A program made the position numbers and the translations under genes. This document shows positions 1 through 64,000 of a stretch of 64,000 nt of DNA, one piece after another (position 1 is the stretch's first letter; the number at the start of each line of letters is the position of its first letter). Source of the DNA: Kaistia granuli DSM 23481 (lineage in GTDB: Bacteria > Pseudomonadota > Alphaproteobacteria > Rhizobiales > Kaistiaceae); contig NZ_AQYH01000020.1 of NCBI RefSeq assembly GCF_000380505.1, forward strand, positions 124,001-188,000, given 5' to 3'. The notes under the pieces were generated by a model. That model worked only from the letters and a program-made list of their open reading frames with translations, searched no databases and was not told where the DNA came from.

Positions 1-837
1 ACCTGGATCAAGCTGGCCAGCGACAGCCTTCCAACCGGCCAGATCCTGTTCATCCGGGGCGCCTTCGCTTTTGCCGTCATTCTGGTCGTGGTGTTTGCTA
101 CCGGTACCCACCGGCAATGGCGGCTCGCCTGCGACCGGCTGCTCGCCTGGCGCACGGTCGGCGAGATCGGCGCGACGCTGCTCTACCTCTATGCGCTGTT
201 CAACATGCCGATCGCCAACGTCTCGGCGATCGGGCAGATCGTGCCGCTGATGACGACGGCGGCGGCGGCGGTGTTCCTGGCGGAGCCGGTCGGCTGGCGG
301 CGCTGGATGGCGATTGCCGTCGGCTTCTTCGGCGTGCTGCTGATCATGCGGCCGAGCGTATCGGGCTTCGATCTATACTCGCTGGCGGCGCTGGCCTCGA
401 TGGGCTTCATCACGCTGCGCGATCTGGTGACGCGCGAATTCAAGCCGGGAATGCCGACGCTCCTGGTCATCGCGGTCACCGCCGCCGCGGTCATGATGAC
501 CGGCGCAACGATGTCGCTGACGGAGACCTGGCCGATGCCTGACGCGCGGCAATGGACGATCCTCGCGGCAGCGGCCGTCCTGCTTGTCGGCGGCTACGGC
601 ACGTCCATCCTCGCCATGCGGCTCGGCGCCATGGCCGTCGTGGCACCGTTCCGCTATTCCGGCATCATCTTCGCCGTCATCCTCGGCTACATGGTGTGGG
701 GCGACGTGCCGGACGCGCTGACGCTGATCGGCACGCTGATCGTCGTGGCGACGGGCGTCTACACGTTCCGGCGCGAGATGCGCCTGGCACAGCAGGCGCA
801 GCCGACATCGGCGGTGGTCAACCCGTCCAACGGGTGA
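1..837 (+). CDS. EamA/DMT-family membrane transporter, 5' end missing
   Basis: The reading frame is open from base 1, so the start lies outside the window; 278 residues are visible. The protein is almost entirely hydrophobic, with about eight to nine predicted membrane helices and short loops. It has the layout of drug/metabolite transporter (EamA, RhaT-like) proteins, which normally have ten helices in two repeated halves and export or exchange small metabolites across the inner membrane. A repeat boundary lies near the stretch containing RPSVSGFDLYSL. The substrate cannot be told. The 3' end overlaps the end of the convergent nitroreductase gene by 20 bases. Confidence 0.82.
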   Translation, partial: TWIKLASDSLPTGQILFIRGAFAFAVILVVVFATGTHRQWRLACDRLLAWRTVGEIGATLLYLYALFNMPIANVSAIGQIVPLMTTAAAAVFLAEPVGWRRWMAIAVGFFGVLLIMRPSVSGFDLYSLAALASMGFITLRDLVTREFKPGMPTLLVIAVTAAAVMMTGATMSLTETWPMPDARQWTILAAAAVLLVGGYGTSILAMRLGAMAVVAPFRYSGIIFAVILGYMVWGDVPDALTLIGTLIVVATGVYTFRREMRLAQQAQPTSAVVNPSNG

Positions 838-1480
838 CGACGGCTTCCAGCTCGGGGCGGATGCGATCGGCCGGCCGCTCGGTCTGGCGGCCGAGATGGA
901 TGAATCCGGCGACCCGTTCGCCGGCGCCAACGCCGAGAATCGCGGCGGCCTCGGGGTCGCGGCCCGGCCATTTCAGAAGCCATTGCGCGGCATAGCCATG
1001 GGCGGACGCGGCGATGATCAGGTTCATGCCGACGGCGCCGGCGCCGAGGACCTGGTCCCATTCGGGGATCTTCGAGGTCGGGTCGGGATGGCTGACGACG
1101 ACGACCGTCACCGGCGCGCGCATCATGTAGAGCGTCCACATGTCGCTCTTGGAGATATCCAGCCCCGGATAGCGGGTGGCGTAGAGCGCGTCGAAGCGCT
1201 CGCCCGAGATCCGGCGCGCGTCGTCCTCGACGACGATGAAGCGCCAGGGCGCCAGCCGGCCGTGATCGGGCGAACGGGCCGCGATCGTCAGGATCCGGTC
1301 GAGATGATCCGCCGGGATCGGCATGGGATCGAAGGCCCGCATCGGAACCGAGCGTCGCGTCTCCAGCTTGGCCAGCATGTTGGGCGAGTATTGCAGTTCG
1401 AAGGCGTCGTCATAGATCGGAACGGCGGCCGTTGCCGGCTTGCCGTGATGGGCGGGGCCCTGCTGATTCATGGGGGGCAT
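818..1480 (-). CDS. Nitroreductase-family FMN oxidoreductase
   Basis: A 220-residue flavoprotein of the nitroreductase fold, expected in the cytosol, using FMN and NAD(P)H to reduce nitro compounds, quinones or flavins. Family features are the N-terminal RRSVPMRAF segment (the usual RRSxRxF phosphate-binding element), the AARSPDHGRLAPWRFIVV segment (the usual SP-N/H-xxPW element) and the C-terminal GAVGMNLIIAASAHGYAAQWL helix that packs on the flavin. The start is placed at the ATG giving MPPMNQQ; the frame is open a further 20 codons upstream, and neither start has a strong ribosome site. It converges on the EamA transporter with overlapping ends. The substrate is unknown; the sequence resembles the YdjA-like short nitroreductases. 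Confidence 0.85.
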   Translation of the reverse strand: MPPMNQQGPAHHGKPATAAVPIYDDAFELQYSPNMLAKLETRRSVPMRAFDPMPIPADHLDRILTIAARSPDHGRLAPWRFIVVEDDARRISGERFDALYATRYPGLDISKSDMWTLYMMRAPVTVVVVSHPDPTSKIPEWDQVLGAGAVGMNLIIAASAHGYAAQWLLKWPGRDPEAAAILGVGAGERVAGFIHLGRQTERPADRIRPELEAVVTRWTG

Positions 1481-1707
1481 GCTTTCGTCTTCGGGCGCGG
1501 TGACGCTTCGAGAGATGCGCCCGGCCAGGACGATTTGCAAGGGATGGGAGAGGGTGGGAAGCCGCCCTTTTCATGCCCGCTGGACGCGAATATCGGCGCC
1601 TGTTGCGCGGATTCGACAGGGGGCGAACGGATAAGCGCCGCACCCGTGCCGGGCGCGACGCTTTTGTCGAAGGGGAACCCGCCGCCGCTTTCGCGTCGGC
1701 GAAGGTA

Positions 1708-2496
1708 TCAGGCGGCGCGGGCGGCCAGCGCCTGGTCGGCGGTCAGCGCCGTCTCCGGCGTGCCGGAGACGATCAGTTCCAGCACTTCCTGCTCGGTCGT
1801 GTGCTGGATGTAGCGATCGCCGACATTCTGGCCGCGCTTCATCACCATGATCCGGTCGCCGACCTCGAAGATGTCGGTCAGGCGGTGCGAGATGATGATC
1901 TGGGCGACGCCCTGGCGCTTCAGCTCGGCCATGGTCTCGAGCAGCCGCTCCGTCGCCATGACGGAGAGGTTGGCGGTCGGCTCGTCGAGGACGACGACGC
2001 GCGGATTGAACGAGATGGCGCGGGCGATGGCAACCGATTGCTGGCGGCCGCCGGACAGGCTCTCGACCTTCTGGAACACCGAGTTGACGTCGACCTTGAG
2101 GCGCTTCAGCACCTGGTCGGCCTCGGCATACATGCGGTTGCGGTCGACGAAGAGGCCCTTCTTCGGCCAGCGGCCGAGGAAGATGTTCTGCGCGATGTCC
2201 ATGTTCCCGCACAGCGCGAAGTCCTGGTAGATCATTTCGATCCCCTCTTCGCGGCTTTCATGCGGGTTCTTGAAGTGGGTCGGCTTGCCCGAAACCAGCA
2301 CGTCGCCGGAATCGCGCTGATAGGCGCCGGTCATCACCTTCATCAGGGTCGACTTGCCGGCGGAATTGTCGCCGACGAGCCCGAGGATCTCGCCCTCGCC
2401 GAGGGTCAGGTTGATGTCCTTGAGGGCCTGGACGGGTCCGAAAGCCTTCGAGATGTGACGCATCTCGACGATCGGGGCAGCTTTGTTTTCTGACAT
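1708..2496 (-). CDS. Sugar-type ABC transporter ATP-binding protein (single domain)
   Basis: A 262-residue ATPase that powers the importer encoded just upstream. Walker A (GDNSAGKST), the ABC signature (LSGGRQQSVAIARA) and Walker B followed by LDEPTANL are all present, as is the switch histidine in ISHRL. It has one nucleotide-binding domain, like FrcA-type fructose importers, rather than the two fused domains (about 500 residues) of RbsA/XylG. The gene starts 8 bases after the stop of the fused permease gene, so the two are surely co-transcribed. A homodimer of this ATPase would serve the single double-length permease. Confidence 0.92.
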   Translation of the reverse strand: MSENKAAPIVEMRHISKAFGPVQALKDINLTLGEGEILGLVGDNSAGKSTLMKVMTGAYQRDSGDVLVSGKPTHFKNPHESREEGIEMIYQDFALCGNMDIAQNIFLGRWPKKGLFVDRNRMYAEADQVLKRLKVDVNSVFQKVESLSGGRQQSVAIARAISFNPRVVVLDEPTANLSVMATERLLETMAELKRQGVAQIIISHRLTDIFEVGDRIMVMKRGQNVGDRYIQHTTEQEVLELIVSGTPETALTADQALAARAA

Positions 2497-2504
2497 GGGC
2501 GTTC

Positions 2505-4787
2505 TCAGACGTGAGCTGTTTCGGGGGATGCCCCGGATTTTCGGGAGAAGCGGCGACGGATCGAGCCGGCGAGGTCACCCTGCCTGAACCAGATATCGCC
2601 GACGACGGCAATGACGAGGATGAGGCCAATGAAGACATTCACCCAGTGCTGCGGCATCACGAAGGATTGGCCATTGCCGAGGATCAATTGCAGCGACAGC
2701 AGCGAGCGGATCAGCGCGATCACCGCCGCGCCGGCCAGCGCGCCGAGCACCGTGCCATAGCCGCCGAAGATCGAGCCGCCGCCGATGATCACCGCCGCGA
2801 TCGCATCGAGCTCACGCAGCTGACCGGCAGACGGATTGAACGAGCGCAGGAAGGCGACATAGATGACGCCGGCGGCCGCGGCGCAGAGCGCCGAGAACAC
2901 CAGGCTGATCGCCCTGACCCGCGCCGTGCTGATGCCGGCATAGTCGGCGGCGCGGCGATTGCCGCCCGTCGCATAAACCATCTGGCCGAACGGCGTTTTG
3001 GCCAGAACAACGCCCGCGATGATGGCGACCACGATCATGAAGATCGTCTGCACGCTGACGGCGGCGGCGATGTCGTAGAACAGCGTTCCCCGGGCCGGCG
3101 CCACGTTGAAGTAGGCGAGCGCATCGATCAGCTTGCGGCCGATCAGGTTGAAGGACTCCGGGAAGGACGACAGCTGCCGTCCGGCCGTCAGCCAGGCGCC
3201 GATGCCGCGCGCCATGTAGAACATGCCGAGCGTCGCGACGAAGGCCGGCAGGCCGAAGCTCACCGTCAGCAGCGCGTTGACAGCGCCGGCCGCGGCGCCG
3301 GCGATGAGCGCGATGAAGGCGGCGCTCATCGGGTCGAAGCCCATCTGTTTCATCAGGAAGGCGCAGGTCGCCGCCGACAGCGCCAGCACCGAACCGACCG
3401 AGAGGTCGATGTCGGCATTGGCGATGACATAGGTCATGCCGATCGACAGCAGGCCGACCTCGGTGAAGGACAGCATCAGGTTGAAGGTGTTGTCGAGCGA
3501 ACCCCAGAAATCCGGGCGGAGATAGAGGCCGGCGCACCAGAGCAGGACGGCGAGGATGATCGCCGCCGCGTCGCGACGCGCCAGGAAATGCGAGATCGGG
3601 CCGCGCGCCCGCATCGAGCGGTCGGAGGCGGACGAGCCCTTGGTCTGCGCGCCTTCGATGGCGACGCCGCCGATCTCGATAATCGGGGGCAGGGGCTTGC
3701 CGCGCACCCGCGCCCAGAGGCGCGGGAAGACGTTGCGGCGGATGATCCAGGGCTCGATCAGCACCGAGATCAGCAGGATCAGGCCGAGAAAGGCCGGCAC
3801 GGCGCCGGGCGGCAGCTGGGCCATGCCCTGCACCTGCATCTCGACGTCGCCGACCTTGACGGTCCGGCTCATCGGAATGCCTTCGCGGAGAACCTTGTCG
3901 ATCAGCGTGACGAGGATGGCGCCGAGCGCGCCGCCGAGCAGGCGGCCGCGACCGCCTAGGATCGAGGCGCCGCCGACTATCACGGCGGCGATGACGATCA
4001 GCTCGGCGCCCTGGCCATATTGCGAGGTGATGCCCTTGTCCTGCGCGACGCTCATCAGGCCGGCCAGCGTGGCGGCGAGGGAGGAGAGGACATAGGCGCG
4101 CATCCGCACGCGGCGGGTCGGGATGCCGGCATAGGTTGCCGCCAGCTCGTTGCCGCCTGTGGCGTAGGTCTCGTAGCCCCAGCGCGTTTTGGCGAGCACG
4201 AACATGCCGACGATGGTGACGAGCGCGAAGATCAGGATCTGGTTGTTGAAGCCGAAGGCGTTGGTTTCGCCGATCTGGAAGAACCAGGGCGCCGTCAGGG
4301 CCTTCTCGCTGTAGGAGACCGTCTTGCCTCCGGTCAATCCGAGCACGAAGCCGCGGCCGATGAACAGCATGGTCAGCGTCGTGATGAAGGACGGCACACG
4401 CAGGACTGTGACGAAGAAGCCGTTCAGGAGGCCGACGCCGAGGCCGACGATGATGGCGGCGGCGAGCGACGGCACGATGCCGAGATCATAATAGGACGTC
4501 GAGAAGGCCAGCGAGAACACCGTCGCGACCAGGCCGAACGTCGATCCGACCGAGAGGTCCAGATCCTTGTTGATGATCACGAAGGTCATGCCGGCGGCCA
4601 TGACGCCGTAGCGCGCGGTATCGCGCAGGATCGCCGAGATGGCGTCCGTCTGGCCGAAGAACTTGGGATTGATGAAGACGCCCGCGATGTAGAGCAGCAC
4701 CATGAAGATCAGCAGGCCGACTTCCCAGCCTCCGATCAATTCAAGCGGCAGGCGTCTGCGTGCGGGGGCAAGGGTCGTCGATGTCAT
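2505..4787 (-). CDS. Fused double ABC permease, ribose/fructose type (two RbsC domains in one chain)
   Basis: A 760-residue inner-membrane protein made of two complete permease domains in tandem, roughly residues 1-360 and 385-750. Single RbsC/FrcC permeases are about 320-340 residues. Each half carries its own copy of the conserved cytoplasmic coupling segment: ATGGNELAATYAGI in the first and ATGGNRRAADYAGI in the second. Each also has the DLSVGS motif after an early helix and a GGxSIxGGxGxxxGAxxGA stretch near the end. The halves are similar but clearly diverged, so this is an old fusion rather than a recent duplication. The ATG giving MTSTTLAP is preferred; the frame extends upstream only to a TTG. 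It lies between the binding protein and ATPase genes. No stop or frame change separates the halves. Confidence 0.9.
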   Translation of the reverse strand: MTSTTLAPARRRLPLELIGGWEVGLLIFMVLLYIAGVFINPKFFGQTDAISAILRDTARYGVMAAGMTFVIINKDLDLSVGSTFGLVATVFSLAFSTSYYDLGIVPSLAAAIIVGLGVGLLNGFFVTVLRVPSFITTLTMLFIGRGFVLGLTGGKTVSYSEKALTAPWFFQIGETNAFGFNNQILIFALVTIVGMFVLAKTRWGYETYATGGNELAATYAGIPTRRVRMRAYVLSSLAATLAGLMSVAQDKGITSQYGQGAELIVIAAVIVGGASILGGRGRLLGGALGAILVTLIDKVLREGIPMSRTVKVGDVEMQVQGMAQLPPGAVPAFLGLILLISVLIEPWIIRRNVFPRLWARVRGKPLPPIIEIGGVAIEGAQTKGSSASDRSMRARGPISHFLARRDAAAIILAVLLWCAGLYLRPDFWGSLDNTFNLMLSFTEVGLLSIGMTYVIANADIDLSVGSVLALSAATCAFLMKQMGFDPMSAAFIALIAGAAAGAVNALLTVSFGLPAFVATLGMFYMARGIGAWLTAGRQLSSFPESFNLIGRKLIDALAYFNVAPARGTLFYDIAAAVSVQTIFMIVVAIIAGVVLAKTPFGQMVYATGGNRRAADYAGISTARVRAISLVFSALCAAAAGVIYVAFLRSFNPSAGQLRELDAIAAVIIGGGSIFGGYGTVLGALAGAAVIALIRSLLSLQLILGNGQSFVMPQHWVNVFIGLILVIAVVGDIWFRQGDLAGSIRRRFSRKSGASPETAHV

Positions 4788-4929
4788 GGGCTTTATATCT
4801 TTGCGTCGAAACGAGCCGAATGGCTGCAAAGCGCATCACGCCTCTCCGTTCACCGGGCAGGGCACGGTCGCACGGAGAGGCAGTCGCGTTGTCCGGCAGC
4901 CCTTGCGGACAAGGGCTGCCGGAACGGGC

Positions 4930-6012
4930 TCAGTTTTCGAAGCGCTTGCCGACCAGGTCGACCGTGTCCTTCGTCACGAGCTGCGCGCTCGTGTCGAGAT
5001 TGGCGGCCGATACGCCGCGGTCGATCTGGAGGTAGAGCTGGGCGACGGGCCAGAAGCCCTGCAGGAACGGCTGCTGGCCGAGCGAGCCGGTGAGCGCGCC
5101 GGTGCGGATCTGTTCCTGCTGCTTCGGACCGAGGTCGAAGCCGAAGGCGCAGACCTTGCCGTTGAGCTTGAGCTGGGCGACCGCGTCGCCGAGCGCCGGC
5201 GTCACGAAGCCGTTGGCGGCGAAGGCGCCGACGACGTCACCGCGCGACTCGATCAGCGAGACGACGGAGTTGGTGATGTCGTCCTTGTTGACGTCGATGC
5301 CGATGTTCTCGGGGCCGGCGTCGACCTTGAAGTCGGCCAGGCGGCCGGCGTCGTTCAGAACCTTGACGGCGGCCTCGAAGGCGGCCGTGACGCGACGGTT
5401 GACTTCCTCGTTGCCGAGCGTGGTCGTCGACGGGAAGATGATCGAGCCGCCCTTGGCGCCCGAGTCGATGATGCACTTGGCGAGCGCCTCGCCACCGATG
5501 GCCGCCGCCGTCGAGAGCTGGCCGGTGTGGCTGATCTGCGAGCGGTTGGCGATCTTCGGGTCGAACGAGTTGGTCGTGGCGACCGGAATGCCGTTGGCGA
5601 AGGCCTTCTTGACGATATCGTCATAGGCGCCCGACTGCGGCGTCGTCATGATCAGGCCGTCGATCGTCGGATCGTTGATGACCTGGTTGAGGATCTCGAT
5701 CTCGCGCGGGATATCGTCGACCGGGGCTTCCGAGCCGAGCTTGATCAGGTTGATGCCGAAGGCATCGGCCGCGACCTGGGCGCCCACATAGGTGGGATCG
5801 AAGAAGCCGTTGCCGGCGGTGTGGGTGACGATCGCGAAGGTGAGCTTGCCGTCCTTGGAGTGGAAATCCTTGGTGGTTGCAGCTTCCTTGGCGGCGTCCT
5901 CGAACGAGTAGCCACCGACAGCCTTGCCGAGCGTGCCGCCCTGGGCGAAGGCCGCCGTGGCGATGAGCGAGACGGATGCGCCGAGCGCGAGCGTCTTCAG
6001 AATCTTTTTCAT
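4930..6012 (-). CDS. Periplasmic sugar-binding protein of the ABC importer (RbsB-like)
   Basis: A 360-residue substrate-binding protein. It begins MKKILKTLALGASVSLIATAAFAQ, with a typical signal peptide cleaved after AFA. The mature part has the periplasmic-binding-protein-like I fold (ribose/galactose type): FAIVTHTAGNGFFDPTYVGAQVAA at the first domain, a DGLIMTTP strand, and a GAFAANGFVTPALGDAV segment typical of the second domain. The start has a strong ribosome site, GGGGAGGAT, six bases upstream; the longer open frame to 6258 is not coding. It is the first gene of the importer, 142 bases upstream of the permease start. The neighbouring uronate dehydrogenase suggests a sugar or sugar acid as ligand, but this is inference. 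Confidence 0.93.
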   Translation of the reverse strand: MKKILKTLALGASVSLIATAAFAQGGTLGKAVGGYSFEDAAKEAATTKDFHSKDGKLTFAIVTHTAGNGFFDPTYVGAQVAADAFGINLIKLGSEAPVDDIPREIEILNQVINDPTIDGLIMTTPQSGAYDDIVKKAFANGIPVATTNSFDPKIANRSQISHTGQLSTAAAIGGEALAKCIIDSGAKGGSIIFPSTTTLGNEEVNRRVTAAFEAAVKVLNDAGRLADFKVDAGPENIGIDVNKDDITNSVVSLIESRGDVVGAFAANGFVTPALGDAVAQLKLNGKVCAFGFDLGPKQQEQIRTGALTGSLGQQPFLQGFWPVAQLYLQIDRGVSAANLDTSAQLVTKDTVDLVGKRFEN

Positions 6013-6340
6013 ACTATCCTCCCCAATAGCCAACTCGGGGACGTCGAGCGTCGGTCCGAGATGGCCGCAGCATAGGCAAGCCGCGAAAGCCCCGCAACGG
6101 CCGCTTGACGCAAGTTGTCGCGATTTTGAGGTCCGCTCCTCAAGGATTTTCCCTAAAATCTCGCGCCGCAATCGCCCGTGTTGCGCTGCACAAGACTTAA
6201 ATACTTCGAATATTGATATAATTTTCTCTTGCTGCATCGCGGCATGGCTTTGCGGCAACTGCGCAATAAGCGGTGCATTACGGCGGAGGCTGTACTTTGG
6301 GGCGAGCGGGGGCCGGGTTCACGCAGCCGCCCGGGTAGCG
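6013..6340. other. Intergenic region upstream of the ABC importer
   Basis: There is no gene here. It holds the leader and probably the minus-strand promoter of the binding-protein gene. The part around 6200-6230 is notably AT-rich for this genome (AAATACTTCGAATATTGATAT on the plus strand), which fits a promoter or operator. A 13-base imperfect palindrome, TTGCGCTGCACAA, at 6181-6193 recurs exactly upstream of glnB. No convincing terminator for the upstream uronate dehydrogenase gene was seen. Confidence 0.5.
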
Positions 6341-7144
6341 TCAGGGCAGGGCGCTCGGGTCGCCGGAGAATTCGGCGCTCGAGAAGGTGCCGCCCTGGGT
6401 CAGTTCGGCGACCGGATCAGCGGTACGCTTCTCGGCCAGGGCGGCGGCGAAGCGGTCGGCGCTGTCGGCCGGCAGATAGCCGAGCCGTTCGGCGTTGGAA
6501 TTGTCCCAGAAGGAACGCGAATTGTCGGAGACGCCGTAGACGATCTCGTAGGTGTAGTCGGCGCCCAGCCCGACCTCGATCATCCGGACGAGGTCGTCGA
6601 ACGACATCCAGGTCGACAATTGCCGCGCGTCGGCCGGCTCGGCGAAGGAGGAGCCGATGCGGATGCAGAGCGCCGCGATGCCGTGCTTGTAGGCATAGAG
6701 CGCGGCGAGGTCCTCGCCGAACGCCTTGGAGAGGCCATAGCGGCCGTCCGGTGCTGCCTGGGCCCGGTGATCGATCCGCGTCGAGCGGCGATGCAGGCCG
6801 ATCGCATGGTTCGAACTGGCGAAGATGATGCGGCGGACTCCGGCCAGCCGGGCACCCTCCCAGAGATGGATGGCGCCGGCGATGTTGGCAGAGAGGATCG
6901 TATCCCAACTGTCCTCGTTCGAGCGGCCTCCGAAATGCAGGATCGCATCGACGCCGCGGCAGAGCTCGGCCACCGCGTCGGCGTTGGCGAGATCGCAGCG
7001 CATGACCTCCTCGCCGGGGCCGGCCGGATCCATCTCGGCGACATCGGAGAGGCGTAGCACGGGGAAGCGCCCGGCGAGCCGTGCTCGCAGGACGCGGCCG
7101 AGATGTCCGGCCGCGCCGGTCAGGAGAACGCGCTGATACGGCAT
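6341..7144 (-). CDS. udh: Uronate dehydrogenase (NAD-dependent, short-chain epimerase fold)
   Basis: A 267-residue Rossmann-fold enzyme close to Agrobacterium uronate dehydrogenase, which oxidises D-glucuronate or D-galacturonate at C1 to the aldarolactone with NAD. The N-terminal nucleotide motif is TGAAGHLGRVL. The DPAGPGEEVMRCDLANADAV strand, the FASSNHAIG substrate loop, the catalytic YGLSK pair (Tyr, Lys) and the conserved RIGSSFAEP and LSTWMSFDDLVRMIE segments all match this family. It starts 31 bases after the stop of the DHDPS-family gene and probably shares its transcript. With the importer, the lyase and the divergent lactonase it suggests a sugar-acid degradation cluster. Confidence 0.82.
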   Translation of the reverse strand: MPYQRVLLTGAAGHLGRVLRARLAGRFPVLRLSDVAEMDPAGPGEEVMRCDLANADAVAELCRGVDAILHFGGRSNEDSWDTILSANIAGAIHLWEGARLAGVRRIIFASSNHAIGLHRRSTRIDHRAQAAPDGRYGLSKAFGEDLAALYAYKHGIAALCIRIGSSFAEPADARQLSTWMSFDDLVRMIEVGLGADYTYEIVYGVSDNSRSFWDNSNAERLGYLPADSADRFAAALAEKRTADPVAELTQGGTFSSAEFSGDPSALP

Positions 7145-7175
7145 CGCTGGTGTCTCTGCTCCGGCTGGTTGCGCC

Positions 7176-8123
7176 TCAGCCTACGGTGCTCTGCTGTCCA
7201 TACTCCAGGCTCCTGGCACGGAGCGCGTCGGCGGCGCTGCGAATGGCGGCCAATGTCGCGGGATCGTCGAGGTTGCTCAGGAATTCGGACATCGGGCCTG
7301 TCTCGGCGATGCCGGCGAGCGCCACGGCCGCGTGCAGCACGCGGATCGGCGAATGCTTGTCGCGAAGATCCTCGAGCGGGATGAAGTTCGCCCGCAGCGC
7401 GGCCGCCTTGTCGACGTCGCCCTGCTTCAGGGCTTTCAGGATCGCCATCGACAGATGCGGCGCGACGCAGACCGAGCCCGAGGTGAAGGCATTCAGCCCG
7501 AAGCGGGTGACGTGTTCGATCACCGGCCGCTCGCCGATCCCGCTGATGATCCGCTCGCCGGATCCCGTCGCGTCGAGCAGGGCGGAAAGCAGCGCGTCCT
7601 CGGCCGTGTCCTTGCGGACGACCGCATATTTGACGGTGCAGACAGCGCCATCGGCCATCAGGGCGGCGAGATCGCGCGGCTCGATATAGCCTTCGTTCTT
7701 CACATAGGCGATCAGCGGCTTGCCGTACCGGTCGGCCAGCTTGCGCAGGCCGGTGGCGACGCCGGCGGGGGTCGCCGGGAAGATGAGGGGCAGCAGCATC
7801 GCCGTCGGGAGGGCGCGCTCGCGCAGCCGGTCGACCTGGTCGCAGGCCTTGCCATAGTCGGCGCCTACCGACGGAATCATCCAGCCATCGGCGGGGGCGA
7901 CGCGCTCCAGCACGTCGAGCAGCGTCCCGAACTCGGCGACGCCCATATTGTAGAGATTGGCGTTGCCGCCGAACATGTAGGTGGTGACGCCGCCGGCGCG
8001 CAGCCAGTCGACCAGGCGCCGCGTCTCGCCCTCGTGGATCGCGCCGTCGGCCCCGCGCGGCAGCGGCGGAACCGAAAGGACGGATCGTGCGAGATCGATG
8101 GGGGTGACGGCATCTGTCTTCAT
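7176..8123 (-). CDS. Dihydrodipicolinate synthase-family lyase/dehydratase
   Basis: A 315-residue TIM-barrel protein of the DHDPS/N-acetylneuraminate lyase superfamily, whose members form a Schiff base between a lysine and an alpha-keto acid. Candidate catalytic residues are Lys165 (in CTVKYAVV) and Tyr140 (in IAYVKNEGY). The surrounding sequence departs from the usual YNxP and GIKExx forms, so it is not DapA itself. Given its neighbours, it may be a keto-deoxy sugar acid dehydratase or aldolase; that is inference. The start at MKTDAVTP has a GGAGAG ribosome site; the longer open frame to 8369 is not coding. It is divergent from the SMP-30 gene across 211 bases. Confidence 0.75.
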   Translation of the reverse strand: MKTDAVTPIDLARSVLSVPPLPRGADGAIHEGETRRLVDWLRAGGVTTYMFGGNANLYNMGVAEFGTLLDVLERVAPADGWMIPSVGADYGKACDQVDRLRERALPTAMLLPLIFPATPAGVATGLRKLADRYGKPLIAYVKNEGYIEPRDLAALMADGAVCTVKYAVVRKDTAEDALLSALLDATGSGERIISGIGERPVIEHVTRFGLNAFTSGSVCVAPHLSMAILKALKQGDVDKAAALRANFIPLEDLRDKHSPIRVLHAAVALAGIAETGPMSEFLSNLDDPATLAAIRSAADALRARSLEYGQQSTVG

Positions 8124-8334
8124 CGGAGCTCTCCAAGTCAACTTGTAACCCAATATTACATATTTTCTGCGCTTTGGCGACGAGAAATGACAGGTTGGCT
8201 TCCGGGGAGGCGGTCGATTGCCCGGTGAGATGACAATTCTCCTGTGGTGCGGCCGATCACGCTGGCTGGCCGACGGTCGACGCGACGGGCGGCGCATGCG
8301 ATGGTTGCGGCCTTGCCATAACAGGAGCGCTTTC

Positions 8335-9219
8335 ATGACGGATCTCGGCCTTCGCCCGCTTGTTCCCACCCTGCACCAGCTGGCCGAGAGCGCCGTCTAT
8401 GACGATCGCAACAACCGGCTGCTCTATTGCGACATTCCCGACAAGGCGATCCACGCCGTCGATCTCGCGACCGGCGAGACGAAGGTCTGGCGTTTCCCGT
8501 CCGTCGTCGGCTCGTTCGGCCTGACCGAGACCGGCCGTTTCGTGGTGGCGCTGCGCGACAGTGTCGTGCTGTTCGATCCGGAGACGGGCGAAAGCACCAC
8601 GCTCGCCGAGATCGAGGCCGATATTCCGGAGACCCGCCTCAATGACGGCAAGGTCGGCCCGGATGGCTGCTTCTGGGTCGGCACGATGGACGAGCGACCG
8701 GATCGCCAGCCGATTGGCGCGCTCTATCGCGTCGACGCGAAGGGCCATGTCGAGCGCAAGATCGACGGGCTGATGGTTTCGAACGGGCTCGCCTTCGGCC
8801 CGGACGGGCGGACGATGTTCCATTCCGATTCGCGCGGTCCCTGGATCGATCGCTGGGCGTTTGATCCCGCCACCGGCGAAATCAGCGAGCGCAAGCGCAT
8901 CGCCGTGCTCGACGACACGATCGGCCGGCCGGATGGCGGCGCGACGGATGCGGAAGGCTGCTACTGGAGCGCCGGCGTCTCTGGAGCCAAACTGAACCGC
9001 TTCTCGCCCGAGGGCGAATTGCTGGCGAGCTACGACGTGCCGGCCGCGGCGCCGACCATGCCGGCCTTTGGCGGACCCGACATGAAGACCCTGTTCCTGA
9101 CCAGCCTGCGCGACGGTCGCACGGAGGAACAGCTGGCGCGCTGGCCGCTGACCGGCTCGGTGTTTATCGGCGAGTCGCCGGTCGCCGGTTCGCCCGTCTC
9201 GCGCTTCCGCGACGTGTGA
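8335..9219 (+). CDS. SMP-30/gluconolactonase-family sugar lactonase
   Basis: A 294-residue six-bladed beta-propeller lactonase, probably cytosolic. It hydrolyses sugar-acid lactones using a divalent metal. Metal-site elements are visible: the glutamate in LAESAVYD, the asparagine in RLNDGKVGPDGCFWVGTM, the asparagine in SNGLAFGPDGRTMF and the aspartate in GRPDGGATDAEGCYW. The start at MTDLGLRP has an AGGAG ribosome site nine bases upstream. It would act naturally on the lactone produced by uronate dehydrogenase or a related sugar dehydrogenase; this is an inference from neighbourhood. It is transcribed divergently from the lyase and converges on the thioesterase. Confidence 0.85.
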   Translation: MTDLGLRPLVPTLHQLAESAVYDDRNNRLLYCDIPDKAIHAVDLATGETKVWRFPSVVGSFGLTETGRFVVALRDSVVLFDPETGESTTLAEIEADIPETRLNDGKVGPDGCFWVGTMDERPDRQPIGALYRVDAKGHVERKIDGLMVSNGLAFGPDGRTMFHSDSRGPWIDRWAFDPATGEISERKRIAVLDDTIGRPDGGATDAEGCYWSAGVSGAKLNRFSPEGELLASYDVPAAAPTMPAFGGPDMKTLFLTSLRDGRTEEQLARWPLTGSVFIGESPVAGSPVSRFRDV

Positions 9220-9231
9220 TTGTCCCAAGCG

Positions 9232-9255
9232 GGCGGGGGCCGCAAGGCCCTCGCC
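9232..9255. terminator. GC hairpin between two convergent genes
   Basis: A 10-pair stem, GGCGGGGGCC and GGCCCTCGCC with one G-T pair, closes a GCAA loop between the convergent lactonase and thioesterase genes. There is no T-run on either side, so it may act only as a weak bidirectional terminator or RNA 3' end. Confidence 0.35.
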
Positions 9256-9302
9256 CCCTTGCGGGAGAGGCGCGTTCTCCCGAGATCGGAAACGGCGTCG
9301 GC

Positions 9303-9710
9303 CTACTCGTCTTCCGGGGGTAGCGCTCGCGGCTTGCGGTCGGTGTCGATCGACACGAAGGTGAAGGTCGCTTCCGTCACCTTGTTCACGTCGTCGGTCA
9401 GCCGGTTGCGCCGCCAGGTTTCGACGAACACCCGGATCGACGTGCGTCCGGTCGAGATCACCTTGCCATAGATCGTCACTTCGTCACCGACGAAGACAGG
9501 GCTCAGGAACGACATGCCATCGACGGCGGCCGTGACCGTGCGGCCGCGCGCCCGCCGGGTCGCGATCGTGCTGGCGCCGAGATCCATCTGCGACATCAGC
9601 CAGCCGCCGAAAATGTCGCCCGACGGATTGGTGTCGTGCGGCATCGCGATCGTGCGGATGACGGGGATCGTCGTCTGGTGCGGAAACTCGGGCGCGCTGG
9701 CGGTGGTCAT
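9303..9710 (-). CDS. Acyl-CoA thioesterase, hot-dog fold (YciA/BFIT-like)
   Basis: A 135-residue single hot-dog domain enzyme that hydrolyses acyl-CoA thioesters in the cytosol. The active-site helix carries HDTNPSGDIFGGWLMSQMD, with the NxxGxxFGGxLMxxMD pattern and catalytic Asn/Asp of the YciA class. GDEVTIYGKVISTGRTSIRVFVE matches the second half of the domain. The start at MTTASAPE has an AAGGAGG ribosome site at ideal distance; the open frame upstream to 9779 includes the glnA terminator and is not coding. It lies downstream of glnA on the same strand but is separated from it by a strong terminator. Confidence 0.87.
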   Translation of the reverse strand: MTTASAPEFPHQTTIPVIRTIAMPHDTNPSGDIFGGWLMSQMDLGASTIATRRARGRTVTAAVDGMSFLSPVFVGDEVTIYGKVISTGRTSIRVFVETWRRNRLTDDVNKVTEATFTFVSIDTDRKPRALPPEDE

Positions 9711-9745
9711 GGTGCCTCCTTGGCTCAACCGGCGTCGAAATGAAA

Positions 9746-9767
9746 CGGGGCGCCCGAAGGCGCCCCG
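9746..9767 (-). terminator. Rho-independent-type terminator of glnA
   Basis: A perfect 9-pair stem (CGGGGCGCC and its complement) with a TTCG tetraloop on the minus strand, followed by GTTTCATTT. It begins 23 bases beyond the glnA stop codon. Confidence 0.75.
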
Positions 9768-9789
9768 CTGAAACGGCATCCTGTCGCGG

Positions 9790-11199
9790 TCAGACCGAGT
9801 AGTACATGTCGAATTCGACCGGATGCGGGGTGTGCTCGAAACGGATGACTTCTTCCATCTTGAGCTCGATGTAGGACTCGATCATCGACTTCGAGAAGAC
9901 GCCGCCTTCCAGCAGGTAGGCGTGGTCCTTCTCGAGCGAGACGAGCGCCTCGCGCAGCGACGCGCAGACCGTCGGGATCTTCTTCAGTTCCTTCGGGGGC
10001 AGGTCATAGAGGTTCTTGTCCATCGCGGCGCCCGGATGGATCTTGTTCTTGATGCCGTCGAGGCCGGCCATGAGCATGGCCGCGAAGGCGAGGTAGGGGT
10101 TCGCGCCCGGATCCGGGAAGCGGACTTCGACGCGCTTCGCCTTCGGCGAGGTGGCGAACGGAATACGGCAGGAAGCCGAGCGGTTGCGAGCCGAGTAGGC
10201 CAGCAGAACCGGAGCCTCATAGCCCGGGACCAGACGCTTGTAGGAGTTGGTCAGCGGGTTGGTGAAGGCGTTCAGCGACTTGGCATGCTTGATGATGCCG
10301 CCGATGTAGTACAGGCAGGTCTCGGACAGGTCGGCATACTCGTTGCCGGCGAACACCGGCTTGCCGTCCTTCCAGATCGACTGATGCACATGCATGCCCG
10401 AGCCGTTATCGCCATAGACCGGCTTCGGCATGAAGGTGGCAGTCTTGCCATACGAGTTCGCGACGTTGTGGATCGCGTACTTGTAGATCTGCATGTGGTC
10501 GGCCATCGTCACGAGCGTGCCGAACTTGACGCCGAGCTCGTGCTGGGCCGAGGCGACCTCGTGATGGTGCTTCTCGACGACGACGCCCATCGACTGCATG
10601 GCGGCGAGCATGTCGCCGCGCATGTCCTGCAGGCTGTCGATCGGCGGCACGGGGAAATAGCCGCCCTTGGTCTTGACCCGGTGGCCGAGGTTGCCGCTCT
10701 CGTAGTCGGTGTCGGAGTTGGTCGGCAGCTCGATGTCGTCGAGCTTGAAGCTGGTGTTGTACGGCGTGGCCGAGAACTTGACGTCGTCGAAGACGAAGAA
10801 TTCGGCTTCCGGACCGACGAAGATCGTGTCGCCGATCTTGGTCTGCTTCAGATAGGCCTCGGCCTTCTTGGCGATGCCGCGCGGGTCGCGGTCATAGGCT
10901 TCGCCGGTGGTCGGCTCCAGAACGTCGCAAACGATCGAGAGGGTCGACTGCGCGAAGAACGGGTCGATGGTGGCCGTCGACGGATCGGGCATCAGCAGCA
11001 TGTCGGACTCGTTGATCGCCTTCCAGCCGGCGATCGAGGAGCCGTCGAACATCGTGCCTTCGGCGAAGATCTCTTCGTCGATCATGCCGATGTCGAACGT
11101 CACATGCTGCCACTTGCCGCGCGGATCCGTGAAGCGGAAATCCACATACTTCACGTCCTGCTCCTTGATGAGCTTCAGGACGTCTTTCGCGGTCGTCAT
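9790..11199 (-). CDS. glnA: Glutamine synthetase type I
   Basis: A 469-residue dodecameric enzyme joining ammonia to glutamate with ATP. The length is exactly that of bacterial GSI. Signature segments are FDGSSIAGW near the N terminus, the metal-site [22 protein letters not shown], the [19 protein letters not shown]-binding region and the adenylylation loop [10 protein letters not shown], in which Tyr398 is the expected AMP acceptor. It therefore should be controlled by GlnE through PII. It follows glnB by 115 bases on the same strand, the classical rhizobial glnBA arrangement. Confidence 0.98.
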
Positions 11200-11314
11200 A
11201 ACTCTCTTCCTTCTATCAGGTGAACTGTGTGCCCGGTCATGGCTGAGGCAAGCAACAAGCCGGCGGTGCCGGCTGAGGGAGTTCCGGCGATCGGGTCGCC
11301 GGTCGGATGTGGGG

Positions 11315-11716
<402 letters not shown>

Positions 11717-11725
11717 CTATCCACT

Positions 11726-11741
11726 TGCAGGCTCCGTGCCA
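11726..11741 (-). promoter_or_regulatory. Sigma-54 (RpoN)-type promoter of glnB-glnA
   Basis: On the minus strand the sequence is TGGCACGGAGCCTGCA: a -24 GG and a -12 GC exactly ten bases apart, matching TGGCAC-N5-TTGC at all but one conserved base. Transcription should start about 60 bases before the glnB start codon. NtrC-dependent glnB promoters of this kind are well known in rhizobia. No clear NtrC site was identified by eye. Confidence 0.75.
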
Positions 11742-11887
11742 ATCGCCGGATTTCGTGGGAAACGCCGGAAAAATGGGCTCGTTGCGCTGCACAATAGCGA
11801 GGTTTTAGAATTATCGCTTCAATTGTTGTTCATTTTCTAGGCAAATGAACAACAAGGGAGCAGTCGCGGTTGCCGCCGCTGCGGAAA

Positions 11888-12319
11888 TTAGTGCCCGTTG
11901 CGCGCCAGCCATGCCTCGGCACCGCGCAGGTCGATGCCGAACGGCGCGCCAAAAGCGAACAGTTCGTCGCGCTTCATGCGGCCGTCCAGCACCTCGCCGA
12001 TGGCATAGAGGGTCAGCGAGCGCGTGCCGCTGCGGCAGTGGGCGAGCACCGGGCCGCCCGCTTCGGCGAGCACGGCCTGCACGGCGCGCACATCCTGCTC
12101 GGTGATCGACGGGCCCGTGACGGGAACATGCGCATAACGCAGGCCTGCGGCGGCGGCCGCGGCGGCTTCCTCGTCTGAGCTCGGCTGGCTCGCTTCCTCG
12201 CCATCGGGTCGATTGTTGATCACGGCCTTAAAGCCCTGGTCGGCGAGGGTGGCAAAATCCTGCAGCGCGATCTGGCCGGCCACGAAGAAATCGTCGTTGA
12301 TCTGGATGAGAGCGGTCAT
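11888..12319 (-). CDS. DUF442 / TIGR01244-family phosphatase-like protein
   Basis: A 143-residue protein of the small dual-specificity-phosphatase-like family also found as the N-terminal part of Blh (beta-lactamase hydrolase-like) proteins and loosely called sulfur transferase. The P-loop HCRSGTRS (Cys-x5-Arg) near residue 95 is intact, and the N-terminal part carries INNRPDGEEASQPS, the family's N-R-P-D-G-E element. The family is tied to sulfide or biofilm-related functions in some rhizobia, but the substrate is not known. It ends about 235 bases upstream of glnB with its own orientation on the minus strand, divergent from nnr. Confidence 0.8.
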   Translation of the reverse strand: MTALIQINDDFFVAGQIALQDFATLADQGFKAVINNRPDGEEASQPSSDEEAAAAAAAGLRYAHVPVTGPSITEQDVRAVQAVLAEAGGPVLAHCRSGTRSLTLYAIGEVLDGRMKRDELFAFGAPFGIDLRGAEAWLARNGH

Positions 12320-12518
12320 GAAGGAGTCCCGACTGGATGGCTTGATGCGAGCTTACTCCGGCCGGGTAAACGAACAAGCTTGCCCGATGCGGATCGGCCG
12401 CTGACGACAGGGGCTGGTTGTCGCAGGTTCGTGCGGCCGAATGAAGATGCTGATTGCGGCCCGGGGCCGGCCCATCCAAAGTTACACGCTGGAAGGCAGC
12501 CTGCGGGCGCGACGAGGG

Positions 12519-14006
12519 ATGAGCGGGAACAGCATGTTGGAGCTATTGACGCCGGCAGAGATGGCGGAGGCCGACCGCCTGACGATCGCGGCCGGGACGC
12601 CGGGCATTGTGCTCATGGAAGTCGCAGGACGCGCCGTAGCCGATGCCGTCGCCGGCTGGCATGTCGAGACGCCGGTCGTGGTCGTCTGCGGGCCGGGCAA
12701 TAATGGCGGCGACGGCTTCGTCGCGGCGCGCCTCCTGGTCGAGCGCGGCTACCGCGTTCAACTCGGCCTGCTCGGATCGAGCGATCGGCTGAAGGGCGAC
12801 GCCGCTTTGGCCGCGGCGGGTTGGCGCGGCGGCATCCTCCCCGTCGGTGCTCTCGATTTCGCCGGCGCCGGCGTGATCATCGATGCGCTGTTCGGCGCCG
12901 GCCTGGACCGGGTGGTCGCTGGCGAGGCGGCGGAAGCGATCGCCGCCATCAATGCCTCGACGGCGCATGTGGTCGCCGTCGACCTGCCGAGCGGTATCCA
13001 GGGCGAGACTGGGCAGGTGATGGGCGTTGCGGTCCGGGCCGATGAAACCGTGACGTTCTTCCTGCCGAAGCCCGGCCAAGTGCTGATGCCGGGCAGGGCG
13101 CATGTCGGGCGCCTGACGGTCGCTGACATCGGCATATCGCGTCGGGTCCTGAAAGAGATTCGGCCACGCGCGCTACGGAATCGGCCGCGACTGTGGTTGC
13201 CGGCCATGCCGGCGCCGAAGGTCGATGGCCATAAATATGACAGGGGGCACGCCGTCATCGTCTCGGGCGGCATGACGCAGACTGGCGCCGCGCGGCTGGC
13301 GGCACGCGCGGCCCTTCGCGCCGGGGCAGGGCTGGTGACGCTCGCCTCACCGCCGGACGCGCTGGCCGTCAATGCCGCCCATCTGACGGCGATCATGCTG
13401 AAGCGGATCGAGGGAGGCGAGGGGCTCGCCGCTCTTCTCGCCGATACGCGCTTGAACAGCGTCGGCCTCGGTCCTGGCCTCGGTCCTGTCGAAGTCGCGC
13501 GCCCGCTCGTCGAGGCGGCGCTCCGATCCGAAGCGGCCGTGGTGATCGACGCGGATGGCCTTTCGGCGTTTCACGACGCGTCGGAGCACCTTTTCGCCGA
13601 GATCCGGTCGAGAAGCGCCCCCGTTGTGCTGACGCCGCATGACGGCGAGTTCGCGCGGCTGTTTCCCGATCTCGCGGCGCTGCCCGGCAAGCTTGATCGC
13701 GCCCGGCAAGCGGCGGCTCGCTCCGGCGCCATCGTGCTGTTGAAGGGCGCCGACACGACAGTGGCCGATCCCGAAGGCCGCGCCGCCATCGCCGACAACG
13801 CGCCACCCTATCTGGCGACCGCCGGATCCGGCGATGTTCTGGCCGGGATGATCGTCGGATTGCTGGCCGAGCGGATGCCGGCGTTCGAGGCGACGGCGGC
13901 CTCGATCTGGCTGCATGGCGATGCCGGAGCGGTTTTGGGGCGCGGATTGATCGCGGAAGACCTCGCCGACGCGCTTCCCCGTGTGTTCACGCGGCTTTTC
14001 GTTTGA
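12519..14006 (+). CDS. nnr: Bifunctional NAD(P)H-hydrate repair enzyme
   Basis: A protein of about 495 residues that repairs hydrated NADH and NADPH. The N-terminal half is the YjeF-N epimerase (NnrE), with LLTPAEMAEADRL, VVCGPGNNGGDGFVAARLL and VVAVDLPSGI. The C-terminal half is the ADP-dependent dehydratase (NnrD), with KVDGHKYDRGHAVIVSGG, VLTPHDGEFARLF and TAGSGDVLAGMIVGLLAERM. The start is uncertain among ATGs at 12441, 12519 and 12534; 12519 has GAGGG just upstream, and homologous proteins begin close to the ELLTPAEM motif. It is followed by tRNA-Leu. Confidence 0.92.
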   Translation: MSGNSMLELLTPAEMAEADRLTIAAGTPGIVLMEVAGRAVADAVAGWHVETPVVVVCGPGNNGGDGFVAARLLVERGYRVQLGLLGSSDRLKGDAALAAAGWRGGILPVGALDFAGAGVIIDALFGAGLDRVVAGEAAEAIAAINASTAHVVAVDLPSGIQGETGQVMGVAVRADETVTFFLPKPGQVLMPGRAHVGRLTVADIGISRRVLKEIRPRALRNRPRLWLPAMPAPKVDGHKYDRGHAVIVSGGMTQTGAARLAARAALRAGAGLVTLASPPDALAVNAAHLTAIMLKRIEGGEGLAALLADTRLNSVGLGPGLGPVEVARPLVEAALRSEAAVVIDADGLSAFHDASEHLFAEIRSRSAPVVLTPHDGEFARLFPDLAALPGKLDRARQAAARSGAIVLLKGADTTVADPEGRAAIADNAPPYLATAGSGDVLAGMIVGLLAERMPAFEATAASIWLHGDAGAVLGRGLIAEDLADALPRVFTRLFV

Positions 14007-14069
14007 CCGAGCGGATTCGGATGCTATAGAGGCGCCACCTTGGCCGGAGCCTAGCCGCGACCGGTTATT

Positions 14070-14154
14070 GCGGGCGTGGTGGAATTGGTAGACACGCTGG
14101 ATTTAGGTTCCAGTGGCTTGCGCCGTGGGGGTTCAAGTCCCTCCGCCCGCACCA
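14070..14154 (+). tRNA. tRNA-Leu (anticodon UAG)
   Basis: An 85-base gene with the long variable arm of class II tRNAs. The acceptor stem GCGGGCG pairs with CGCCCGC. The anticodon stem CTGGA/TCCAG closes the loop TTTAGGT, giving TAG at 14104-14106. GTTCAAGTC forms the T-loop and the CCA end is encoded. Confidence 0.97.
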
Positions 14155-14230
14155 ACGCCCGGAATAAGCCGTGAATGCAGCCGGGCGAGACGCCAAAGAA
14201 CCGATCGGAACAAGACAGAAAGCGCTGAAC

Positions 14231-15583
14231 ATGCAGGTGACCGAGACCCTCTCAGAGGGGCTGAAGCGTGAACTCAAGATCGTGGTACCGGCGACCGAGC
14301 TCGACAGCCGCCTTTCGGCGCGTCTGGAAGAGATGAAGGGCCAGGTCCAGCTCAAGGGCTTCCGTCCAGGCAAAGTGCCGGTTGCGCATCTGCGCCGGAT
14401 CTACGGCAAGTCGGCCATGGCTGAGATCGTTCAGAACATCCTGAACGAGAACGCCCGCAAGACGCTTGAAGAGCGCGGCGAGCGTGCAGCCCTGCAGCCG
14501 AGCTTCGAGCTTCCCGAGGACGAGGCCGACGCCGGCCAGGTGCTCGATGGCAAGAAGGATCTCGCCTACACGATGTCCTACGAAGTTCTGCCGAAGTTCG
14601 AAGTCGGCGAGCTCAACGGCATCAAGATCGAGCGTCCGGTTGCAGAAGTCTCCGACGAGGAAGTCGAGACCGAGCTCAAGCGGCTGGCGCGCGATTCGGC
14701 TGAGTTCCAGCCCAAGGATGGCGCGGCTGCCGATGGCGACCGTCTGACCATTTCCTACCTCGGCAAGATCGACGGTGTGCCGTTCGACGGCGGTGCCGAC
14801 GACAACGCCTTCGTCACGCTCGGCTCGGGCCGGTTCATCCCCGGCTTCGAAGAGCAGCTCGCTGGCGCCAAGGCCGGTGAAGAGCGCGTCCTGAACGTGA
14901 CCTTCCCCGAGGCGTATGGCGCGGCTCAGCTCGCCGGCAAGGCCGCCACCTTCGACGTCGTCGTCAAGGAAGTTTCGGCTCCGGTCGAAGCGGCGATCGA
15001 CGACGAGTGGGCCAAGAAGTTCGGCATCGAATCGCTCGACGAACTGAAGGCGACGATGCGCCAGCAGCTCGAGAACCAGCTCGGCGCCGCGACCCGCACC
15101 AAGGTCAAGCGCCAGCTGCTCGACAAGCTCGACGAGAAGCATGCCTTCGAGCTGCCGCCGACGATGGTTGAGCAGGAGTTCCAGAACGTCTGGAACCAGG
15201 TCACCCAGGATCTGCAGCGTTCGGGCCGCAGCTTTGCCGACGAGGACACGACGGAAGAAGCCGCCAAGGCTGACTACCGCAAGATCGCCGAGCGCCGCGT
15301 GCGCCTCGGTCTCGTCCTCTCGGAAATCGGCGAGAAGAACTCGATCCAGGTCACCGACGAGGAAGTGCAGCGCGCTCTCGTCGACCGGATCCGCCAGTTC
15401 CCCGGCCAGGAAAAGCAGGTCTACGACTTCTACCGCGAGAATCCGGACGCGCTGGCCAGCCTGCGCGCGCCGATCTTCGAGGAGAAGGTCGTCGACTACC
15501 TGCTCGGCCTCGCGGAGATCACCGACAAGCCGGTTTCTCGCGAAGAGCTGATGAAGGACGACGAGGAAGAAGCGAAGGCCTGA
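14231..15583 (+). CDS. tig: Trigger factor, ribosome-associated chaperone and peptidyl-prolyl isomerase
   Basis: A 450-residue protein with three parts. The N-terminal ribosome-binding domain carries the signature GFRPGKVP at about residues 43-50. The FKBP-type isomerase domain, about residues 160-245, includes DRLTISYLGKIDGVPFDGG and GSGRFIPGFEEQLAGAKAGEE. A helical C-terminal substrate-holding region ends in an acidic DDEEEAKA tail. The start is the ATG of MQVTETLSEGLKRE; the preceding open frame overlaps the tRNA trailer and is discounted. It lies upstream of clpP-clpX-lon, the usual proteostasis order. Confidence 0.97.
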   Translation: MQVTETLSEGLKRELKIVVPATELDSRLSARLEEMKGQVQLKGFRPGKVPVAHLRRIYGKSAMAEIVQNILNENARKTLEERGERAALQPSFELPEDEADAGQVLDGKKDLAYTMSYEVLPKFEVGELNGIKIERPVAEVSDEEVETELKRLARDSAEFQPKDGAAADGDRLTISYLGKIDGVPFDGGADDNAFVTLGSGRFIPGFEEQLAGAKAGEERVLNVTFPEAYGAAQLAGKAATFDVVVKEVSAPVEAAIDDEWAKKFGIESLDELKATMRQQLENQLGAATRTKVKRQLLDKLDEKHAFELPPTMVEQEFQNVWNQVTQDLQRSGRSFADEDTTEEAAKADYRKIAERRVRLGLVLSEIGEKNSIQVTDEEVQRALVDRIRQFPGQEKQVYDFYRENPDALASLRAPIFEEKVVDYLLGLAEITDKPVSREELMKDDEEEAKA

Positions 15584-15876
15584 TCGGCCTCCGCGCGCTT
15601 TCCTGACGGGCCGAAACCCGTCCGAACTGACAACCGATGTCCCGGCGCAGGCCGGGGCATCGGGCACGCCGGCGGAACGGCTAAGGCACTACCAAACCGA
15701 TGGATCCTGGCCTGGCCGGGATGACGATCTGCGAAAGGGCTTGCCGCCACCCCTTTCGAACGCAGACGGCGTACCATATGTATGGGCCTTCGTGCCCCGG
15801 GAATCGGTCGTTCCGAGTGAGGTCGGGCCGGGGCATCTCAGGTAATCGTGGCAGTCCACTGCGCCGAAGGAAGATC
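15584..15876. other. tig-clpP intergenic region
   Basis: No gene is seen. It contains two short GC-rich inverted segments: GATGTCCCGGCGCAGGCCGG near 15638-15657 and GGATCCTGGCCTGGCCGGGA near 15701-15720. They resemble dispersed palindromic elements common between alphaproteobacterial genes, and either could end the tig transcript. A loose heat-shock-like promoter (CTTTCGA, 14 bases, CCATATGT) lies near 15752-15780 upstream of clpP; this is weak. Confidence 0.4.
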
Positions 15877-16512
15877 ATGAAGGATCCTATCGACCTCTAT
15901 ATGAACACGCTGGTGCCGATGGTGGTCGAGCAGACCAATCGCGGCGAGCGTGCCTACGACATTTATTCGCGTCTGCTGAAGGAGCGGATCATCTTCGTCA
16001 CGGGTCCTGTCGAGGACTATATGGCGACGCTGATCACCGCCCAGCTTCTCTTTCTCGAGGCCGAGAACCCGAAGAAAGAGATCGCGATGTACATCAACTC
16101 GCCGGGCGGTGTCGTCTCGTCGGGTATGGCGATCTATGACACGATGCAGTTCATCCGGCCTGCCGTTTCGACGCTCTGCGTCGGCCAGGCTGCCTCGATG
16201 GGCTCGCTGCTGCTGACGGCCGGCGAGAAGGGCATGCGCTTCGCGCTGCCGAACGCCCGCGTCATGGTGCATCAGCCTTCGGGCGGCTATCAGGGCCAGG
16301 TGACCGACATCCTGATCCATGCGCGCGAAGTCGAGAGCCTGCGCAAGCGGCTCAATGAGATCTACGTGCACCATACCGGCCAGGACATGAAGACCGTTGA
16401 AGACGCGCTCGAGCGCGACAACTTCATGGTTGCCGAGAAGGCCGTCGAGTTCGGCCTGATCGATCAGGTCCTGACGAGCCGCGAGGCCCTCGAAGCGATC
16501 AAGAAGGACTGA
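15877..16512 (+). CDS. clpP: ATP-dependent Clp protease, proteolytic subunit
   Basis: A 211-residue serine peptidase forming the tetradecameric chamber used by ClpX and ClpA. The catalytic triad is visible: Ser107 (GQAASMGS), His132 (VMVHQPSGG) and Asp181 (ERDNFM). The start [19 protein letters not shown] has a GGAAG ribosome site; the open frame upstream to 15700 is not coding. The clpX gene follows after 241 bases, probably with its own promoter. Confidence 0.98.
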
Positions 16513-16753
16513 TCGCTTCGTTCCGGATAACGCTCCCGAAGCTGGGTCGGCTGTACGGCAGCCGACCGCGACATTAAGTATATATTGATCATGTCGCGCA
16601 TAGCATGATTGGATTGCACTCCTCGGATTGCGTCCGTCGGCAGGGGCATCAGGGTCCGAATTTTCGATCGCCGGTCAGACCGACATCGAGCCGGACGAGA
16701 CATCGAATAAGTCGTTTGGAGGTCCCGAGCCTGAACGACAGCGAGGTAGACGG

Positions 16754-18025
16754 ATGAGCAAAGTCAGCGGAAGCGACACCAAGAATACGCTCTATTGCTC
16801 GTTTTGCGGCAAGAGCCAGCATGAGGTGCGCAAGCTGATCGCAGGCCCGACCGTATTCATCTGCGATGAATGCGTCGAGCTCTGCATGGACATCATTCGC
16901 GAGGAATCGAAGTCCTCGCTGGTGAAATCGCGCGACGGCGTCCCGACGCCGCTCGAGATTTGCGCTGTCCTCGACGACTATGTGATCGGCCAGCGTCACG
17001 CCAAGCGCGTGCTCTCGGTCGCCGTTCACAACCATTACAAGCGGCTGAACCACGCGGCGAAGAACAACGACGTCGAGCTGGCCAAGTCCAACATCCTGCT
17101 GATCGGCCCGACCGGTTGCGGCAAGACGCTGCTCGCGCAGACGCTGGCCCGCATCCTCGACGTGCCCTTCACCATGGCGGATGCGACGACGCTCACCGAA
17201 GCCGGCTATGTCGGCGAGGATGTCGAGAACATCATCCTGAAGCTGCTGCAGTCGGCCGACTACAATGTCGAGCGGGCGCAGCGCGGCATCGTCTACATCG
17301 ACGAGGTCGACAAGATCTCCCGCAAGTCCGACAACCCGTCGATCACCCGCGATGTGTCGGGTGAGGGCGTGCAGCAGGCCCTGCTGAAGATCATGGAGGG
17401 CACGGTTGCCTCCGTGCCGCCGCAGGGTGGCCGCAAGCACCCGCAGCAGGAGTTCCTGCAGGTCGACACGACGAACATCCTGTTCATCTGTGGCGGCGCC
17501 TTCGCGGGACTCGAGAAGATCATCTCGGATCGCGGACGGTCGACCTCGATCGGCTTCGCCGCCCGCGTCTCGGCGCCGGAAGATCGTCGCACCGGTGAGC
17601 TGTTCCGTAATGTCGAGCCCGAGGATCTTCTGAAGTTCGGCCTGATCCCGGAATTCGTCGGCCGTCTGCCGGTGCTGGCGACGCTCGAGGATCTCGACGA
17701 GCCGGCGCTGATCACGATCCTGACCGAGCCGAAGAACGCTCTGGTCAAGCAGTATCAGCGCCTGTTCGAGATGGAGAATGTCGAGCTGACGTTCCACCCG
17801 GACGCGCTCTCGGCCATCGCCAAGAAGGCCATCGAGCGCAAGACCGGCGCCCGCGGCCTGCGCTCGATCATGGAAGCGATCCTGCTCGAGACGATGTTCG
17901 ACCTGCCCGGCCTCGACGGCGTGCAGGAAGTCGTCATCTCGGCCGAGGTCGTCGACGGTTCGGCCCGTCCGCTCTACATCTATGCGGAACGCCAGGATGA
18001 GGCGGTTGCCAACACCAGCGCCTGA
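16754..18025 (+). CDS. clpX: ATP-dependent Clp protease, ATP-binding subunit
   Basis: A 423-residue AAA+ unfoldase that feeds substrates into ClpP. The N-terminal zinc-binding domain has four cysteines (YCSFCGKS and ICDECVELC). Walker A is GPTGCGKT, Walker B is [10 protein letters not shown], and the GYVGEDVEN pore loop and [10 protein letters not shown] segment are present. Its length is standard. The open frame upstream of the chosen ATG is non-coding. A strong terminator follows 26 bases after the stop. Confidence 0.98.
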
Positions 18026-18051
18026 GGGTGAGGGCAGCGACAAAGTTCAAG

Positions 18052-18077
18052 CGGCGGGGCATGTCCCCGCCGTTTTT
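18052..18077 (+). terminator. Rho-independent terminator of clpX
   Basis: A perfect 8-pair stem, CGGCGGGG and CCCCGCCG, with loop CATGT and five Ts directly after it. Confidence 0.88.
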
Positions 18078-18215
18078 GTGTCTGCGACAGGTGCGGCATC
18101 GCCGGTTCGCAGATCGATTGCCCCGACGCGGCGCCGTTTCGGCCTGACGGGCCGGCGGAAGCGGCGGCTTCGGCAAAAACTCCCGGCAAGAGCCTGATTG
18201 CAGTGCGGTGTACAA

Positions 18216-18247
18216 CTTGACACCCCGATGGTGCGACGCCACCTAAT
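18216..18247 (+). promoter_or_regulatory. Candidate promoter of lon
   Basis: CTTGAC at 18216-18221 is followed, 20-odd bases on, by CCTAAT at 18242-18247. CTTG is the hallmark -35 of alphaproteobacterial RpoH promoters, and lon is commonly heat-induced, but the -10 is imperfect and the spacing long. It could equally be a housekeeping TTGACA element. The predicted leader is about 120 bases. Confidence 0.35.
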
Positions 18248-18374
18248 GGTCAACGCGTCGGAAGACGTTCAGACCCCTGAGTCGATCCACCGGCCGTCTC
18301 CCCTCTTGCCGTTGGTTCATCTCCCAAGCCGTACGGTGCCAATCCGGGCCGGAACGGTTCGAAAGGAATGCCTC

Positions 18375-20807
<2,433 letters not shown>

Positions 20808-20832
20808 GGGGCAGAATCCCGCGAAAAATCGA

Positions 20833-20859
20833 ACGCCCGCCGCACTGGCGGGCGTTTTT
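20833..20859 (+). terminator. Rho-independent terminator of lon
   Basis: A perfect 9-pair stem, ACGCCCGCC and GGCGGGCGT, with a five-base loop, followed by a run of Ts. Confidence 0.88.
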
Positions 20860-21000
20860 GTATCGAAATTCGCTGAATTATCAGCCAAAAGCGCAGAATC
20901 CTGCCAGTTTCTCTTGCCATCAGCGCTATTTTCAGTGATTTCTCGCGCTCGGTCGGGTCATGCGAATCGTCCCGGCTCAAGACCTGAGAAAGGATCATCC

Positions 21001-21276
21001 ATGGCTAACAAGAACGATCTCATCGCTGCCGTCGCCGAGCGTACCGGCATGTCCAAGGCCGCCGCTGCCGAGGCTGTCGACGCAACGTTCGACGTGATCA
21101 CGGCTGCCCTGAAGTCGGGTGACGAAGTCAAGATCATCGGTTTTGGTAATTTCAGCGTAGCTGCCCGCGCCGCCAGCGAGGGCCGTAATCCGCGTACCGG
21201 CGAGACGATCCAGATCGCCGCTTCCAAGACGCCGAAGTTCAAGGCCGGCAAGGGCCTGAAGGACGCCGTCAACTAA
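21001..21276 (+). CDS. hupB: DNA-binding protein HU
   Basis: A 91-residue histone-like protein that bends DNA and shapes the nucleoid. It shows the full HU pattern: [19 protein letters not shown] at the N terminus, [15 protein letters not shown], then the DNA-contacting arm [12 protein letters not shown] with the conserved Arg-Asn-Pro. The ribosome site GAAAGGA lies nine bases upstream. The gene order lon-hupB is classical. It has its own terminator. Confidence 0.98.
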
Positions 21277-21302
21277 GCCATCATCAGGCTTGTTGGGTTT
21301 CG

Positions 21303-21335
21303 ACGGCCTTGCGCTCAACGGCGCGAGGCCGTTTT
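21303..21335 (+). terminator. Rho-independent terminator of hupB
   Basis: The stem ACGGCCT / AGGCCGT, extended by GCGC pairs around loop TCAACG, is followed by TTTTATTTT. Confidence 0.85.
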
Positions 21336-21422
21336 ATTTTGTCCGTGTCGTGGACGACGCGCTTAGGGCCTTGAAAGACGGGGCGACTTTCGCCTACACG
21401 TCTCGGCGCCGGAAGATTCTCC

Positions 21423-21498
21423 GGGCGGTTAGCTCAGTTGGTAGAGCGCCTCGTTTACACCGAGGATGTCGGGAGTTCGAGTCTCTCACCGCCCACCA
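21423..21498 (+). tRNA. tRNA-Val (anticodon UAC)
   Basis: A 76-base gene. Acceptor stem GGGCGGT pairs with ACCGCCC. The D-arm is GCTCAGTTGGTAGAGC. The anticodon stem CCTCG/CGAGG holds TAC at 21456-21458. The T-loop is TTCGAGT and the CCA end is encoded. Confidence 0.97.
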
Positions 21499-21816
21499 TC
21501 CTGCCGTCGCGCAAGGCCGCCCACGGGCCGCCAGCGCTTCTCCAGTCTCCCTGCACGCCAATCCCTGAAACTTGCTTCCTCGCGTCTGCGCTGGCTCTTT
21601 GCCGGCTGTGGTCTCAGCGCCTACACGGCTAGTCGATTGCGATGTCGGATGCAGGAAGGGGAGGGATTTGCGGGAGATCGGCGCATCCCCGGCGGCAAGT
21701 TCGGTTTTCCACAATGGCACCGGATCGCGTGCTTGACTTGGATAGGGCGGTACCGTACTTCAGCGCTCAACACGACGCGGCGAAGAGCTGCGACGGCCTC
21801 GAAAGAGGACCCCAGC
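21499..21816. other. tRNA-Val to tRNA-Asp spacer
   Basis: A spacer of 318 bases with no gene or clear terminator. Short open frames run through it, but none has a ribosome site or recognisable protein pattern. A TTGACTTGGATAGGGCGGTACCGTACT stretch near 21734-21760 could contain a promoter for the first tRNA-Asp. Confidence 0.45.
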
Positions 21817-21893
<77 letters not shown>

Positions 21894-22025
21894 TTCTTTC
21901 CCATGCAGGTGACCTTGTCACGAACTGCATGGAACCGCGCACCGCAGCGATATGCCGACTTGTCGGTTCGCCGGTACGCAAGCACGATGCGGCTTCATGC
22001 GGCATCGCCCGAAAGGGACACCCGC

Positions 22026-22102
<77 letters not shown>

Positions 22103-22686
22103 TTTTTTCCCAGAATACACATTTGTAGTTGGGGCGCCTTAGGCGCCCTCGCCATCACTCGATGCGCGTCGTCCAGGCTCGCGCAGTTCGACGAGGCGCG
22201 CGGCCTGTGGTTTCGTGTCCGGTTGGCTAAGCGCTGCTCCAGGCGCGCCTCTCAGGGGCCTCCCTGGCGGTGCGGACGGCGGCAGGGTTGTATATGGCGC
22301 TTGAGCAGCCTGTCGGCCTCCTGGGCCGTCCTGGGCCCTTCAGGCTGCCATTGAGGGTGCCGCCTGGCCGGCGTCGCTGGGGGTAGGGTGCCGGAGATCC
22401 CAGCCGGACGTCTCTATGGCCCTGGCGCCGCCCCGGTTCGCGCTGCCGTATCGCGCTCCGATCCGTCACCACCACCCGCTACCCCCGGGGGCATGCCGCC
22501 CGTCGGCAAGGCTCCCTCAGGTTGAACGTCCGTGTTGTGTCCGTCGGGACCGTCGTTCCGGGCCGAATACTGTTGCTGCGGCGCAGCGACAGAAAGATTA
22601 GATCGGTCCGTGTGATAAGTTTATCCTCTGACTGCTGGCGTCGGTCACGAATGATTCGCGGTCGGTCGTCCTTTCAGGAGGTTCTT
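22103..22686. other. Long intergenic region before the glycine-rich small protein
   Basis: A gap of 584 bases with no credible gene on either strand; the open frames here are arginine-rich shadows of GC-rich DNA. Two structures are visible: a perfect 7-pair hairpin (GGGCGCC, loop TTA) at 22132-22148, and a 10-base inverted repeat CTGTTGCTGC / GCAGCGACAG (one G-T pair as RNA) around GGC at 22570-22592, about 95 bases before the next start codon. Confidence 0.5.
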
Positions 22687-22995
22687 ATGGAGACTCTACT
22701 GCCTCTGATCATTCAGGTGGTTGCCGGCCTGATTGGTGGAAACGCGGCGGGTTCGGCGCTCAAGGAAAAAAGCCTCGGAACGACCGGCAACTCCATTGCA
22801 GGCGGCATTGGCGGCCTCATTCTCGGGCAGATCCTGCAGGCCGTGATGGGCGGCGGCGCTCCCGATGCCGGCGCGGCGATGGCTGGCATGGATCTCGGCA
22901 AGATCATCACCGACGTGGTCGGTGGCGGTGCTGGTGGCGCCATCCTGACGGCGATTGTCGGCATGCTGAAGAATCAAGCCTCCGGCGCTCGCTAG
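22687..22995 (+). CDS. Small glycine/alanine-rich membrane-associated protein, function unknown
   Basis: A 102-residue protein not assigned to a characterised family. It has two hydrophobic stretches: residues 1-20 (METLLPLIIQVVAGLIGG) and about 40-55 (GGIGGLILGQILQAVMGGG), plus a third weaker one near residues 78-95. Many GxxxG-type glycine spacings resemble glycine-zipper membrane proteins. Similar conserved hypothetical proteins, with a GGNxAGSxLKxKSLGTxGNxIAG pattern, occur in other Hyphomicrobiales as far as I recall. A perfect AGGAGG ribosome site lies at ideal distance, and a strong terminator follows, so it is a real monocistronic gene. Confidence 0.75.
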   Translation: METLLPLIIQVVAGLIGGNAAGSALKEKSLGTTGNSIAGGIGGLILGQILQAVMGGGAPDAGAAMAGMDLGKIITDVVGGGAGGAILTAIVGMLKNQASGAR

Positions 22996-23048
22996 CGGCC
23001 GCCGGCGGCGCCGCGGGGGGCTGGCCCGGCGGCACCTAGCACCTGCAG

Positions 23049-23071
23049 TGGGGGCGATTCGCCCCCATTTT
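23049..23071 (+). terminator. Rho-independent terminator of the small glycine-rich gene
   Basis: An 8-pair stem, TGGGGGCG and CGCCCCCA, with loop ATT and a four-T tail, 54 bases after the stop. Confidence 0.82.
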
Positions 23072-23441
23072 CCTGTGAATTTATTCCGGGTCCGAGGATT
23101 CTCGTTTTCCGAGGCGGGCCGGGGACTTTGGCCCGTTTCGACGGGACATCTCGCCGCACAGCAAATTGCTTTCATTCTTCCAGTTCTAATTTTTGCCCGT
23201 TTCCCGCCGTGATTGGCGTTTTCGGGGCGTAGCCGCGCTATTCGGCGCTTGGCTCGGGGCTTGCCACGCCTGTTCGCCTCCGCTAAGCCTCGCCTCATGT
23301 TTCGACCGCCGCCCTGGCGGATCGCCGTGTTTTCACGGCCGGCCGATATCTTAGTCGAGTGAAACGCTTGGCGGCCATTTTGCGCCGCACCATCGTAGCG
23401 CGGCGGCGCGGCTGCGAATGATGGAGCAACGGAGCCGGACC
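23072..23441. other. Upstream region of the complex I operon
   Basis: A stretch of 370 bases without a gene that must hold the nuo promoter. No confident -35/-10 pair was chosen by eye, and no FixK/FNR-type box (TTGAT-N4-ATCAA) was seen. Confidence 0.45.
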
Positions 23442-23807
23442 ATGGAAGACCTGTTGCGCGAATACCTGCCGATCCTCGTGTTCCTCGGGATTGCTCTGGT
23501 CATCGGGCTTGCGCTGTTGATCTCGCCCTTCCTGGTCGCCTACCGCAATCCGGATCCCGAGAAGCTTTCCGCCTATGAGTGCGGTTTCAACGCCTTCGAT
23601 GATGCGCGCATGAAGTTTGACGTGCGGTTCTACCTCGTCGCGATCCTGTTCATCATCTTCGATCTCGAAGTCGCGTTTCTCTTCCCCTGGGCCGTCGTGT
23701 TCGGCGACCTCGGCTGGTACGGTTTCTGGTCGATGATGATTTTCCTGGCCGTTCTGACCATCGGCTTCATCTATGAATGGAAGAAGGGAGCGCTCGAATG
23801 GGATTGA
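23442..23807 (+). CDS. nuoA: NADH-quinone oxidoreductase subunit A
   Basis: A 121-residue, three-helix membrane subunit of complex I at the junction between the hydrophilic and membrane arms. Conserved features are [41 protein letters not shown], with the loop cysteine and acidic residues near the quinone site. The ATG of MEDLLREY is preferred, with GGAG eight bases before it and the standard length. It is the first gene of a complete nuoA-N operon. Confidence 0.97.
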
Positions 23808-24376
23808 GCGGAACCTCCGGCACCCAGGTCGCAGAGCGGCCGAAGGGGCTTGTGGATGCGTCGGGCCGGCCGATTGGGCACTCCGACCCCTTCTTCATGG
23901 AGGTCAATAACGAGCTGGCCGACAAGGGTTTCTTTGTCGCCGCCACTTCGGACCTGATCACCTGGGCCCGTACCGGCTCCTTGATGTGGATGCAGTTCGG
24001 CCTCGCCTGCTGCGCCGTCGAGATGATGCAGGTCGCGATGCCGCGCTATGACGCCGAGCGCTTCGGCTTCGCGCCGCGCGCCTCGCCGCGCCAGTCCGAC
24101 GTGATGATCGTCGCCGGCACGCTGACCAACAAGATGGCCCCCGCGCTCCGCAAGGTCTACGACCAGATGCCGGAGCCCCGCTACGTCATCTCGATGGGCA
24201 GCTGCGCCAATGGCGGCGGCTACTATCACTATTCCTATTCCGTGGTGAGGGGCTGCGATCGCGTCGTCCCGGTCGACATCTATGTCCCGGGGTGCCCGCC
24301 GACGGCGGAAGCGCTGCTCTACGGCGTTCTGCTGCTGCAGAAGAAGATCCGCCGCACCGGCACCATCGAGCGCTGA
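23798..24376 (+). CDS. nuoB: NADH-quinone oxidoreductase subunit B
   Basis: A 192-residue subunit that carries the terminal iron-sulfur cluster N2, which passes electrons to quinone. The ligands are the tandem cysteines of [10 protein letters not shown], the cysteine of [11 protein letters not shown] and that of [15 protein letters not shown]. The start MGLSGTSG overlaps the end of nuoA by ten bases, indicating translational coupling. Confidence 0.98.
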
Positions 24377-24385
24377 AGGCACAGC

Positions 24386-25015
24386 ATGGAAGAGACCCTC
24401 AATCAGCTCGGGGACTACATTGCCGGCCATCGCGGCGCGGATGTAGTCGGCTGGGAAGTCGCCTATGGCGAACTGAACGTCACCGTTCGGCTGGAATCGA
24501 TCGCCGATCTGGTTGCCTGGCTCGCCAGCGATCCGAACACCGGCTTCATCAGCCTCATAGATGTCTGCGGTGTCGATTACCCGCAGCGCGAGCTGCGCTT
24601 CGATGTCGTCTATCACCTGCTGAGCCCGACGCGGAACCTCCGTATCCGTCTCAAGCTCGAGACCGACGACGTCACGCCGGTGCCGTCGATCACGTCGATC
24701 CTTCCCGGCGCCGGTTGGTTCGAGCGCGAAGCCTACGACATGTACGGCATCCTCTTCGTCGGCCATCCGGACCTGCGCCGTCTGCTCACCGATTACGGTT
24801 TCGAGGGGCATCCGCTGCGCAAGGACTTCCCGCTGACCGGCTATGTCGAGGTTCGCTACGACGACCAGCAGAAGCGCGTCGTCTATGAGCCCGTGCGTCT
24901 GACGCAGGAATTCCGCGACTTCGACTTCCTGTCGCCATGGGAAGGCACCGACTACGTGCTGCCGGGCGACGAGAAGGCCGCCGACGCCCCCAAGACCGAA
25001 CAAAAGTCGAGCTGA
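24386..25015 (+). CDS. nuoC: NADH-quinone oxidoreductase subunit C
   Basis: A 209-residue hydrophilic-arm subunit (the 30-kDa subunit in mitochondria). The family signature [47 protein letters not shown] is present as [16 protein letters not shown] and its continuation. It is separate from nuoD, as in most alphaproteobacteria, rather than fused as in E. coli. It starts nine bases after nuoB. Confidence 0.98.
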
Positions 25016-25023
25016 GGCACGAG

Positions 25024-26214
25024 ATGGCAGAAGCCCAGGTTCGTCCATTCAATATCAACTTCGGCCCGGAACACCCGTCCGCGCACGGCGTGCTGCGTCT
25101 GGTGCTCGAGCTCGACGGTGAAATCGTCGACCGCGTCGATCCGCATGTCGGCCTGCTGCATCGCGGCACCGAGAAGCTGATCGAGTCGAAGACCTATCTC
25201 CAGGCCGTGCCCTATTTCGATCGTCTCGACTATGTCGCGCCGATGAACCAGGAGCATGCCTTCGCGCTCGCGGTCGAGAAGATGCTCGGCATCGATGTGC
25301 CGATCCGCGGCCAGCTGATCCGCGTCCTCTACTCCGAGATCGGTCGTATCCTGTCGCACATCCTCAATGTGACGACCTGGGCGTTGGACTGCGGCGCGCT
25401 GACGCCGCCGGTCTGGGGCTTCGAGGAACGCGAGTCGCTCATGATCTTCTATGAGCGCGCTTCTGGCTCCCGCATGCATGCGGCCTATGTCCGCCCCGGC
25501 GGCGTCCACCAGGACCTGCCCGAGCAGCTGATCCGCGACATCGGCTATTTCTGCGACCATCACGAAAAGCGTCTCGACGATCTCGATCGCCTCGTGACCG
25601 GCAACCGCATCTTCAAGCAGCGCAACGTCGATATCGGCGTCGTCACGCAGGAAGAGGCGTGGAAGTGGGGCTATTCGGGCGTCATGGTGCGCAGCGCCGG
25701 CGCCGCCTGGGATCTCCGCCGTTCGCAGCCCTACGAGTGCTATTCGCAGCTCGAATTCGACATTCCCGTCGGTGTTCACGGCGACAACTACGATCGCTAT
25801 CTCGTCCGCATGGCCGAGATGCGCCAGTCGATCCGCATCATGAAGCAGTGCGTGCAGCGCCTGCTGACGACGGAGAAGACCGGTCCGGTCTCCTACACCG
25901 ACAACAAGATCGTGCCGCCGAAGCGGGGCGAGATGAAGCGCTCGATGGAAGCGCTCATCCATCATTTCAAGCTCTACACCGAGGGCTATCACGTGCCCGC
26001 CGGCGAGGTTTACGCGGCCGTCGAGGCGCCGAAGGGCGAGTTCGGCGTCTATCTGGTGGCGGACGGGTCGAACAAGCCGTATCGCTGCAAGATCCGCGCA
26101 CCCGGTTTCGCGCATCTCCAGTCGATGGACTTCCTGTGCCGGGGCCACATGCTGGCCGACGTCTCCGCGATCCTCGGTTCCATCGATATCGTGTTCGGAG
26201 AGGTTGACCGCTGA
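25024..26214 (+). CDS. nuoD: NADH-quinone oxidoreductase subunit D
   Basis: A 396-residue subunit (49-kDa) lining the quinone cavity, related to the hydrogenase large subunit. Diagnostic segments are [48 protein letters not shown] and the C-terminal [28 protein letters not shown]. The start [16 protein letters not shown]-type N terminus fits homologues. It ends in TGATG, overlapping the nuoE start by one base. Confidence 0.98.
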
Positions 26215-27062
26215 TGTCCGTTCGTCGTCTCGCATCCGAACAGCCGGAAAGCTTCGTCTTCACGCCGGAGAACCTGGCCTGGGCCGAGAAGCAGATCACG
26301 AAGTTCCCGGAAGGGAAGCAGGCTTCGGCCGTGATCTCCATTCTCTGGCGCATCCAGGAACAGCAGGGCTGGGTTTCCGAGCCCGCGATCCGTTGGGTCG
26401 GCGAGTTCCTCGACATGCCCTATATCCGCGTGCTCGAGGTCGCGACCTTCTACACGATGTTCCTGCTCGCCCCGGTCGGCAAGAAGGCGCATATCCAGGT
26501 CTGCGGCACGACGCCATGCATGCTGCGCGGCGCCAACAAGCTGATCGATCTCTGCCGCGAACGCATCCACCCGGAGCCGTTCCACCCCTCCGCCGATGGC
26601 ATGCTGTCGTGGGAAGAGGTCGAGTGCCTCGGCGCCTGCGTGAACGCTCCGATGGCGCAGATCGTGCCGGATACCTATGAAGACCTGACGGTGGAGAGCC
26701 TCGGCAAGCTCCTCGACGACATCGAGGCAGGTCGGCCGATCAAGCCGGGCCCGCAGATCGATCGCCATCATTCGGCACCGGTCGGCGGCTTCAAGGCGCT
26801 GACGTCGCCGGAACTCTATGACGGCTCGATGGTCGGGCAGGGCGTCGGCCTCCAGGCAGCGCGCGAGGCGATCGCCGCCCGCGCCGCGGCCGCCGAGGAA
26901 GCTGCCCGCGCCGCCGCCGAGCCCAAGCCTGCCGAGACGCCTGCCGCCCCCGCTGTCAAGGCGCAGGCCGAGGCGGACAAGGAAAAGGTTCCCAATCAGG
27001 TCAAGCAGAACGTGCCGGCCTCGGACCCCGCGGTCCGGCCGGACGCTGGCAAGAAAGAGTAG
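26214..27062 (+). CDS. nuoE: NADH-quinone oxidoreductase subunit E, with a long Ala/Pro/Lys-rich tail
   Basis: A 282-residue subunit with a thioredoxin-like domain holding the [2Fe-2S] cluster N1a. The ligands are the cysteines of VCGTTPCML and [10 protein letters not shown]. Residues 1-175 cover the whole conserved domain. After [16 protein letters not shown] the protein continues for about 80 residues of alanine-, proline- and lysine-rich, probably disordered sequence ([18 protein letters not shown]...), absent from E. coli NuoE (166 residues). Similar tails occur in other alphaproteobacteria. The gene is tightly packed between nuoD and nuoF. Confidence 0.97.
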
Positions 27063-27073
27063 AGGGGCGGACG

Positions 27074-28381
<1,308 letters not shown>

Positions 28382-28384
28382 ACC

Positions 28385-30478
28385 ATGGCCAAGATCATCG
28401 TTGACGGCATCGAAGTCGACGTTCCGCCGGAGTACACGCTGCTGCAGGCGGCGGAGGCCGCGGGCGCCGAGGTGCCGCGTTTCTGCTTCCACGAGCGGCT
28501 GTCGATCGCCGGCAATTGCCGCATGTGCCTCGTCGAGGTGAAGGGCGGCCCGCCGAAGCCGACGGCCTCCTGCGCCATGAACGTGCGCGACCTGCGTCCG
28601 GGCCCGAACGGCGAACCGCCGGTCATGCTCACCAAGTCGCCGATGGTGAAGAAGGCACGCGAAGGCGTGATGGAATTCCTGCTGATCAACCACCCGCTGG
28701 ATTGCCCGATCTGCGATCAGGGCGGCGAGTGCGATCTGCAGGACCAGGCGATGGCCTATGGCGTCGACAAGAATCGCTTCGCCGAGAACAAGCGCGCCGT
28801 CGAAGACAAGCACATCGGCCCGCTGGTGAAGACGTCGATGAACCGCTGCATCCATTGCACGCGTTGCGTCCGCTTCACGACGGAAGTCGCGGGCATCTCC
28901 GAGCTGGGCCTGATCGGTCGCGGCGAGGATGCCGAGATCACCACCTATCTCGAGAAGGCGCTGTCTTCCGAGCTGCAGGGCAACGTCATCGACCTTTGCC
29001 CGGTCGGCGCGCTGACCTCGAAGCCCTATGCCTTCCAGGCCCGTCCATGGGAACTGGTCAAGACCGAGTCGATCGACGTCATGGACGCCGTCGGTTCGAA
29101 CATCCGCGTCGACGTGCGCGGCCGCGAAGTCATGCGCGTGCTGCCCCGCCTCAACGAGGCCGTCAACGAGGAGTGGATCTCCGACAAGACGCGCTTCATC
29201 TGGGACGGCCTGCGCACGCAGCGCCTCGATCGCCCGTATCTGCGCGTCGATGGTCGTCTGAAGTCCGTGTCGTGGGGCGAGGCCTTCGCGGCGATCGCTG
29301 GCAAGGTCAAGGCCACCAGCGGCTCGAAGATCGGCGCCATCTCCGGTGATCTCGCCGCCGTCGAGGAAATCTATGCGCTCAAGGCGCTGATCGGGTCGCT
29401 CGGTTCGACCAATCTCGACGCGCGCCAGGACGGCGCCGCGCTCGATCCGTCGCTCGGCCGCGCCAGCTACCTCTTCAACCCGACCATCGCCGGCATCGAG
29501 CAGGCCGACGCCATCCTCATCGTGGGCTCGAACCCGCGCAAGGAAGCGTCGCTCGTCAATGCCCGCATCCGCAAGCGGTGGCGGGCTGGCGGCGTCAAGA
29601 TCGGCGTCGTCGGTGAATCGGTCGACCTGACCTACCCGCACGACTATCTGGGCGCCGGTCCCGAGACGCTGGCCGAAATCGTTGCCGGCAAGGGCGCGTT
29701 CGGCGAGATCCTGGCCAATGCCAAGCGGCCGATCGTCATCGTCGGGCAGGGCGCTCTCGCCCGCGAGGACGGCAAGGCCGTGCTCGCCGCCGCGGCGAAG
29801 ATCGCCTCGGCGCCCGGACGCGACGAGGGCTGGAACGGCCTCGCCGTGCTGCACACCGCCGCCTCGCGCGTCGGCGCGCTCGACATCGGCTTCGTGCCGG
29901 GCGAGGGCGGCCTCGACGTTGCAGGCATGCTGGACGCCGCAGGGCAGGGTGCCCTCGACGTGCTCTTCCTGCTCGGCGCAGACGAGATCGACACCAACCG
30001 GCTCGGCTCCGCCTTCGTCGTCTACATCGGCACCCATGGCGACGCCGGCGCGCACCGCGCCGACGTCATCCTGCCGGCCGCCGCCTATACCGAGAAGTCG
30101 GGCACCTTCGTCAACACCGAGGGCCGCGTTCAGGTCGCCAACCGGGCCGCGTTCCCGCCCGGCGATGCTCGCGAGGACTGGGCGATCCTTCGTGCCCTTT
30201 CCGACGTGCTCGGTCACCGGCTGCCGTTCGATTCACTCGGTGAATTGCGGAAGGGGCTCTACGGCGCGCATCCGCATCTTGCCGCCGTCGACAGCGTTCG
30301 ACCCGCCGGCATCACCGATGTCGCCGCCCTGGCTTCGGCAGGCGGCTCGCTCGGCAAGGCGGCCTTCGCCAATCCGATCCATGATTTCTACCTGACCAAC
30401 CCGATCGCACGCGCCTCGGCCACCATGGCGGAATGCTCTGCGCTCGCGGCTGGCCAGCTTGCCGCTGCTGCGGAGTGA
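28385..30478 (+). CDS. nuoG: NADH-quinone oxidoreductase subunit G
   Basis: A 697-residue, iron-sulfur-rich subunit (75-kDa). The N-terminal ferredoxin domain has the N1b ligands ([20 protein letters not shown]), followed by a His/Cys-ligated cluster ([21 protein letters not shown]) and a [4Fe-4S] cluster ([13 protein letters not shown]). The rest is a molybdopterin-oxidoreductase-like fold without cofactor. The length matches alphaproteobacterial and mitochondrial forms (about 690), shorter than E. coli NuoG. It starts three bases after the nuoF stop. Confidence 0.98.
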
Positions 30479-30485
30479 GGCGGGA

Positions 30486-31532
30486 ATGAACGGCTTCGTC
30501 GAAAACTACCTCATCCCCGGCGCGATCATGGTGGGCCAGAGCCTGCTGGTGCTCGTGCTGCTGCTGGTCTTCATCGCCTACGTCCTGCTCGCCGACCGCA
30601 AGATCTGGGCGGCCGTGCAGATGCGCCGCGGCCCCAACGTCGTCGGTGCCTTCGGCCTGTTCCAGTCCTTCGCCGATCTGCTCAAGTTCGTGTTGAAGGA
30701 GCCGATCATTCCGTCGGGTGCCAACAAGGGCATCTTCCTGCTGGCGCCGCTTGTCACCGTGACGCTGGCGCTCGCCGGCTGGGCCGTGATCCCGTTCAAT
30801 GCGGGCTGGGTGATCGCCAACCTGAATGTCGGCGTGCTCTATCTGCTGGCGATCTCGTCGCTCGGCGTCTACGGCGTCATCATGGGCGGCTGGGCTTCGA
30901 ACTCGAAGTACCCGTTCCTGTCGTCGCTGCGCGCCGCCGCCCAGATGGTCTCCTATGAAGTCTCGATCGGCTTCGTGATCGTCACCGTCCTGCTCTGCGT
31001 CGGTTCGCTGAACCTGACCGACATCGTCGTGTCGCAGCAGACGGGTCTGGGAACCAAGCTCGGCCTGCCGGGCAGCTTCCTGGACTGGTACTGGCTCGCC
31101 CTGCTGCCGATGTTCGTCATCTTCTTCATCTCGGCTCTGGCGGAAACCAATCGCCCGCCCTTCGACCTCGTCGAAGCGGAGTCCGAGCTGGTCGCCGGCT
31201 TCATGTCGGAATATGGCTCGACGCCGTACATGATGTTCATGCTCGGCGAGTACGCGTCGATCTGCCTGATGTGCGCGATGACGACGATCCTGTTCCTCGG
31301 GGGCTGGTTGCCGCCGGTCGATATCGCACCCTTCAACTGGGTGCCGGGCATCGTCTGGTTCGTCCTCAAGGCGTCGATGGTGTTCTTCATGTTCGCCATG
31401 GCGAAGGCCATCGTTCCGCGCTACCGCTACGACCAGCTGATGCGGCTGGGCTGGAAGGTCTTCCTGCCGATCTCGCTTGGCATGGTCGTGCTGGTGGCCG
31501 CCGTTCTGCAGACCATGGGATGGGCACCGTGA
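30486..31532 (+). CDS. nuoH: NADH-quinone oxidoreductase subunit H
   Basis: A 348-residue membrane subunit (ND1) at the quinone entry site, with eight to nine helices. Conserved loops are [28 protein letters not shown], the [27 protein letters not shown] acidic loop near the quinone chamber and the C-terminal [17 protein letters not shown]. The start [12 protein letters not shown] lies seven bases after the nuoG stop. Confidence 0.98.
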
Positions 31533-32020
31533 TGCGCCTCGACCAGACCGCCAAGTCGATCTTCCTCGCGGAGTTCGTGTCCGCCTTCTTCCTCGCGATG
31601 CGCTATTTCTTTGCCCCGAAGAAGACCGTGAACTACCCGTTCGAGAAGGGCGCCGTCAGCCCGCGCTTCCGTGGCGAGCATGCGCTCCGCCGCTACCCGA
31701 ACGGGGAAGAGCGCTGCATCGCCTGCAAGCTGTGCGAGGCGATCTGCCCCGCCCAGGCCATCACCATCGAAGCCGGCCCGCGCCGGAACGATGGTACCCG
31801 CCGCACGACGCGCTACGACATCGATATGGTGAAGTGCATCTATTGCGGCTTCTGCCAGGAAGCGTGCCCGGTTGACGCCATTGTCGAGGGGCCGAACTTC
31901 GAATTCGCGACGGAGACGCGCGAGGAGCTCTACTACGACAAGGAAAAGCTTCTCGCCAACGGCGACCGGTGGGAGCGCGAGATCGCGCAGAATATCAGCA
32001 TGGACGCGCCTTACCGCTAG
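31532..32020 (+). CDS. nuoI: NADH-quinone oxidoreductase subunit I
   Basis: A 162-residue subunit with clusters N6a and N6b: [16 protein letters not shown] and [16 protein letters not shown] are complete 8Fe ferredoxin motifs. [17 protein letters not shown] precedes the first. The start overlaps the nuoH stop in GTGATG; an alternative in-frame ATG 12 bases earlier would add MGTV. The length is standard. Confidence 0.98.
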
Positions 32021-32089
32021 GTAGGGAGTGGTTCCGACGCAATTTGGGAGGGATGCCGCGGTGCGCCGCGCTGTCCAAGGGCACGGATC

Positions 32090-32698
32090 ATGATCCTGCA
32101 TACCATCATTTTCTATCTGTTCTCGGGCATCACCATCGCCTCGGCGCTCATGGTGATCTCGTCGCGCAATCCCGTGCACTCGGTGCTCTTCCTCATCCTC
32201 GCCTTTTTCAACGCGGCCGGCCTCTTCGTGATGCTCGGCGCGGAGTTCCTGGCGATGATGCTGGTGGTCGTCTATGTCGGCGCGGTGGCGGTCCTGTTCC
32301 TGTTCGTCGTCATGATGCTCGACGTCGACTTCGCCGAGCTGCGGCAGGGCTTCCTGCAGTATCTGCCGATCGGCGCGCTGATCGGCGTCGTGTTGCTGGC
32401 GGAGCTGGTGATCGTGCTGAGCGGCTGGGCCTTCGCGCCCGAAGTGCTCGCCAATCCCGTCCAGGCCATTCCGGACATGACCAAGGTCACCAACACGGAA
32501 GCGATCGGTCGGCTGCTCTATACCGACTACATCTTCTTCTTCCAGACCGCCGGCTTCGTGCTGCTGGTGGCGATGATCGGCGCGATCGTGCTGACGCTGC
32601 GCCACAAGCCGCGGGTCAAGCGGCAGAACATCGCCGAGCAGGTTGGGCGGACGCAGAAGGTTGATCTGCACTCCGTCGAGCCCGGCAAGGGCATCTGA
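32090..32698 (+). CDS. nuoJ: NADH-quinone oxidoreductase subunit J
   Basis: A 202-residue membrane subunit (ND6) with five predicted helices. The family segment NPVHSVLFLILAFFNAAGLFVMLGAEFLAMMLVVVYVGAVAVLFLFVVMMLD is fully conserved. A C-terminal cytoplasmic tail after the last helix includes LRHKPRVKRQNIAEQVGR. It is preceded by a 69-base gap, the largest in the operon, which may carry only the ribosome-binding region. Confidence 0.97.
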   Translation: MILHTIIFYLFSGITIASALMVISSRNPVHSVLFLILAFFNAAGLFVMLGAEFLAMMLVVVYVGAVAVLFLFVVMMLDVDFAELRQGFLQYLPIGALIGVVLLAELVIVLSGWAFAPEVLANPVQAIPDMTKVTNTEAIGRLLYTDYIFFFQTAGFVLLVAMIGAIVLTLRHKPRVKRQNIAEQVGRTQKVDLHSVEPGKGI

Positions 32699-32719
32699 GC
32701 GAGAGACGAGGAAAACACC

Positions 32720-33028
32720 ATGGTAATCGGTCTCTCCCACTATCTGACGGTCGCGGCGATCCTGTTCACGATCGGCGTCTTCGGCATCTTCCTCAACCGG
32801 AAGAACGTCATCGTCATCCTGATGTCGGTCGAGTTGATCCTGCTTGCGGTCAACCTCAACCTGGTGACCTTCTCGTCCTTCCTCGGGGATCTGGTCGGCC
32901 AGATCTTCGCGCTGCTCGTGCTGACGGTGGCGGCCGCTGAGGCTGCGATCGGACTTGCCATCCTCGTCGTCTTCTTCCGAAACCGCGGGTCGATTGCGGT
33001 CGAAGACATCAACATGATGAAGGGCTGA
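32720..33028 (+). CDS. nuoK: NADH-quinone oxidoreductase subunit K
   Basis: A 102-residue, three-helix membrane subunit (ND4L) with the conserved acidic residues in the membrane: the glutamate of [17 protein letters not shown] and that of [20 protein letters not shown]. Both are used in proton translocation. The length is exact for the family. Confidence 0.97.
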
Positions 33029-33036
33029 GGCCTGCT

Positions 33037-35124
<2,088 letters not shown>

Positions 35125-35134
35125 GGGGTTTTAG

Positions 35135-36646
35135 ATGACTGACTGGCCGATCCTCTCGACCGTTACCTTCCTGCCAACGGTCGGCGCACTCCTGATCCTG
35201 CTCGTCCGTGGCGATGACGCCGCGGCGCGGCGCAACGTCTACTGGATCGCTCTCTGGACGACGATCGTCACCTTCCTGGTGTCGCTCCTGATCTGGATCG
35301 ATTTCGACAACACCAGCGCCGGCTTCCAGTTCGTCGAGCGCACCGACTGGCTCGGTGGCAAGATCTCCTACTCGATGGGCGTCGACGGCATCTCGATGCT
35401 GTTCGTCATCCTGACGACGTTCCTGATGCCGATCTGCATCGTCGCGTCGAAGTACTCGGTGAAGAAGCGCTTCGCCGAATACATGGTGGCGTTCCTGATC
35501 CTCGAGACGCTGATGATCGGCGTGTTCTGCGCCACCGATCTGCTGCTGTTCTACGTCTTCTTCGAAGGCGGCCTGATCCCGATGTTCCTGATCATCGGCA
35601 TCTGGGGCGGTACGCGGCGCGTCTATGCGGCATTCAAGTTCTTCCTCTACACGCTGCTCGGCTCGGTGCTGATGCTGCTCGCGATCATGGCGATGTACAT
35701 CCAGGCCGGCACCACGGACATCCCGACGCTGCTGCAGTTCCAGTTCCCTGCCTCGATGCAGACCTGGCTCTGGATCGCCTTCTTCGCCTCGTTCGCGGTG
35801 AAGATGCCGATGTGGCCGGTGCACACTTGGCTTCCCGACGCGCACGTCGAGGCGCCGACGGCCGGCTCCGTCATCCTGGCGGGCGTGCTGCTGAAGATGG
35901 GTGGCTACGGCTTCCTGCGCTTCTCGCTGCCGATGTTCCCGCTCGCCTCGGCCGACTTCGCGCCCTTCATCTACACGCTCTCGGTCATCGCCATCATCTA
36001 CACCTCGCTGGTGGCGCTGATGCAGCAGGACATGAAGAAGCTGATCGCCTATTCGTCGGTCGCCCATATGGGCTACGTGACCATGGGCATCTTCGCGATG
36101 AACCCGCAGGGCGTCGAAGGCGCGATCTTCCAGATGCTGTCGCACGGCATCGTCTCCGGCGCTCTGTTCCTCTGTGTCGGCGTGATCTACGACCGGATGC
36201 ACACCCGCGAGATCGCCGCCTATGGCGGCCTGGTCAACCGGATGCCGTTCTACGCCTTCGCCTTCCTCGTCTTCACGATGGCGAATGTCGGCCTGCCGGG
36301 TACCAGCGGCTTCGTCGGCGAGTTCCTGGTGCTGATCGGCGTCTTCCGCGCCAACACCTGGGTTGCTGCCTTCGCCACCACCGGTGTCATCCTGTCAGCC
36401 AGCTACGCTCTGTGGCTCTACCGCAAGGTGATCTTCGGCGCGCTCGACAAGGCGTCGCTCAAGTCGATCTTCGATCTGTCGCGGCGCGAGGTTGCGATCC
36501 TCGTTCCGTTGGTCGTGCTGACGATCTTCTTTGGCGTCTATCCGATGCCCGTATTCAATGTGACGGGGCAGGCGGTCGACAATCTGATTACCAACTATCA
36601 GGCCGCGCTCTCTGCCGCCGGCAAGCTCGCGCTGGCAGCGCAGTGA
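35135..36646 (+). CDS. nuoM: NADH-quinone oxidoreductase subunit M
   Basis: A 503-residue antiporter-like proton pump (ND4) with about 14 helices. Key segments are [21 protein letters not shown], with the essential membrane glutamate, and [41 protein letters not shown], with the conserved lysine and histidines. Also present are [17 protein letters not shown] and the [12 protein letters not shown] helix. It sits between nuoL and nuoN with short spacers. Confidence 0.98.
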
Positions 36647-36662
36647 GGAACACGGACAGATC

Positions 36663-38102
36663 ATGATGGACCTCGCTACGTTTCCCTCCCTCGCGCCATT
36701 CCTGCCGGAACTGGTCCTGGCCGTCGGCGCCTTGGTGCTGCTGATGGTCGGCGCCTTTGGCGGTGAACGCTCGACGCCGCTCGTCACCACGCTGGCGGTG
36801 CTGCTCATCGCGGTCGCCGGGCTGGTCCTGCTGTTCAAGGCGGAAGACGGCGTGACTTTTGGCGGCGCCTTCGTGCTCGATCCGTTCGCCCGCTTCATGA
36901 AGGTGCTGGCGCTGATCGGCTCCGGCTTCGCGATCGTGATGTCGGTCAACTACTCGAAGCGCGAGAAGATCGCCCGCTTCGAGTATCCGGTGCTGATCCT
37001 GCTCGCCACCGTCGGCATGCTGCTGATGATCTCGGCGAACGATCTGATCGCCGCCTATCTCGGCCTCGAGCTGCAGTCGCTCGCGCTCTATGTCGTCGCG
37101 GCCAGCAACCGGGATTCCGTCAAGTCGACGGAAGCCGGCCTGAAGTACTTCGTCCTCGGCGCGCTGTCGTCGGGCATGCTGCTCTACGGTATGTCGCTGA
37201 TCTACGGCTTCACCGGCCACACCCAGTTCGAAAGCATCGCCTCGACGCTGGCCACCGGCCCGATCCCGATCGGCGTCGTGTTCGGTCTGGTGTTCGTCAT
37301 CTCGGGCATCGCCTTCAAGGTTTCGGCCGTGCCGTTCCACATGTGGACGCCGGACGTCTATGAGGGCGCGCCGACCCCGGTGACGGCCTTCTTCGCCGCC
37401 GCGCCGAAGGCCGCCGCCATCGCCTTGTTCGTCCGCGTTCTGCTCGGCTCGCTCGGCCCGGCCGCCGCCGACTGGCAGCAGGTCATCACCTTCATCGCGA
37501 TCGCCTCGATGATCCTCGGTGCCTTCGCCGCGATCGGTCAGCGCAACATCAAGCGCCTGATGGCCTATTCGTCGATCGGCCATATGGGCTTCGCGCTTGT
37601 CGGCCTGGCGGCCGGCAACCAGTCGGGCGTGCAGGGCATCATCATCTACATGGCGATCTATGTCGCCATGACGCTCGGTGCCTTCGCGGTCATCCTGTTC
37701 ATGCGCCGCAAGGGTCAGATGGTCGAGGAGATCAGCGATCTCGCCGGCCTGTCGCGCACCCATCCGGTGATCGCGTTCATCTTCGCCATGATCCTGTTCT
37801 CGCTGGCGGGCATCCCGCCGCTGGCCGGGTTCTTTGCGAAGTGGTACGTCTTCCTGGCGGCGATCGAGGCGCAGCTCTACGTGCTTGCCGTGATCGGCGT
37901 GCTGTCGAGCGTCGTGGGCGCCTACTACTACCTGCGCATCGTCAAGATCATGTATTTTGACGAGCCGGCCGGTGCCTTCGAGCCCATGCCGGGCGAGCTT
38001 CGCTTCGTGCTCGGCCTCTCCGGCGTCTTCGTCATCCTCTTCGTCTTCTTCGCCGGCCCGCTCGGCCAGGCGGCGAGCGTCGCGGCCAAGACCTTCTTCT
38101 GA
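36663..38102 (+). CDS. nuoN: NADH-quinone oxidoreductase subunit N
   Basis: A 479-residue antiporter-like proton pump (ND2). Diagnostic segments are [80 protein letters not shown] and [17 protein letters not shown]. Two adjacent ATGs (MMDLATF) could start it. It is the last nuo gene; birA begins four bases after its stop and probably shares the transcript. Confidence 0.98.
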
Positions 38103-38105
38103 TTG

Positions 38106-38942
38106 ATGAAGTTCAAGCTTGGCCGGGCCGCAGAGGACAATCTCTACCGTCTCCGATCCTATGAGACGGTAGGGTCCACGAATGCCGAGGCTCTGGCGGC
38201 GGCGCGTTCGGGGGATCCCGGGCGCTGCTGGTTCGTCACGGCGGAGCAGACCGAGGGCAGGGGCCGCCGAGGCCGCGCATGGGCGACGCCCGTGGGCAAT
38301 CTCGCGGCCAGCCTGCTGGTGGTCGTCCCCAACAATCCCGCCATCGCCGCCACGCTCGGCTTCGCCGCCGGGCTGGCGCTCGACGAAGCGCTGCGGACCG
38401 TCGCGCCGGACCTGGTCCTGCGCATCGGCCTGGATGGCGTCGAGGGCCATGGCGAGGCAGGGCGGCGCGATCGTTTGCGTCTCAAATGGCCGAACGACGT
38501 CCTGCTCGACGGCGGCAAGCTCGCGGGTATCCTGCTCGAGGCGGAACCGCTCGCGGATGGCCGCCTCGCAGTCGTGATCGGCATCGGCGTAAATGTCGTC
38601 GCCGCGCCGGAAGGCTTGCCATATCCTGCGACATCGCTTGCAGCGCTCGGCGTCGGCATCGACGCGCCTCATTTGTTCCGCGCGCTTTCCGATTCCTGGG
38701 CGAGCGTGGCGCGGGTGTGGGATGATGGCCAGGGTTTCAAGGCGATCCGCCGGCTCTGGCTCGACAGGGCCGCGGGCCTCGGCGAAGCCGTGGTCGTGCG
38801 GGTAGGGGAACAGCGGTTCTCGGGCGTATTTGAAACGATTGACGAGGAAGGCCGGCTCGTCATGCGTTCTCCCGAGGGTGTGATAAGGACCATTGCCGCC
38901 GGCGAGGTTCATTTCGGTTCAGTGGCGACGTCGAGGCAATGA
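38106..38942 (+). CDS. birA: Biotin-[acetyl-CoA carboxylase] ligase
   Basis: A 278-residue enzyme that makes biotinyl-AMP and attaches biotin to the carboxyl carrier protein. The biotin/ATP site GRGRRGRAW, the KWPNDVLLDGGKLAGILLE strand and the VVIGIGVNV segment are present, followed by a small C-terminal SH3-like domain. It lacks the N-terminal winged-helix domain of E. coli BirA and so should not act as a repressor. The gene starts four bases after nuoN and its stop overlaps the RNase J start by four bases (ATGA). Confidence 0.92.
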   Translation: MKFKLGRAAEDNLYRLRSYETVGSTNAEALAAARSGDPGRCWFVTAEQTEGRGRRGRAWATPVGNLAASLLVVVPNNPAIAATLGFAAGLALDEALRTVAPDLVLRIGLDGVEGHGEAGRRDRLRLKWPNDVLLDGGKLAGILLEAEPLADGRLAVVIGIGVNVVAAPEGLPYPATSLAALGVGIDAPHLFRALSDSWASVARVWDDGQGFKAIRRLWLDRAAGLGEAVVVRVGEQRFSGVFETIDEEGRLVMRSPEGVIRTIAAGEVHFGSVATSRQ

Positions 38943-40618
38943 GCGCAAAAAAAGCAGCTATGGACGACTTCGTCTTCCTCCCCCTGGGCGGGGTTGGGGA
39001 GATCGGAATGAATCTCGGCCTCTATGGCTATGGTCCCTCCAACCGCCGACGCTGGCTGGCGGTGGATTTCGGCGTCAGTTTCGCCGGTCCCGATCTTCCC
39101 GGCGTCGATCTGGTTCTGCCGGATATCCGCTATCTGGTCGAAGAGCGCGATTTCATCGAAGCGATCGTCATCACCCATGCGCATGAGGACCATTTCGGCG
39201 CTCTGCTCGACCTGTGGCCGCGGCTGCGCGTGCCGGTCTATGCGAGCCCGTTCACCGCGGGCCTCCTGAACGCCAAGCGGGCGGCGCAGCCCGGTGCGCC
39301 CGAAATCCCGATTACCATCGTCACGCCGGGCGAGCGGGTGACGATCGGCGATTTCGAGGTCGAGTTTATCGCCGTCGCCCATTCGATCCTCGAACCGATG
39401 GCGCTGGCGATCCGCACGCCGCTCGGCACGGTGGTCCATACGGGCGACTGGAAGCTCGATCCGGAGCCGGTCCTCGGCCCGCTGACCGATGCGGCGCGGC
39501 TGGCCGAGATCGGCGACGAGGGCGTGCTCGCGCTCGTCTGCGATTCGACCAATGCCATGCGCGACGGTCGCAGTCCGAGCGAGACCGAGGTCGGCGCTTC
39601 GCTGACCGAGATCGTCAAGGAAGCGACCGGGCGTGTCGCCTTCACGACCTTTGCCTCCAATGTCGGCCGCATCAAATCGATCGCGCTGGCGGCGCAGGCG
39701 GCGGACCGCCAGGTCGTCGTCGTCGGTCGGGCGCTCCGGCGTGCGATCGAGGTCGCGACCGAGCTCGGCTACATGGAAGGTTTGCCGCCTTTCCTCGACG
39801 AGGAATCCTACGGCTACCTGCCGCGTTCGAAGGTGGTCGCCATTCTGACCGGCAGCCAGGGCGAGCCGCGCGCAGCGCTGGCCCGGATCGCCGAGGACGA
39901 GCACAAGTTCGTCGGGTTGTCGCCGGGCGATACGGTGGTGTTCTCGGCCCGCCCGATTCCGGGCAACGAGAAGGCGATTGGCAACATCATCAATGCGCTC
40001 TGCGACCAGGGCATCGTGGTGATCACCGACCGCGACCGTCTGGTGCATGTCTCCGGCCATCCGCGTCGCGACGAACTGGCCGAGATGTATGGCTGGGTCC
40101 GGCCGGAGATCGCCATCCCCGTGCATGGCGAGGCGATGCACCTGTGGGCGCATGCCGCCTTCGCCCGAGACATGGGCGTCAAGCAGGTCGTGCTGACGGA
40201 GAACGGCAATATCGTCCGCCTGGCGCCGGGACCCGCCGAGGAGATCGACGACGTTCCGGTCGGCCGGCTCTACAAGGACGGCATCATCATCGCCGATGCC
40301 GATGGCATCGGCGTGCCCGAGCGGCGCAAGCTGGCCTTTGCCGGCCATGTGGCGATCTCTGTGGTGCTCGACGCGAAGGGCAGCGTCGTCGTCGATCCCG
40401 AGATAGCGCTGACCGGCCTGCCGATTCAGGGCGTGTCCGGACACCCGTTCGAGGAGACCGTCATGACGGCGGTGCTCGGCACCATCGAGAGCATTCCGCG
40501 CGCCCGGCGTCGGGATCCCGAGCTGGTGCGCGAGGCGATCCGGCGCTCGGTCCGCGCCTCCGTCCGGCAGGCTTGGGGCAAAAAGCCACTTTGCACTGTC
40601 TTCGTCGCGGTCGTATGA
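38939..40618 (+). CDS. rnj: Ribonuclease J
   Basis: A 559-residue metallo-beta-lactamase/beta-CASP nuclease for RNA processing and decay, found in alphaproteobacteria alongside RNase E. It shows FLPLGGVGEIGMNLGLYGYG at the N terminus, the zinc motif HAHEDHFGAL (HxHxDH) and further ligands in VAHSILEPMAL and HTGDWKLDPEP. The beta-CASP signature includes NEKAIGNIINALCDQG and HVSGHPRRDELAEMYGWVRPEIAIPVHGEAMHL. Its start overlaps the end of birA, so the two are translationally coupled. Confidence 0.96.
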   Translation: MSAKKAAMDDFVFLPLGGVGEIGMNLGLYGYGPSNRRRWLAVDFGVSFAGPDLPGVDLVLPDIRYLVEERDFIEAIVITHAHEDHFGALLDLWPRLRVPVYASPFTAGLLNAKRAAQPGAPEIPITIVTPGERVTIGDFEVEFIAVAHSILEPMALAIRTPLGTVVHTGDWKLDPEPVLGPLTDAARLAEIGDEGVLALVCDSTNAMRDGRSPSETEVGASLTEIVKEATGRVAFTTFASNVGRIKSIALAAQAADRQVVVVGRALRRAIEVATELGYMEGLPPFLDEESYGYLPRSKVVAILTGSQGEPRAALARIAEDEHKFVGLSPGDTVVFSARPIPGNEKAIGNIINALCDQGIVVITDRDRLVHVSGHPRRDELAEMYGWVRPEIAIPVHGEAMHLWAHAAFARDMGVKQVVLTENGNIVRLAPGPAEEIDDVPVGRLYKDGIIIADADGIGVPERRKLAFAGHVAISVVLDAKGSVVVDPEIALTGLPIQGVSGHPFEETVMTAVLGTIESIPRARRRDPELVREAIRRSVRASVRQAWGKKPLCTVFVAVV

Positions 40619-40658
40619 CGCCTTTGCGGACCTCGGCGCCGCGAAGGGAACCGTTCGG

Positions 40659-41063
40659 ATGATTGGACGACTGAACCATGTGGCCATTGCGGTGTCCGAT
40701 CTGGACGCCGCGGCGCGTGTCTATCGCGACACGCTGGGCGCCCGCGTGTCGGAACCGCTGCGCCTGCCCGAACATGGTGTGGTGACCATCTTCGTCGAGT
40801 TGCCGAATACCAAGATCGAGCTGCTGCAGCCGATCGGCGATGATTCGCCGATCGCCAAGTTTCTGGCGCGCAACCCGGACGGCGGCATCCATCACCTGTG
40901 CTACGAGGTTGACGACATCATCGCCGCGCGCGATCGGCTGAAGGCCGATGGCGCGCGTGTGCTGGGCGACGGCGAGCCGAAGATCGGCGCCCATGGTCGA
41001 CCCGTCCTGTTCCTGCATCCGAAGGATTTCTTCGGAACGCTGGTCGAACTTGAGGAGGCTTGA
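40659..41063 (+). CDS. mce: Methylmalonyl-CoA epimerase
   Basis: A 134-residue glyoxalase-fold enzyme interconverting the (R) and (S) forms of methylmalonyl-CoA in propionate metabolism. Metal ligands are seen in LNHVAIAV (His), GGIHHLCYEV (His) and the C-terminal LVELEE (Glu), with IELLQPIGDDSPIAKFL typical of the family. It lies 40 bases downstream of the RNase J gene and just before the DUF1467 gene, a conserved order in this group. Confidence 0.93.
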   Translation: MIGRLNHVAIAVSDLDAAARVYRDTLGARVSEPLRLPEHGVVTIFVELPNTKIELLQPIGDDSPIAKFLARNPDGGIHHLCYEVDDIIAARDRLKADGARVLGDGEPKIGAHGRPVLFLHPKDFFGTLVELEEA

Positions 41064-41069
41064 GACATC

Positions 41070-41330
41070 ATGCCGATCTACAGCATTCTGGCAGTCTACT
41101 TCATCATCTGGTGGCTGGTGCTTTTCGTCGTGTTGCCGTTCGGCGTGCGCACGCATGCCGAGGAGGGCAATGTCGTCCTCGGCACGACGCCGAGCGCACC
41201 GGCCAACCTCAACCTGCCGCGCAAGATGATCATCACCTCGATCATCAGCGCGATCGTCGTTTACGGCATCTGGTACGGCTATGTGAAAATGGGCTGGACG
41301 GCCGAGATGCTGGGTCGCTTCTCGTTCTGA
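41070..41330 (+). CDS. DUF1467 small membrane protein
   Basis: An 86-residue protein with two predicted membrane helices: residues 4-24 (YSILAVYFIIWWLVLFVVLPFGV) and about 52-72. Between them is the family's short acidic segment, THAEEGNVVLGTTPSAPANL. DUF1467 proteins are alphaproteobacterial and lie next to mce and proS; their function is unknown. It starts six bases after mce and must be co-transcribed. Confidence 0.88.
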   Translation: MPIYSILAVYFIIWWLVLFVVLPFGVRTHAEEGNVVLGTTPSAPANLNLPRKMIITSIISAIVVYGIWYGYVKMGWTAEMLGRFSF

Positions 41331-41386
41331 CGGCGACACGTCCGGATTGAGCCTGGCGCGACAATCTCGCGACGGGCTGGATGGCA

Positions 41387-41420
41387 ATAAAAAAGGCAGG
41401 AAACCTTTCGGTTCCTGCCT
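41387..41420 (-). terminator. Strong rho-independent terminator pointing left
   Basis: On the minus strand the stem AGGCAGGAA / TTCCTGCCT (nine pairs, plus two inner G-C pairs) closes a GAAA loop and is followed directly by six Ts. On the plus strand the hairpin is followed by CTAGAG with no T-run, so it serves a minus-strand transcript. No minus-strand protein gene lies to its right. Confidence 0.82.
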
Positions 41421-41605
41421 CTAGAGTTCGCGTTCAACCCCTCAAAGCCGAGCTTTTCGCCCGATTGGCTTTGATCGAGCTCATTTTATCGAGCTCGGCG
41501 GCAGCAGCTTTTCAGCGCGCCAGAGGGGGCTTCCTCCCAAGACTTAGACCGCGTTGCCTTTGTTTGGAGCCACGCTTTTAGTGCGAGGTCCTTTGTTGTT
41601 CCCCG
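41387..41605 (-). ncRNA. Candidate structured non-coding RNA upstream of proS
   Basis: The minus strand here ends in a strong terminator and contains two more perfect stem-loops: CAAAGCC / GGCTTTG (7 pairs, 41443-41473) and CGAGCTC / GAGCTCG (7 pairs, 8-base A/T-rich loop, 41476-41497). Upstream, GTGACA and GATAAC about 16 bases apart, near 41606-41632, could be the promoter, giving an RNA of roughly 200-220 bases. No open reading frame with a ribosome site is seen. It does not show the diagnostic motifs of tmRNA, SRP RNA or RNase P RNA, and it could not be matched to 6S. The left end is firm and the right end is a guess. Confidence 0.45.
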
Positions 41606-41864
41606 ACGTTATCCAAAGGCATCTCGCTTGTCACCAAATTGTGCATCGGCAGCACATTTTTTTTGCGACAGTATGACTGACCTTAGTATTTAAGCCTCGA
41701 AACGGGCTGGCTTAAGCACTCGGCGGTGCGCCAGTACCACCTGGGGTCTGCTGCCCAAGAGTTGTTCAGATCGCCGCGACAATGGCGCTTGCGGCTGGCT
41801 CTTGTGTTTTCATCCGTCTATGGCTTGATGTCCGCCCATTCGACTCGCCTGGAGCCCATTTCTG

Positions 41865-43187
41865 ATGCGTCTTTCCCGCTCGTTCCTGCCGATCCTCCGC
41901 GAGACACCGAAGGAAGCCGAGATCGTTTCGCATCGGCTCATGCTGCGGGCCGGACTGATCCGCCAGCAGAGCGCGGGCATCTATTCCTGGTTGCCGCTGG
42001 GCCAGAAGGTCCTGGCCAATATCCAGCGCATCGTCCGCGAGGAACAGAATCGCGCCGGCGCTGTCGAGATCCTGATGCCGACCATCCAGTCGGCCGATCT
42101 CTGGCGCGAAAGCGGCCGCTACGACGATTACGGCAAGGAGATGCTGCGCATCGAGGACCGGCATGAGCGCGAGATGCTCTACGGGCCGACGAACGAGGAG
42201 ATGGTGACCGACATCTTCCGCAGCTACGTGCGCTCCTACAAGGAGCTGCCGCTGAACCTCTACCATATCCAGTGGAAGTTCCGCGACGAGGTGCGCCCCC
42301 GCTTCGGCGTCATGCGCGGCCGCGAATTCCTGATGAAGGACGCCTATTCCTTCGACATCGACGAGGCGGCCGCCCGTCGCGCCTACAACCGCATGTTCGT
42401 CGCCTATCTGCGGACGTTCGACCGGCTCGGCGTCAAGGCGATCCCGATGCGCGCCGATTCGGGCCCGATCGGTGGCGACGCCACGCATGAGTTCATCGTG
42501 CTCGCCTCCACCGGCGAGAGCGCGGTGTTCCTCGACAAGGCGGCGCTCGAGACGCCGATCCCCGGCGCCGACACCGATTTTGAAGGCGATCTGACGCCGA
42601 TCGTCTCGGCCTGGACCGAGAAATACGCCGCGACCGAGGAAATGCACGACACGGCGGTATTCGACGCCCTGCCGGAAGGAAATCGTCTCGAGGCGCGCGG
42701 TATCGAGGTCGGCCAGGTTTTCTATTTCGGCACCAAATACTCCGAGCCGATGGGCGCCAAGGTCACCGGTCCCGACGGTGTCGAATACCCGGTTCACATG
42801 GGATCCTACGGCATCGGCGTGTCGCGCCTGGTCGCGGCGATCATCGAGGCGAGCCACGACGAGAGCGGCATCATCTGGCCGGAGGGCGTCGCGCCGTACC
42901 AGGTCGGTCTGATCAACCTGAAGGTCGGCGACGCCGCGACCGATCTCGCCTGCGACGGCCTGTATGAGCGCCTTACGAATGCCGGAATCGAAGTCCTCTA
43001 CGATGACACAGAGGGTCGCGCGGGGGCGAAGTTTGCGAGCATGGACCTGATCGGTCTGCCCTGGCAGCTGATCGTTGGTCCGAAGGGACTTGAGCGTGGC
43101 GAAGTTGAGATCAAGCGACGGGCGACGGGCGAGCGCGAATCCGTTAGCTTGGATACGGCAGTGGCCAGACTACTTGGCAGCTCTTAA
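41865..43187 (+). CDS. proS: Prolyl-tRNA synthetase (short form without editing insert)
   Basis: A 440-residue class II synthetase that charges tRNA-Pro. Motif 1 region [25 protein letters not shown], motif 2 [25 protein letters not shown] and motif 3 [16 protein letters not shown] are present, then the anticodon-binding domain ([35 protein letters not shown]). It lacks the roughly 180-residue editing domain found between motifs 2 and 3 in E. coli ProS (572 residues), as is normal in rhizobia. The start follows GGAG by ten bases. The lolC gene follows 28 bases after the stop. Confidence 0.97.
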
Positions 43188-43215
43188 CCCGCGGCGCGCC
43201 GCGATCGGGACAGGT

Positions 43216-44484
43216 ATGGCTGAGCCGACCGGCACGAGACCTTTTGCGGCCTTTGAGTGGATGCTGGCGGGGCGCTATCTGCGCGCTCGCCGGCGCGAGA
43301 CCTTCATCTCGATCATCGCGATCTTCTCTTTCATCGGCATCATGCTCGGCGTCGCGACGCTGATCATCGTCATGGCGGTGATGAACGGCTTCCGCGGCGA
43401 GCTGATTGACAAGATCCTCGGCATCAACGGCCATGTCGTGCTGCAGCCGACGGATACGCCATTCACGGATTTCGCCGATGTCGCGAGCCGGCTTGCGATG
43501 GTCAAGGGCGTCACGGCTGCGATCCCGCTCGTCGAGGGCCAGGTGCTGGCATCTGGCCCGACCAACTCGACCGGCGCGCTCGTGCGTGGTGTCCGCGCCG
43601 AGGACTTGCCGAGCATCCCGAGCGTCTCCAACAATGTGAAGCTCGGCACGCTCGAGAATTTCGATACCGCCGAGGGCGTCGCCATCGGCACCCGGCTCGC
43701 CACCAATATGGGCCTGACGATCGGCGACAAGCTGACGCTCGTCTCGCCACGCGGCAACGTCACGCCGATGGGCATGACACCGCGCATCAAGGCCTATCCG
43801 GTGGTGGCGATCTTCGAGATCGGCATGTCGGAATATGATTCGTCCTTCGTCTTCATGCCGTTTGCCGAGGCGCAGGCCTATTTCAATCTCGACGACAAGG
43901 CCTCGGCGATCGAGGTCTACATTGCCGATGCCGACGACACCGGTGCGCTGCGCGGGCCGATCGAGCAGGCGGCCGGCCGGCCGGTGCTGATGACCGACTG
44001 GCGCCAGCGCAACATGACATTCTTCTCGGCGCTCGAGGTCGAGCGCAACATGATGTTCATGATCCTGACGCTGATCGTGCTCGTCGCCGCGCTCAACATC
44101 ATCTCCGGCCTCACCATGCTGGTGAAGGACAAGAGCCACGACATCGCCATCCTGCGGACCATGGGGGCGACGCGGGGGGCCATCCTTCGCGTGTTCTTCA
44201 TCACCGGCGCTGCGATCGGCACCGTCGGCACGGCGGTAGGCGTCCTGCTTGGTACCGTCGTCTGCATGAACATCGAATCGATCCGCCAGTTCGTTTCCTG
44301 GCTGACGCGCACGGAGATATTCTCGCCCGAGCTTTACTTCCTGTCGCGGTTGCCGGCCGACATGAACCCCGGCGAGACGGTTTCGATCGTCATCATGGCA
44401 CTGGTGCTGAGCTACCTGGCGACGCTCTATCCGGCGTGGCGGGCGGCGCGGCTCGATCCGGTCGAGGCCCTGCGGTACGAATGA
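43216..44484 (+). CDS. lolC: Lipoprotein-releasing ABC permease (LolC/LolE)
   Basis: A 422-residue inner-membrane protein that extracts lipoproteins for transfer to LolA. It has one N-terminal helix after the conserved [49 protein letters not shown] large periplasmic domain and three C-terminal helices follow, including [37 protein letters not shown] and the final [23 protein letters not shown]. In alphaproteobacteria one permease usually serves in place of the LolC/LolE pair. Its stop overlaps the lolD start in ATGA. Confidence 0.95.
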
Positions 44485-45212
44485 GCGATACCTTGACCAA
44501 TGAGAGACAGCGACAGCAGCCGGTCGGCCAGGCGGGGGCTCCCGCGCTTCGGCTGCTTCGCGTCGAGCGTCATTACAAGGAAGGCTCCGGCAAGCTCAGC
44601 ATCCTGACCGGGGCGGATCTCGCCGTCTATCCAGGCGAGACGGTGGCGCTCGTGGCGCCGTCCGGCGCGGGCAAGTCGACTGTGCTGCATCTGGCGGGTC
44701 TGCTGGAACGGCCAGATGCCGGCGAAGTCGAGATCGGCGGCCGACTGGCCGGTTCACTCGGCGACGCCGAGAGAACGGCGATCCGCCGGCTGCAGATCGG
44801 CTTCGTCTATCAGTTCCATCACCTGCTGCCGGAATTCTCGGCGCTCGAGAACGTGATGATGCCGCAGCTGATCCGCGGGCTTCCCAAAAAGGAAGCGGCG
44901 CGGCGCGCGGCCGAGTTGCTCTCCTACATGAAGCTGGACGCGCGCAAGGCGCACCGGCCGTCCGAGCTTTCTGGCGGCGAGCAGCAGAGGGTGGCGATCG
45001 CCCGCGCGGTTGCCAATGCGCCGCGTCTCCTGCTCGCCGACGAGCCGACCGGTAATCTCGATCCGAAGACGTCGCACTATGTGTTCGACGCGCTCGACGC
45101 GCTCGTGCGGGCCTCCGGGCTTGCGGCGCTGATCGTGACGCACAACATGGAGCTGGCGGGGCGCATGGATCGCCGCATCACGCTCGAAGCAGGCAAGATC
45201 GTCGAGTTCTGA
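44481..45212 (+). CDS. lolD: Lipoprotein-releasing system ATP-binding protein
   Basis: A 243-residue ABC ATPase driving the Lol permease. Walker A is APSGAGKST, the signature is [14 protein letters not shown] and Walker B runs into [15 protein letters not shown]; the switch histidine is in [27 protein letters not shown] is the Q-loop region typical of LolD/MacB-type ATPases. It is translationally coupled to lolC. Confidence 0.95.
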
Positions 45213-45379
45213 CTCTTGCGCATTTCGTGCGTGGAAGCGGCGTTTCATAGGACGGCCATCCTGTGTGGTCCGGGAAATGAGACGACCGTTTCTCGAAGCC
45301 CCGTTGGGGCCTTGCTACCTTTGCCCATCCGATGACAGGCGCGCCCGTGCGGCGGCCCAAGATTGAGCAAGGAAGCACG

Positions 45380-46384
45380 ATGCGACGCCTTCCGGTATTT
45401 ACGGCCGCGATCCTGTTTGCGCTGAGCGGTGTTTCCGCCCATGCCGAGACCCCGACTTCGATCCTCAACGCTTCCTATGACGTGGCGCGCGAGCTCTACG
45501 TCGCCATCGACGCCGCCTATGTGGCGAAATATGCGAAGGACACGGGCAAGACCCTGGAGGTCAAGCAGTCGCATGCCGGCTCGTCGAAGCAGGCTCGCTC
45601 AATTCTCGAGGGTCTCGACGCGGACGTCGTCACCTTCAACCAGGCAACCGACATCCAGGTACTGGCCGACAAGGGCTTCGTCGCGGCCGACTGGGCCGAA
45701 AAGTTCCCGAACGGCGCGTCGCCCTATTATTCGCTGCCGGTCTTCCTCGTCCGCGCCGGCAATCCGAAGGGCATCAAGGACTGGAGCGATCTGGTCCGCG
45801 ACGACGTCAAGCTGGTCTTCCCGAACCCGAAGACCTCCGGCAACGCCCGCTACACCTATCTGGCCGCCACCGCCTACGCCAAGGAAGCCTTCGGCAATGA
45901 CGAGGCGAAGGTCGACGCGTTCATCAAGAAGTTCCTCGCCAATGTCGCGGTGTTCGACACCGGTGGCCGCGCCGCCACGACCACTTTCGTCGAGCGCGAG
46001 ATCGGCGACGTGCTGATCACCTTCGAGACCGAAACCACCGGCATCCGCAAGGAGTTCGGAGTCGACAAGTTCGACACCGTCGTGCCGTCCGTCAGCCTGC
46101 TGGCCGATTTCCCGGTCGCGGTCGTCGACAAGGTCGCCGACAAGCGCGGCTCGAAGGAGATCGCCACCGACTATCTGAACTTCCTCTATTCGCCGGAAGG
46201 CCAGACGATCCTCGCCGAGTTCGGCAACCGCGTGCGCGACAAGGCCGTGGCCGAGAAATACGCCGGGTCGTTCCAGCCGGTGCGCCTCGTCACCATCGAG
46301 GACGTGTTCGGCGGCTGGCCTACCGTGAACAAGAAGTATTTCGGTTCCGACGGCCTTCTCGATCAGCAGCTCGCCGGCCAGTGA
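45380..46384 (+). CDS. Periplasmic sulfate/thiosulfate-binding protein
   Basis: A 334-residue binding protein with a cleavable signal peptide (MRRLPVFTAAILFALSGVSAHA). The mature part has the Sbp/CysP signature: ILNASYDVARELYVAIDAAY, KQSHAGSSKQARSILEGLDADVVTFNQATDI and NPKTSGNARYTYLAA. It should deliver sulfate or thiosulfate to the permeases encoded immediately downstream. An AAGGAAG ribosome site precedes the ATG. The 167-base upstream gap has a short GCCCC-GTT-GGGGC hairpin, but no known SAM-type riboswitch was recognised. It ends in GTGA, overlapping the next gene. Confidence 0.92.
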   Translation: MRRLPVFTAAILFALSGVSAHAETPTSILNASYDVARELYVAIDAAYVAKYAKDTGKTLEVKQSHAGSSKQARSILEGLDADVVTFNQATDIQVLADKGFVAADWAEKFPNGASPYYSLPVFLVRAGNPKGIKDWSDLVRDDVKLVFPNPKTSGNARYTYLAATAYAKEAFGNDEAKVDAFIKKFLANVAVFDTGGRAATTTFVEREIGDVLITFETETTGIRKEFGVDKFDTVVPSVSLLADFPVAVVDKVADKRGSKEIATDYLNFLYSPEGQTILAEFGNRVRDKAVAEKYAGSFQPVRLVTIEDVFGGWPTVNKKYFGSDGLLDQQLAGQ

Positions 46385-47277
46385 CCTCCCTTGATGTGAG
46401 CGTGGGCGAGGTTGGCGCGGGGGCGCGCCAACGCTCACGGAAGATATATGGAAGAGGGCAAGGCCGGGTCGTTCCCGGCTTTCGCCTTTCGTTGGGCGTG
46501 ACGCTGCTCTACGCGGCGCTGATTATCTGCTTGCCGCTCGCGACGCTGATCGTGGTCGGCGCTCGTCTCGGGCCGGCCGAGTATTGGGCCGTCGTCAGCT
46601 CGCCGAGGGCGCTCGCCAGCTACCGGGTGACGCTGGGCGCCGCGGCGCTCGCCACCCTCTTCAACACCATCTACGGCTTCGCGCTCGCCTGGGTGCTAGT
46701 CCGTCACGAATTTCCCGGCCGTCGCGTGCTCGACGCCGTTGTCGATCTGCCCTTTGCCTTGCCGACTGCCGTCGCCGGCATCGCGCTGACGGCGCTCTTC
46801 GCCAGGAATGGCTGGTTCGGCGAGCCGCTGAGCCTCATCGGCATCAAGGTCGCCTATACCCAGCTCGGCATCGCGCTCGCCATGGCCTTCACCAGCCTGC
46901 CCTTTATCGTCCGGACCTTGCAGCCGGTGATGGAGGAACTCGACGGCGAGATCGAGGAGGCGGCCCGCACGCTCGGCGCCGGCAATGTCACAATCTTCTT
47001 CCGTGTCGTGCTGCCGATCCTGGTACCGGCGCTGCTGGCGGGTGTTTCGCTCGCCTTCGCCCGCTGCCTGGGCGAATTCGGCGCGGTCATCTTCATCGCC
47101 GGCAACCAGCCCTATCAGACCGAGATCACGGCCTTGCTCGCCTTCATCCGCATCGAGGAATACGAGTATTCGGCCGCCGCTGCGATCGCGACGGTGATGC
47201 TCGGCACCGCCTTCGTGCTGCTCGTCGTTACCAACGCGCTGCAGGCCTATGCCCGCCGGCACGAGCTGACGCCATGA
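46381..47277 (+). CDS. cysT: Sulfate ABC transporter permease CysT (CysU)
   Basis: A 298-residue inner-membrane permease with about six helices. Family segments are LVRHEFPGRRVLDAVVDLPFALPTAVAGIALTALF and the coupling loop EEAARTLGAGNVTIFFRVVLPILVPALLAGVSLAFARCLGEFGAVIFIAGN. The start is placed at a GTG that overlaps the stop of the binding-protein gene (GTGA); no in-frame ATG precedes the first helix, and later GTGs at 46396 and 46402 are possible. The first 30 residues are poorly conserved. Confidence 0.9.
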   Translation: MTSLDVSVGEVGAGARQRSRKIYGRGQGRVVPGFRLSLGVTLLYAALIICLPLATLIVVGARLGPAEYWAVVSSPRALASYRVTLGAAALATLFNTIYGFALAWVLVRHEFPGRRVLDAVVDLPFALPTAVAGIALTALFARNGWFGEPLSLIGIKVAYTQLGIALAMAFTSLPFIVRTLQPVMEELDGEIEEAARTLGAGNVTIFFRVVLPILVPALLAGVSLAFARCLGEFGAVIFIAGNQPYQTEITALLAFIRIEEYEYSAAAAIATVMLGTAFVLLVVTNALQAYARRHELTP

Positions 47278-48110
47278 GCGCCGCCTCGGGGACTTCCCGC
47301 GGACAGCCGCAACGGGGCTGGTCTCGCTACGTGTTGCTTGGCAGCGTCCTGCTGGTGACCGCGATCGTGATCGGCGCGCCGATCCTGGCGGTCTTCATCC
47401 AGGCGCTGTCGCAGGGGCTCGCCATCGCGCTCGAATCGCTTGCCCATCCCGATACGCGGGCGGCGATCTGGCTCAGCGTGGTGGTCGCCATCGTCGTTGT
47501 GCCTGTCAACACGCTGTTCGGCATCGCCGCCGCTTGGTCGATCGCCAAGTTCCGCTTCCCAGGGCGCAAGCTGCTCCTGGCGATCGTCGAGCTGCCGTTC
47601 TCGGTCTCGCCGATCGTCGCCGGTATTTCCTATCTGTTCGTCTATGGCGGGCAGGGGCTGTTCGGGCCGTTCCTGGAGGCGCACGATCTCAAGATCATGT
47701 TCGCCCTGCCGGGCATCATCCTCGCCACGACCTTCGTGACGGCGCCTTTCGTTGCGCGCGAACTGCTCCCGCTGATGCAGCTGCAGGGCAATAGCGACGA
47801 GGAGGTCGCGGCGACGCTCGGCGCGCATGGCTGGCAGACCTTCTTCCGCGTCACGCTGCCGAATATCCGCTGGGGCCTGCTCTACGGTGTCGTCCTCTGC
47901 AACGCGCGCGTGCTCGGCGAATTCGGCGCCGTGTCGATCGTGTCCGGCAATATCCGCGGCGAGACCAACACGCTGCCGCTGCATGTCGAGATGCTCTATC
48001 ATGACTACAACGCCGCCGGCGCTTTCGCGGCGGCGGCTGTGCTGACGCTGGTGGCGCTCGTCACGCTCCTGGTCAAGACGCTGCTGGAGCGCGTCTCCAG
48101 CCACGCCTGA
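47274..48110 (+). CDS. cysW: Sulfate ABC transporter permease CysW
   Basis: A 278-residue inner-membrane permease, partner of CysT. It shows VELPFSVSPIVAGISYLFVYGGQGLFGP and the coupling loop EEVAATLGAHGWQTFFRVTLPNIRWGLLYGVVLCNARVLGEFGAVSIVSGNIRG. Its start overlaps the cysT stop in ATGA. The usual next gene, cysA (ATPase), is absent; a convergent regulator ends only 18 bases beyond the stop. The ATPase must come from elsewhere in the genome. Confidence 0.93.
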   Translation: MSAASGTSRGQPQRGWSRYVLLGSVLLVTAIVIGAPILAVFIQALSQGLAIALESLAHPDTRAAIWLSVVVAIVVVPVNTLFGIAAAWSIAKFRFPGRKLLLAIVELPFSVSPIVAGISYLFVYGGQGLFGPFLEAHDLKIMFALPGIILATTFVTAPFVARELLPLMQLQGNSDEEVAATLGAHGWQTFFRVTLPNIRWGLLYGVVLCNARVLGEFGAVSIVSGNIRGETNTLPLHVEMLYHDYNAAGAFAAAAVLTLVALVTLLVKTLLERVSSHA

Positions 48111-48128
48111 CGAACCGGCGCGGCGGGG

Positions 48129-48827
48129 TCAGCAATGGCTGAGCCGCGCCAGTTCCAGCGGGCGCTTCAACAGCACGTGGCGGGACGTTTCCAGGCTGAT
48201 CGTGCCGGCGCCTTCGAGTTGCGTCATCGTGCGCGACACGGTCTCGATGGTGAGGCCGAGATAGTCCGCGATGTCCTGGCGCGACATCGGCAGCTCGATT
48301 TCGTCGTCGCTGCCCTGACGTTCCGCCATCTGGCTCAGGAACGAAGCGATCTTCTCCAGCGCCGTCTTGCGGCCGAGGAGCAGGGCGTGGCGCTGGCTGG
48401 CGTCGAGGCTCTGCGCCGTCACCTCCCAGAGCGACCGCGCGATCTCGGGCTCGCGGCCGGCGGCGGCGTAGGCGGCGCTGCGGCTGATCAGGTGCACGGT
48501 GACGTCGGTGATGGCTTCCGCCGCGAAGCAATGCGTGCCCCGCGCCTCCATGCCGAAGTAGCCGCCCGGCATCACGAAGGCGCCGATCTGGCGACGGCCG
48601 TCGCACAGCAGCTTGCAGGTGCGCACGGTTCCCTCGATGACCTGATAGATGTAGTCGGCAGGGTCTTCCTCGCCGACAATCTCGGTGCCGCGCTCATAGT
48701 GCAGCGTGATGCCCATCAGGCCGATGAAATCAGACGGTGCCGAGCGCGTGTCACGGGAGACGATCGGCAGGGTGCGGTGGGGCGTGTCCGAAACGAGGCT
48801 TCGAGCGGTTGCCACAGACGTCAGCAT
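48129..48827 (-). CDS. FixK-like Crp/Fnr-family transcription regulator
   Basis: A 232-residue regulator with an N-terminal cyclic-nucleotide-like beta-barrel (YHYERGTEIVGEEDPADYIYQVIEGTVR-type segment) and a C-terminal helix-turn-helix, IADYLGLTIETVSRTMTQLE. The E-x2-SR pattern of that helix reads TTGAT-type sites in the FNR/FixK group. It lacks the cluster-binding cysteines of FNR, as FixK does. The ATG of MLTSVATA is preferred because AAGGA lies five bases before it; an ATG 21 bases earlier has no ribosome site. It is divergent from fixL, with a palindrome between them that could bind FixJ, so it is probably switched on by FixJ at low oxygen. Confidence 0.88.
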   Translation of the reverse strand: MLTSVATARSLVSDTPHRTLPIVSRDTRSAPSDFIGLMGITLHYERGTEIVGEEDPADYIYQVIEGTVRTCKLLCDGRRQIGAFVMPGGYFGMEARGTHCFAAEAITDVTVHLISRSAAYAAAGREPEIARSLWEVTAQSLDASQRHALLLGRKTALEKIASFLSQMAERQGSDDEIELPMSRQDIADYLGLTIETVSRTMTQLEGAGTISLETSRHVLLKRPLELARLSHC

Positions 48828-48902
48828 GTCGTCATCCTTGAATTCCATCAGCGTTGTCGTTCGATTAAGCCGATGCCGAGCGCGACAAAATTCAGATCAT
48901 GT

Positions 48903-48924
48903 ACCTAAGGGATATCACTTAGGT
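48903..48924. promoter_or_regulatory. 22-bp palindromic operator between fixK-like gene and fixL
   Basis: ACCTAAG and CTTAGGT flank an 8-base centre GGATATCA. Ten of eleven base pairs of the whole 22-bp palindrome match, with one central exception. Read towards the fixK-like gene, the site contains CTAAGT and TATCCCTTAGG. This resembles the FixJ-binding sequence of the Sinorhizobium fixK promoter (CTAAGTAATTTCCCTTA as I recall it). It lies about 80 bases before the fixK-like start codon and 77 before that of fixL. Binding by FixJ is inference. Confidence 0.6.
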
Positions 48925-49000
48925 GCCGGGTTTCCATTCGAGAGGTAGGTTGGGTGTTCATGCCAAGCGCGGCAATCAGGGCCGGAGTTGAGACGACGCG

Positions 49001-50512
49001 ATGCCGGAGGCTGGCGATCCGGTCATGACATTTCTCTCCCGGCAGGATCCGGGCGCGCGTCGCATCATCCTGGCCTCGGCTGTCATCGCCGGGCTCATCG
49101 GTGTTGCGACCTTCCTGTCGCTGCAGCCGATCTTCAAGGCGCAATCCGCCTTTCTGCTCTACATCCCCGCTGTGATCGTGGCCGCCGGTATCGGAGGCCT
49201 CTGGCCGGGCGTCGTCGCGACCCTGGTCAGTCTGGTCCTCGGCTCGGCGATCCATGTGAGCGCCAGCGGACTCGACGCGCCGCATGTGTGGAGCGGGGCG
49301 GCGTTCGCCGTGATCGGCGGCAGCCTGGCCGTGCTGGGCGAATGGCTGCTACGGGTGCGGCGCCAGTTGGCGACGGCGGCAGCGGACCTGCGCTACCGCG
49401 AGGCACATCTGCGCTCGATCCTCGATACCATTCCCGACGCGATGATCGTCATTGACGAGACTGGGCTGGTGCAGTCCTTCAGCGCTGCGGCCGAGCGCAT
49501 GTTCGGCTATGACGCCGCCGAGATCGTCGGCAATAACGTCAAGCTGCTGATGCCCTCCTCTTATAGCGATCAGCATGACGGCTATCTGCAGCGTTACCGG
49601 CAGACCGGCGAGCGGCGGATCATCGGCATCGGCCGTATCGTCGTCGGCGAGCGCAAGGACGGCTCGACCTTCCCGATGGAACTCGCCGTCGGCGAGATGC
49701 GCTCGGGCGAACAGCGCTATTTTACCGGCTTCATCCGGGATCTGTCGCAGCGCCAGGAGACGGAGGCGCGGCTGCAAGAGTTGCAGGCCGAGCTCGTGCA
49801 TATCTCGCGGGTGACGGCGATGGGCGAGATCGCCTCGACGCTGGCGCATGAACTGAACCAGCCGCTGTCGGCGGTCGCCAACTATCTGCGCGGATCGCGG
49901 CGGTTGCTGGAAAGCGGCTCGGCCGAGAACATCCCAAAGGTTCGCGCGGCGCTCGAAAGTGCGGCGGACCAGGCGTTGCGAGCCGGCGAGATCATCCGCC
50001 GCCTGCGCGATTTCCTGGCGCGCGGCGAGACCGAGAAGCGGGTCGAGAGCCTGGCTCGGCTACTGGAGGAAGCGAGCGCGCTGGCGCTTGTCGGCGCCCG
50101 GGAGAAAGGCATCCGGATCCGGTTCCAGCTCGATCCCGAGCTGGATCTGTTGTTTGGCGACCGGGTGCAGATCCAGCAGGTCCTGGTCAATCTGATGCGC
50201 AATGCCATCGACGCGATGGACGAGGGCGGCGGCAAGGACCTGACTATTTCCAGCGAGGCCGAATCGGGCGACATGATCCGGATCAAGGTGCTCGACCGCG
50301 GAACGGGGATCGCGCCGGATGTCATGGCGCGGCTGTTCCAGCCGTTCGTGACGACGAAGCAGACCGGCATGGGTGTCGGCCTGTCGATCTGCAGGACCAT
50401 CATCGAGGCGCATGGCGGCCGGATCTGGGCCGAGGGCAATCCAGGCGGCGGAACCATCTTCAACTTCACCATTCCCGCCGTCCGTATCGAGGAGACTGAG
50501 CGTGTCAGCTGA
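49001..50512 (+). CDS. fixL: Oxygen-sensing haem-PAS histidine kinase FixL
   Basis: A 503-residue sensor kinase. Residues 20-118 form a DUF4118-type membrane region with three to four helices. Residues 130-255 form a PAS domain that keeps the FixL haem pocket: proximal His192 (QHDGYLQRY) and the distal-side arginine Arg212 (IIGIGRIV). The PAS domain ends in [22 protein letters not shown], close to Bradyrhizobium FixL. The phosphoacceptor is His283 ([15 protein letters not shown]), followed by the N box [11 protein letters not shown]1 box DRGTGI and G2 box GMGVGLSIC. Oxygen leaving the haem should activate it. Starts at 49001 and 49025 are both possible. The fixJ start overlaps its end. Confidence 0.94.
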
Positions 50513-51137
50513 GGCCGTCATCCATGTCATCGATGATGATGACGCCGTGCGGGATTCGCTCGCCTTCCTGTTCGAGAGCGCCGATCTCACCGTCCGCACT
50601 TATGGCTCTGCCCAAGCGTTCCTCGCCGTGGCGCCGGTGTTGGTGGGCGGCTGTGTCGTCACCGATGTGCGCATGCCCGAAATCAACGGCATCGAGATGC
50701 TGAAGCGCCTGAAGGCGCAGGGAAGCCTGTTGCCCGTCATCGTCATCACCGGTCATGCCGACATAGCGCTCGCCGTCGAGGCGATGAAGAGCGGTGCCGT
50801 CGACTTCATGGAAAAGCCGTTCGACGACGAGGCGATGCTGCGCGCGGTCCGGACCGCGCTGGTCCGACACAGCCAGACGCTGGAGGAGGGCCAGCAGCGC
50901 GCCGAGATCCGCCAGCGTCTCGCGACGCTCTCCAACCGCGAGCAACAGGTGCTGGAAGGGCTGGTCGCCGGCCATGCCAACAAGCGCATTGCGCATGAGC
51001 TGGATATCAGCCCCCGCACGGTCGAGATCTATCGCGCCCATGTCATGACCAAGATGGAGGCCGCCAGCCTGTCCGAGCTGGTGCGGATGGCGCTGATCGT
51101 CGGCATGTCGGGAAGCATCGCCACCACGGACAACTGA
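50502..51137 (+). CDS. fixJ: FixJ response regulator
   Basis: A 211-residue partner of FixL. The receiver domain has the acidic pocket DDDD at residues 11-14, phosphoacceptor Asp55 (VVTDVRMPE), the switch threonine in [10 protein letters not shown] and the lysine in FMEKPF. The C-terminal LuxR-type domain reads [43 protein letters not shown]. It starts with GTG (VSAEAV), inside the last 11 bases of fixL, with GAGGAG upstream. In known systems FixJ activates fixK and related genes at low oxygen. Confidence 0.95.
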
Positions 51138-51226
51138 GCGAGAAACGTCTCGCCTTGCGATGGATCAATGCCGCCGGAATGCCGCCGATCCAGACTGCAC
51201 GCTTTCCGCCGCGAACCGTCTGAGCG

Positions 51227-51631
51227 ATGTCCGTCCTTGCAACCTTAGATCCGGATCCGGGATTGGTCTTCGTCGTCGACGGCGATGCCGCCGTACGGCG
51301 CTCGTTGCGTTTCGCCCTCGGGATCGACGGGTTCCGTGTCGAGACCTATTCGGATGCCGAGAGCTTTCTGAGGTTCGCCGAGCGCGCTGAGCGGGCCTGT
51401 CTGGTGGTCGATCATCATCTCGCCGACATGACCGGCGTCGACCTGATTGAGCGGCTGCGGGCGCGCGACTGGACCATCCCGTTCATCCTGACCGTGACCA
51501 ATCCGTCGCCGGCGCTGGTTCGCCGCGTCACCGCCGCCGGTATTGCGCTGGTGGAGAAGCCTTTGCTCGGTAATGCGCTGCTGGACCAGATCCGCGAAGC
51601 CTTCGCCCCAGCCTCCAACATCCCGCACTGA
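51227..51631 (+). CDS. Lone receiver-domain protein next to fixLJ
   Basis: A 134-residue protein consisting only of a FixJ-type receiver domain, without any output domain. Acidic pocket residues Asp18 and Asp20 (VVDGDAAVRRS), phosphoacceptor Asp62 (LVVDHHLADMTG), a threonine in LTVTNPSP and Lys in VEKPLL are all kept, so it should be phosphorylated. It lies 89 bases after fixJ on the same strand. It could compete with FixJ for phosphate from FixL, or act like the FixL-linked inhibitor modules of other alphaproteobacteria. No partner is certain. Confidence 0.83.
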   Translation: MSVLATLDPDPGLVFVVDGDAAVRRSLRFALGIDGFRVETYSDAESFLRFAERAERACLVVDHHLADMTGVDLIERLRARDWTIPFILTVTNPSPALVRRVTAAGIALVEKPLLGNALLDQIREAFAPASNIPH

Positions 51632-51769
51632 GCGGAGCGGCCCTGTCACCGTCGTCGGAGGCGGGGTGCCGGCCGGCGCGGGAATGCCGACGCGGACCGT
51701 GCCTCCCGAATCAGGCGGCGCGTGCTACGACGCTCCTGGGTGCAACGGCGAACAGGACAGCCAGATCCG

Positions 51770-52825
51770 ATGACCGAACCGACGAGCAATCCAGGACGCA
51801 GCCCGGTTCCGGCGATGGTCGGCATATGCGCTCTCATCCTGATCCTGGCGGCGATGTACTGGGCGCAGAACGTGTTCGCGCCGCTGACCTTCGCGCTGCT
51901 CCTCATCGCCATGCTGTGGCCGTTCCAGCGGGCCTTGCAGTCCCGCATGCCGCAGCTGCTGGCGCTGTTGTTCAGCCTGACGGTGACCATCGTGGTAATG
52001 GTGCTGTTCTCGTCGCTGCTCGCCTGGAGCCTGAGCCGGGTCGGGCGCTATGCGCTCAGCGACACGGCGCGGTTCCAGACGATGTATAGCGAATTGGCCG
52101 TCTGGCTCGAGGGCAGGGGCATCGTCGTATCCGGGCTCTGGGAGCAGCATTTCAACGCCAGCTGGGTCATCCGCATCGTCCAGCATGTCAGCGGCCGCCT
52201 CAACACGACGCTGACCTTCCTGCTCGTCGTGCTGATCTATGTCATGCTGGGCCTGCTCGAAGTCAGCGCGATCGGTCGCAAGCTCGCCGGCTTCAAGCCT
52301 GGCAGCGTTGGCCAGGCGTTCCTCATTGGCAGCGGCGAGACCGCCGCCAAGCTCCGCCGCTACATGTGGGTGCGCACGCTGATGAGCATCATGACCGGCG
52401 TGCTGGTCTGGGGGCTGACCTATGCCGCCGGTCTCAGCCTGTCGGCCGAGTGGGGCGTGATCGCCTTTGCGCTCAACTACATCCCGGTGATCGGGCCGCT
52501 CTTCGCCACCGTTCTGCCGACGCTGTTTGCCATCGCGCAGTTCGAGACGTGGCAGGCGGCGGTGCTGGTGTTCGTCTTGCTCAACCTGATCCAGTTCCTG
52601 GTTGGCAGCTATCTGGAACCCCGGATCGCCGGCAATGCGCTGTCAATCTCGCCGGTGATGGTGCTGTTCGCCGTTTTCTTCGGCACCTTCTTGTGGGGGA
52701 TCGCCGGCGCCTTCATCGGTGTGCCGATCGTCATCGCCGCCGTGACGATCTGCGCCCATCACGAATCGAGCCGCTGGATCGCCGATATCCTGGGCGTCGG
52801 GCCGGCCGAAACGTCCAAGAACTAG
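51770..52825 (+). CDS. AI-2E/PerM-family membrane transporter
   Basis: A 351-residue inner-membrane protein with about seven to eight helices, of the AI-2E (PerM/YhhQ-like TqsA) family whose members export signals or ions. Family elements are the N-terminal paired helices (ALILILAAMYWAQNVFAPLTFALLLIAMLWP) and the C-terminal ALNYIPVIGPLFATVLPTLFAI, LVGSYLEPRIAGNALSISPVMVLFAVFFGTFLWGIAGAFIGVPIVIA. The ATG of MTEPTSNP is chosen because the 16 codons upstream look like untranslated leader. The substrate is not known. Confidence 0.88.
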   Translation: MTEPTSNPGRSPVPAMVGICALILILAAMYWAQNVFAPLTFALLLIAMLWPFQRALQSRMPQLLALLFSLTVTIVVMVLFSSLLAWSLSRVGRYALSDTARFQTMYSELAVWLEGRGIVVSGLWEQHFNASWVIRIVQHVSGRLNTTLTFLLVVLIYVMLGLLEVSAIGRKLAGFKPGSVGQAFLIGSGETAAKLRRYMWVRTLMSIMTGVLVWGLTYAAGLSLSAEWGVIAFALNYIPVIGPLFATVLPTLFAIAQFETWQAAVLVFVLLNLIQFLVGSYLEPRIAGNALSISPVMVLFAVFFGTFLWGIAGAFIGVPIVIAAVTICAHHESSRWIADILGVGPAETSKN

Positions 52826-52861
52826 GCAGGGGTTAACACGCCCCGTCCTGGTAACCTCCCG

Positions 52862-54631
52862 TTACCCCAGCGACGACGGCGCCGCCGCCTCTTGGTCCGG
52901 CGCCGGCACCACCACCCGTTCCGGCCGTGCCAATGTCAGGGTGCCGTCCGCCCGATGCAGGGTGTGGATGTAGAAATAGCTGTCGACGGCATTGGTGCCC
53001 TCCATCACCGGCGAGGGCGCCGAGATGATGGGCAGTCCGCCGCTCTCGCCGATCCAGTCGACATGGCGATGGCCGTGCAGGACGATGGCGCGTCCGGCGA
53101 AGCGGCCGATCCAGCGCATGAACCAGCTGCCATTGATCAGCGCCGTGCCGATCCGTTCCGACAGCGCCTTGGCCGGCTGCGGATATTCGACGACGTGGTG
53201 GTGCAGCGCGATCAGCCAGCTCGCATCGGGATAGTCGGCCTTGACGGCGTCCATCGCCCGCGCCTGCTCGAGCGAGACCATGCCGAGCGCGTTGGTGAAG
53301 GAGAAATGCGTCTCGGCGTTCGAGTTCAGCACCAGGATGCCGAGGCCGTCGGGGCGCGAGGGCGGCTGCACCAGCGGGAAGACCGTCGCCCATAGCTCGG
53401 AGATTGCCCCGCCGGCCCGGCGCGAGCCACGGTCGGCGAAGGCCTCGACCGGCTCGCGGCGCGCCGCCATGGCGGCGGCGAGTGTGTCGCCGAGATCGCG
53501 CCGCTCGCGGTCGACGACATGGTAGCGCTCGCCCTGCAGCTGCGTCATCGCCGACAGGGTCCGCAATTGCCGCAGCCGCTTGTTCGGGCTCATCGGCAGG
53601 TCCATGCGGGCCGGATTGGTGCGGTCGACGACGTTGACGTCGTGATTGCCCGGCAGGATCGTCACCAGAGCAGCGAGCTCCGGGTAGGGCTCCAGCGCGT
53701 CGAGAAACTCCGCCCATTCGGTCGAAAGGCCGGCATCGGTCATGTCGCCGGTGATCAGGATGGCGTCGAGCGGCTCGGCGGCGTGCACGGCGGCGAGCCT
53801 GGCCAGCGTCGCCGCGAACTTGTCGTTGCCGCGCGGGCCGACCCGGCCGCTTTCGATCCGGAAGCCGTAGCGTTCGCCGACCGTGTGGATGTCGGAGAGA
53901 TGGGCGACCCGCCAGCGCGGCGCGCCCGGGGCGGCGGGGCGGAAGGCGGTGAAGGTGCGCGGCTGCGCCATGGTGGCGTCGGCGATGCCCCAGATCAGCG
54001 CGGCGATGGCGAGATAGAGCGAGAGCAGCACGACGCCATTGGCGACGGCGACCAGCGCCAATTGGCGCGGCGCGGCGAGATCGGCCAGCGTGCCGACCCA
54101 GCGCGTCGCCGGCCAGACCAGCAGCGCCAGTCCGAGCGCCAGCGCGAACACGATCAGCCCGGCGACGGCGGCGGTGACGGCGCGCGCCCTGGCGATCGTC
54201 TTCGGCGGCGCGTTGGAACGCGACAGCAGGCGGTGTTCGGTCAAGTGGCGCAGGGTTTCGCGGCAGAGCGCATAGAGCGGCTGCACGGCGACGGAGTTCA
54301 GCGACCAGAAGCTGCTCTCGAGCATGCGGAAGGCCCGCCGCCCGCCGAACCAGCCGATCAGGCCGAGGGCTGCCAGAAAGAGCAGGGGGGCGAGGCCGGT
54401 ATAGACGATCGCCGCCTGACGTGAGGCGATCCGGAGCCAGATCGACAGGAGAACCGGCACCAGCCCGAGGGCGAGCGCCGGCAGTCCCATCAGCAGCGTC
54501 CAGGCGATGATCAGCTTGATCGGGCTGATCTCTGCCAAGAGCGACCCGGCGATCGCCAGCAGCGACCGCTGCTTGGTGCTGGACGCGTCGTCTTCAATAT
54601 CGCCCCCGCGGGGGTCCACCATCGGCTTCAT
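52862..54631 (-). CDS. Membrane-bound metallophosphoesterase
   Basis: A 589-residue protein. The first 230 residues hold about five hydrophobic helices with positively charged loops. The C-terminal 340 residues are a calcineurin-like phosphoesterase: VAHLSDIHTVGERYG, ILITGDMTDAG, ILPGNHDVN, ALHHHVVEY and VLHGHRHVDW supply the complete dinuclear metal site. The enzyme domain should face the cytosol if the first helix enters normally, but topology is uncertain. Possible substrates include phospholipid head groups or cyclic nucleotides; the sequence does not decide. It converges on the AI-2E gene. Confidence 0.85.
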   Translation of the reverse strand: MKPMVDPRGGDIEDDASSTKQRSLLAIAGSLLAEISPIKLIIAWTLLMGLPALALGLVPVLLSIWLRIASRQAAIVYTGLAPLLFLAALGLIGWFGGRRAFRMLESSFWSLNSVAVQPLYALCRETLRHLTEHRLLSRSNAPPKTIARARAVTAAVAGLIVFALALGLALLVWPATRWVGTLADLAAPRQLALVAVANGVVLLSLYLAIAALIWGIADATMAQPRTFTAFRPAAPGAPRWRVAHLSDIHTVGERYGFRIESGRVGPRGNDKFAATLARLAAVHAAEPLDAILITGDMTDAGLSTEWAEFLDALEPYPELAALVTILPGNHDVNVVDRTNPARMDLPMSPNKRLRQLRTLSAMTQLQGERYHVVDRERRDLGDTLAAAMAARREPVEAFADRGSRRAGGAISELWATVFPLVQPPSRPDGLGILVLNSNAETHFSFTNALGMVSLEQARAMDAVKADYPDASWLIALHHHVVEYPQPAKALSERIGTALINGSWFMRWIGRFAGRAIVLHGHRHVDWIGESGGLPIISAPSPVMEGTNAVDSYFYIHTLHRADGTLTLARPERVVVPAPDQEAAAPSSLG

Positions 54632-54669
54632 CCGCGGCTCCGGCGCAGGGGCGACATCATGCTATCGGC

Positions 54670-55221
54670 TCAGCTGGTGCTGCCGGCGGGCGTCGTCGAC
54701 GGCGCTGCCTCGGGGGCAGGGGCGGCCGTCGCGTCCGAGGGAGCGCCGAGCGCGTCGCGGAGCGCCCGCTCCTGTTCGTCGGTCAGCGAGGTCCGCATGA
54801 CCGTGCCGCCGACGCCGCGCAGGTCGGCGAGCACCTTGTCGGTGGTCATCTTGCGGATCAGCAGGAACAGGCCGGCATTGCCGGGAGCCAGCGATTCCGC
54901 GGCGTCCTTCATGAACTGGTCATTGATGCCGACATCGGTGAGCTTGCCGCCCAGCGCGCCCGAGGCGGCGCCGATCGCTGTGCCGACCAGCGGCATCAGG
55001 AAGATGAAGCCGACCAGCGTGCCCCAGAAGGCACCCGACACCGCGCCGGCAGCCGTCGTGTTGACCAGCTGGTTCAGCTTGATGCGACCCTTGTCGTCGC
55101 GCACGGCGACAACCGCGTCGGCGAGCTCGATCAGGTACTCCTTCTGCATCTCCAGGACCTTCTCCCGGACTTCTTCAGCCTTCTGCTCGGAAGGGAAGGC
55201 GATGAATACGAGGTCGCTCAT
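54670..55221 (-). CDS. DUF1269-family glycine-zipper membrane protein
   Basis: A 183-residue protein of the DUF1269 family. The N terminus (MSDLVFIAFPSEQKAEEVREKVLEMQKEYLIELADAVVAVRD) and DDKGRIKLNQLVNTTAAGAVSGAFWGTLVGFIFLMPLVGTAIGAASGALGG match the family, with one or two glycine-rich hydrophobic segments at about residues 60-100. A low-complexity Ala/Pro tail ends the protein. The start at 55221 has GGAG six bases upstream; the ATG 12 bases earlier does not. The function is unknown; members are often stress-linked. It is divergent from the SOS-controlled unit on the right. Confidence 0.8.
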   Translation of the reverse strand: MSDLVFIAFPSEQKAEEVREKVLEMQKEYLIELADAVVAVRDDKGRIKLNQLVNTTAAGAVSGAFWGTLVGFIFLMPLVGTAIGAASGALGGKLTDVGINDQFMKDAAESLAPGNAGLFLLIRKMTTDKVLADLRGVGGTVMRTSLTDEQERALRDALGAPSDATAAPAPEAAPSTTPAGSTS

Positions 55222-55569
55222 TGTAGACTCCATCGTTCAGGACGATTTCGAACAGGCTGCCGGTTTGCCCGGTCAGCGGCTCGCGGGCGGCCGCCGGGTC
55301 GCGGGCGAGGCCCGGCCGACGCGGCTACCATATCCTGCCGATCGAATATTGCGAGCGTGCGGAATCCCATCCGCGGGCGTTGCGTCCCAAATCGCGGCCA
55401 CCGACGTCCGGTTGCGCCTTCAACAGCGCGTGAGGCGAGCCGAATGGCCGCATTCGGACTGAAAGGATCGATTGCCGCAGGGTGGAAATTAGCGGTGGAA
55501 ACGTCGGGCTTGACCAAAAGAACAAAACGTGAACAAATGAGATATCGACAGTCCGATTAGGAGATAGCC
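55222..55569. other. Divergent intergenic region with SOS promoter
   Basis: A gap of 348 bases between the leftward DUF1269 gene and the rightward micropeptide gene. It contains the LexA box and promoter listed separately near its right end. The left part shows nothing distinct; open frames through it are unlikely to be coding. Confidence 0.6.
55510..55540 (+). promoter_or_regulatory. LexA box (GAAC-N7-GAAC) overlapping a promoter
   Basis: GAAC at 55520-55523 and GAAC at 55531-55534 are separated by exactly seven bases (AAAACGT). This is the exact direct-repeat LexA operator of alphaproteobacteria (GTTC-N7-GTTC on the other strand). TTGACC at 55510-55515 is a good -35 element, and the box lies between it and the A/T-rich -10 region around 55533-55540, the ideal place for repression. 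The controlled unit is the 32-residue peptide gene and probably dnaE. Confidence 0.8.
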
Positions 55570-55668
55570 ATGACAGCCTATATCCGTGACGCGGCAGCCC
55601 TCGGCGCCTTGATGCTCTTCATCGCGATGATCGGCCTGTGGTCGGATCTGCTCGTCGCCATCGTCTGA
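55570..55668 (+). CDS. SOS-controlled 32-residue single-pass membrane peptide
   Basis: The frame reads MTAYIRDAAALGALMLFIAM and continues to a C-terminal LLVAIV: a short polar N terminus (one Arg, one Asp) then a hydrophobic helix of about 20 residues. AGGAG lies eight bases before the ATG. A LexA box precedes it by 36 bases. Size, layout and SOS control recall SidA of Caulobacter, a 29-residue LexA-regulated inner-membrane inhibitor of division acting on FtsW/FtsN. Whether this is a true counterpart cannot be decided from so short a sequence. It could also be only a leader gene for dnaE, which begins 82 bases after its stop. Confidence 0.72.
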   Translation: MTAYIRDAAALGALMLFIAMIGLWSDLLVAIV

Positions 55669-55750
55669 CCGGCAAGGGCGGGAGAAAGGCGGCCGCGTGA
55701 TGGACAGGCGGGCTGCTCTCGCCGTAAATCGGGCGGAAGAGGATCGCCTG

Positions 55751-58700
55751 ATGAGTCATATCGCCCGGGACGTCGGATTTGTTCACCTGCGGGTCCACTC
55801 CGCCTATTCGCTGCTCGAAGGGGCGCTGCCGCTCAAGACGCTGATCAAGCTGGCGGCGGCGGACAAGATGCCGGCGCTGGGCCTGACCGATACCGGCAAT
55901 CTGTTCGGCGCGCTGGAATTCTCCGAGAAGACGGTGGAGACCGGTATCCAGCCGATCATCGGCTGCCAGGTCGCCATTCAGTTCGATGACGGCTTCGAGC
56001 CGTCGCGGCGGCCGGTCTCCGGCCAGAAGACGCTTTCCGATCTTGTCATGATCGCGTCGAACGAGGCCGGCTACTGGAACCTTGTCCGCCTGGTCTCGCG
56101 GGCCTTCATGGAGACGGATGCCGGCGACAAGCCGCATATCAAGTTCGCCGATCTCGAGGAATCGCATCAGGGCCTGATCGTCCTCACCGGCGGCGGCGCC
56201 GGACCGCTCGACCAGGCGATCCGGGTCGGGCAGGGCGCCTTCGCCGAGCGGCGGCTGGAGCGCATGGCCGGCCTGCTGGGCGACCGGCTCTATGTCGAAT
56301 TGCAGCGCCACAGGACGATCGAGGAGCAGCGGGCCGAACCGGAGCTGATCGATCTCGCCTATCGCCACGGCCTGCCCTTGGTCGCGACCAACGAGGCGTT
56401 CTTCCCGAAGCGCGACGACTACGAGGCGCATGACGCGCTGGTCGCCATTGCCGAGGGTGCGGTGGTGGCCGACGAGAAGCGCCGGCGGCTGACGCCCGAG
56501 CACTATTTCAAGTCGCGCGCCGAGATGGTCGAGCTGTTCGCCGACCTGCCGGAGGCGACCGACAATTCGGTCGAGATCGCGCTGCGCTGTTCCTACAGGC
56601 CGATGAAGCGCAAGCCGATCCTGCCGCGCTTCGCCGGCGCCGACGCCGAGCCCGAGGCGGCGGAGCTGGCCGAGGTCGCGGCGCTGCGCGATCTCGCCAG
56701 AACCGGCCTCGAGAAGCGGCTGGCCTTCCATGGCCTCGCGCCGGGGCTGACCGACAAGGACTATTGGGACCGGCTGGAATTCGAGCTGTCCGTCATCGAG
56801 AAGATGAAGTTCCCCGGCTACTTCCTGATCGTCGCCGACTTCATCCAGTGGGCGAAGTCGAAGGATATTCCCGTCGGGCCGGGCCGTGGTTCGGGCGCCG
56901 GCTCGCTGGTCGCCTGGTCGCTGACCATCACCGATCTCGATCCGATGCGCTTCGCGCTGCTGTTCGAGCGATTCCTCAATCCCGAGCGCGTGTCGATGCC
57001 GGACTTCGACATCGACTTCTGCCAGGACCGGCGCGGCGAGGTCATCGACTACGTCCAGCAGAAATACGGCGCCGCCCAGGTGGCGCAGATCATCACCTTC
57101 GGAACGCTGCAGGCGCGCGCCGTGCTGCGCGACGTCGGCCGCGTGCTGCAGATGCCGTACGGCCAGGTCGATCGGCTGTCGAAGATGGTGCCTCAGAACC
57201 CGGCCAACCCGGTCTCGCTGGCGCAGGCGCTCATCGACGAGCCGCGCCTGCGCGAGGCGCGCGACGAGGATCCGGCGGTCGCCCAGCTGCTGGGCATGGC
57301 GCAGAAGCTCGAGGGCTTGTATCGCCACGCCTCGACCCATGCCGCCGGCATCGTGATCGGCGACCGGCGGCTCGATGCGCTGGTGCCGCTCTATCGCGAT
57401 CCGCGCTCGACCATGCCGGTCACCCAGTTCAACATGAAGTGGGTCGAGAGCGCCGGCCTGGTCAAGTTTGACTTCCTCGGCCTGAAGACGCTGACGACGC
57501 TGTCGACGGCGCTGAAGCTGATCGCCAAGCGCGGCATCGAGGTCGATCTCGCCGCCATCCCGCTCGACGACCGGGCGAGCTACGACATGCTGACGCGGGG
57601 CGAGACCGTCGGCGTGTTCCAGCTGGAAAGCCAGGGCATGCGCAAGGCCCTGATGGGCATGCGGCCGGACCGGTTCGAGGACATCATCGCGCTCGTGGCG
57701 CTCTATCGTCCGGGCCCGATGGACAACATCCCGACCTACAACGCCCGCAAGCATGGCGAGGAGAAGCCGGACTATTATCATCCGCTGATCGAGGTCGTGC
57801 TCAAGGAGACGCACGGCGTCGTCATCTACCAGGAACAGGTGATGCAGATCGCGCAGATCCTGTCCGGCTACTCACTCGGCGAAGCCGACATGCTGCGCCG
57901 TGCCATGGGCAAGAAGATCAAGGCCGAGATGGATGCGCAGCGCGACCGCTTCGTGGTCGGCGCCGTCAAGCAGGGGCTGACCAAGGACCACGCCAACACC
58001 ATCTTCGACATGTTGGCCAAGTTCGCCGACTACGGCTTCAACAAGAGCCACGCGGCGGCCTACGCGCTCGTCGCCTACCAGACCGCCTATCTGAAGGCGA
58101 ACTACCCGGTCGAGTTCCTCGCCGCGTCGATGACGCTCGACATGGGCAATACCGAGAAGCTGAACGATTTCCGCCGCGAGGCGATGCGTCTCGGTATCAC
58201 TGTCGAGTTGCCCAGCGTCAACCGCTCCGGTGCGGTGTTCGACGTCGAGGAGGGGCGCATCCTCTATTCGCTGGCGGCGGTCAAGGGCGTCGGCAGCCAG
58301 GCGGTCGAGCATCTGGTCGAGAGCCGGGCCGACCGTCGTTTCCGCGATCTCTCCGATTTCGCCGCCCGGATCAATCCGCGCATCCTGAACAAGCGGACGC
58401 TGGAAAGCCTGATCTGCGCCGGCGCGCTGGACGGGCTCAATCCGGACCGCGCCAGCGTCATGGCCGGCGTCGAGCGGATCATGGCGATCGGCAACCGGGT
58501 GGTCGAGGGCGCCGCCATCGGCCAGGACGAATTGTTCGGCGAGGGCGGGCAGGGCGAGACGCTGACCCTGCCGGCGGTCGATCCGTGGATGCCGTCCGAG
58601 CGGCTGCAGCGCGAGCATGCAGTCGTCGGCTTCTATCTGAGCGCCCACCCGCTCGACGAATACGGGCCGATCCTGAAGAACATGCGGGTCCAGACCTGGG

Positions 58701-59212
58701 CGGAGTTTTCCGAATCCGTCCGTCTCGGCGCCGCCGCCGGTCGTCTGGCCGGCACGGTGACGACGCGGCAGGAACGCCGGACGAAATCCGGCAACAAGAT
58801 GGGCATCGTCCAGTTCTCCGATCCGACCGGCCAGTTCGAGGCCATCCTGTTCTCCGAGGCGCTCAACGAATATCGCGACCGGCTGGAGCCCGGCCAGTCG
58901 GTCATCCTGCAGGTCGGCGCGGAAGACCGGCCCGAAGGCATCAGCATCCGCATCGTCACGGTGAAGCCGCTCGACCAGATCACGACCGGCATCAAGCAGC
59001 TGCGCGTGTTCCTGCGCGGCGAGGAGCCGCTGCAGAGCCTCGAACGCCATCTGCCCAAGGGCAGAGGGGACGGCGATGTCAGCCTGGTGCTGATGCTGGA
59101 CAAGGGCCAGAAGGAGGTCGAGGTGCAGCTGCCGGGCCGCTACCAACTGTCGCCGCAGATCGCCAGCGCGCTCCGCGCCGTCAGCGGCGTCGTGCAGGTG
59201 GAGCTGGTGTAG
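55751..59212 (+). CDS. dnaE: DNA polymerase III alpha subunit (replicative)
   Basis: An 1153-residue catalytic subunit of the replicative polymerase. The PHP domain begins FVHLRVHSAYSLLEGALPLKTLI. The polymerase core includes PVGPGRGSGAGSLVAWSL and the catalytic aspartates in MPDFDIDFCQDRRGEVIDYV, then HASTHAAGIVIGD and GYGFNKSHAAAYALVAYQTAYLKANYPVEF. A C-terminal OB fold (LAGTVTTRQERRTKSGNKMGIVQFSDPTGQFEAILF) follows. Length and position after lolD mark it as the main DnaE1, not the mutagenic DnaE2/ImuC of imuAB cassettes. MSHIARDVGF is the chosen start, with AGAGGA upstream. The LexA-box promoter ahead of the micropeptide may also reach it. Confidence 0.96.
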   Translation: MSHIARDVGFVHLRVHSAYSLLEGALPLKTLIKLAAADKMPALGLTDTGNLFGALEFSEKTVETGIQPIIGCQVAIQFDDGFEPSRRPVSGQKTLSDLVMIASNEAGYWNLVRLVSRAFMETDAGDKPHIKFADLEESHQGLIVLTGGGAGPLDQAIRVGQGAFAERRLERMAGLLGDRLYVELQRHRTIEEQRAEPELIDLAYRHGLPLVATNEAFFPKRDDYEAHDALVAIAEGAVVADEKRRRLTPEHYFKSRAEMVELFADLPEATDNSVEIALRCSYRPMKRKPILPRFAGADAEPEAAELAEVAALRDLARTGLEKRLAFHGLAPGLTDKDYWDRLEFELSVIEKMKFPGYFLIVADFIQWAKSKDIPVGPGRGSGAGSLVAWSLTITDLDPMRFALLFERFLNPERVSMPDFDIDFCQDRRGEVIDYVQQKYGAAQVAQIITFGTLQARAVLRDVGRVLQMPYGQVDRLSKMVPQNPANPVSLAQALIDEPRLREARDEDPAVAQLLGMAQKLEGLYRHASTHAAGIVIGDRRLDALVPLYRDPRSTMPVTQFNMKWVESAGLVKFDFLGLKTLTTLSTALKLIAKRGIEVDLAAIPLDDRASYDMLTRGETVGVFQLESQGMRKALMGMRPDRFEDIIALVALYRPGPMDNIPTYNARKHGEEKPDYYHPLIEVVLKETHGVVIYQEQVMQIAQILSGYSLGEADMLRRAMGKKIKAEMDAQRDRFVVGAVKQGLTKDHANTIFDMLAKFADYGFNKSHAAAYALVAYQTAYLKANYPVEFLAASMTLDMGNTEKLNDFRREAMRLGITVELPSVNRSGAVFDVEEGRILYSLAAVKGVGSQAVEHLVESRADRRFRDLSDFAARINPRILNKRTLESLICAGALDGLNPDRASVMAGVERIMAIGNRVVEGAAIGQDELFGEGGQGETLTLPAVDPWMPSERLQREHAVVGFYLSAHPLDEYGPILKNMRVQTWAEFSESVRLGAAAGRLAGTVTTRQERRTKSGNKMGIVQFSDPTGQFEAILFSEALNEYRDRLEPGQSVILQVGAEDRPEGISIRIVTVKPLDQITTGIKQLRVFLRGEEPLQSLERHLPKGRGDGDVSLVLMLDKGQKEVEVQLPGRYQLSPQIASALRAVSGVVQVELV

Positions 59213-59336
59213 TCATTGCCATGCGGCGATGACACGCTCGCCGTCATCCCGTCCCCCGAGACGGCATCCATCCAGCCGGGTTGGGAAATCTGTCGCCACC
59301 CTCCCCATCTTGTGTTGATGCAGTGCGGCGAAACGC

Positions 59337-59365
59337 TTGCGCTCTGGCCTTTCGCCGCCTATAAG
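59337..59365 (+). promoter_or_regulatory. Housekeeping-type promoter of rpsB-tsf
   Basis: TTGCGC at 59337-59342 and TATAAG at 59360-59365 are separated by 17 bases. Transcription would start about 115 bases before the rpsB ATG. This leader could carry the S2 autoregulatory structure known for rpsB leaders, but none was proven by eye. Confidence 0.6.
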
Positions 59366-59489
59366 GCGCGCATTCCACACGTGGGGCTCGGGCTCCGGCG
59401 GCGATTTGCGAATCGTCCGACGGAACCCACCGGTGTCGCAATCGCGGCTTTCCCCACGGAGGTTAGAACCGGTAAAAGGAGATAGGGCC

Positions 59490-60281
59490 ATGGCTCTCCC
59501 GGATTATTCGATGCGTCAGCTGCTCGAGGCAGGCGTTCACTTCGGTCACCAGAAGCATCGCTGGAACCCGAAGATGGCGCCGTACCTGTATGGCGTCCGC
59601 AACAACATCCACATCATCGACCTGGCCCAGACCGTGCCGATGCTGCATCGTGCGCTCCAGGCTGTCAGCGACACGGTCGCCGGCGGTGGTCGCGTTCTCT
59701 TTGTCGGCACCAAGCGCCAGGCTTCCGAGCCGGTCGCCGCGGCTGCCAAGCGTTGCGCCCAGTACTATGTCAACTCGCGTTGGCTCGGCGGCATGCTGAC
59801 GAACTGGAAGACGATCTCGCATTCGATCCAGCGCCTGCGTCACCTCGACGAGCTGCTGTCTTCGGACGTGCAGGGCCTGACCAAGAAGGAGCGTCTGACG
59901 CTGTCGCGCGAGCGCGACAAGCTCGAGAACGCCCTTGGTGGCATCAAGGACATGGGCGGCATTCCGGACCTCCTGTTCGTCATCGACACGAACAAGGAAG
60001 CACTGGCCATTCAGGAAGCCCGTCGCCTGAACATCCCGGTCGCGGCCATCATCGATTCGAACTCGGATCCCGATGGCATCACCTACCCGATCCCCGGCAA
60101 TGACGACGCCGGCCGCGCGCTGACGCTCTATGGCGACCTGGTCGCCCGCGCTGCCCTCGACGGCATCCTGCGCGCTTCGGGTTCGGCTGGCATCGATCTC
60201 GGCGAGCAGGAAGAAGTCTACGAAGAGGCTCTTCCGGTCGAGGAAGTCCCGGCTGAGGAAGCCCCGGCCGCTTCGGTCTGA
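59490..60281 (+). CDS. rpsB: Small ribosomal subunit protein S2 (uS2)
   Basis: A 263-residue ribosomal protein. The N terminus [41 protein letters not shown], the [12 protein letters not shown] segment and [48 protein letters not shown] are all standard. It ends in an acidic, glutamate-rich tail ([19 protein letters not shown]) longer than in E. coli. AAAGGAGA precedes the ATG. It is followed by tsf. Confidence 0.98.
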
Positions 60282-60331
60282 TGTGAACGCGCCGTCGCAC
60301 GCCAAGCGCGATGGATCGACTGAAACAAACG

Positions 60332-60360
60332 CAGCCGGGCGCTTTTGCCCGGCTGTTCGT
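60332..60360 (+). terminator. Hairpin between rpsB and tsf (possible attenuator)
   Basis: A perfect 9-pair stem, CAGCCGGGC and GCCCGGCTG, with loop GCTTTT, is followed by TTCGTT. Only partial termination is expected, since tsf follows 27 bases later without an obvious promoter. Confidence 0.6.
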
Positions 60361-60386
60361 TAGAACAACGTGAAACGAGGCAGACG

Positions 60387-61313
60387 ATGACCATTTCCGC
60401 TTCGATGGTGAAGGACCTGCGCGAGAAGACCGGCGCGGGCATGATGGACTGCAAGGCGGCGCTGATCGAGAACGGCGGCGACGTCGAGGCTTCGATCGAT
60501 TGGCTGCGGACCAAGGGTCTGGCCAAGGCGGCGAAGAAGGCCGGCCGCGTCGCGGCTGAGGGTCTCGTCGGCGTTGCGTCGTCGGGCCTGAAGGCGGTTG
60601 TCGTCGAGGTCAATTCCGAGACCGATTTCGTCGCCCGCAACGCCGAGTTCCAGCAGCTGGTACTCAACGTCGCGCAGGCAGCGCTCGACACGGACGGTTC
60701 GGTCGGCGCTGTCGCCGCTGCGACCTTCCCCGGCTCCGACAAGAATGTCGAGCAGGCGATCACCACCGCCGTCGCCACGATCGGCGAGCACATGAACCTG
60801 CGCCGCTCGGCCGCCGTCACCGTCAATGACGGCGTCGTCGCCAGCTACATCCACTCGGCCGTCGCGCCGGGCATCGGCAAGATCGGCGTTCTCGTCGGCC
60901 TCGAGTCGACCGGCGACAAGGACCAGCTCCTCGCGCTCGGCCGCCAGGTCGCGATGCACATCGCCGCCACCAACCCGCTGGCCGTTCGCAGTGAAGAGCT
61001 CGACGCCGACGTTGTGGCGCGTGAGCGCTCCGTCTACGCCGAGCAGGCGCGCGAGTCCGGCAAGCCGGAAGCGATCATCGAGAAGATGGTCGAGGGTCGC
61101 GTCCGCAAGTTCTATGAGGAAGTCGTGCTTCTCTCGCAGGCCTTCGTGATCAACCCCGACCTGACCGTCGAGAAGGCCCTCAAGGCCGCCGAGGCGGATG
61201 TCGGCGCGCCGATCGAGCTGAAGACCTTCGTCTCGTTCCGCCTCGGTGAGGGCGTCGAGAAGGAAGAGTCCGATTTCGCCGCCGAAGTCGCTGCGGCCGC
61301 CGGCACGAAATAA
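60387..61313 (+). CDS. tsf: Elongation factor Ts
   Basis: A 308-residue nucleotide exchange factor for EF-Tu. The N-terminal UBA-like domain has the signature [18 protein letters not shown] and [23 protein letters not shown], and the EF-Tu-contacting [15 protein letters not shown] (TDFV) motif is intact. The start [11 protein letters not shown] has GAGG upstream. It ends before a strong terminator. Confidence 0.98.
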
Positions 61314-61347
61314 TCGGGGAACACCAGTTCCTTCGCGAAAAACAATG

Positions 61348-61377
61348 GGGCGCCGGATGACAATCCGGCGCCCTTCG
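61348..61377 (+). terminator. Terminator of rpsB-tsf
   Basis: A perfect 11-pair stem, GGGCGCCGGAT and ATCCGGCGCCC, with loop GACA, followed by TTCGTGT. The T-run is weak but the stem is very stable. Confidence 0.7.
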
Positions 61378-61419
61378 TGTATCCGGAGGCGCATTTCATA
61401 AAGTGAAGAGGAAGCTAGT

Positions 61420-62142
61420 ATGGCGGAATCGGTCCGTTTTCGACGTGTCCTCCTCAAGGTCTCCGGCGAAGCGCTTCTGGGTGATCAGCCTTTCGGCATC
61501 GATGAGAAAGTCATCGACCGGATCGCCGGCGAAGTCGGGCAGGCGGTCGAGCTGGGCGTCGAAGTCGGCCTCGTCGTCGGCGGTGGAAATATTTTTCGCG
61601 GCATGACCATCGCGAAGGCGGGCGGCAATCGCGTCGCCGGCGATCACATGGGCATGCTGGCGACCGTGATGAACGCCATCGGCATGCACGAGGCGCTCGA
61701 GCGTCGCGGCGTCTCCTCGCGCGTGTTCTCGGCGGTGCCGATGCCGACGATCTGCGAGACCTTCAGCCAGCAGCGTGCCGAACGCGCCCTGAAGCGCTCG
61801 AAGGTCGTGCTGTTCGCCGGCGGCACCGGCAATCCCTTCTTCACCACGGATTCGGGCGCGGCGCTGCGCGCGGCCGAGATGGGCTGCGAGGCGCTCTTCA
61901 AGGGCACCAATGTCGACGGCATCTATTCCGCCGACCCGCGCAAGGACCCGAACGCCGTCCGTTTCGAGCGCATGACGCATGCGGACGTGCTGTCGCGCGG
62001 CCTGCAGGTGATGGACACGGCCGCCGTTGCACTCGCTCGTGACAACGGCATTCCGCTTGTCGTATTTTCGATCCAGGAACCCAACGCGTTCGTCGATATC
62101 CTGCGCGGCCAGGGCCGTGCGACGGTTGTCGCTGACGATTGA
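61420..62142 (+). CDS. pyrH: Uridylate kinase (UMP kinase)
   Basis: A 240-residue hexameric enzyme phosphorylating UMP to UDP with ATP, of the amino-acid-kinase fold. [69 protein letters not shown] and [22 protein letters not shown] are all family hallmarks. It follows tsf after the terminator and precedes frr. Confidence 0.98.
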
Positions 62143-62188
62143 TGTTCGCTGCCGCAATGTCGTCGGCGCGCCAATATATGAGGATGCC

Positions 62189-62734
62189 ATGAACTTCGAC
62201 GATCTCAAGCGCCGCATGGACGGTGCCGTCTCCGTCCTGAGGACCGAGCTTGCCGGGCTTCGCACCGGGCGCGCGTCCTCCAGCATGCTCGACCCGATCG
62301 TCGTCAACGCCTATGGCTCGCATATGCCGATCACGCAGCTGGCGACGATCAGCGTTCCCGAGCCGCGCCTGATCATGGTGCAGGTCTGGGACCGCGCCAC
62401 GGCCGGCGCCGTCGAGAAGGCGATCCGCGAGTCGAGCCTCGGCCTGAATCCGGTCGTCGAGGGCCAGGTGTTCCGCATTCCGATCCCGGAGCTCAACGCC
62501 GAGCGCCGCCAGGAATTCGTCAAGGTCGCGCATAAGTATGCCGAAGCCGCCCGCGTCTCGGTCCGCCATGTCCGTCGTGACGGCATTGACGGGCTGAAGA
62601 AGAGCGAGAAGGACGGCATGAGCGAGGACGAGAGCCGCAAGCTCTCCGAGAAGGTCCAGAAACTCACCGACGACACCATCGCCGAGATCGACGCGATCCT
62701 CGCGGCGAAGGAAGCGGAGATCACGCAGATCTGA
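62189..62734 (+). CDS. frr: Ribosome recycling factor
   Basis: A 181-residue, tRNA-shaped factor that splits post-termination ribosomes with [48 protein letters not shown] and [46 protein letters not shown] are diagnostic. The ATG of [10 protein letters not shown] has GAGGA just upstream; the open frame before it overlaps the end of pyrH and is discounted. Confidence 0.98.
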
Positions 62735-62750
62735 TCGGGCGGGGATAGCC

Positions 62751-63536
62751 ATGAACTCGAATGCCGACGATTCGGGTGCCGAGCTCCTGGCGAAACCCAC
62801 AGGCGTCGCCGCGGCGCCCCTGAACGTGCCGCGTCACGTTGCCATCATCATGGATGGCAACGGGCGCTGGGCCCAGGGACGTGGCCTGTCGCGCACCGAG
62901 GGACACCGGCGCGGCATGGAGTCCGTCCGCACCGCCGTCGAGACCTCGCGCGAACTCGGCGTCTCCTACCTGACGCTGTTCAGCTTCTCGTCCGAAAACT
63001 GGTCGCGGCCGCCGCTCGAGGTGCAGTTCCTGTTCGGCCTGCTCCGCCTGTTCATCCAGCGCGATCTGGCCGAGTTGCACCGGAACGGCGTGCGCGTCAC
63101 CGTCATTGGCGACCGCGTCAAGCTCGCCGCCGACATCCGCTCGCTGCTCGACCAGGCCGAGGCGCTGACGCGCGACAATACCGGCCTGCGTCTCGTCATC
63201 GCCTTCAACTATGGCGCGCGCGACGAGATTGCCCGGGCGACGAGGCGGATCGCCGAGGAAGTCGCGGCCGGGCGCCTGTCGCCGGACGCGATCGACGAGA
63301 ATACCGTCCAGTCCTATCTCGATACGGCCGGCATGCCCGATCCGGATCTCGTCATCCGCACCAGCGGCGAGATGCGGCTGTCCAATTTCCTGCTTTGGCA
63401 GGCGGCCTATGCGGAACTCGTCTTCATCCCCGCCTTCTGGCCTGATTTCGATCGCGCGGCCTATCTGCAGGCGATCGAGGAATATTCGCGTCGCGTGCGG
63501 CGCTTTGGCGGAATTGCCGCCCGGAGGAGCGGTTGA
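62751..63536 (+). CDS. uppS: Undecaprenyl diphosphate synthase (isoprenyl transferase)
   Basis: A 261-residue cis-prenyltransferase making the C55 lipid carrier for peptidoglycan. Signature segments are VAIIMDGNGRWAQGRGLSRTEGHRRG (substrate-binding Asp), LTLFSFSSENWSRPPLEV, and the C-terminal DLVIRTSGEMRLSNFLLWQAAYAELVF. The first 25 residues are a poorly conserved extension. Its stop overlaps the putative TTG start of cdsA. Confidence 0.97.
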   Translation: MNSNADDSGAELLAKPTGVAAAPLNVPRHVAIIMDGNGRWAQGRGLSRTEGHRRGMESVRTAVETSRELGVSYLTLFSFSSENWSRPPLEVQFLFGLLRLFIQRDLAELHRNGVRVTVIGDRVKLAADIRSLLDQAEALTRDNTGLRLVIAFNYGARDEIARATRRIAEEVAAGRLSPDAIDENTVQSYLDTAGMPDPDLVIRTSGEMRLSNFLLWQAAYAELVFIPAFWPDFDRAAYLQAIEEYSRRVRRFGGIAARRSG

Positions 63537-64000
63537 AATCCCATCATCCCGCGGGTTCGCCCGCGCAGGGCGGCCAATCGGGGCGGAGCGAACTCCGCCT
63601 CAGGCTGCTGTCGGCGGCCGTGCTCATCCCGATAGCCCTGGTCGCGACATGGTGGGGCGGATTGCCCGCCTTCCTTCTCGTCGCGCTCGTCGCCGCGATC
63701 GTCTTCTCCGAATGGGCGAATATCGTCGGCCGCTCGCCGCGCCTGCTGCCGTCGACGCCGGATGTGTCGATCGGCACGGCCTTCGTCGCGCTGGCCTCGA
63801 TCACCGCCGGCATGCAGGGGCTCGGTGTCGGCCTGGCCGTGCTGGTCGCCGGCATGATCGGCGTGGCGCTGTTGTCGCGCTCGGCCTGGCTGGCCGGCGG
63901 CGTCGCCTATGCCGGTCTTCTCGGCGTCTCGCTTTCGGCGCTTCGCGCCGATCCGGCCTACGGGCTCGCTTCGGTCACCGTGCTGCTCGTCCTGGTCTGG
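63533..64000 (+). CDS. cdsA: Phosphatidate cytidylyltransferase, 3' end missing
   Basis: The frame is open from a TTG start that overlaps the uppS stop (TTGA), with GGAGGAG just upstream, through to the window end: 156 residues. The visible part is a short polar start (KSHHPAGSPAQ) followed by several hydrophobic helices (LRLLSAAVLIPIALVATWWGGLPAFLLVALVAAIVFSEW). This is the N-terminal layout of CdsA, which makes CDP-diacylglycerol; its catalytic C terminus lies outside. Gene order after uppS supports the call. Confidence 0.85.
   Translation, partial: MKSHHPAGSPAQGGQSGRSELRLRLLSAAVLIPIALVATWWGGLPAFLLVALVAAIVFSEWANIVGRSPRLLPSTPDVSIGTAFVALASITAGMQGLGVGLAVLVAGMIGVALLSRSAWLAGGVAYAGLLGVSLSALRADPAYGLASVTVLLVLVW

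Follow-up and report, generated by a model that had tools for sequence, protein, structure and literature searches.

The window analyzed here is a 64,000-nucleotide stretch of the Kaistia granuli DSM 23481 genome. It carries a short open reading frame (ORF) directly upstream of dnaE1, the gene for the alpha subunit of DNA polymerase III, together with promoter and operator elements that suggest control by LexA. We describe this locus, its conservation and its probable relationship to the Caulobacter division inhibitor SidA.

Locus organization

All features of the locus lie on the forward strand. A putative promoter begins with a −35 element, TTGACC (55510–55515), read from the sequence and located 4 nt 5′ of a predicted LexA-binding site, GAACAAAACGTGAAC (55520–55534), which matches GAACN7GAAC exactly and was identified by pattern and by conservation. 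The site is followed by a ribosome-binding site read as AGGAG (55559–55563), 6 nt 5′ of an ATG at 55570. This ATG opens a frame of 32 codons (55570–55668, TGA at 55666–55668) with the translation MTAYIRDAAALGALMLFIAMIGLWSDLLVAIV, a predicted single-helix membrane peptide of the SidA type. A polar head, MTAYIRD, precedes a hydrophobic membrane helix at codons 8 to 28 (55591–55653), the exact ends of which are our own reading. The first-pass annotation had described this arrangement of −35 element, exact box, AGGAG, 32-codon frame, polar head and helix, and each of these elements was recovered on reading and translating the sequence. Its distance of 36 bases from box to ATG was recounted as 35 nt, which leaves a short leader. 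It had also placed the box between the −35 and −10 elements; TTGACC and the box are present as described, but the −10 candidates (ACAAAT or CAAATG) are weak, and a generic sigma-70 promoter scan of 55300–55900 returned no sites, TTGACC included. The 64-kb window holds four exact boxes versus 1.54 expected, and four or more occurred in 6 of 100 shuffles, so that the box is not beyond chance within the window alone; it is beyond chance once relatives are compared.

The downstream gene starts 82 nt 3′ of the peptide ORF, on the same strand, and a terminator scan returned no sites, with nothing terminator-like between the two. Family models identify its product as DnaE1 (NF004226, 1481.5 bits; cutoff, 1002), while the error-prone polymerase model PRK05672 scored 616.9, below its cutoff of 939; a dnaE2/imuAB mutagenesis cassette was rejected on the match to the DnaE1 model. 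The coordinates of dnaE1 (55751–59212) use a start codon chosen from the sequence, the likely ATG at 55751 behind AGAGGA (55738–55743); the ORF list opens the frame at a GTG at 55697. Elsewhere in the window, a reverse-strand gene (52862–54631) encodes a 589-amino-acid calcineurin-like phosphoesterase with a weak, sub-cutoff match to the antiphage model DS9_1 (57.7 bits; cutoff, 420).

Coding evidence

Among 14 sequences from the genus, pN/pS is 0.44 in the peptide frame versus 1.57 and 1.67 in the alternative frames, and of 31 columns each, 18, 11 and 29 vary at codon positions 1, 2 and 3, respectively. The frame thus appears to evolve as a protein under selection on its amino acids, and the ORF is very likely a real gene. 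The best 15-residue Kyte-Doolittle mean is 2.48, and a single-sequence AlphaFold2 model consists of one helix (residues 2 to 31; mean pLDDT, 95). From 110 loci we collected 102 peptides, 82 of them unique; in their alignment F17 does not vary, position 7 holds D (83%) or E (17%), and A10 and W24 are each conserved in 88%. Membership in a known protein family was rejected because the peptide had no match in Pfam (E ≤ 0.1) or NCBIfam (E ≤ 0.001), and a phage origin was rejected because it had no phage match at E ≤ 1. A tblastn search of plasmids with a 31-amino-acid relative also gave no match.

Conservation within the order

Searching 61 genomes (own, genus, family and order) gave a peptide match at E ≤ 1 in 40, the weakest of which are chance matches. 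At all 30 best-matching loci dnaE follows directly 3′ on the same strand; an exact box lies no more than 130 nt 5′ of the peptide at 28 of them. A profile built from 21 peptides (A1) was searched across the order: 148 of 297 genomes matched at E ≤ 0.1, and the other 149 had no match at that threshold. From 25 loci of this search (L090–L114), nine repeats were left out and two repeats of the first set were kept, and an exact box stands in the 130 nt 5′ of the peptide at 15 of the resulting 16 loci. Another 60 loci were picked from further matches of the same search; the box is exact at 39 and has one mismatch at 8 others, and dnaE follows the peptide in 56. Two of the loci read, L095 and L322, run into a contig end; the gene in L017 is probably completed by L322. 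Control segments inside dnaE contained no exact box (0/297). Since the profile was built on peptide similarity and not on the box, conservation of the box is separate evidence. The promoter arrangement recurs as well: TTGAC precedes the box by 2 to 5 nt (measured from the hexamer, within the 14 nt searched) in 62 of 84 exact-box loci, and AGGAG or a similar sequence precedes the Met codon in relatives too. A stretch from Methylobacterium bullatum (L382) contained neither a short helix ORF nor a box. The first-pass annotation had proposed looking for the frame and box before dnaE in related genomes, and had named their absence from close relatives as evidence against its reading; computationally, both proved to be conserved there.

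Several loci depart from the common arrangement. Locus L321 (genome G491) encodes a family peptide among regulator-like and dehydrogenase-like frames. Its box, GAACGAAATGAGAAC, is exact, a near box, GAACAAAATGAGATC, is also present, and a search of the 0.9 kb downstream found no dnaE; because this copy keeps an exact box with no dnaE nearby, we argue that the box serves the peptide. A second copy of 27 amino acids, MIIRDILALGSLLTFMTMLGVWASILF, occurs in L301:1–1331 (G670) and L304:1–1341 (G490), 5′ of a frame of about 210 amino acids and an ssb-like frame; no LexA box with one mismatch or fewer was present in the first 600 nt of either. Family f215 has ATAC in place of GAAC as the second half-site (GAACN7ATAC, then CATAAT) at all 10 loci read (L292, L302, L307, L311, L314, L317, L318, L328, L331 and L332), each 5′ of a peptide of 27 to 31 amino acids. 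A further in-phase GAAC lies 33 nt from the first in those counted, and the site may be read as a drifted or differently read operator. In family f11 (L023, L340 and L344) a SidA-like helix ends a longer frame of 110 to 204 open codons, whose N-terminal parts share PTVRDFT...RLA.AIASA.IVRD and whose start lies near an exact box; these frames may represent a SidA helix extended at its N terminus.

Wider Alphaproteobacteria

The class sample comprised 90 loci, the 30 best dnaE matches and 60 picked from the matches listed, mostly one per family, and therefore leans toward close dnaE sequences. Boxes were counted over the 88 loci with enough upstream DNA, the window's own included. An exact forward box lies 60 to 400 nt before dnaE at 14 of these, versus 0.25 expected from mononucleotide shuffles; 74 have no exact box, and the opposite orientation gave 2 loci. 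Scores of a combined peptide profile exceeded the best reverse-strand score (4.9) at 9 of the 14 box loci, window included, versus 1 of the other 76 class loci scanned. The remaining five box loci (L063, L071, L245, L253 and L267) score 4.6 or less, and their short helix frames are therefore candidates only. Box loci outside the order fall in seven families, four of which have a profile-supported peptide before dnaE. As most class loci examined show neither box nor peptide, the module has often been lost or is not ancestral.

Probable relationship to Caulobacter SidA

SidA is described as a 29-amino-acid, SOS-induced, LexA-controlled inner-membrane division inhibitor acting through FtsW, with FtsW and FtsN as reported partners (PMC4211646), and deletion of lexA in Caulobacter is reported to cause filamentation through sidA (PMC12700426). 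Named Caulobacterales genomes were gathered through a PopZ scan, among the matches listed; of the 28 searched for dnaE, 27 yielded it. A short peptide of the ARES, ARET or ARDS type precedes dnaE in 23 of the 27. It is 29 or 30 (mostly 29) amino acids long from an ATG in 22 of these, as in Caulobacter vibrioides OR37 (L220), where it has 29 residues; the other (L199) is listed only as a 40-amino-acid frame, and several frames also have a longer in-frame start. The short-helix filter gave no such peptide in the remaining four (L196, L198, L205 and L213). Exact boxes are present at the dnaE locus in 15 of the 27. The Caulobacterales peptide profile (A2) matches 33 of 35 named genomes, which were chosen from at least 80 named PopZ loci and some of which also fed the profile.

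We take sidA to be CC1927. It is also numbered CCNA_02004 (PMC10769358), and Caulobacter dnaE is CC1926 (PMC1839093). From length, place, box and gene numbering, we infer that the Caulobacter ORF before dnaE is SidA; the records carry no SidA label, and the letters of the presumed SidA were not found in the literature searched.

Aligning A1 against A2 with hhalign gave an ungapped match of 24 columns (P = 2.4e-5; probability, 76%). When A2 columns were permuted after the first two, 0 of 400 permutations were as good; for residues 8 to 29 only, 2 of 400 were. Register was assessed by anchoring 75 of the 82 unique peptides (26 to 36 amino acids) at Met against the SidA set: offset 0 was the best of 13 (mean, 0.224; next, −0.071) and was chosen by 40 of the 75. 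The helix core alone also peaks at offset 0, with 6 of 1,000 column permutations as good; the helix-only permutation tests are significant, not overwhelming. Because the hhalign, register and permutation results agree, the two families are probably homologous, and the window peptide is, on this sequence evidence, very probably a SidA homologue, though overall identity is low. Both are about 30 amino acids long with a single predicted helix, follow a LexA box and precede dnaE, and they have R6, D/E7, A10, L11, F17, I/V18 and M20 in common. They differ in length (29 versus 32 amino acids), and W24 and the D/E26 region of the window peptide stand in place of the FVWMMC and AQLVA parts of the Caulobacter peptide. 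The window ORF is thus a probable orthologue of sidA, beyond mere resemblance, and the SidA-like character proposed in the first-pass annotation is supported by the shared place before dnaE, the same box type, the ungapped, Met-anchored similarity in head and helix, coding selection, and the presence of LexA and an FtsW-type protein in the genome.

A probable counterpart in Sinorhizobium meliloti

A 2023 ribosome-profiling study of S. meliloti 2011 lists sORF25/SEP25, located "in the 5′-UTR of dnaE1," among translated novel small ORFs, some of which it suggests to be upstream ORFs (uORFs) (PMC10117765). In S. meliloti Ak57 the 469-nt gap between lolD (ABC ATPase) and dnaE has no listed gene, in a PLSDB gene table that is incomplete, and holds the 28-amino-acid frame MADFVRDLAAFASMSLFIVSISVIALGL behind a GAACN7GAACN7GAAC box, GAACGGAAATAGAACAAAAAGGGAAC. 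Judged by its place, sORF25 is probably this SidA-type frame. It shares with the window peptide the position 5′ of dnaE1 and a box of the GAACN7GAAC type, and differs in that its authors suggest a uORF; its presumed identity with the Ak57 frame is assigned by location. If sORF25 is the same gene, then its translation has been shown and it shares the dnaE1 message; the off state would also not be tight, because translation was seen in growing cells without added damage. Neither a paper on S. meliloti start sites nor one on sRNAs mentions dnaE in its main text.

SOS and division genes of the genome

The LexA gene lies on the same contig as the window, with GAACGCATGGGGAAC upstream. The genome contains six GAACAAAANNNGAAC sites, and a reversed control pattern gave none. 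One site falls between ssb- and uvrA-like frames; further sites, candidate SOS promoters, are at C4:278860–278874, C6:34590–34604, C8:545473–545487 and C15:40320–40334 (L222, L223, L224 and L226, respectively), and that of L223 adjoins a radical-SAM-like frame. A single SEDS (FtsW/RodA) protein was found in the 4.77-Mb genome (C8:71030–72058), and we read it as FtsW because it lies between murD- and murG-like frames. One SEDS protein would be consistent with a cell lacking RodA-based elongation. The SulA family (PF03846) was found in 0 of 61 genomes.

Proposed function and alternatives

We consider it likely that the window peptide is a LexA-controlled division inhibitor of the SidA type, probably acting through FtsW. 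In an undamaged cell, LexA would occupy the box inside the promoter and expression would be low. Activated RecA would lead to LexA cleavage and open the promoter, and a short inner-membrane helix would be produced, probably from a message shared with dnaE. This helix would bind the septal synthase FtsW, and perhaps FtsN, keeping the FtsW/FtsI/FtsN complex inactive so that constriction waits for repair. LexA control, the division block and the FtsW interaction are established in Caulobacter; for the window organism we infer them, along with co-induction of dnaE.

The peptide could instead be a uORF or leader peptide tuning dnaE, with the box serving dnaE and the amino acids being secondary. Its position before dnaE at nearly all loci read fits this view, as does the uORF role suggested for sORF25 (PMC10117765). 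We regard it as unlikely, given the selection on amino acids, a membrane helix with F17 invariant over 82 peptides, the exact box belonging to the L321 copy with no dnaE found in 0.9 kb downstream, and the proven division inhibitor at this place in Caulobacter, if that gene is SidA. Slightly less likely still is an SOS-induced membrane-damaging peptide of the TisB/DinQ kind, which would lower membrane energy and slow growth without being directed at the divisome. The build is the same (very short, one helix, LexA box), but the fixed-register similarity to the Caulobacter peptide and the conservation of head charge and of residues beyond hydrophobicity argue for a SidA-type inhibitor. In TisB/DinQ-type peptides an antisense RNA partner and a structured leader control translation. 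The window ORF has a short leader, with 35 nt separating box and ATG. DinQ itself is described as toxic and as spanning the inner membrane with a single segment (PMC3567139). A conserved SOS peptide of the membrane that has a different target, for instance a sensor of the replisome or envelope, is improbable; a partner is not readable from a 32-residue helix, but probable orthology with SidA points to its reported partners, FtsW and FtsN. A spurious ORF beside a chance box, suggested by the shortness of the ORF and by box counts in the window alone, is refuted for practical purposes by conservation of frame and box and by coding selection.

Among known systems, the SidA-type reading of the window peptide can be set beside DidA of Caulobacter, which by description is likewise a small single-helix membrane protein and a damage-induced division inhibitor, and differs in being 71 amino acids long, not SOS-controlled and FtsN-binding (PMC4211646). 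YneA, SosA and ChiZ of Gram-positive and mycobacterial species are SOS- or damage-induced membrane proteins that block division, with FtsW as a reported or modeled target (PMC13396833); by description, the likeness is one of function only.

Significance

We know of no named SOS division inhibitor in Alphaproteobacteria outside Caulobacter. The literature searched, which did not extend to the original description of SidA (Modell et al. 2011), contained nothing that connects SidA to dnaE or names relatives of SidA beyond Caulobacter. The candidate is conserved and occupies a fixed position, in organisms that include a tractable symbiont, which makes the question directly testable. It would turn a translated small ORF, viewed in print as a possible uORF, into a likely checkpoint gene, and it places a replicative polymerase gene behind a putative SOS promoter. 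More broadly, SidA may be an old alphaproteobacterial module in which one LexA promoter serves both a division brake and the replicative polymerase, and may be the principal inhibitor of division under SOS in the window's order, in which the search for SulA found nothing, S. meliloti included; we hold this to be an evenly balanced proposition. If true, it would tie replisome supply to divisome arrest.
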